From: Rhizobiales bacterium Ga0077556
GTDB lineage: Bacteria > Pseudomonadota > Alphaproteobacteria > Rhizobiales > Phreatobacteraceae
Assembly (NCBI GenBank): GCA_001464235.1
Contig: LNFH01000261.1
Location: 1-32,019, forward strand
Direction: 5' to 3'
DNA: 32,019 nt
Shown here: positions 1-32,019 of the stretch, piece after piece
Layout of the letters: each line of letters opens with the position of its first letter
How positions within the stretch are numbered: position 1 is the first letter of the stretch
Notes under the pieces: generated by a model
Databases searched by the model: none
Told to the model about the DNA's origin: nothing
What the model saw: only the letters and a program-made list of their open reading frames with translations
Program-made: the position numbers and the translations under genes

Positions 1-460
1 ATCCATGCCCTGACCGATCTCGCCAGGGGGATCACCCTCAACGTCGGCCTCGTCTCGGGCGGCCAGTCGGTCAACACGACGGCGCCCCATGCGGAGGGAC
101 AGATCGACCTGCGCTACATCGATCCCGCCGACCGCGCCTCCACCCTCGCCGCGATCCAGCGGATCATCGACACCCCGACGGTGCCCGGCACGACGGCCAA
201 GCTGGAGATCAAGGGCGAGTTCCTGCCCGTGGTGCAGACACCGGAGGCCAAGGCCATCTTCACGGCCTATCAGGCTGCCGCGCGCGACGCGGGCCTCGCC
301 ACCCTCGACGGCGAGTTCTCCGGCGGCTGTGCCGATTCAGGGTTCACTGCGAGCGTCGGCACGCCGACCATCTGCGGCGTCGGACCGGTCGGCGGCAACG
401 CCCACACGGTGGAGGAGTATCTGGAGATCGACAGCATCGTGCCGCGCGCAGGTGGACTGA
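1..460 (+). CDS. M20 family metallopeptidase, C-terminal part (5' end outside window; frame break at the very end)
   Basis: Reading frame 1 is open from the first base and gives the C-terminal third of an M20/M28-type zinc carboxypeptidase (glutamate carboxypeptidase-like): the end of the dimerisation domain followed by the second half of the catalytic domain. The conserved stretch GGCADSGFTA, then CGVGPVGGNAHTVEEYLEID and SIVPRA, is the family's usual end; the His of NAHT is the late metal ligand. Relatives continue after VPRA with about ten more residues and stop. Here frame 1 has no stop until 1464, deep inside antisense gyrA, while frame 2 continues as RAQVD and stops at 458-460. A change of frame inside the CG-repeat at about 443-450 would give a natural end. 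The substrate cannot be told. The start and the zinc-binding N-terminal half lie left of the window. Confidence 0.8.
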
Positions 461-470
461 GGGCCCCACC

Positions 471-503
471 CAAAACAAATCGCCCGGCACGGGGCCGGGC
501 GAT
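471..503 (-). terminator. Intrinsic terminator of gyrA
   Basis: A perfect 10-bp stem (479-488 with 494-503, loop ACGGG) lies 29 bases beyond the gyrA stop. Read on the minus strand it is followed by a T-rich tract (ATTTGTTTTG), which fits Rho-independent termination of gyrA. On the plus strand no T-tract follows, so it is not an obvious terminator for the facing peptidase gene. Confidence 0.8.
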
Positions 504-531
504 CGGAACCGTCGTGTCTGGGACCCGGGGC

Positions 532-3269
<2,738 letters not shown>

Positions 3270-3479
3270 GAGAGCTGTTCCGGTGGGGCGGGCGGAAGAC
3301 GCCCGCGGGATGCGTTCTTCTAGCCGATTCCGGCGCCGATCTCCAACCCCAAAGGCGGATTCGCCGCGCTGAATTGTCTCGGCATTTCAATATCTTGCTG
3401 GAGGTGGTTTCAGGGTTGTGGACGGCGCGGGACACAAACGCCCACAATCGCCCTCCGCGAACAGCGAAACGGAGCGCCG

Positions 3480-4109
3480 ATGACCGTCGAATTCCTCACC
3501 AGCGCGCTCGTCACGATGTTCGTGATCGTCGAGCCTTTCGCCCTCGTGCCGATCTTCCTGGCGGTGACGCCGGGCTTCTCGGCGGCGCAGCGGCGGCAGG
3601 TCGCCTGGCGCGCCTGCCTCATCGCCTTCCTCATCCTGTCGGCCTGTGCCTTCTTCGGCGACTGGCTGCTGCGCCAGCTCGGCATCTCCCTCCCCGCCTT
3701 CCGCATCGCGGGCGGCCTGCTGGTCTTCTGGATCGCCTTCGAGATGGTGTTCGGGCTGCGCGCGAGCCGAAAGAGCGAGACGGTGCGGGAGGCCGTCGAC
3801 AAGGAACACATCGTCAACGTCGCCGCCTTTCCCATGGCGATCCCGCTGCTGGCGGGACCGGGCGCCATCACCGCCACCCTGCTGCTCGCCGGCCAGGCGG
3901 CCGGAAGCCCGGCGCTGCTGGCGGCGCTGATCGCCGTGCTCGCGGTGGTGATCCTGGTCTCCTGGGCCTGCCTCAGCATGGCGGAGGCTGTGAACGCGCT
4001 CCTCGGCACGCTGGGCAACGCCGTAGTCTCGCGCCTCCTCGGCATCATCCTCGCGGCGCTGGCGGTGCAGTTCGTGATGGACGGCGTCAGGGCGGCGCTG
4101 AGGACCTGA
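3480..4109 (+). CDS. MarC family integral membrane protein
   Basis: A 209-aa inner-membrane protein with about six hydrophobic segments. The N-terminus (FLTSALVTMFVIVEPFALVP) and the central FPMAIPLLAGPGAITATLLL stretch are hallmarks of the MarC/UPF0056 family. The early link of MarC to multiple antibiotic resistance was later questioned, so the function is open. The start ATG has a GGAG ribosome-binding site 6-7 bases upstream. It is divergent from gyrA across about 210 bp and stands alone; DUF2306 follows in the opposite direction after 9 bp. Confidence 0.88.
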   Translation: MTVEFLTSALVTMFVIVEPFALVPIFLAVTPGFSAAQRRQVAWRACLIAFLILSACAFFGDWLLRQLGISLPAFRIAGGLLVFWIAFEMVFGLRASRKSETVREAVDKEHIVNVAAFPMAIPLLAGPGAITATLLLAGQAAGSPALLAALIAVLAVVILVSWACLSMAEAVNALLGTLGNAVVSRLLGIILAALAVQFVMDGVRAALRT

Positions 4110-4118
4110 GGACGACGC

Positions 4119-4514
4119 TCAGCCGCCGAAGACGGTCTGGAACATCAGCCGGCCCGGAAGCAGCGTGAAGAGCCCTGCCCCGGCCCATCCTGCCGCGATG
4201 CCGATCATGTGCGACTTGTGCGCGGTGATGCGGTTCTGCCGCCGCGCCCGGACGCCGAGATAGAGGTTCGCGAGGGTGAAGAGCGACAGGGCGTGGATCG
4301 GGCTGAAGGGGCCGATCAGGCGGATCGAATGGATCCAGAAGGACGAGACCGCCGTCACCGTCATCAGCACGACCCAGGCCCAGCCGAGCCAGCGGTGGAG
4401 GTCGCCCCGCTTCGGCCGCCAGAACTGGATGGCTGTCAGCGGAATGAGCGACAGCGCCGCAACGGCGTGCAGCTGGATGGCGAGAGGAGCGGCCAGAAGC
4501 GGGGCGAGGGTCAT
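4119..4514 (-). CDS. DUF2306 family membrane protein
   Basis: 131 aa, four predicted membrane segments. The pattern LAAPLAIQLHA, then RWLGWAWVVLM, GPFSPIHALSLFTL and GLFTLLPGR is typical of DUF2306 proteins, whose function is unknown. The chosen ATG at 4514 has a good GGAGAGA ribosome-binding site; the frame is open for 18 more codons upstream, but those overlap the predicted promoter and look non-coding. It is divergent from the membrane protein at 4603 across an AT-rich 88-bp spacer that contrasts with the surrounding GC content. Confidence 0.75.
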   Translation of the reverse strand: MTLAPLLAAPLAIQLHAVAALSLIPLTAIQFWRPKRGDLHRWLGWAWVVLMTVTAVSSFWIHSIRLIGPFSPIHALSLFTLANLYLGVRARRQNRITAHKSHMIGIAAGWAGAGLFTLLPGRLMFQTVFGG

Positions 4515-4540
4515 GGGTCTCTCCGACGTGATGCGAATGC

Positions 4541-4568
4541 TATTTACATTATCGTTCGGCCATGTCAA
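4541..4568 (-). promoter_or_regulatory. Predicted sigma-70-type promoter of the DUF2306 gene
   Basis: On the minus strand a perfect TTGACA (-35, 4563-4568) is followed after 16 bp by TAAATA (-10, 4541-4546), 27 bp before the DUF2306 start. The tract is unusually AT-rich. The heptamer TTTACAT occurs twice (4543-4549 and 4574-4580), which could be a regulator half-site. Confidence 0.5.
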
Positions 4569-4602
4569 TTGCTTTTACATCAACCCTTGACGGAGACATG
4601 AC

Positions 4603-5076
4603 ATGACGATCCTCACCGCCGCCTCCCTCTGGGTCTGGCCGCTTTTCGCCCTCCTCCTTGTCGTGGGGCTTCAGTCCCGCCGGGCACGCACCCTTCCCAT
4701 GGCCGTCGTCTTCCTTCTCCCGGCCATCGGGCTCGTGACGCTGCCGACGCTCGTTGCCCTTCCCCATGCGGCCGCCGCCCTCGCCGTCCACGGACTCGGC
4801 TATGCCGCAGGGGCCGCAGCGGGCTATCGCCTCCAGGTGCGCTGGGTGCTCGCCAAGGGAGATGGGCGGGTACGGCTTGCCGGCGAGAACCTCACACTGG
4901 CGGGCATGATGACGCTGTTCAGCGCGAAATTCGCGCACGGCGCAATGGTGGCCATGGCCCCCGCCGCGGTGTCCGGCATCACCTATGTTGCCGCCTTCGC
5001 GGCCGTCACCGGCGTCGCGGCAGGCCTGTTCGGCGGCCGTGCGCTGCGGACCATCATGGCCCCGGCCACGGCGTGA
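4603..5076 (+). CDS. Small membrane protein, DUF6622-like
   Basis: 157 aa with four or five hydrophobic segments and no signal peptide beyond the first segment. The layout (WVWPLFALLLVVGLQSRRAR at the N-terminus, a central soluble loop, then NLTLAGMMTLFSAKFAHG and a C-terminal hydrophobic pair) resembles DUF6622 proteins, recognised only by general pattern. The ATG at 4603 has GGAG seven bases upstream; an ATG at 4598 is out of frame. Function unknown. Convergent with the TetR gene that follows. Confidence 0.65.
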   Translation: MTILTAASLWVWPLFALLLVVGLQSRRARTLPMAVVFLLPAIGLVTLPTLVALPHAAAALAVHGLGYAAGAAAGYRLQVRWVLAKGDGRVRLAGENLTLAGMMTLFSAKFAHGAMVAMAPAAVSGITYVAAFAAVTGVAAGLFGGRALRTIMAPATA

Positions 5077-5082
5077 GGCGGC

Positions 5083-5625
5083 TCAGGGCCGGCTCATCAG
5101 CGGCAGGATGAGATCCAGCGCCTCGCGGGCCCGCTCTTCCGCCGCGCCGGCCCCCATGCGGAAGTGGCCGATCAGCGCCTGGTAGGCGAAGCGGGCCCGC
5201 GCGCCCGCCTCCGCTTCCGGGACCCCCACCCCCGCGAACAGCGCCTCCACATAGGCGACGCGGCGATCGTCCGCCGCGGCCACGGCGGCTCCGACGTCCG
5301 CGTCGCGGGCCGCCCAGTCGCGCATCGCCATTTCGAGGCGACCATCGGCCCGCAGAACGGTGGCGAAGAGCGCCTTCAGCCGATCCGCCGGCTCCTGCGC
5401 CCGCGCCTCGACCCGGGTGATGATGTCGGTGGTCGCCGACGTGCGCCAGGTCTCGACCATCATCGCGAGCAGGTCGGCGCGATCGCGGAAATGCCAATAG
5501 AAGCTGCCCTTGGTGACCTTGAGGTCGGCCGCCAGCCGCTCGACGCGCACCGCGTCGAGCCCCTTGGCCGCGAGCGTCGCAAGGCCCGCTGCCACCCAGG
5601 CGGAACGATCGAGACTGTCCTTCAT
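5083..5625 (-). CDS. TetR/AcrR family transcriptional regulator
   Basis: About 180 aa. The N-terminal helix-turn-helix is clear: AGLATLAAKGLDAVRVERLA, then LKVTKGSFYWHFRDRADLL, the classic TetR recognition helix. The C-terminal part (ligand-binding and dimerisation) is unassigned. The start is taken at 5625 (MKDSLDR), preceded by GGAAGG; an ATG at 5637 adds MGRP but lies inside operator 1 and lacks a ribosome-binding site. The gene is divergent from the membrane protein at 5707, and two matching inverted repeats sit between them, so it very probably represses itself and that neighbour. Confidence 0.88.
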   Translation of the reverse strand: MKDSLDRSAWVAAGLATLAAKGLDAVRVERLAADLKVTKGSFYWHFRDRADLLAMMVETWRTSATTDIITRVEARAQEPADRLKALFATVLRADGRLEMAMRDWAARDADVGAAVAAADDRRVAYVEALFAGVGVPEAEAGARARFAYQALIGHFRMGAGAAEERAREALDLILPLMSRP

Positions 5626-5634
5626 CGGCCTTCC

Positions 5635-5650
5635 CATACGCTGGCGTATT
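5635..5650. promoter_or_regulatory. TetR operator 1 (CATACG-N4-CGTATT)
   Basis: Inverted repeat CATACG, CTGG, CGTATT, containing the perfect palindrome ATACGC-TG-GCGTAT at 5636-5649. It lies just upstream of the TetR start at 5625. The same motif recurs 46 bp away as operator 2. Confidence 0.75.
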
Positions 5651-5680
5651 GACCACGGCAAGGGAGCGTCCTAGCGTACC

Positions 5681-5696
5681 CATACGCAACCGTATG
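5681..5696. promoter_or_regulatory. TetR operator 2 (CATACG-N4-CGTATG)
   Basis: Perfect 6-bp inverted repeat CATACG, CAAC, CGTATG, with the same arms and spacer length as operator 1. It ends directly beside the ribosome-binding site (GGAGA, 5696-5700) of the membrane protein gene at 5707, a position where bound repressor would block transcription of that gene. Confidence 0.75.
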
Positions 5697-5706
5697 GAGA
5701 TGTCTC

Positions 5707-6084
5707 ATGGCCAGCACCGCTCTCCTCTCCGCCGCCCTCCTCACGGTGGCGGTCAGCATCGTCCATTCCTGGATCGGCGAGAGGCGCCTGATCGGTCCAC
5801 TCCTCGCGATCGAACCGCGCGTCGGCGTTCTGAAGAGCGCCTTCCTGCGGCAGGTGCTCCGCCACGCCTGGCACATCACCTCGCTCGCCTGGACCGGGAT
5901 GGCCGTGGTTCTGGCGGCGCTCGCCGTGTCCCCGCAGGGCGAAGCCGGCCGGATCGCCATCATCGGGATCGGCGTCACCTTCCTGCTTCACGGGGTGGCG
6001 ATCCTCGCCCTAAGCCGCGGCCGTCACATCGCCTGGCCGGCCTTCCTCGCCATCGGGGCGCTCTGCCTCTTCGCCGCGCGCTAG
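5707..6084 (+). CDS. Small membrane protein controlled by the adjacent TetR regulator
   Basis: 125 aa, about four hydrophobic segments: one at the N-terminus, two in the middle (from ITSLAWTGMAVVLAALAV and from IAIIGIGVTFLLHGVAILAL) and one at the very C-terminus. A polar stretch with HSWIGERRLIGPLL follows the first helix. I do not recognise a named family. GGAGA is spaced seven bases from the ATG. Divergent to the TetR gene with two operators in between, so it is the likely regulated target; TetR pairs of this kind often serve export or stress roles, but nothing in the protein shows that. Its TAG stop shares the bases CTAG with the facing GNAT gene. Confidence 0.7.
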   Translation: MASTALLSAALLTVAVSIVHSWIGERRLIGPLLAIEPRVGVLKSAFLRQVLRHAWHITSLAWTGMAVVLAALAVSPQGEAGRIAIIGIGVTFLLHGVAILALSRGRHIAWPAFLAIGALCLFAAR

Positions 6085-6611
6085 TCCCCGGCGCGCCCCG
6101 CCTGCCACTCGGGCCGCAGGATCGACATGACCGCGAGGCTCGCCCTCCGGCCGTCCGCGCGGACGACGCTCTCGCGCATCACGCCCTCCTCGGTCATGCC
6201 AATGCTGCGATAGAGGGCACGGGCGACCGGATTGTCGGTGAAGACGTCGAGCCAGAACCGGTGGCAGGGCGTCTCGGCGAAGGCGTGGTCGATGAGGGCG
6301 GCGAGGAAGGCGCGGCCGGTGCCCTGCCCCGGCGCCGCGACCGAAATGCGCTGCAGGGCGATGTTGCCGCTGCGGTCCGTCAGCCCACGCAGAATGGCGT
6401 ATCCGCGCGCCGTGCCGGCCTGGTCCAGCGCCAGCCAGTAGGCGAAGTCGGGATCGGCGAGACAGGCCTCGTGGCGCTCGCGCGGCCACTGGCTGATGCG
6501 CAGGAGGTTGTGAGGCAGGCCCTCCGTCGCGAGGACGAAGGGCAGATCAGCGGCCCCCGCCCGCTGCAGGCGCACCGGGCAAGGCCCGGTTGCGCCGGCC
6601 GCCACGTCCAT
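6081..6611 (-). CDS. GNAT family N-acetyltransferase (RimJ/RimL-like)
   Basis: 176 aa. The acetyl-CoA binding core is visible: LQRISVAAPGQGTGRAFLAA (motif A, with QGTGRA as the pyrophosphate loop) and the C-terminal DVFTDNPVARALYRSIGM followed by EEGVMRES, the usual motif B of the GNAT fold. The substrate is unknown; relatives acetylate protein N-termini, amino acids or small amines. Its stop codon overlaps the stop of the facing gene by four bases (CTAG). It ends the minus-strand run that begins with ssb, 17 bp away, and could be co-transcribed with it. Confidence 0.85.
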   Translation of the reverse strand: MDVAAGATGPCPVRLQRAGAADLPFVLATEGLPHNLLRISQWPRERHEACLADPDFAYWLALDQAGTARGYAILRGLTDRSGNIALQRISVAAPGQGTGRAFLAALIDHAFAETPCHRFWLDVFTDNPVARALYRSIGMTEEGVMRESVVRADGRRASLAVMSILRPEWQAGRAGD

Positions 6612-6628
6612 CCGCCGGGCTCCGTCCG

Positions 6629-7159
6629 TCAGAACGGAATCTCGTCATCGTCCATCGGACGGCCGCCCGCAGGCGCAGCGGACCGCCGCGGCGCTTCCGA
6701 TCGCCCCCCGCCGGAACGACCCTCGATGGCGCCGCCGCCGAAGCCGCCGGATCCGCCGAAGCTGTCGTCACCGTAGTCGGCGCCGCCACCACCGCCGCCA
6801 CCGCCGCCGCGGCTGTCGAGGAGGACCATCTCGCCGCGGAAGCGCTGCAGCACCACCTCGGTGGAATATTTCTCGACGCCGGACTGGTCGGTCCATTTGC
6901 GGGTCTGGAGCTGGCCCTCGACATAGACCTTGGAGCCCTTCTTCAGGTACTGCTCGGCCACCTTCGTCAGGTTGTCGTTGAAGATGACGACCTGATGCCA
7001 CTCGGTGCGCTCCTTGCGCTCACCCGAGGCCTTGTCGCGCCAGGTTTCCGTGGTGGCGAGGCGCAGGTTGCAGACCTGCTCGCCGTTGTTCAGCCGCCGG
7101 ATTTCGGGGTCGCGGCCCAGATTGCCGATCAGGATGACCTTGTTGACGCTGCCTGCCAT
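6629..7159 (-). CDS. ssb: Single-stranded DNA-binding protein
   Basis: 176 aa. SSB coats single-stranded DNA in replication, repair and recombination. Residues 1-110 are the OB fold ([19 protein letters not shown] at the start, [29 protein letters not shown]). A glycine-rich linker with a run of nine Gly follows, and the protein ends in MDDDEIPF, the acidic tip that docks partner proteins. The start at 7159 has a GGAGAG ribosome-binding site. It is divergent from uvrA with a LexA box between, so both should be SOS-inducible. A very long reading frame extends far upstream on this strand, but only this segment is Ssb. Confidence 0.96.
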
Positions 7160-7286
7160 CGTCGCTCTCCCCTTCCCCGCAGCCTCTCGCCCGGGGCGCC
7201 TTGCGCTTGCATCGGTGCGAGACTTCCCACGTTCGCCGGCGCGCGTCACGGCTCGCTCGCCCAACTTTTCGCGGTATCCCCCGTTT

Positions 7287-7315
7287 TTGACAGGCGGCCG
7301 CCTCGCATCCATGTT
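7287..7315 (+). promoter_or_regulatory. Predicted uvrA promoter
   Basis: Perfect TTGACA (7287-7292), 17-bp spacer, CATGTT (7310-7315). The -10 element overlaps the first GTTC of the LexA box, the arrangement expected for a LexA-repressed promoter. The leader to uvrA would be about 230 bases. Confidence 0.6.
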
Positions 7316-7327
7316 CTTTATTTGTTC
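7313..7327. promoter_or_regulatory. LexA binding site (alphaproteobacterial SOS box GTTC-N7-GTTC)
   Basis: GTTC at 7313-7316 and GTTC at 7324-7327 separated by exactly seven bases (TTTATTT). This direct repeat is the established LexA box of Alphaproteobacteria and is known upstream of uvrA in the group. It sits between divergent ssb and uvrA and overlaps the -10 elements predicted for both. Confidence 0.88.
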
Positions 7328-7343
7328 TTTCCTCCGATGGCAA
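7315..7343 (-). promoter_or_regulatory. Predicted ssb promoter
   Basis: On the minus strand TTGCCA (7338-7343), 17-bp spacer, TAAAGA (7315-7320). The LexA box covers the -10 and part of the spacer, so ssb would be repressed by the same bound LexA as uvrA. Confidence 0.45.
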
Positions 7344-7552
7344 GAGCCCGCAGGGATTCGGCGACATCCTGTGCACGGCTGCCATCCCGTAACGTGGAGG
7401 TCTGGCGCGACGCCCCGGGCGTTTCTACCTTGGGAACGGGGCGGCCCGGCATTCTGCTGCCATGTTCCTGCCGACAGCCTGCCTAGCCTTGAAGCCATGC
7501 CCAGCCTGAAACCGCGCAGCGTGCCCGCCCGGGCACCCGAAGGCCTGTTGAG

Positions 7553-10474
<2,922 letters not shown>

Positions 10475-10514
10475 GGCTGCATCCCCACGGGTGCGGCGAA
10501 GGGCGTGTGAGGGC

Positions 10515-11795
10515 ATGACGGAACTCGAACTCGCCCAGCGGCTCGGCGTCGCGCTCGCCGTCGGCGCGCTGGTCGGTGCCGAGCGCCACTGGCGCGACAG
10601 GGCGGAGGAGGACGGCCAGCGCACCGCGGGCCTGCGCACCTATACGCTCATCGGCATGCTCGGCGGCATCACCGGGGCTCTGGAATTCGCCCTGCGCGGA
10701 ACCGGAGGCGGACCGCCGGGCCTGGTGGTGGTCGGCGCCTTCGTCGTCTTCTCGCTGGTCTTCGGCCTGTTCCAGTACCGCGAACGGCAGGCCGAGCAGT
10801 CCTACAGCGTCACCTCCGTCATCGCCGGCATGGTCACGTTCGCGCTCGGTGCCCTCGCCGTTCTCGGCGACATGCGCCTCGCTGGGGCCGGCGGCGTCGT
10901 GCTGGTGGCGATCCTCGCGTCGCGGGAGGCGCTGCACCGGTTCGTCGAGGCGCTCACCTTCACCGAGCTGCGCTCGGCCATCGTTCTGCTGGCGATGACC
11001 TTCGTCATCCTGCCGCTGGTGCCGGACGATCCCATCGGTCCTTTCGGCGGCGTCTCGCCGGCGCGGATCTGGACCCTCGCCATTCTCGTCGCCGCCATCT
11101 CCTTCGCCGGTTACGTGGCGGTGAAGCTGCTCGGCGAGCGCAACGGCGAACTCGTCGCCGGCGCCGTCGGCGGCCTCCTGTCGTCCACCGCCACGACAGT
11201 GACCAACGCGCGGCGCTCGGTCGACGGCGGCGAGGCCGACAAGCTGGCGGCGGGCGCGCTCGGCGCCGGCCTCGTGTCCTATGGCCGCACCAGCCTTCTG
11301 GTCCTGGTGCTCGCGCCCTCGGTCCTGACGATGGTGGCGCCCCCTCTCGCCGCCGCCGGACTCGTCATGGCGGCGGCGGCGCTCTGGCTGGCACGCCGTG
11401 ACACGGAGGGTCACGGGGCGACCGAGACGGCCAACCCCTTCGATCTGCGGAAGGTCTTCCAGATGGCGCTCCTGCTCACCGCCATCGCCTTCGCCACACG
11501 GGCGGCAGCCGCCTGGTTCGGCGACACCGGCGCCATCGCCGTCTCCGCCATCACCGGCCTCGCCGACGTCGACGCGCCGGTCATCACCGCTGCGGGCCTG
11601 CTCGGCCGCGGTCTCAGCGCGGAGACCGCAGCCCTGGCGATGATCGTCGCGGTGACCAGCAACACGATCGCCAAGGCAGCCTATGCGCTGATGCTCGGCT
11701 CCTGGCGGTTCGGTCTCGTCTTCGCCGCGGTATCAGCCGTGGCCCTCGCCGCGGGCGCTGCCGCCAATTTCGGGACGCAGCTCCTGGGCGGATGA
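10515..11795 (+). CDS. MgtC/SapB-type membrane protein with DUF4010 domain
   Basis: 426 aa, about eleven to twelve hydrophobic segments. The N-terminal quarter has the MgtC/SapB pattern ([20 protein letters not shown], then [14 protein letters not shown]); the remainder is a DUF4010 domain with [20 protein letters not shown] and, near the end, [17 protein letters not shown]. Proteins of this two-part build are widespread and of unknown function; MgtC itself is tied to magnesium limitation and virulence. The ATG at 10515 is chosen over an upstream GTG in the same frame at 10491 because the family starts here. It follows uvrA by 40 bp in the same direction and may be read through from it. Confidence 0.85.
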
Positions 11796-11930
11796 GAATT
11801 CCTTAACGATCGCATGTGCCTATCGCATAGCTGCGGTGCACAATTTCTCATCTCGCAATCGCAGCATAATGACTATCTAGCGGGCAAGGGACGGGTCACG
11901 AACAGCCCGTCCGGATCAGGACCGATCGCC

Positions 11931-12095
11931 ATGCTGTACCTCCTCAACGCCCTCATCGCCCGCTTCAAGGCTCATCTCGTCTATCTGCGCACCCGCGAGG
12001 AGCTGACCCAGCTCGACGACCGTGCGCTCGCCGACCTCGGCTTCCAGCGCGGCGAGATCGAGTACATCGCCCGTCAGGTCGCCGACGCCCGCTGA
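11931..12095 (+). CDS. DUF1127 small protein
   Basis: 54 aa. The C-terminal RTREELTQLDDRALADLGFQ is the DUF1127 (YjiS-like) signature: a short arginine-rich helix pair with L-x-x-L-D-D-R-x-L-x-D-I/L-G. Members in Alphaproteobacteria have been linked to RNA turnover and to phosphate and carbon metabolism; the role here is not evident. The ATG at 11931 has CAGGA about nine bases upstream. The frame is open further left without homology. A less GC-rich leader (11796-11930) precedes it, with a possible -10 near 11865. Its stop lies four bases before the facing synthase-like gene. Confidence 0.85.
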   Translation: MLYLLNALIARFKAHLVYLRTREELTQLDDRALADLGFQRGEIEYIARQVADAR

Positions 12096-12099
12096 AGGC

Positions 12100-12987
12100 T
12101 CAGGCGCGGCCGAAGCGCCGCGCGAAGCGCCACATCGCCCACTGAAGCCGCCACTGCGACACGTCCGGTGGCGGCATGAAGGGGTTGTCGAGAGAGCCGA
12201 GCCGTTTCAGGCGCGGCATGACGGTCGCGAGCGGCACGAAGGCCGCGACCGTGCGCCGGTCGGCGGCGCGGGCGAGACTCTCGGCTGCCGCGCCATGCCG
12301 GCTCGCCATGGCGACCATGGCGTCGCGCACCCTCAGGATCGCGGTCGAAGACCTTCCCGCCACCACGTCGTCGCGGGTGATCCCCTCGCCGGCGAGCATC
12401 TCGGCCGGAACGTAGACCTGTCCGCGCGAGGCGTGGAGGCCGAGCGACCGGACGAGGCCCGTCAGGGCATAGGCCATGCCGGCATGGCCGGCGAGTTCAC
12501 CGGTGCGCGGATCATCGCCGCCGGCCAGGACCAGCGCCCCCATCTGCATCAGCGCCCCGCTCGTCTCCCCGCCATAGCCCTCGAGATCCGCCACCGACGG
12601 CATCGGGTCGTCGTAGAGGTCGAAGACCCGCGCCTCGATGAGGTCCATGAGCGGCTTGATCGGCAGGTTGTGGCGACCGACCACGTCGAGCACCGCCGCC
12701 GCCACCGGATGGGCCGAGACGTCGCCCCTGCCCTCGCCGGTGAGCACGTCGCGCCACCACTGCAGGCGGACCTCGCCCGGCAGGGGCTCGGAGACGCGGT
12801 CCCGCACCGAGGCGATCTCGAGGTTGAAGGCCGCCAGCGCCAGGAGGTCGCCTCGGCGGTCGGCCGGTGCGAAGAGCGCGGCGAGCCAGCGGTCCTTGTC
12901 GCCCTCGCGCACCAGCGCATCGCAGTGCGCATAGGCGGGTGCGAGAGCCTCCGGGGGCGGGAGCGGCGCCATCGTTCGGCCCGTCAC
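12100..12987 (-). CDS. Squalene/phytoene synthase family protein without catalytic motifs (NDUFAF6-like)
   Basis: 295 aa with the all-helical squalene/phytoene synthase fold: PLPGEVRLQWWRDVL and the late RGQVYVPAEML are family landmarks. The two aspartate-rich motifs that bind the diphosphate-magnesium substrates are missing. The first site reads FNLEIASVRD (54-63) and the second ALTGLVRSLGLHASRG, where active enzymes have DxxxD. This is the build of mitochondrial complex I assembly factor NDUFAF6 and its alphaproteobacterial relatives, so prenyl condensation is unlikely. It starts with GTG overlapping the TGA of the Mth938-like gene (GTGA), which implies translational coupling. The neighbouring NDUFAF3-like gene supports a role in respiratory complex I biogenesis (inference). 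Confidence 0.85.
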   Translation of the reverse strand: MTGRTMAPLPPPEALAPAYAHCDALVREGDKDRWLAALFAPADRRGDLLALAAFNLEIASVRDRVSEPLPGEVRLQWWRDVLTGEGRGDVSAHPVAAAVLDVVGRHNLPIKPLMDLIEARVFDLYDDPMPSVADLEGYGGETSGALMQMGALVLAGGDDPRTGELAGHAGMAYALTGLVRSLGLHASRGQVYVPAEMLAGEGITRDDVVAGRSSTAILRVRDAMVAMASRHGAAAESLARAADRRTVAAFVPLATVMPRLKRLGSLDNPFMPPPDVSQWRLQWAMWRFARRFGRA

Positions 12988-13382
12988 CCGACCGCGAGAA
13001 GGGCTGCCGCGACCCTGCGGTTTTCGCCCAGCATGATGTTGTAGGTGCGGGCGGCAGCGCCGGTCGCCATCACGTCGAGACCGATGCCCGCCTCGCGCAG
13101 AACCCAGCGCACGGCGTCGTCGACGGGCCGCGGATCGACGCCCGTTCCGAGGAGCAGCACGTCGATATCAGCGCGTTCAGCGACGACGGCGTCGAAATCG
13201 GCCGGAGTGAGCACCGCCCCGTCTTCCGGCGCCCAGGCATGGACGCCCGACGGCAGGGCGAGGATCGAACCGCGATGGCTCATGTCGGCGAAGCGGAAGC
13301 CCCCGCGGCCATAGGCGTCGATGGCGAACCGCCCGGGAACGAACCCCTCGTGCAGGACCCTGAGCGGCTCGCCCCGCGGCAC
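12984..13382 (-). CDS. Mth938-like domain protein (NDUFAF3-like)
   Basis: 132 aa, single Mth938/DUF498 domain: GRGGFRFADMSHRGSILALP, then DIDVLLLGTGVDPRPVDD and the C-terminal MATGAAARTYNIMLGENRRV, which is the most conserved block. The human homologue NDUFAF3 helps assemble the Q-module of complex I. The GTG start lies one base after the secF stop, and its own stop overlaps the next gene, so it is embedded in the secDF operon. Placement beside secD, secF, yajC and an NDUFAF6-like gene is, as far as I recall, conserved in Alphaproteobacteria. What the bacterial protein does is inferred from the mitochondrial one. Confidence 0.88.
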   Translation of the reverse strand: MPRGEPLRVLHEGFVPGRFAIDAYGRGGFRFADMSHRGSILALPSGVHAWAPEDGAVLTPADFDAVVAERADIDVLLLGTGVDPRPVDDAVRWVLREAGIGLDVMATGAAARTYNIMLGENRRVAAALLAVG

Positions 13383-13383
13383 G

Positions 13384-14346
13384 TCAGGCCTTGGCCTTGG
13401 CCGCAGCAGCTCCCTCGCCGTCCTCGGCCTCGGCGCGGACGGTGCCGAAGCCGCCCTGGCGCAGGCCGAGATAGATGAGGATCGGCGCGGCGATGAAGAT
13501 GGAGGAATAGGTGCCGATGATGACGCCCACGAGCATCGAGGCGGTGAAGCCCTGGATCACCTCGCCGCCGAAGAAGAACAGGCCGAGCAGGGCGAGGAAG
13601 GTGGTCGTGGCGGTGATGGTGGTGCGCGACAGGGTGGAGTTGATGGCGACGTCCAGCAGTTCGGCCACCGGCAGCTTCTTGTGCTTGCGCAACATCTCCC
13701 GGATGCGGTCGAACACGACGACCGTGTCGTTGAGCGAATAGCCGATGATCGTCAGCACGGACGCGATCGACGTGATGTCGAAATCGGCCTGCGTGAAGAT
13801 ATAGAAGGCCATGATCGCCGTGACGTCGTGCAGCGTCGCGATCATCGCCGCGACGGCAAACTGCCACTCGAAGCGGAACCACAGATAGACCAGCACGGCG
13901 AGGATCGACAGGATCACGCCGATCACCGACATCTGGACGAGCTCGGAGGAGACGGTCGGGCCGACCACCTCGGTGCGGCGCACCTCGTAGTCGGCGTCGA
14001 TCAGCGCCCGGACGCGGCGCAGGGCCGCCTGCTGGCCGGGCTCGCCGCCCGGTTGCTCACCGTAGCGAACCATCACCAGGTTCGGCCCGCCGAACTCCTG
14101 CAGCTGGACGTCACCGACATTGGCGCCCTGCAGACGGGTGCGCAGTTCGCCGATGTTGGCGTTGCCCTGCTTGGCCTGCAGCTCGACCAGCGTGCCGCCC
14201 TTGAAGTCGATCCCGATGTTCAGGCCGATCGTCAGGAACCCGACGATGGTGGCGATCGAGATCAGCGCCGACAGCCCGAAGGCGAAGGGCCGGAACTTCA
14301 TGAACGGGAAGGACGTGTCGTCCGGAATCAGTCTCAGCAGGCGCAC
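13384..14346 (-). CDS. secF: Protein translocase subunit SecF
   Basis: 320 aa. SecF pairs with SecD in the inner membrane and uses the proton gradient to pull exported proteins through SecYEG. Six membrane segments are visible. GLNIGIDFKGGTLVEL follows TM1; a periplasmic domain of about 100 residues comes next; then the conserved VSSELVQMSVIGVILSILAV and the TM4-5 block IIGYSLNDTVVVFDRIREML with its charged end. The C-terminus is a short Ala/Glu/Lys tail. GTG start with GGGAGA eight bases upstream. It follows secD by 25 bp. Confidence 0.96.
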   Translation of the reverse strand: MRLLRLIPDDTSFPFMKFRPFAFGLSALISIATIVGFLTIGLNIGIDFKGGTLVELQAKQGNANIGELRTRLQGANVGDVQLQEFGGPNLVMVRYGEQPGGEPGQQAALRRVRALIDADYEVRRTEVVGPTVSSELVQMSVIGVILSILAVLVYLWFRFEWQFAVAAMIATLHDVTAIMAFYIFTQADFDITSIASVLTIIGYSLNDTVVVFDRIREMLRKHKKLPVAELLDVAINSTLSRTTITATTTFLALLGLFFFGGEVIQGFTASMLVGVIIGTYSSIFIAAPILIYLGLRQGGFGTVRAEAEDGEGAAAAKAKA

Positions 14347-14371
14347 GGCGGAAGTCTCCCAGTCGTCCGGA

Positions 14372-15988
14372 TCACATCGGAACCCGAGCCGGCTTGAACA
14401 CGCGCAGCCAGATGACGACCAGATAGCGTGTGAAGGTGATGGCGGTGAACATCGTGGTGATGATGCCGAGGCCGAGGGTGAGCGCGAAGCCCTTCACCGG
14501 ACCCGTCCCGAGATAGAACAGGATGACGCAGGTGATGAGCTGGGTGATGTTGGCATCCATGATGGTGCCCATCGCCTTGGTGAAGCCGCCGTCGATGGAG
14601 GCGATCACGCTTCGTCCCGATCGCACCTCCTCGCGGATGCGCTCGAAGATCAGGACGTTCGAATCGACCGCCATGCCGACGGTGAGCACGATGCCGGCGA
14701 TCCCCGGCAGAGTCAGCGTCGCGCCGATCAGGCTGAGGAGCCCGAACATCATCACCACGTTGACGATGACGGCGATGTTGGCGAACAGGCCGAACAGGCC
14801 GTAGGTCGCGAAGATGTAGATGAGCACGAAGATCGAGCCGATGATGGCGGCGCGGGTGCCCGAGGTGATCGAGTCCTGCCCGAGCGAGGCGCCGACGGTG
14901 CGCTCCTCGACCACGGTCAGGGGCGCGGGAAGCGCGCCGGCGCGCAGCAGGAGCGCGAGGTTGGCCGAGCTCTCGGCGGTGAAGCGGCCGGAGATCTGCC
15001 CGGAGCCGCCGAGGATCGGCTCGCGGATCACCGGCGCCGAGACCACCTTGTTGTCGAGGATGATGGCGAAGGGGCGGTTGACGTTCTCGGTCGTCGCCTG
15101 GGCGAACTTGCGGCCGCCGGACGAGTTGAATCGGAAGTTGACCACCCATTCCGCCTGCTGGGCGTTGAAGGCGGCCTGCGCGTCGACCAGTTCCTCGCCG
15201 GAGACGATGACGCGGCGCTGGATGACGTAGGGAACCTGCTGGACGACGCGATTCCCCTCCTTGACCTCCTCGTAGAGGATGACGCTGTCGGCGGGCGGCC
15301 GGCCGGCGAGCGCCTGTTCCGCCGTGACCGACTGGTCGACCATGCGGAATTCGAGCTTGGCGGTCTGGCCGATGATCGTCTTCAGGCGCTGCGGGTCACG
15401 CTCGCCCGGCACCTGCAGGAGAATGCGGTCGATGCCCTGGCGCTGGATCACCGGCTCGGTGGTGCCGAGCTGGTCGATACGGCGGCGCACCACCTCGATG
15501 GACTGGGTGACGGCGCGCGAGATCTTGTCGCGGATGCCGGCGTCGGTCGCCGTCACCGTGAAGCTGTCGCCGGAGCGGGAGACCTCGAAGTCGTACTGGC
15601 CGGAGGTGGAGAAGGCGCCGCCGATGAGCTGCGGGATCTTGCGCAGCTCGGTCAGGGCGAGATCGCCGTTCTGGCCCTCGCGCAGGCGCGCGACCACGGC
15701 ATTGCCCTGGAAGCCGAGGTTCTGCACCTGCAGACGGTTGTCGCGCAGCACGCGCCGCACGTCGTCGCGCAGATTCTCCAGCATGGAGCGGCGGACCTCG
15801 TCCGAATCGACCTGCAGCATCAGGTGGACGCCGCCCTGCAGGTCGAGACCGAGGGTCATGTGGGTGCGCATCGCGCGCGGGAGCTTGTCGACCCAGGACT
15901 GCGGCATGACGTTGGGCGCCGCCAGCAGCATCGTGGCGAACACCGCCACCAGGATCAGGGTCGCCTTCCAGCGCGTGAAGCTCAGCAT
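14372..15988 (-). CDS. secD: Protein translocase subunit SecD
   Basis: 538 aa. One N-terminal membrane helix, then THMTLGLDLQGGVHLML, the large periplasmic P1 region with base and head, and five C-terminal helices containing IAGIVLTVGMAVDSNVLIFE, the SecD TM4 proton-path block with its essential Asp. Length and order are normal for Rhizobiales. ATG start. It lies 46 bp after yajC and 25 bp before secF, all on one strand, so the three are presumably one transcript from the promoter ahead of yajC. Confidence 0.97.
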   Translation of the reverse strand: MLSFTRWKATLILVAVFATMLLAAPNVMPQSWVDKLPRAMRTHMTLGLDLQGGVHLMLQVDSDEVRRSMLENLRDDVRRVLRDNRLQVQNLGFQGNAVVARLREGQNGDLALTELRKIPQLIGGAFSTSGQYDFEVSRSGDSFTVTATDAGIRDKISRAVTQSIEVVRRRIDQLGTTEPVIQRQGIDRILLQVPGERDPQRLKTIIGQTAKLEFRMVDQSVTAEQALAGRPPADSVILYEEVKEGNRVVQQVPYVIQRRVIVSGEELVDAQAAFNAQQAEWVVNFRFNSSGGRKFAQATTENVNRPFAIILDNKVVSAPVIREPILGGSGQISGRFTAESSANLALLLRAGALPAPLTVVEERTVGASLGQDSITSGTRAAIIGSIFVLIYIFATYGLFGLFANIAVIVNVVMMFGLLSLIGATLTLPGIAGIVLTVGMAVDSNVLIFERIREEVRSGRSVIASIDGGFTKAMGTIMDANITQLITCVILFYLGTGPVKGFALTLGLGIITTMFTAITFTRYLVVIWLRVFKPARVPM

Positions 15989-16034
15989 CGATCAGTCATC
16001 CTCGGCGGCCGGCCGCATGCTGCGGCCTGATGCG

Positions 16035-16364
16035 TCACTTCTCGTCGGCGGGTTCGCTCTTGGACCGCAGGTCCGAGACGAACTGCTTGGCGGCCCGGAT
16101 GCGGACGTTGTCGGCGATCTCGAGCTCGATGGTCGAATCGTCGATCACCTTGGTGATCCGGCCGATGACGCCGCCCGACAGCGTCACCTGGTCGCCGCGA
16201 CGCAGGCTTCCGATCATCTCCTGATGCGCCTTCACCTTGCGCTGCTGCGGGCGGAGGATCAGGAAATACATGATGATGAAGATCAGAATGAAGGGCAGCA
16301 TCGACATCAGGATGTCGTTGGTGCCGCCCGCACCGGTCTGCGCGTAGGCCGGGGTGATGAACAT
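16035..16364 (-). CDS. yajC: Preprotein translocase subunit YajC
   Basis: 109 aa. YajC is the small partner of SecDF: one membrane helix (LPFILIFIIMYFLILRPQQR) followed by a cytosolic domain with LRRGDQVTLSGGVIGRITKV. The N-terminus MFITPAYAQ is typical of alphaproteobacterial YajC. The ATG at 16364 has an AGAGGA ribosome-binding site. First gene of the yajC-secD-secF-Mth938-synthase-like operon. Confidence 0.95.
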   Translation of the reverse strand: MFITPAYAQTGAGGTNDILMSMLPFILIFIIMYFLILRPQQRKVKAHQEMIGSLRRGDQVTLSGGVIGRITKVIDDSTIELEIADNVRIRAAKQFVSDLRSKSEPADEK

Positions 16365-16424
16365 GAGGGATCCTCTTGGGGATTTCCCGCCGCGGAAGCG
16401 CGGCTGGACGGGATTTTGGCGCGG

Positions 16425-16452
16425 ACTATAGCCAGCAAGCCGTCGATTGCAA
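16425..16452 (-). promoter_or_regulatory. Predicted promoter of the yajC-secDF operon
   Basis: On the minus strand TTGCAA (16447-16452), 16-bp spacer, TATAGT (16425-16430, five of six consensus bases), about 60 bases before the yajC start. Confidence 0.6.
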
Positions 16453-16581
16453 CGATGCCGTCGCGCCGGTCGCGATCCCGGGCGAACCGCCATGTAAGCC
16501 GCGCGCGGCATTCTTTCCAGTAGGGCTCATTGCCTCATCTGCGGCGCTGGTGCATGGGACGGGAAAATCGTTCCCGGAGGT

Positions 16582-17313
16582 ATGCCCTTGTCCGATCCCC
16601 TCACCCTCGATGCGCTCCACCGCATCGCGGCCGCGCTGGAGCGGCTCGCGCCTCCCGCCCCCAGGCCCCCCGACCTCGCCGCGGCCGACGCCTATGTCTG
16701 GAATCCGCAGGGGCCGAGGCTCGACCCCGTCGCCCGGGTGAACCGCGTCGAGATGGTGCTGCTGCGCGGCATCGACCGGGCCCGCGACACGCTGATCGAG
16801 AACACGCGGCGCTTTGCCGAGGGCCTGCCGGCCAACAACGCGCTCCTGTGGGGGGCGCGCGGCATGGGCAAGTCCTCCCTCGTGAAGGCGGCCCACGCCA
16901 CCGTCAACGGCGACCTCGCGCGGGCCGGCGGCGAGGCGGTGCTGAAGCTCGTCGAGATCCACCGCGAGGACATCGAGAGCCTGCCGCAGCTGATGGGAAT
17001 GGTACGCGGCACCGCCTACCGCTTCATCGTCTTCTGCGATGACCTGTCCTTCGACCACGACGACACGTCGTACAAGTCACTGAAGGCCGTGCTGGAAGGC
17101 GGCATCGAGGGGCGGCCCGACAACGTCATCTTCTACGCCACGTCGAACCGCCGCCACCTGCTGCCGCGGGACATGATGGAGAACGAGCGGTCGACCTCGA
17201 TCAACCCCGGCGAGGCGGTGGAGGAGAAGGTCTCGCTGTCGGACCGGTTCGGCCTCTGGCTCGGCTTCCACAAGTGCAGCCAGGACGAGTACCTCGCCAT
17301 GGTCGACCGATGA
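16582..17313 (+). CDS. DUF815 AAA+ ATPase, prematurely stopped
   Basis: 243 aa up to a TGA at 17311-17313; intact relatives are about 290 aa. DUF815 (COG2607) is a stand-alone AAA+ ATPase of unknown role. Walker A is GARGMGKSS (residues about 93-101), Walker B FIVFCDDLSF, and the sensor region YATSNRRHLLPRDM is intact, as is the later EKVSLSDRFGLWLGFHKCSQ. The frame breaks just after YLAMVDR. The family's last 40 residues are still encoded in the next frame (see 17312-17434), so a short stretch is missing. Ribosome-binding site GGAGG (16576-16580) is only one base from the ATG at 16582 but seven from a TTG at 16588, so translation may start at the TTG. Divergent from yajC. Confidence 0.85.
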   Translation: MPLSDPLTLDALHRIAAALERLAPPAPRPPDLAAADAYVWNPQGPRLDPVARVNRVEMVLLRGIDRARDTLIENTRRFAEGLPANNALLWGARGMGKSSLVKAAHATVNGDLARAGGEAVLKLVEIHREDIESLPQLMGMVRGTAYRFIVFCDDLSFDHDDTSYKSLKAVLEGGIEGRPDNVIFYATSNRRHLLPRDMMENERSTSINPGEAVEEKVSLSDRFGLWLGFHKCSQDEYLAMVDR

Positions 17314-17434
17314 GGACCAGCTGCGCGCCGAGGCGCTCGAATGGGCCACCACCCGCGGCTCGCGGTCGGGCCGCGTCGCCTGGCAGTTCGTGCAGGACCA
17401 TGCCGGCCGTGCCGGCCTCAGACTGGAGGCCTGA
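17312..17434 (+). pseudogene. Out-of-frame C-terminal tail of the DUF815 gene
   Basis: This frame reads EDQLRAEALEWATTRGSRSG followed by RVAWQFVQDHAG and ends at TGA 17432-17434, the exact C-terminus expected for DUF815. Relative to intact relatives about ten codons after YLAMVDR are absent and the frame is moved, consistent with loss of about 29 or 32 nt. It shows that the upstream stop is secondary. Confidence 0.75.
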
Positions 17435-17440
17435 CCTCAC

Positions 17441-17476
17441 AAAAAAGAAGATGGGGCGGCACTGCCGTGCCGCCCC
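17441..17476 (-). terminator. Intrinsic terminator of the LysM/M23 gene
   Basis: Perfect 10-bp stem GGGGCGGCAC / GTGCCGCCCC (17453-17462 with 17467-17476, loop TGCC). Read on the minus strand it is followed by CTTCTTTTTTG, a proper T-tract, about 80 bases after the stop of the minus-strand peptidase gene. No T-tract follows on the plus strand. Confidence 0.8.
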
Positions 17477-17557
17477 GAAAAGACCGGTCCCTTTGGAGGT
17501 CGCAGGAGAGGACCGATCGACTACCCGTGCCCGGCGCGCGCCGGGAATTCGGAAAAC

Positions 17558-19168
17558 TCAGTTCGCCCCGAGGAAGGCCATCGGGTCGACCGGGGTCGCA
17601 CCGCGGCGGATCTCGAAGTGGAGCTGGGGCGAGGAGACGTTGCCGGTCTGGCCGGCCGCCGCGATGGTCTGGCCGCGCCGCACCTGGTCCCCGCGCCTGA
17701 CGGCGATGGTCGAGTTGTGGGCATAGGCGGTGACGTAGCCGTTGGCGTGGCGGACCAGCACGAGGTTGCCGTAGCCGCGCAGCTCGTTGCCGGCATAGGC
17801 GACCACGCCATCCTCGGCCGCCTTGATCGGCGTGCCCTGCGGCACCGACAGCTTGATGCCGTCGCTGGAGCCTGCGCGGAAGCCGGTGACCACGCGGCCG
17901 CGCACCGGCCAGCGGAACTGCGGCTCGGACGAGGCGGCACGGGCCGGAGCCTCGGCCGCGGCGGGTGCCTCGGCGACCGGAGCGGGAGCCGGCGAGACAG
18001 GCTGCGCGGCGGGCTGCGGCTGCACCGGCGGGATGGCGGAGGTCGGCTGCGGATCGGCCTGGCGCCCGGCCGGGGTTGCCTGGGCCTGGGCGACGGCGCG
18101 CTGCGCCTGTTCGCGACGCGCGGCCGGGGCGGCGGCCGGCGCGGCGGCGGGTGCCGCCGGCGTCACCGAGAGCTGCTGGCCGGCGGGAGCGGCGGCCGTG
18201 CGGGTGGCGGCGGGCAGGCGCAGCACCTGGCCGGTGCGCAGCGACTGGGTGGGCTGGAGCTGGTTGGCGCTGGCGAGCTGCTGGCGCGACACGCCATAGC
18301 GGCGGGCGACGCCGGCGAGCGTCTCGCCGGACGTGACCGTATGGCTGGCGGGACGCGCGGCGGTGGCCGCCGGCCGGGCCGGCGCAGCGGGCTGCGCGGC
18401 GGCCGGCTGGGTCGCGGCGGGCTGGGCACCGGCCTGCCAGTTCATCCGGCCACCGGTGGCCTGCGGTGCCACGGCGGCGGTGCGCTGCGGCGGCACGGCG
18501 ATGGTCTGGGTCTGCACGCGGCGGGGCTGGTCGGCCGCCGGCTGGCGCACGAGGTCGGTGCCCGGCCGGGCGGGCGCTGCGGCCGGAGCCGCCTGCGGCG
18601 CCGCCGCCATCGAATAGGTCGGGATGACGACGCTCTGGCCGGCCGAGAAGGCCTGGTTGCCGGAGGTGCCGTTGGCCTGGGCGATCGCTGCCGCCGGCAC
18701 GCCGTAGCGGCGCGACAGGGCCTCGGGCGTATCACCCTGAGCGGCGGTGATGGTGGTGCCGCCGGCAGCGGACCAGCTGCCGCGGCCGCTGGTCGCCGGA
18801 GCGGCGGCCATCTGGCGGACGGCGGGGGTCGGCGGGTTGGACGAGCCGAAGGGCTGACGCGGCGTGACGGTCCCGGTGGTCAGGCCGGTGTCGGCGCTGC
18901 GGCCGAAAGGCGAGGCACCCTGAGCCGTGCTCTGCGCCCCGCCCGGCGGCGGCGATGTCACCACGAAATCGCGGGCGGGCAGCGGCTGGGCTTCGACCTG
19001 GGCGACGGGAGCTGCCGCCACCTGGGGCGGGGGCGCGCTGGCGACCTGTCGCGTCGCGAAGGGGTTTTCGTCGAACCGCGCGACATCGGTGCTGCAGGCA
19101 GCTCCGAGGCCGGACACCGCGATGACGAGGACGAGCCGGGACAGCCCGGGAAACGCACGAGGACGCAT
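17558..19168 (-). CDS. LysM and M23 (LytM) domain lipoprotein, NlpD/DipM-like cell-division factor
   Basis: 536 aa. A lipoprotein signal (hydrophobic stretch, then lipobox LGAAC) anchors it to a membrane. Two LysM peptidoglycan-binding repeats follow (ITAAQGDTPEALSRRYGVPA and HTVTSGETLAGVARRYGVSR), separated by long Ala/Pro/Gln-rich linkers, then a C-terminal LytM domain with AEDGVVAYAGNELRGYGNLV and SPQLHFEIRRG. The first zinc site of active LytM enzymes (HxGxD type) reads SSDGIKL here, so both early metal ligands are missing while the late His is kept. That is the build of NlpD/EnvC-type amidase activators rather than hydrolases. Gene order surE-pcm-this gene matches surE-pcm-nlpD of E. coli. 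ATG at 19168 with GAGAG upstream; a GTG lies four codons earlier. Confidence 0.88.
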   Translation of the reverse strand: MRPRAFPGLSRLVLVIAVSGLGAACSTDVARFDENPFATRQVASAPPPQVAAAPVAQVEAQPLPARDFVVTSPPPGGAQSTAQGASPFGRSADTGLTTGTVTPRQPFGSSNPPTPAVRQMAAAPATSGRGSWSAAGGTTITAAQGDTPEALSRRYGVPAAAIAQANGTSGNQAFSAGQSVVIPTYSMAAAPQAAPAAAPARPGTDLVRQPAADQPRRVQTQTIAVPPQRTAAVAPQATGGRMNWQAGAQPAATQPAAAQPAAPARPAATAARPASHTVTSGETLAGVARRYGVSRQQLASANQLQPTQSLRTGQVLRLPAATRTAAAPAGQQLSVTPAAPAAAPAAAPAARREQAQRAVAQAQATPAGRQADPQPTSAIPPVQPQPAAQPVSPAPAPVAEAPAAAEAPARAASSEPQFRWPVRGRVVTGFRAGSSDGIKLSVPQGTPIKAAEDGVVAYAGNELRGYGNLVLVRHANGYVTAYAHNSTIAVRRGDQVRRGQTIAAAGQTGNVSSPQLHFEIRRGATPVDPMAFLGAN

Positions 19169-19212
19169 GGCTACTCTCACGCGGTACGCAACAAGTGACG
19201 TCCTGATTTATG

Positions 19213-19224
19213 ACCTGTTCAGGT
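19213..19224. promoter_or_regulatory. 12-bp inverted repeat upstream of the LysM/M23 gene
   Basis: ACCTG-TT-CAGGT in the 94-bp gap between pcm and the LysM/M23 gene, inside a locally AT-richer stretch. It may be an operator or small hairpin. No protein can be assigned. Confidence 0.25.
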
Positions 19225-19262
19225 TAAGGTTCGGTATTCACCGCGGAGATTTTCGGGGAAAA

Positions 19263-19910
19263 TCAGAGCCGGCGGGCGACGCCGTGGACCGCGGGATCGA
19301 TCTGGGCGACGGCGAAGGCGGTGCGCGCGGCCTGGGAATCCGCCTTGCCGGTGCGGACGATCACACCGGCGGTGAGCGGCACCACCATCACCCCGTCCGG
19401 GGCGAGTTGCGCGAGCAGATGGGGCGGCGGATCGGAGACGGCGCAGGTGAGGATGATCCGGTCGTAGGGCGCGCGCTGGGGATAGCCCTCGTAGCCGTCG
19501 CCGAAGATCGTCTCGACCATGTCGTAACCGAGGGCGCGCAGCCTGACATGGGCGGCGTCGGCCAGGGTGCGCCAGCGCTCCACCGTCACCACGCTCGCGG
19601 CGAGCCGGCCGAGGATCGCCGCGGCATAGCCGGAGCCCGTGCCGACGTGGAGCACCTTGTGGGTGGGGCCGACGTCGAGGGCGTCGAGCATGGTGGCGAG
19701 CAGCGTCGGCCGGAGGATCGACTGGCCCATGGCGATGGGCAGGGAGACGTCCTCGTCGGCGAGGGCGAAGTGACGCTCCTCGACGAAGGGCACCCGCGGC
19801 ACCTGTTCCATCGCCTTGAGGACGCGGCGGTCGGAGAGGCCGGACTGCCGCAACATGAGGACGAACTCGGCAGCGGCCAGGAAATGCTCCGGTCCGGGTG
19901 CCGCGTTCAT
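19263..19910 (-). CDS. pcm: Protein-L-isoaspartate O-methyltransferase family protein
   Basis: 215 aa. The PCMT family uses S-adenosylmethionine to methylate isoaspartyl residues in damaged proteins. The SAM-binding motif I reads KVLHVGTGSGYAAAIL, normal for the family, preceded by LPIAMGQSILRPTLLATML, which corresponds to the GQTISQP block. Here it is GQSILRP, so the substrate-site signature is altered, as in other alphaproteobacterial members; isoaspartyl specificity is therefore less certain. It lies eight bases after surE and before the NlpD-like gene. Confidence 0.85.
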   Translation of the reverse strand: MNAAPGPEHFLAAAEFVLMLRQSGLSDRRVLKAMEQVPRVPFVEERHFALADEDVSLPIAMGQSILRPTLLATMLDALDVGPTHKVLHVGTGSGYAAAILGRLAASVVTVERWRTLADAAHVRLRALGYDMVETIFGDGYEGYPQRAPYDRIILTCAVSDPPPHLLAQLAPDGVMVVPLTAGVIVRTGKADSQAARTAFAVAQIDPAVHGVARRL

Positions 19911-19918
19911 CGTGCGCC

Positions 19919-20701
19919 TCAGCTGCCGGGGGCGCGGTCGCCGGCGAAGACGGCGGCGAGGCGCGTCATCGTGGGCTCGTCGGTCATGTTGATCTCGAGC
20001 GGCGTCACCGAGACATAGCCCTCGGACAGCGCCCAGAGGTCGGTGCCGTTCTCGATGCGGTGGCGGTTCCGCACGAAGGCGATCCAGTAATAGGGATTGC
20101 CGCGGCCGTCGTGGCGCGGGTCGATGGTGAGGATCTCCTGGTCGCGGCGGCCCTGCGCCGTCACCTGGATGCCGCGCACCTGATCGGGGCTGCGGTTGGG
20201 AAAATTGATGTTGATCAGCGAGCCGGGCCGCAGGCCCTCCTCGAGGATGGTGCGGATGACGCCGGGCGCATGGGCCTCGGCGGTCTCGTAGGGGACCGAA
20301 TGCCGGCTCTCGGGGCCATAGGCCTGCGACAGGGCGACCGAGGGAATGCCGAGGATGGTCCCCTCCATCGCGCCGGCGATGGTGCCGGAATACCCGACGT
20401 CCTCGGCGACGTTCTGGCCGCGGTTGACGCCGGAGATGACGAGGTTCGGGCCCTCCCCCGCCATGATGTGCTTCACCGCCATGATGACGCAGTCGGTCGG
20501 CGTGCCGCGCACGGCGTAGCGCTGCTCCCCGACCTCGCGCAGGCGCAGGGGATCGTTCAGCGACAGCGAATGGGACACCCCGGACTGGTCGGTCTCGGGC
20601 GCCACCACCCAGACGTCGTCCGACAGCGTGCGGGCGATTCGCTCCGCCGCCAGGAGGCCCGGCGCGTGGATGCCGTCGTCGTTGGTGACCAGGATGCGCA
20701 T
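19919..20701 (-). CDS. surE: 5'/3'-nucleotidase SurE
   Basis: 260 aa. SurE is a metal-dependent nucleoside monophosphatase with stationary-phase survival roles. Metal ligands are all present: [10 protein letters not shown] (Asp8, Asp9), TDQSG (Ser40), ISGVNRGQN (Asn93). SAGAMEGT-like block reads GTIAGAMEGTILGIPSVALS. The ATG overlaps the serS stop by one base (TGATG), so the two are coupled. Confidence 0.96.
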   Translation of the reverse strand: MRILVTNDDGIHAPGLLAAERIARTLSDDVWVVAPETDQSGVSHSLSLNDPLRLREVGEQRYAVRGTPTDCVIMAVKHIMAGEGPNLVISGVNRGQNVAEDVGYSGTIAGAMEGTILGIPSVALSQAYGPESRHSVPYETAEAHAPGVIRTILEEGLRPGSLININFPNRSPDQVRGIQVTAQGRRDQEILTIDPRHDGRGNPYYWIAFVRNRHRIENGTDLWALSEGYVSVTPLEINMTDEPTMTRLAAVFAGDRAPGS

Positions 20702-21990
20702 CAGGCTTTCTCGATCAGGGTAAGGCCGCCCATGTAGGGCTGCAGGACGGCGGGGACGGCGATGGTTCCGTCGTCCTGCTGATAGGTTTCCATGACCGCG
20801 ATGAGCGCGCGGCCGACGGCTGTGCCCGAGCCGTTCAGCGTATGGACGAACTGCGGCGCCGGCTGCCTGTTGTCGGTCGCCTTCGGCCGGTAGCGGGCGT
20901 TCATGCGGCGGGCCTGGAAGTCGCCGCAGACCGAGCAGGACGAGATCTCGCGGAACGCCTGCTGGCCCGGCAGCCAGACCTCGATGTCGTAGGTCTTGCG
21001 CGCCGAGAAGCCCATGTCGCCGGTGCAGAGCGTCACCACCCGGTAGTGTAAGTCGAGGCGCTTCAGCACCTCCTCGGCGCAGGCGAGCATGCGCTCGTGC
21101 TCGTCGAGGGACTGCTCGGGGGCCGTGATCGAGACCAGCTCGACCTTCAGGAACTGGTGCTGGCGCAGCATGCCGCGGGTGTCGCGGCCGGCGGCGCCCG
21201 CCTCCGAGCGGAAGCACTGGGTAGCGGCGGTGAGCCGCAGCGGCAGCACGTCCTCGGCGACGATCTCCTGCGCCACCATGTTGGTGAGCGTCACCTCGGC
21301 GGTCGGGGTGAGCCAGAGGCCCTCGCGGGTGACGAACATGTCCTCCGCCGCCTTCGGCAGCTGGCCGGTGCCGTAGGGCGCGGCGTCCTTCACCAGGACC
21401 GGCGGATTGACCTCGGTGTAGCCGTGGGTGTCGGTGTGCAGGTCCAGCATGAACTGGGAGAGCGCCCGCTCCATGCGCGCGAGCTGCTTCTTCAGCACGA
21501 CGAAGCGCGCGCCCGAGAGCTTGGCGGCGACCTCGAAGTCCATCTGCCCCAGGGCCTCGCCGAGCTCGAAATGCTCCTTCGCGCCCGCGATCACGCGCGG
21601 CGTCCCGAAGCGGTGGCGCTCGACGTTGGCGCTCTCGTCCGGGCCGACGGGAACCTCGGCCAGCGGCAGATTGGGGATGACTTCGAGCGCGGCGGTGAGA
21701 TCGGCGCTCGCCTTGCGCTCGGTCACCTCGGCCTCGGCCATGCGGTCCTTGAGGGCGGCAACCTCGGCCTTCAGGGCATCGGCGCGGGCCATGTCCTTCT
21801 GGCCCATGGCCTGGCCGATCTCCTTGGAGGCGGCGTTGCGGCGCTCCTGCGCGGCCTGGAGGGTGGAGACGGCCGCCTTGCGGGCATCGTCGAGCGCCAG
21901 CAGGGAGGCGGCGAGCGGCTCGCGACCGCGCGCCGCGAGGGCGGCGTCGAAGGCCTCCGGATTGTCCCTGATCCAGCGAATGTCGTGCAT
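20701..21990 (-). CDS. serS: Serine--tRNA ligase
   Basis: 429 aa class II synthetase. Residues about 1-105 are the coiled-coil arm that holds the long variable loop of tRNA-Ser. Motif 2 is [20 protein letters not shown], and motif 3 is [17 protein letters not shown]. The start [14 protein letters not shown] is the usual one. First gene of serS-surE-pcm-LysM/M23. Useful contrast to the carrier-protein ligase at 28641, which shares the catalytic fold but lacks this arm. Confidence 0.97.
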
Positions 21991-22096
21991 GGTCGTCCCG
22001 CGGTCTGCGCCCGGCGGATTCCTGACGGAAAGCGCCGTGCAAGCGGCTTAAGCGAGCCTCATCGCCAAGGCAAGCGCGGGCGGGCCGTCCGCCCCG

Positions 22097-22786
22097 TCAG
22101 GCCTCGAAGGGGAAGCGCGCGAGGATGCTGAACCGCCCTGCCCTGTCCGGCTGGCGGAAGACGCAGAGCGCATCCACCTGCATGGGCGCGGAGACCGCGC
22201 GATAGCGCTCCGCCAGCGCCGCGCGCACCGGCTCGCGGCGCTCCGCCTCCAGCCGGCCGGTGAGCGTCATATGGAAGCGGAAATCCTCGAAGACGTGCGG
22301 ATAGCCCCAGGCGTCGAGCTGCGCGATCTGCCTCTCGCTCAGCGGCGAGCGCAGGCGCCGCTCCCGGTCAGCCTCGGTCAACGGGGCTCGAAAGGCGTCG
22401 AAGTCCCTGACACAGTCGGCGGCGAGCGCGTCGAGGTCGGGCGCCGCCCCGTCGGGGACGAGGGCCACGAAGGCGCCGATGAGCGAGACCTTCAGGGCGG
22501 GAGGCGTGAAGGCCCGCCGCCGCTCGGCAAACAGCATGGCGGCTTCCAGGAGATCGGCCTCGCCCGTGCCCTCGGCCAGGGCGAAGGGCGCCTTCAGCGT
22601 GCCGTGGAAGCCGTAGCGGCGGGGATCGACGGTGAGGGCGTGCCAGTCCGGCGCATCGAACGGGGCGCCACCGGGGCGATCGACGTCGGTCGCCGAGGCC
22701 GCATCGTAGCCGATGACGGAAGACCCGAACCGCCAGAGCGGCGTCTCGGGGGCGGGAGCGGCGTAGAGGGCGTAGCGGGCGGTCAT
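22097..22786 (-). CDS. DUF1045 protein, 2H phosphoesterase superfamily
   Basis: 229 aa. Two HxT motifs mark the 2H phosphoesterase fold: YGFHGTLKAPF and FRFHMTLTGRL. DUF1045 proteins are often linked to phosphonate breakdown (PhnN/PhnM neighbours, ribose cyclic phosphate chemistry), but no phosphonate gene is present here, so the substrate, probably a cyclic phosphodiester, is open. ATG at 22786 (MTARYALYAAP) is the family start; no clear ribosome-binding site. Divergent from mnmA, 105 bp downstream of which on this strand lies serS. Confidence 0.85.
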   Translation of the reverse strand: MTARYALYAAPAPETPLWRFGSSVIGYDAASATDVDRPGGAPFDAPDWHALTVDPRRYGFHGTLKAPFALAEGTGEADLLEAAMLFAERRRAFTPPALKVSLIGAFVALVPDGAAPDLDALAADCVRDFDAFRAPLTEADRERRLRSPLSERQIAQLDAWGYPHVFEDFRFHMTLTGRLEAERREPVRAALAERYRAVSAPMQVDALCVFRQPDRAGRFSILARFPFEA

Positions 22787-22862
22787 GGAGCGCCTGTTAG
22801 CCAGCGGATGTGACCGTCTCAAGTCCCCTGCCGCAATCTCGCCCCTCCAGCGAGCGAACGCT

Positions 22863-22890
22863 TTGCGGCGGCGGCGGCGCAGCCTATATA
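22863..22890 (+). promoter_or_regulatory. Predicted mnmA promoter
   Basis: TTGCGG (22863-22868), 16-bp spacer, TATATA (22885-22890). The -10 is the only AT-rich hexamer in a GCG-repeat tract, 28 bases before the mnmA ATG. Confidence 0.5.
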
Positions 22891-22917
22891 GCGCGTTCAG
22901 ACGAGAACCGCCGCCCG

Positions 22918-24087
22918 ATGCTCAACAGCCTCGACATCGCCAAGCCCCCTTCTGCGACCCGCGTGGTCGTCGCCATGTCCGGCGGCGTCGATTCGTCGGT
23001 CGTCGCCGGCCTCATGGCCGAGCAGGGCTATGACGTGGTGGGCGTGACGCTGCAGCTCTACGACCATGGCGCGGCGATCCACCGCAAGGGCGCCTGCTGC
23101 GCCGGCCAGGACATCCACGACGCCCGCCGCGTCGCCGAGAGCCTCGGCATTCCCCATTACGTGCTCGACTACGAGGAGCGGTTCCGCAAGGCGGTCATCG
23201 ACCGCTTCGCCCAGTCCTATGCCGACGGCGAGACGCCGATCCCCTGCATCGACTGCAACCGCCACGTGAAGTTCACCGACCTCCTGGAGACGGCGCGCGA
23301 CCTCGGCGCGGATGCGCTCGCGACCGGCCACTACGTGTCTAGCCGCATGACCGCCTCCGGGCGGCGGGCGCTGTTCCAGCCGGCCGATGCCGACCGCGAC
23401 CAGAGCTATTTCCTCTTCGCCACGACGCCCGACCAGCTCGACCTGCTGCGCTTTCCCCTCGGCACGATGACCAAGCCCGAGACGCGCGAGCATGCGCGGC
23501 GCTTCGGCCTCGCCATCGCCGACAAGGCCGACAGCCAGGACATCTGCTTCGTGCCGACCGGCCGTTACACGTCCATCGTCGAGAAGCTGAAGCCGGAGGC
23601 GGCGGAAGCGGGCGAGATCGTCCATGTCGACGGCCGCGTGCTCGGACGCCACGAGGGCGTCATGCGCTTCACGGTCGGCCAGCGCCGCGGCATCGGGGTC
23701 GCGGCCGCCGAGCCGCTCTACGTGGTGGGGCTCGATGCGGCGCGCCGGCGCGTGATCGTCGGCCCGCGCGAGGCGCTCGCCACCCATGCCATCGCCCTGC
23801 GCGACTTCAACTGGCTGGGCGACGGACCGCTCGCCGAGGGCGAGACGCTCGCCTGTTTCGCCAAGGTCCGCTCGACCCGCCCGCCGCGCCCGGCCCGGCT
23901 GCGCGTGGTGGACGGCGAGGTGGAGATCGAACTGCTCGACGGCGAGGACGGGGTGGCCCCCGGCCAGGCCTGCGTGCTCTATGACGGGGCGGACGGCATG
24001 GCCCGGGTGCTCGGCGGCGGCTTCATCCGCCGGCGGCCGCAGCCAGCCGCCTCACGCGACGCCGCCGCGCTTCAGGCCACGATCTGA
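22918..24087 (+). CDS. mnmA: tRNA-specific 2-thiouridylase MnmA
   Basis: 389 aa. MnmA adds sulfur to U34 of tRNA-Lys, Glu and Gln. The PP-loop is [15 protein letters not shown] (SGGVDSS at 21-27). The catalytic cysteine pair is Cys113 in [10 protein letters not shown] and Cys210 in [20 protein letters not shown] leads into the C-terminal tRNA-binding domain. ATG at 22918 (MLNSLDIAK) is chosen; the open frame to its left overlaps the promoter. First of three + strand genes, followed by pmtA after 11 bp. Confidence 0.95.
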
Positions 24088-24098
24088 CCGGAGTTTCC

Positions 24099-24731
24099 AT
24101 GCAAGCCGCCGAGCTCGACGCGCAATCGATCCAGAAGGCCTATGCGCGCTGGGCGCCGATCTACGATCCGATCTTCGGGCGCATCACCACCACGGGCCGC
24201 AAGGCGGCGGTGGCGGCGGCCTCGCGGGTCGGCGGGCGGATCCTCGAGGTCGGCGTCGGCACGGGCATCGCCCTGCCTGATTACACGCGCGACTGCCGGG
24301 TCATCGGCCTCGACCTGTCCTTCGACATGCTGCGCATCGCCCGCAAGCGCGTCGAGGAGGGCCTGACCAACGTCGAGGGCATCCTGCAGATGGATGCGGG
24401 GCGCCTCGCCTTCGGCGACGCAACCTTCGACTGCGTCGTCGCCATGTACCTGATCACCGTGGTGCCGGACCCGGAAGGGGTGATGGCCGAGCTCAACCGG
24501 GTGTGCAAGCCGGGCGGAGAGGTCATTCTGGTCAACCACTTCGCCGCCGAGGGCGGCATCCGTGCGCTCGTCGAGAAGGCGGCGGCGCCGTTCGGCGACA
24601 AGCTCGGCTGGCATCCCGACTTCTCCTTCGACCGCGTCATGGGCGAGAAGGAGCTGACCATGGTGGAGAAGAAGCCCGCCGGGTTCGGCGGCCTGTTCAC
24701 GCTGGTGCGCTTCAAGAAGTCCGCGGCCTGA
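24099..24731 (+). CDS. pmtA: Phosphatidylethanolamine N-methyltransferase, Rhodobacter/Sinorhizobium PmtA type
   Basis: 210 aa soluble class I methyltransferase. The N-terminal YARWAPIYDPIFGRITTTGR and SAM motif I GGRILEVGVGTGIALPDY match PmtA, which makes phosphatidylcholine by three methylations of phosphatidylethanolamine. Further PmtA-like blocks are AMYLITVVPDPEGVMAELNR and KPGGEVILVNHF. CGGAG ribosome-binding site. Other class I methyltransferases of this subfamily exist, so substrate specificity is likely but not proven. The Pr6Pr gene follows after 22 bp. Confidence 0.82.
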   Translation: MQAAELDAQSIQKAYARWAPIYDPIFGRITTTGRKAAVAAASRVGGRILEVGVGTGIALPDYTRDCRVIGLDLSFDMLRIARKRVEEGLTNVEGILQMDAGRLAFGDATFDCVVAMYLITVVPDPEGVMAELNRVCKPGGEVILVNHFAAEGGIRALVEKAAAPFGDKLGWHPDFSFDRVMGEKELTMVEKKPAGFGGLFTLVRFKKSAA

Positions 24732-24753
24732 CCCCTCGCCGCGGGAGGACGCC

Positions 24754-25362
24754 GTGAGCGCGACCGACACCGGACCCCGCCTTCTCGCCGGCGCCATCGC
24801 GGCGCTCGGCTGGTTCGCCCTCGCCCTGCAGCTCTTGCTGATCATCACCATGACGCAGGCGGCGGGCGGATCGGCGGCTGGAGCGATCCTCAACTATCTC
24901 AGCTTCTTCACCATCCTGACCAACATCCTCGTGGCCGCGGTGATGACGGCGACGGCGCTGGGGCGGCCGCCGTCGGCCTCCCTCCACGGCGCCGCGACGC
25001 TCTCCATCGCCGTGGTCGGGCTGATCTATTCGCTCGTCGCCGACGCCCTGCTCCACGACGTGGTGCCGGTCCTGGCCATCGTCTTCTGGGTCGGCTTCGC
25101 GCGAAAGGGCGCGCTGAAGGCCTCCGACATCCCCGTCTGGCTCGTCTATCCCCTCGTCTTCTTCGCCTATGCCATGGCGCGCGGAGCGGTGGACGGCTGG
25201 TACCCCTACCCCTTCCTCGACGCCGGCCGGATCGGCTACCAGGTGGTGCTGCAGAACGCCGTCGTCGTCACGGCGGTCTTCGCGGCGCTGGCGGCGGTGC
25301 TCGTCGGGCTCGATCGGGGCCTGGCGCGGTTCGGGCGCAAAAGCCCTCCGGGATCGGCTTGA
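24754..25362 (+). CDS. Pr6Pr family membrane protein
   Basis: 202 aa, six predicted membrane helices. FFTILTNILVAAVMTATALG is the diagnostic YFTxxTN-like block of the Pr6Pr (FAR-17a/AIG1-like) family, and VWLVYPLVFFAYAMARGAVD with GWYPYPFLDA is the second conserved block. Eukaryotic relatives hydrolyse fatty acid esters of hydroxy fatty acids through Thr and His; the bacterial role is unknown. GTG start with GGGAGGA six bases upstream. Its stop overlaps the -35 element of the tRNA promoter. Confidence 0.82.
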   Translation: MSATDTGPRLLAGAIAALGWFALALQLLLIITMTQAAGGSAAGAILNYLSFFTILTNILVAAVMTATALGRPPSASLHGAATLSIAVVGLIYSLVADALLHDVVPVLAIVFWVGFARKGALKASDIPVWLVYPLVFFAYAMARGAVDGWYPYPFLDAGRIGYQVVLQNAVVVTAVFAALAAVLVGLDRGLARFGRKSPPGSA

Positions 25363-25387
25363 CACCCCTTCGGCCGCGACCTTATAT
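25359..25387 (+). promoter_or_regulatory. Predicted promoter of tRNA-Met
   Basis: Perfect TTGACA (25359-25364), 17-bp spacer, TTATAT (25382-25387), about 40 bases before the tRNA. The -35 overlaps the stop codon of the preceding gene. Confidence 0.6.
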
Positions 25388-25429
25388 CCGCGCTCTCGCG
25401 ACCGGTTCGCCGGCCGGAGGCCCTTTTGG

Positions 25430-25506
25430 GGCGGGGTAGCTCAGTTGGTGAGAGCGCAGGATTCATAACCCTGAGGTCGGCAGTTCGACTCTGCCTCCCG
25501 CTACCA
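25430..25506 (+). tRNA. tRNA-Met (anticodon CAT), elongator type
   Basis: 77 nt with encoded CCA. Acceptor GGCGGGG pairs with TCCCGCT through two G-U wobbles (1-72 and 7-66). D arm GCTC/GAGC, T arm GGCAG/CTGCC with loop TTCGACT, anticodon loop TTCATAA. The G1-U72 start and loop sequence fit elongator tRNA-Met; initiator tRNA would have a C1-A72 mismatch. The last anticodon-stem pair is A31 against C39, a mismatch; the expected partner is T. Confidence 0.93.
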
Positions 25507-25510
25507 AACG

Positions 25511-25534
25511 GCCGGTCGCCAGCCGGCGCCTTTT
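25511..25534 (+). terminator. Likely terminator of tRNA-Met
   Basis: Stem GCCGG (25511-25515) with CCGGC (25523-25527), loop of seven, then GCC and TTTT. Short T run, so moderately convincing. Confidence 0.45.
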
Positions 25535-25552
25535 CCCTGAGAGCCAGCCCGT

Positions 25553-26812
25553 TCAGGTCGATCTGTCGGCCGGCCGTGCCACGACCCGGTTCCGCCCCAG
25601 ACGCTTGGCCTCGTAGAGCCGCGAATCCGCGAGGCGCAGCAACGCCGCAATCGACGTCCCCTCCCCGGGCGCCACCGCGATTCCGATGCTGACGGTCGGC
25701 ACCGGATCGCCGACGTCGTCGAGGCCGGCCTCGACCGCCGAGCGGATCCGCTCCGCCGCCGCCAGCGCCGCGGTCTCCCCCATGTCGGGCGCGAGGACGA
25801 TGAACTCCTCGCCGCCATAGCGGAAGACCGCGTCCTTGCTGCGGATCTGCCCGCGCATCGTCTCGACGATGCGCCGCAGGACGTCGTCGCCCGCCACGTG
25901 CCCGTGGTGGTCGTTGATGCTCTTGAAGTGGTCCGCGTCCACCATCAGCAGGCTGCAAGGCCGACCCTCGGCGATCGCGGCCGCGAGCATCGGGCCGGCC
26001 ATGGCCTCGAAGCGCTCCCGCGTCAGCGCCCCCGTCAGGGCGTCGCGGCTCGTCGTGCCGAGCAGTTCCTCGTATTTGTGGCGATAGGTCAGCTTATGGA
26101 AGACGTCGGCGAGCGGCTCGGGCGGCGTCTCCGTCTTCTGGCGCTCGAAGAGGGAGAGGTAGAGGCCGATGTAGACGGCATAGACCAGCGCCGCGCCCAT
26201 CTTGGCGATCCAGCCGCCATACAACGCGTCGATGGGCGTGCCCGTCACCCAGTGGAGCCCGACGAAGAACGCCACCTGGTCGAAGCTCAGGATGACGGCG
26301 AGGCTGGCGCCGGCCCTCAGCACGACGGAATGCGGCAGCAGACGGCGCAGCCGCTCGTAGACGAGGATCAGCGCGATGGCGTCGATGAAGAGCAGGGTCG
26401 TGCCCCACACCATCAGCACGCCCATCTGGTTGATGAGCGCGAGATCCGGGTTGTAGCCCTGCAGCGACACCGGCGGACCGTAGAGGCGCAGCGTCGCCAC
26501 CAGCCCCACCATGAGGAAATTGCCGATCAGCAGCCCGTAAATGGGCTGGCGGACCGTCTCGGCGTCCTCGCGGATGTAGAACAGCAGGATGATGGCGAGC
26601 TTGCCGGAAAACAGCACCGTCGAGCCCGGCGACAGGAGGCCGAAGGGCAGCTGGATGAAGAAGACCGCCGCCAGATAGGTCTCGAGGAAATGCATGACCC
26701 CGAGGGCGCAGAGAAAGGCGCCGAGGCCCATGGCGTGGCGCATCCGGAACAGGACGGCCATGACGCCGAAATAGAGGAGCGACTGGGTGAGGAGGAGGAT
26801 AATGCCGGACAT
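25553..26812 (-). CDS. Membrane-bound diguanylate cyclase (GGDEF)
   Basis: 419 aa. The N-terminal ~210 residues hold about seven hydrophobic segments forming a membrane sensor that resembles the VUT/YhhQ-like sensor module (FSGKLAIILLFYIREDAE); assignment is tentative. A short linker leads into a GGDEF domain with DALTGALTRERFEA, active-site RYGGEEF (GGEEF at 333-337) and an inhibitory site RSKD five residues before it. So it should make c-di-GMP from GTP with product inhibition. ATG at 26812; a longer frame upstream lacks homology. It is divergent from the carrier-protein operon across 377 bp. Confidence 0.9.
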   Translation of the reverse strand: MSGIILLLTQSLLYFGVMAVLFRMRHAMGLGAFLCALGVMHFLETYLAAVFFIQLPFGLLSPGSTVLFSGKLAIILLFYIREDAETVRQPIYGLLIGNFLMVGLVATLRLYGPPVSLQGYNPDLALINQMGVLMVWGTTLLFIDAIALILVYERLRRLLPHSVVLRAGASLAVILSFDQVAFFVGLHWVTGTPIDALYGGWIAKMGAALVYAVYIGLYLSLFERQKTETPPEPLADVFHKLTYRHKYEELLGTTSRDALTGALTRERFEAMAGPMLAAAIAEGRPCSLLMVDADHFKSINDHHGHVAGDDVLRRIVETMRGQIRSKDAVFRYGGEEFIVLAPDMGETAALAAAERIRSAVEAGLDDVGDPVPTVSIGIAVAPGEGTSIAALLRLADSRLYEAKRLGRNRVVARPADRST

Positions 26813-27189
26813 GGAACAATCATCATAAAAAATGGAAGCCGAGAGCAGCGGCACCGCCGCCGGCGCCCCGTGCCAAATGCGCGGAGCACACCCGTTTTGG
26901 CACAGGCTTTCGTTACGATTTCCTAAACATCCCGTCCCGTCCGCACCCGGCGGCGGGGCCGAACTGCCGAAATCCCCGCTTTGGACGCCCGAACCGCCCG
27001 CAGACCGGGTGTATCGGCCCGGCGTCATTCTTGCTCATCACCCTGCGAGACCGTCGCCATGTCTCCACCGGACACATTCCGGGAGGCGGAGGGCGGTTAA
27101 CGCTATCGGTAATCAAACGTTGATTGCCTCGGTCAAATGCAACACAACCGGTCCCGGGAACGGGGATCGGCTCACAGGAGCGATCCGAT
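26813..27189. other. Intergenic region between the GGDEF gene and the carrier-protein operon
   Basis: 377 bases without a gene. It contains the inverted repeat at 27108-27128 and, near the GGDEF start, an AT-rich stretch (26820-26832). No convincing promoter hexamer pair for either gene. An open frame on the minus strand continues from the GGDEF gene but has no ribosome-binding site or homology. Confidence 0.6.
27108..27128. promoter_or_regulatory. Candidate operator upstream of the carrier-protein operon
   Basis: Inverted repeat GGTAATCAA-ACG-TTGATTGCC; eight of nine bases of each arm pair. Its right arm contains TTGATT, usable as a -35 element. It ends 61 bases before the carrier protein ATG. 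A dimeric regulator site is likely; the regulator is not in the window. Confidence 0.5.
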
Positions 27190-27441
27190 ATGAACAGTCA
27201 GATCCGAGAGATCATCGCCCGGACGGTGGAACTGCCGGGCGGCGTGACTGACCTTGCCGACACCAGCGACCTGTACGAAGCCGGAATGACGTCCTTCGGG
27301 TCGGTTCAGCTGATGCTGGCGCTCGAGGAGGCCTTCGACGTCGAATTCCCCGAGCGCATGCTCAACCGCCGCCTCTTCTCCTCGATCGCCACGATCGACG
27401 CCGCCCTCAAGGAGCTGCGCTCCGAGAACGTCGGGGGCTGA
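27190..27441 (+). CDS. Acyl/aminoacyl carrier protein
   Basis: 83 aa, four-helix carrier protein. DLYEAGMTSFGSVQLMLALE is the phosphopantetheine site; Ser35 in GMTSF takes the place of the DSL serine. The next block EEAFDVEFPERMLN is typical helix II to III. The ATG at 27190 has AGGAG 9-10 bases upstream. It is the first of five tightly spaced genes; two bases separate it from the flavoprotein. Such small carriers next to a seryl-tRNA-synthetase-like ligase are the known acceptors of amino acid:[carrier protein] ligases, so it probably carries an aminoacyl rather than a fatty acyl group (inference from context). Confidence 0.9.
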   Translation: MNSQIREIIARTVELPGGVTDLADTSDLYEAGMTSFGSVQLMLALEEAFDVEFPERMLNRRLFSSIATIDAALKELRSENVGG

Positions 27442-27443
27442 TC

Positions 27444-28637
27444 ATGCTCGACAGGTCGGAATCCCGGAAGGTGCCGCAGGGCACCGACATTGCGGCCCGC
27501 GCCAAGCGGGTCGCCGAGATCGCCGCCGCCCATGCGGATGCGGTCGACCGTGACGGCCGCTTTCCCCGCGAGGCGGTCGACGCCATGCGTGAGGCGCGCC
27601 TTCTCGGCATGATGATTCCGACCCATCTCGGCGGCGACGGCGCCGACTTCGCCGAGATTGCCCAGGTCTGCACGGTGCTCGGCGGCGCCTGCTCGGCGTC
27701 CGGCATGGTCTTCGCCATGCACCAGATCAAGGTCTCCAGCCTCGTCCATCACGGGCTGGAGAGCGACTGGCACCGCGGCTTCATGCAGCGGCTGGCCGAA
27801 AAACAGCTTCTGCTCGGCTCGGCCACCACCGAGGCCGGCATCGGCGGCGACCTGCGCAACTCGATCTGCTCCATCGTGCCGGACGGCGACATGGTGCGGC
27901 TGGAGAAGGACGCGACCGTCATTTCCTACGGCCTCGATGCCGACGCGATCTTGGCCACCGCCCGCCGGGCGCCCGACGCCGCGTCCTCCGACCAGGTCAT
28001 GGTCGTGATCGAGAAGGACCAGGCGAGCCTCGTGCAGACCTCGGTCTGGGACACGCTCGGCATGCGCGGCACCACCTCGCACGGCTTCAAGCTGGCGGCG
28101 AGCGTGCCGGCGGCGCAGGTCTTCCCGAAGCCCTTCGCCGAGATCGCGGCGCAGTCCATGCTGGCGAGTTCGCACCTGTTCTGGGCCTCGCTGTGGTTCG
28201 GCATCGCCGGCTCGGCCCTGTCGAAGGCGCAGGCGAGCGTGCGCGCCGCAGCCCGCCGCATGCCCAACGCCATTCCGCCCGGCGCGCCGCGCCTCGCCGC
28301 CGCCGCCGCCGAACTCGCGGCGCTGAAGACCATCGTGCGCGACGGCATCGCCCGCTTCGAGACCGCCCGCCACGACGAGGACGCCATCAACTCCATGGCC
28401 TTCGCCGTCGCCATGAACGCGGTGAAGGTCGAGGCCTCGCGCCGCGCCGTCGCCATCGTCCAGGAGGCGCTGACCATCATCGGCATCCAGGGCTACAAGA
28501 ACGCCAACCCCTTCTCGGTCGGACGGCAGCTGCGCGACATCCTGTCGGCGCCGCTGATGATCGCCAACGACCGCATCCTCGCCAACACCGCGACCATGCT
28601 GCTCATGTCGCGTCTCGACACCGATCTGGAGGACTGA
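27444..28637 (+). CDS. Acyl-CoA dehydrogenase-like flavoprotein, presumably acting on carrier-bound substrate
   Basis: 397 aa with the acyl-CoA dehydrogenase fold: N-terminal helical part (MIPTHLGGDGADFAEIAQVC), middle barrel (LLLGSATTEAGIGGDLRNS, WDTLGMRGTTSHGFKL), and C-terminal helical part (EALTIIGIQGYKNANPFSVG, then RQLRDILSAPLMIANDRIL). Flavin-binding GIQGY and the RD pair are kept. The usual C-terminal catalytic glutamate (YEGT block) is not seen; that place reads SAPLMIANDR. Related flavoproteins in NRPS pathways oxidise aminoacyl groups on carrier proteins, for example prolyl to pyrrolyl. A similar reaction on the aminoacyl carrier is plausible here but unproven. Two bases after the carrier gene, three before the ligase. 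Confidence 0.85.
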   Translation: MLDRSESRKVPQGTDIAARAKRVAEIAAAHADAVDRDGRFPREAVDAMREARLLGMMIPTHLGGDGADFAEIAQVCTVLGGACSASGMVFAMHQIKVSSLVHHGLESDWHRGFMQRLAEKQLLLGSATTEAGIGGDLRNSICSIVPDGDMVRLEKDATVISYGLDADAILATARRAPDAASSDQVMVVIEKDQASLVQTSVWDTLGMRGTTSHGFKLAASVPAAQVFPKPFAEIAAQSMLASSHLFWASLWFGIAGSALSKAQASVRAAARRMPNAIPPGAPRLAAAAAELAALKTIVRDGIARFETARHDEDAINSMAFAVAMNAVKVEASRRAVAIVQEALTIIGIQGYKNANPFSVGRQLRDILSAPLMIANDRILANTATMLLMSRLDTDLED

Positions 28638-28640
28638 GAC

Positions 28641-29558
28641 ATGCTCGCCAAGACCGAGACCGCGACCTTCCTCGACGACCTCTTCGACAAGGGCCTGCTG
28701 ATCGAAACCGGCGTCGACGGCCTCTACGGCCGCTCGGGCCTCTTCGAGGCCATCGGCGACGGCTTCCAGGCGATGGTGACGCGCTACGGCGCCGCCGACG
28801 AGCCGGAGGTGGTGCGCTTCCCCCCCGCCATGGCCCGTACGGTCTTCGAGAAGTCCGGCTACATGAAGAGCTTCCCCCAGCTCGCCGGCACGGTGCACTG
28901 CTTCTGCGGCAGCCCCGCCGACCACGTCAGCCTGCTGCAGACCATCGAGCAGCAGGGCGACTGGACCGAGGGGCAGAAGGCCAGCGAGATCGTGCTGACG
29001 CCGGCGGCCTGCTACCCGCTCTACCCGACGGCGGCCAAGCGCGGCATGCTGCCCGAGGAGGGCCGCCTGTTCGACCTCATGTCCTACTGCTTCCGCCACG
29101 AGCCCTCGCAGGATCCGGCGCGCCAGCAGTTCTTCCGGATGCGCGAATTCGTCCGCATGGGCACGCCGGACCAGGTCACGGAGTTCCGCGCAACCTGGCT
29201 GGAGCGCGGCCAGGCGCTCATCGCCGAGCTCGGCCTGCCGTTCACGGTCGACGTCGCCAACGATCCCTTCTTCGGCCGCACGGGCAAGATGCTGGCGGTC
29301 AACCAGCGCGACCAGCGCCTGAAGTTCGAGCTCCTCATCGCCATCGAGAGCGAGGAGAAGCCGACCGCGTGCCTCTCCTTCAACTACCACCAGGACCATT
29401 TCGGCAAGACCTTCGGGCTCTCCACCCGGGGCGACGAGGTGGCGCACACGGCCTGCGTCGGCTTCGGCCACGAGCGGGTGATCCTGGCCCTGCTGAAGCA
29501 CTACGGCACCAATGTCAGCCGCTGGCCGGCTTCCGTCCGCCAGTCGCTGGGGCTGTGA
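28641..29558 (+). CDS. Amino acid:[carrier protein] ligase (seryl-tRNA-synthetase-like)
   Basis: 305 aa. A class II aminoacyl-tRNA synthetase catalytic core that lacks the N-terminal tRNA-binding coiled coil. In Bradyrhizobium and Agrobacterium such proteins activate glycine or alanine with ATP and load it onto the phosphopantetheine arm of a small carrier protein instead of tRNA. The zinc ligands expected for that family fit by spacing: Cys124 (PAACYPLYP), Glu169 ([10 protein letters not shown], motif 2) and Cys272 ([11 protein letters not shown]). Motif 3 is [17 protein letters not shown] ribosome-binding site at good distance. Which amino acid is used cannot be read off by eye. It sits between the flavoprotein and DUF1839 with gaps of three and four bases. 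Confidence 0.92.
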
Positions 29559-29562
29559 CGCC

Positions 29563-30576
29563 ATGGCCGCGGTGTTCCCCGATCTCTCGGCGGCGACCTA
29601 CCGGCGGCACGACCTGCACGACGCGGGCCGTGCCTGGCCGGAGACCAACTGCCACACGGATCTCTTCATCGAGCTCCTGGCGACGCTCGGCCGCGAGCCG
29701 GCCGTCGCCCTCGGCATGACGCTCGCCCAGGACTTCGAGGGCGACCAGTTCACCTTCTTCAAGATCCCCAACGGCGATCTCGACACCCTGTTCGGCCTCG
29801 ACCTGCAGGAACTGTCGATCTATCGCCCGCTGGTCGATCACCTGGAGGAGCAGGTCGCCCGCGGCCGCATCGTGCTCGTCGAGGTCGACGCGCATTTCCT
29901 GCCCGACACGCGGGGCGTGACCTACCGCACCGACCATTCCAAGACGACGATCGCGGTCAACGCCTTCGACCGCGCCGCCGCGCGCCTCGGCTACTTCCAC
30001 AATGCCGGCTACTTCGAGATGGAGGGCGAGGACGTCCACCAGCTCCTCGGCTTCGGGAGCGTCCCGACGCCGGTCCTGCCGCCCTATACGGAATTCGTGA
30101 AGGTCACGGGTCCCGGACTTTCCGGCCGGGCCCTGCGCGACGCCGCGCTCGCGCGCCTTTCCGCCCACTGGGCGCGCCGTCCCGAGCGCAATCCCGTCCT
30201 CGCCTATCGCGAGGCGCTGCAGCGCCATCTCGACTGGCTGGCCGGCGAGCCGCCCTGCTCCTTCCACCCCTATGCCTTCAACACCGCCCGCCAGTTCGGC
30301 GCCAACATCGCGCTGCTCGGCGACCATCTCGCCTGGCTCGCCGGTCAGGGTGTCGGCGGCCTCGAGCGGGCCATGGCCCTGTGCGAGGCGATGTCCGGCG
30401 GCATGAAGACGTTCCAGTTCCTGCTGGCGCGGGCTCTCGCGCGGAAGAAGACCGAGGCGCTCGCCGCCGCCCTCGACGAGACCGCCGGGCACTACGACGC
30501 GCTGATGGCCGAGCTCGCCGGCGCCCTGCGCTTTCCCATGGCCGAAACCCGGACCCTCGTTCGGGCCGCATCCTGA
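29563..30576 (+). CDS. DUF1839 family protein, possible aminoacyl transferase
   Basis: 337 aa. DUF1839 is of unknown function and known as a companion of carrier-protein ligases. Conserved blocks: PETNCHTDLFIELLATLG (Cys30), DFEGDQFTFFKIP, GRIVLVEVDAHFLPDT, TDHSKTTIAVNAFD (His125, Asp136) and LGYFHNAGYFEMEGEDV (Asn147). The order Cys near the N-terminus, then a PVLVxVD-like strand with LP, a His and an Asp/Asn resembles the BtrH-type papain-like acyltransferases, which move an acyl group from a carrier protein to an amine. The likeness is by eye and by architecture only. The C-terminal 130 residues are helical with no recognised motif. ATG at 29563; the frame is open further left inside the ligase gene. 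Confidence 0.85.
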   Translation: MAAVFPDLSAATYRRHDLHDAGRAWPETNCHTDLFIELLATLGREPAVALGMTLAQDFEGDQFTFFKIPNGDLDTLFGLDLQELSIYRPLVDHLEEQVARGRIVLVEVDAHFLPDTRGVTYRTDHSKTTIAVNAFDRAAARLGYFHNAGYFEMEGEDVHQLLGFGSVPTPVLPPYTEFVKVTGPGLSGRALRDAALARLSAHWARRPERNPVLAYREALQRHLDWLAGEPPCSFHPYAFNTARQFGANIALLGDHLAWLAGQGVGGLERAMALCEAMSGGMKTFQFLLARALARKKTEALAAALDETAGHYDALMAELAGALRFPMAETRTLVRAAS

Positions 30577-30583
30577 GGGGACG

Positions 30584-32019
30584 ATGGGTCCGGTGCGCAG
30601 CGATACGGACGAGCGGGTCGTCCCGCTCGACGCGGGCTGGATGCTGGCCGTCCTCGATCCCGGCGCCGCGGAGACGCCGGCGGATGCCGATGCGCGCGGC
30701 GACTGGATCGACGCCGTCGTGCCGGGCACGGCGGAAGCGGCACTGGTCGCCGCCGGCCGGCTGGCGCCGGGTGCTCCGTCCGGCCTTCACGACCGCGACG
30801 TCTGGTATCGTTGCACGGTCACGGCGGACGGTCCGGCGACGCTGCGCTTCGCAGGGCTCGCGGGCCCTGCCGACGTCTTCCTCGACGGCGCGCCGCTGCT
30901 CGCGGCGCCGTCGATGTTCCGGGGCTACAACGTCGACATCGCCGCCGCCGGTCGTCATCACCTCGCGATCCGCTTCCACGCGCTGAACCCGCTCCTCGCG
31001 ACCGCCAAGGGTCCGCGGCAGCGCTGGCGGCCGCAGATGATCCAGCCGGGCGCGCTCCGGCTCGTCCGCACCACGCCGCTCGGCCACATGCCCGGCTGGT
31101 CGCCCGGCGTCGCCGTCGTCGGACCTTGGCAACCCGCCGACCTCGTCCTGCGCGGTGGCGGGCCTCGCCTCGAAGACCTCTCGCTCTCCGCCCGCCTCGC
31201 GGCGGGCGACGGCATTCTCGACGTCGCCGTCCGTTTCGACAGCCCACCGGACGTGCCGGTCGAGGTGCTGTGCGGCGGACAGGCACAGGCGCTCCATCCC
31301 GGTGCCGACGGCGCCCATGCCGGCCGCATGGTGCTGCCGGGCATCGCGCCCTGGTGGCCGCACACCCATGGCGAGCCGGCGCTGCACGGCGTGCACCTGC
31401 GCATCGGCGACCGCCTCATCGACTGCGGCCGGGTCGGCTTCCGCTCCCTGACCCTCGACCGCGGCGCCGACGGCAAGGGCTTCGGCCTCGTCGTCAACGG
31501 CGTGCCCGTCTTCTGCCGCGGCGCCTCGTGGATGCCGCCGGATCCCGCATCGCCCGGCGGCGCCGATCCGCGGCCGCTTCTGGCGCTTGCCCGCGAGGCG
31601 GGAATGACCATGATCCGCCTCTCCGGCACCGTCACGCCCGAGAGCCGCGCCTTCCACGACGCCTGCGACGAACTCGGCATCCTCGTCTGGCACGACCTGC
31701 CCTTCGCCAACTTCGACTATCCCGGCGACGACGCCTTCCGCGCCGCGGCCGAGGCGGAGGCGCGCGCGCTGCTCGGCCGGCTGCAGGGCTCGCCGTCCCT
31801 GGCGGTCGTCTGCGGCGGCAGCGAGATCGCCCAGCAGGCGACCATGCTCGGCCTGACGCCGGACCAGGCGGCCCTGCCGTTGTTCGACGAGGCCCTGGCG
31901 GCGGTGGCGGCCGAGGTCGCCCCGCAGGCCGTCTACGTGCCCCATTCGCCGTGGGGTGGCGCCCTGCCCTTCGTCACCGACGAAGGCGTCACCCACTATT
32001 TCGGCGTCGGCGCCTATTG
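30584..32019 (+). CDS. Glycoside hydrolase family 2 / beta-mannosidase-like protein (3' end outside window)
   Basis: 478 codons are present and the frame runs off the window edge. Residues 1-165 form the sugar-binding jelly roll (DVWYRCTV, FAGLAGPADVFLDG), about 180-290 the immunoglobulin-like domain, and from about 295 the TIM barrel opens with GLVVNGVPVFCRGASWMPPD. FHDACDELGILVWHDLPFAN and YPGDDAF follow the GH2 mannosidase pattern. The acid/base motif, normally GNNE, reads CGGSEIAQ (Glu414): Glu is kept but the preceding Asn is Ser, so activity is doubtful. The nucleophile lies beyond the edge. No signal peptide, so it is probably cytosolic. Seven bases after DUF1839, with GAGGGGA before the ATG. 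Confidence 0.85.
   Translation, partial: MGPVRSDTDERVVPLDAGWMLAVLDPGAAETPADADARGDWIDAVVPGTAEAALVAAGRLAPGAPSGLHDRDVWYRCTVTADGPATLRFAGLAGPADVFLDGAPLLAAPSMFRGYNVDIAAAGRHHLAIRFHALNPLLATAKGPRQRWRPQMIQPGALRLVRTTPLGHMPGWSPGVAVVGPWQPADLVLRGGGPRLEDLSLSARLAAGDGILDVAVRFDSPPDVPVEVLCGGQAQALHPGADGAHAGRMVLPGIAPWWPHTHGEPALHGVHLRIGDRLIDCGRVGFRSLTLDRGADGKGFGLVVNGVPVFCRGASWMPPDPASPGGADPRPLLALAREAGMTMIRLSGTVTPESRAFHDACDELGILVWHDLPFANFDYPGDDAFRAAAEAEARALLGRLQGSPSLAVVCGGSEIAQQATMLGLTPDQAALPLFDEALAAVAAEVAPQAVYVPHSPWGGALPFVTDEGVTHYFGVGAY

Follow-up and report, generated by a model that had tools for sequence, protein, structure and literature searches.

The window analysed here was a stretch of 32,019 nucleotides from Rhizobiales bacterium Ga0077556, the last part of which held five closely spaced genes, all on the plus strand. 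The first gene (27190..27441, +, with its ATG at 27190) encoded a carrier protein of 83 aa that matched PF00550 and NF005480 and had its phosphopantetheine site at Ser35. It was followed by the gene for a flavoprotein of 397 aa with the acyl-CoA dehydrogenase fold (27444..28637, +; PF02771 and PF00441), in which the usual catalytic Glu was missing, and by that for an amino acid--[carrier protein] ligase of 305 aa with a class II synthetase core (28641..29558, +; NF005479). The fourth gene (29563..30576, +; PF08893) encoded a DUF1839 protein of 337 aa, for which Cys30, His146 and a structural model pointed to a papain-like, carrier-dependent amide synthase. The fifth (30584..32019, +) was the 5' part of a beta-mannosidase-like GH2 glycoside hydrolase gene with the PF22666 N-terminal domain, where SE replaced NE before the acid/base Glu. 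An earlier note on this DNA had described the five genes as joined on one strand by gaps of 2, 3, 4 and 7 bases, and the coordinates agreed exactly. The DUF1839 start was taken as ATG 29563, as in that note; the frame was also open from ATG 29512, a start that would overlap the ligase gene. In part of the loci compared below, gene calls came from a G+C heuristic that chose the wrong frame in some cases. The GH2 gene was cut by the end of the window contig and its remainder was found on contig C122 of the same genome (L121:1-1125), the first 98 bases of which were the last 98 bases of the window. After the GH2 remainder, contig C122 carried a double alpha/beta hydrolase gene and then a sugar-1-phosphate transferase gene.

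The complete set, in the same order and on the same strand, was present at 71 of the 76 distinct DUF1839 genes, a count in which genes were collapsed only where the matched DNA was identical, so that near relatives counted separately, and which was made without loci L121 to L164, fetched later. Since the same order and strand recurred at this frequency, the grouping was not due to chance. Among 398 Pseudomonadota genomes, DUF1839 was present in 16, and high-scoring GH2 proteins (at least 684 bits) were found in the same 16, the next genome reaching 296 bits; the ligase exceeded its cut-off in 28 genomes, all 16 with DUF1839 among them. Thus, the five-gene unit was real. The earlier note had named the lack of GH2 and flavoprotein genes at most homologous loci as an outcome that would speak against its proposal; we found the opposite, the carrier, flavoprotein, DUF1839 and GH2 genes travelling together, with all five genes in the 71 cases given above.

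The carrier scored 102.3 bits against NF005480 (cut-off 72), and Ser35, which had previously been named as its attachment site, was invariant in all 82 aligned homologues. Among characterised carriers it came nearest to those of Agrobacterium type (4h2w_C at 79.5 bits and 2jq4 'Atu2571' at 79.4 bits), whereas the carrier present in the Bll0957 entries (4h2s_C) lay far below these at 24.4 bits. The ligase reached 485.5 bits against NF005479, over a curated cut-off of 357. The tRNA-synt_2b core (PF00587, 29.4 bits, cut-off 29.3) was its sole Pfam domain at E <= 0.01; it had no tRNA-binding domain, and the carrier gene was located two genes upstream. These results bore out the assignment of a tRNA-free amino acid--[carrier protein] ligase made in the earlier note, and a plain lipid or fatty-acid operon was rejected because the ligase was of the amino-acid type.

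Amino acid--[carrier protein] ligases have been known from structures since 2010. Against the chains of Bll0957 the window ligase scored 329.8 and 321.9 bits, and since the alignment was gap-free from residue 111 on, the spacings of 45 and 103 residues between Cys124, Glu169 and Cys272 were equal to those of Bll0957, as the earlier note had stated. All three residues, the putative zinc ligands, were invariant in 88 of 88 ligases (residue columns for all families were built from homologue matches covering >85% of the model). The near-identical relatives of Bll0957 (94.5-96.2%; L055 and L111-L115) were found in groups of three genes in which the carrier was divergent, and DUF1839 and GH2 were absent from the 20 kb around these ligase loci. 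Therefore, the idea that Bll0957 itself belonged to the same operon was dropped. The reported cargo of this ligase family is glycine or alanine. For the wider ligase group, the accessible part of one paper listed Gly, Ala and Ser (PMC9437257). Literature searches on amino acid carrier protein ligases found no product for these enzymes.

The flavoprotein matched the N- and C-terminal acyl-CoA dehydrogenase domains above their Pfam cut-offs and the middle domain below. We took Glu376 of MCAD and Glu254 of IVD as landmarks for the catalytic bases, and with columns placed by gapless extension from these landmarks, position 373 was Ile or Val and position 243 was Ser, Ala, Thr or Cys in 87 of 87 flavoproteins, with no acidic residue at either. 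Thus, a desaturase was set aside as the first-choice role and kept as a rival: an ordinary enzyme that would desaturate a carrier-bound acyl group (e.g., alanyl to dehydroalanyl) in the manner of the prolyl- and cysteinyl-carrier dehydrogenases. The fold was the same in both cases, and fold comparison of the model could not separate dehydrogenases from monooxygenases, which were near-tied at Z 36-38. Among these near-tied structures was ColB1 (Z 36.9), a flavoprotein that dehydrogenates carrier-bound cysteine, and the prolyl-ACP dehydrogenase 4irn was also matched. However, the amino-sugar N-oxygenases DnmZ (8.4e-21) and KijD3 (1.4e-17), which together with DszC formed our comparison set for flavin monooxygenases of this fold, ranked alongside the dehydrogenases in profile matches. 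With the missing bases in addition, we considered the desaturase unlikely. We propose instead that the flavoprotein is an oxidase or oxygenase acting on the aminoacyl group while it is bound to the carrier.

The DUF1839 protein scored 370 bits against PF08893 and its model had a mean pLDDT of 86.3. All 19 Foldseek matches at E <= 0.001 were chains of CcbD, CtaG or AziU2/U3. Structural alignment with these proteins gave Z 16.6-19.1 over 272-292 of the 337 residues at 8-15% identity, the next row having Z 8.1, and the match took in both the papain-like domain and the helical second half. The DUF1839 sequence profile (15 rows) did not find CcbD, CtaG or AziU2/U3 at E <= 10, and a sequence search of the PDB was likewise fruitless. 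The lack of a sequence-level match and the low structural identity were counted against the pathway reading. The pathways of the three matched groups are those of celesticetin, closthioamide and azinomycin. CtaG and AziU2/U3 act on other substrates, and the acceptor of CtaG is a diamine; thus, the fold alone did not fix a sugar as the acceptor. According to the CcbD report, a carrier-bound proline is transferred to the Cys and then to the amine of a sugar; in lincosamide synthesis the donors are prolines attached to an NRPS-type carrier, and a thiooctose serves as acceptor (PMC12945683).

Cys30 was present in 72 of 75 DUF1839 proteins and His146 in all 75. In each of the three cases without Cys30, the same genome held a second DUF1839 with the Cys, located 1.3 kb past GH2 in both genomes where the distance was known. 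His146 was assigned as the catalytic His from its spacing and from the C(T/S)H triad given in the accessible part of PMC10318531; the Cys30-His146 spacing was 116, compared with 117 for Cys11-His128 of CtaG and 112 for Cys19-His131 of CcbD. Papain-like proteins are mostly peptidases, the same source, as far as available, placed DUF1839 among the papain-like proteinases in its 2023 survey, and the lower fold rows were C39-like and papain-like proteases. On these grounds DUF1839 could be a hydrolase (thioesterase or peptidase) that frees the modified amino acid, so that the product would be a free oxidised amino acid and GH2 would act independently. However, the proteases reached only Z <= 7.3 over about half of the protein, compared with 16.6-19.1 for the CcbD, CtaG and AziU2/U3 group, where 272-292 residues were aligned and the helical half was covered. 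Moreover, Arg290 (75/75) and Arg294 (68/75) resembled, in their distance from the C-terminus as judged by eye, the arginines 312, 316 and 324 through which CcbD is described as contacting its carrier (PMC12945683, in part). A peptidase role was rejected because protease folds ranked lower, and the hydrolase as a whole was kept as a highly improbable rival. The modelled fold gave strong support to the probable transferase that had been proposed earlier.

In the GH2 family, the catalytic residues Glu414 and Glu495 were kept in 69 of 69 proteins and Ser413, which makes the motif SE in place of NE, in 68 of 69 (residues numbered as in the L044 homologue); the Ser-Glu motif fell within the truncated piece of the window itself. 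A full-length homologue scored 145 bits to the beta-mannosidase 2je8. To our knowledge, GH2_14 is an enzyme subfamily so far without a biological role. In the accessible part of its description, SE was the motif of this subfamily, further criteria being a Gly that replaces a conserved active-site His and subfamily clustering, and the enzymes hydrolysed pNP-beta-D-galactoside slowly and did not cleave mannobiose or mannotriose (PMC12243196). Such slow activity is no pointer to an amino sugar on its own. The operon GH2 was likened to GH2_14 by motif, and was also similar in its catalytic Glu pair, in having no evident signal peptide and in being proteobacterial; the available part of that paper made no mention of the five-gene operon. 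An ordinary beta-mannosidase was rejected, since SE replaced NE and GH2_14 enzymes left both mannose oligomers intact. A cytoplasmic glycosidase within a synthesis operon was counted against the pathway reading.

A sixth gene, located after GH2 and outside the window, encoded a tandem of domains of the exosortase-A-associated hydrolase 1 and 2 types; its scores were below the curated cut-offs (TIGR03100, 124.5 vs 168.45; TIGR03101, 82.7 vs 202.75). Downstream, the window genome encoded Wzy, a deacetylase, Wzz, GT26 and a sugar-phosphate transferase. Exopolysaccharide markers were found near 11 of 35 loci and near 1 of 35 controls taken from the same contigs at 50 or 60 kb. The eight marker seeds were single proteins from L121, L106 and L051, so 11/35 was a lower bound; 35 of 37 locus-control pairs were used, the two seed loci within the set being left out with their controls, and the test was made without the Phreatobacter loci. 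The other 24 of the 35 loci had none of the eight markers, and Wzz-like genes also occurred in 4 of 13 three-gene loci. A literature search for a link to exopolysaccharide found nothing. The glycan connection drawn in the earlier note received moderate support, from the kept catalytic pair of GH2 and from the excess over controls.

The same chemistry could have a different acceptor and fate. Namely, the product might be a diffusible small molecule, either an aminoacyl glycoside or a metabolite resembling aminoglycosides, that is a signal, toxic or siderophore-like, rather than a polymer decoration. The closest folds to DUF1839 all came from small-molecule pathways. Several plasmid copies of the five genes, one on a plasmid typed as conjugative, had no glycan genes in the stretch seen; at some other loci the five genes adjoined transporters, and on a Priestia plasmid a three-gene version was clustered with an exporter, an ATP-grasp protein, an alanine racemase and a D-Ala-D-Ala ligase. 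On the other hand, the marker excess, the fusion of Wzx to the hydrolase at Rhizobium-type loci and the presence of full clusters of polymer type both in the window genome and in L106 spoke for a polymer, and we regarded the small metabolite as rather unlikely.

We considered it fairly probable that the operon encoded a carrier-protein route by which a small amino acid, probably in oxidised form, is joined to an amino sugar as an amide. As its close relatives of known activity strongly suggest, the ligase would adenylate a small amino acid and load it onto the Ser35-linked phosphopantetheine of the carrier. The flavoprotein may then oxidise the carrier-bound aminoacyl group; since it had no alpha-proton base and since glycine, the reported cargo, has no beta carbon, N-hydroxylation or imine formation would be expected rather than a C=C bond. 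The acyl group would pass to Cys30 of DUF1839 and then to an amine, as for CcbD with proline and an amino sugar, a step for which the fold came from the model. The amine may be that of an amino sugar in a surface glycan or its precursor, because of the CcbD precedent, the exopolysaccharide genes close to some of the loci and the replacement of Asn by Ser beside the acid/base residue of GH2. Finally, GH2 would probably cut a beta-glycoside of the surface glycan or an intermediate in the cytoplasm. A fuller version was doubtful: lincosamide-type coupling built into surface-glycan synthesis, with an N-oxidised or imino glycyl carrier made by the synthetase-derived ligase and the flavoprotein that lacks a base, an amide placed by the CcbD-fold DUF1839 enzyme on an amino sugar within the repeat unit of an exopolysaccharide as a substituent so far undescribed, GH2_14 as the dedicated glycosidase and a Cys-nucleophile double hydrolase for a second acylation.

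The analysis made the enzyme parts specific enough to test, with a testable job for each gene. The solved relatives suggest how DUF1839 would work, GH2_14 is placed in a biological context, and for the flavoprotein oxidation at N or at the C-N bond is predicted rather than desaturation. If the pathway is correct, rhizobia, Azospirillum, Cupriavidus, Mycetohabitans and others would carry a movable five-gene kit that puts an unusual amino acid onto a sugar, which could bear on their contact with plants and hosts.

The idea of the pathway had been published before: Iyer and colleagues already predicted it in 2010, in a note added in proof (PMC2922099), for clusters of the Agrobacterium Atu2571-Atu2574 type, listing a carrier, a flavin redox gene, a synthetase-like ligase, a conserved ORF of unknown function predicted to form an amide, a glycosidase and liposaccharide genes. 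A shorter guess on the role of DUF1839 appeared in 2023 (PMC10318531, in part), and the Atu gene names of the carrier cluster also occurred in a gene listing of a transcriptome study. Of the earlier proposal, the ligase type, the linkage and, by its fold, DUF1839 as the probable transferase stood, while its carrier proved closest to the Agrobacterium type, Bll0957-type ligases sat elsewhere, and the idea had been in print since 2010.

Compared with known systems, DUF1839 was closest to the lincosamide amide synthases CcbD and LmbD (7yn1, 9dkr), with a common fold over 286-292 residues (Z 18.6-19.1), a similar Cys-His dyad spacing and a carrier-bound amino acid as the donor, but only 12-13% identity. 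CtaG of closthioamide (Z 16.6-18.3; 8-11% identity) and AziU2/U3 of azinomycin (Z 17.4-17.8; 14-15% identity) shared the same fold. Bll0957, the Bradyrhizobium amino acid--[carrier protein] ligase 1 (3mey/4h2s), belonged to the same family as the window ligase, with the same zinc-ligand spacing and 50% identity. Finally, nothing was found, in the part of PMC2922099 available, to set the window operon apart in kind from the Atu2571-Atu2574 cluster, in which Atu2574 would, by gene order, be the DUF1839 protein and the same kinds of genes were present.

A five-gene operon occupied, on the forward strand, the right end of the window, which is one complete contig (C261) of 32,019 bases. It encoded, in order, a carrier protein (27190-27441), a flavoprotein of the acyl-CoA dehydrogenase fold (27444-28637), an amino acid--[carrier protein] ligase (28641-29558), a DUF1839 protein (29563-30576), and a GH2 protein (30584-32019). 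The gene coordinates and the concordant family scans confirmed the earlier note, which had described five genes on one strand with intergenic gaps of 2, 3, 4, and 7 bases. The GH2 gene was truncated by the contig end, and the last 98 bases of the window were the first 98 of another contig (C122) of the same genome. This contig began with the remainder of the GH2 gene, followed by genes for a double alpha/beta hydrolase and a sugar-1-phosphate transferase. Farther along were genes for a glycosyltransferase-like protein (slightly below the cut-off), a Wzy/O-antigen ligase, a polysaccharide deacetylase, a Wzz chain-length protein, a WecG/TagA-type transferase, and a GH10 protein. This part of C122 is an exopolysaccharide region. 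Divergent from the carrier gene, and about 160 bases upstream of it, lay a gene (25553-27028, reverse strand) for a GGDEF-domain membrane sensor (PF20973, PF00990). Its relatives held the corresponding position in three further genomes of the Phreatobacter type (L026/L097, L024/L095, and L044); a cyclic-di-GMP link of this sensor to exopolysaccharide is possible.

Comparison loci were drawn from genomes, contigs, and plasmids searched with profiles built from the window's genes. The company of the GH2 and carrier genes with DUF1839 and the ligase, which the earlier note had proposed to check, held for DUF1839: all five genes, in the window's order and on one strand, were found at 71 of the 76 distinct DUF1839 genes (68/71 where at least 3.5 kb was available on each side). 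Three of the five exceptions were extra copies of DUF1839 carried by Cupriavidus metallidurans CH34 and two genomes of one genus. Locus L090 was truncated by a contig end, and at L108 no GH2 gene was present among the ORFs listed after DUF1839 in the stretch seen. Among 398 evenly sampled Pseudomonadota genomes, 16 had DUF1839 and 28, including all of those 16, had the ligase above its cut-off; GH2 scores of at least 684 bits came from the same 16 genomes, the next genome reaching 296. DUF1839 was uncommon, with 5/385 genomes of the class and 48/297 of the order. A further 13 loci had the flavoprotein and ligase, and DUF1839 and GH2 were absent from the stretch seen (the three-gene setting); 11 of them had a divergent carrier. 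Locus L080 (10641-12688) had two genes inserted between DUF1839 and GH2, one of the 2-thiouracil desulfurase family and one for a fumarase. The DUF1839 gene of L100 and the GH2 gene of L088 were each found in two pieces and are therefore broken or mis-sequenced.

The model of DUF1839 predicted from 15 sequences had a mean pLDDT of 86.3. Foldseek returned 19 matches at E <= 0.001, every one a chain of CcbD (lincosamide amide synthase), CtaG (closthioamide), or AziU2/U3 (azinomycin). A second aligner gave Z scores of 16.6-19.1 over 272-292 residues for these proteins, and 8.1 for the next match. Identity in the structural alignments was 8-15%, and sequence search alone found no link between these proteins and DUF1839. 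According to the available text on CcbD, it takes carrier-bound proline onto its own cysteine and then passes it to a sugar amino group (PMC12945683). In DUF1839, Cys30 was present in 72/75 rows, and His125, His146, and Asp157 in all 75. The three rows lacking Cys30 were those from the operons of C. metallidurans CH34 and the two genomes of one genus (L062:14949-20648, L106:7937-13694, and L104 with L107). All three genomes had a second, cysteine-containing DUF1839 (42-45% identical), located 1.3 kb past GH2 in two genomes and on a separate contig in the third. Since each cysteine loss was accompanied by an intact second copy, we read this pattern as pressure to retain one working copy; the cysteine-less copy may be a partner subunit. 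One paper, whose text does not mention CcbD, LmbD, or AziU3, assigned DUF1839 a C(T/S)H triad within a papain-like fold and guessed at a role in glycan processing (PMC10318531).

In the flavoprotein, Ile or Val stood at the dehydrogenase glutamate position in 87/87 rows, and the site of the alternative base held Ser, Ala, Thr, or Cys in 87/87, with columns placed by gapless extension and by known dehydrogenase landmarks. The invariant residues were His93, Ser126, His244, Asn375, and Arg377. Dehydrogenases and oxygenases were tied in the fold comparison (Z 36-38), and the profile matches included nitrososynthases. Given the missing base, the tie, and these matches, the flavoprotein would be expected to oxidise a nitrogen or a C-N bond.

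The nearest solved sequences to GH2 were beta-mannosidases (145 bits). Both catalytic glutamates were present in 69/69 sequences, and Ser replaced Asn before the acid/base in 68/69. In a report on GH2_14, this subfamily is defined by this SE motif and has the fewest signal peptides, Ser at this position is linked in a sister subfamily to amination at C2, and two members had slow pNP-beta-D-galactosidase activity and none on mannobiose or mannotriose (PMC12243196). A simple scale, rather than a signal-peptide program, found no strong hydrophobic stretch at the N-terminus of the window's GH2.

Of eight exopolysaccharide markers, seeded with single sequences, one or more occurred in 11/35 operon stretches versus 1/35 controls taken from the contigs that carried them (Fisher p 0.003); the other 24 operon stretches had none of the eight. 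The double hydrolase was found in 22/35 versus 0/35. Wzz-like genes were also present in 4/13 three-gene loci. At L106 a sugar-phosphate transferase gene preceded the five genes, which were followed in turn by genes for a Crp-type regulator, the second DUF1839, a ManC-like enzyme, Wzc, and the hydrolase. Operon copies on some plasmids had no glycan genes nearby. Since glycan genes adjoined some loci and were absent around others, the acceptor could be a polymer, a polymer precursor, or a small molecule. The hydrolase gene, sixth in the series (1125-2783 of L121, the C122 stretch, and relatives), encoded two alpha/beta-hydrolase domains. In the first, Gly (25) or Arg (22) occupied the nucleophile position and Ser never did; the second had Cys there (GxCxG) in 47/47. 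These motifs make the first a dead domain and the second a possible Cys-nucleophile acyltransferase. In Rhizobium-type loci (L051:15373-18696 and L039), a Wzx-type flippase was fused to the double hydrolase.

The earlier note had compared the ligase with Bradyrhizobium Bll0957. The family was right, but the proper comparison was the Agrobacterium pair, because Bll0957 sits near the three-gene ligases and the 4h2w carrier near a five-gene one. Namely, crystallised Bll0957 shared 94.5-96.2% identity with six of the three-gene ligases and 50% with the ligase of the window, whereas the 4h2w carrier shared 83% with its counterpart at L065, a five-gene locus, and 54% with the carrier of the window; 4h2w and 2jq4 'Atu2571' scored similarly. 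In a quick tree, the three-gene ligases made up one side of a branch (support 99) and the 73 five-gene ligases another (support 78, under the tool's mark of 95). On a Priestia megaterium plasmid (L061), AcpS, carrier, flavoprotein, and ligase genes were beside those for an exporter, an ATP-grasp protein, an alpha/beta hydrolase, an alanine permease, an alanine racemase, and a D-Ala-D-Ala ligase; this may be a self-protecting cluster for an alanine-like antimetabolite. At the three-gene, Bll0957-type loci L113 (5505-7502) and L055, IF-2B and phosphorylase family genes adjoined the carrier and by eye were mtnA and mtnP of methionine salvage.

The earlier proposal that the ligase loads the carrier, the flavoprotein modifies the aminoacyl group, DUF1839 transfers it, and GH2 acts on a glycan acceptor was partly supported. 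We consider it somewhat probable that the operon transfers a carrier-bound aminoacyl group to a sugar amine. New here are the assignment of DUF1839 to the CcbD/CtaG/AziU2-U3 fold, the pattern of cysteine loss with a second copy, the absent dehydrogenase base, the GH2_14 motif, the linkage counts, and the hydrolase features. As a prediction, the proposal has prior art. A note in proof by Iyer and colleagues (2010) had placed this ligase in the same neighbourhood and predicted that the Atu2574 ORF joins an amino acid, modified beforehand by a redox enzyme (probably by monooxygenation), to a cell-surface sugar amino group as an amide (PMC2922099). The operon is a member of an already predicted kind.
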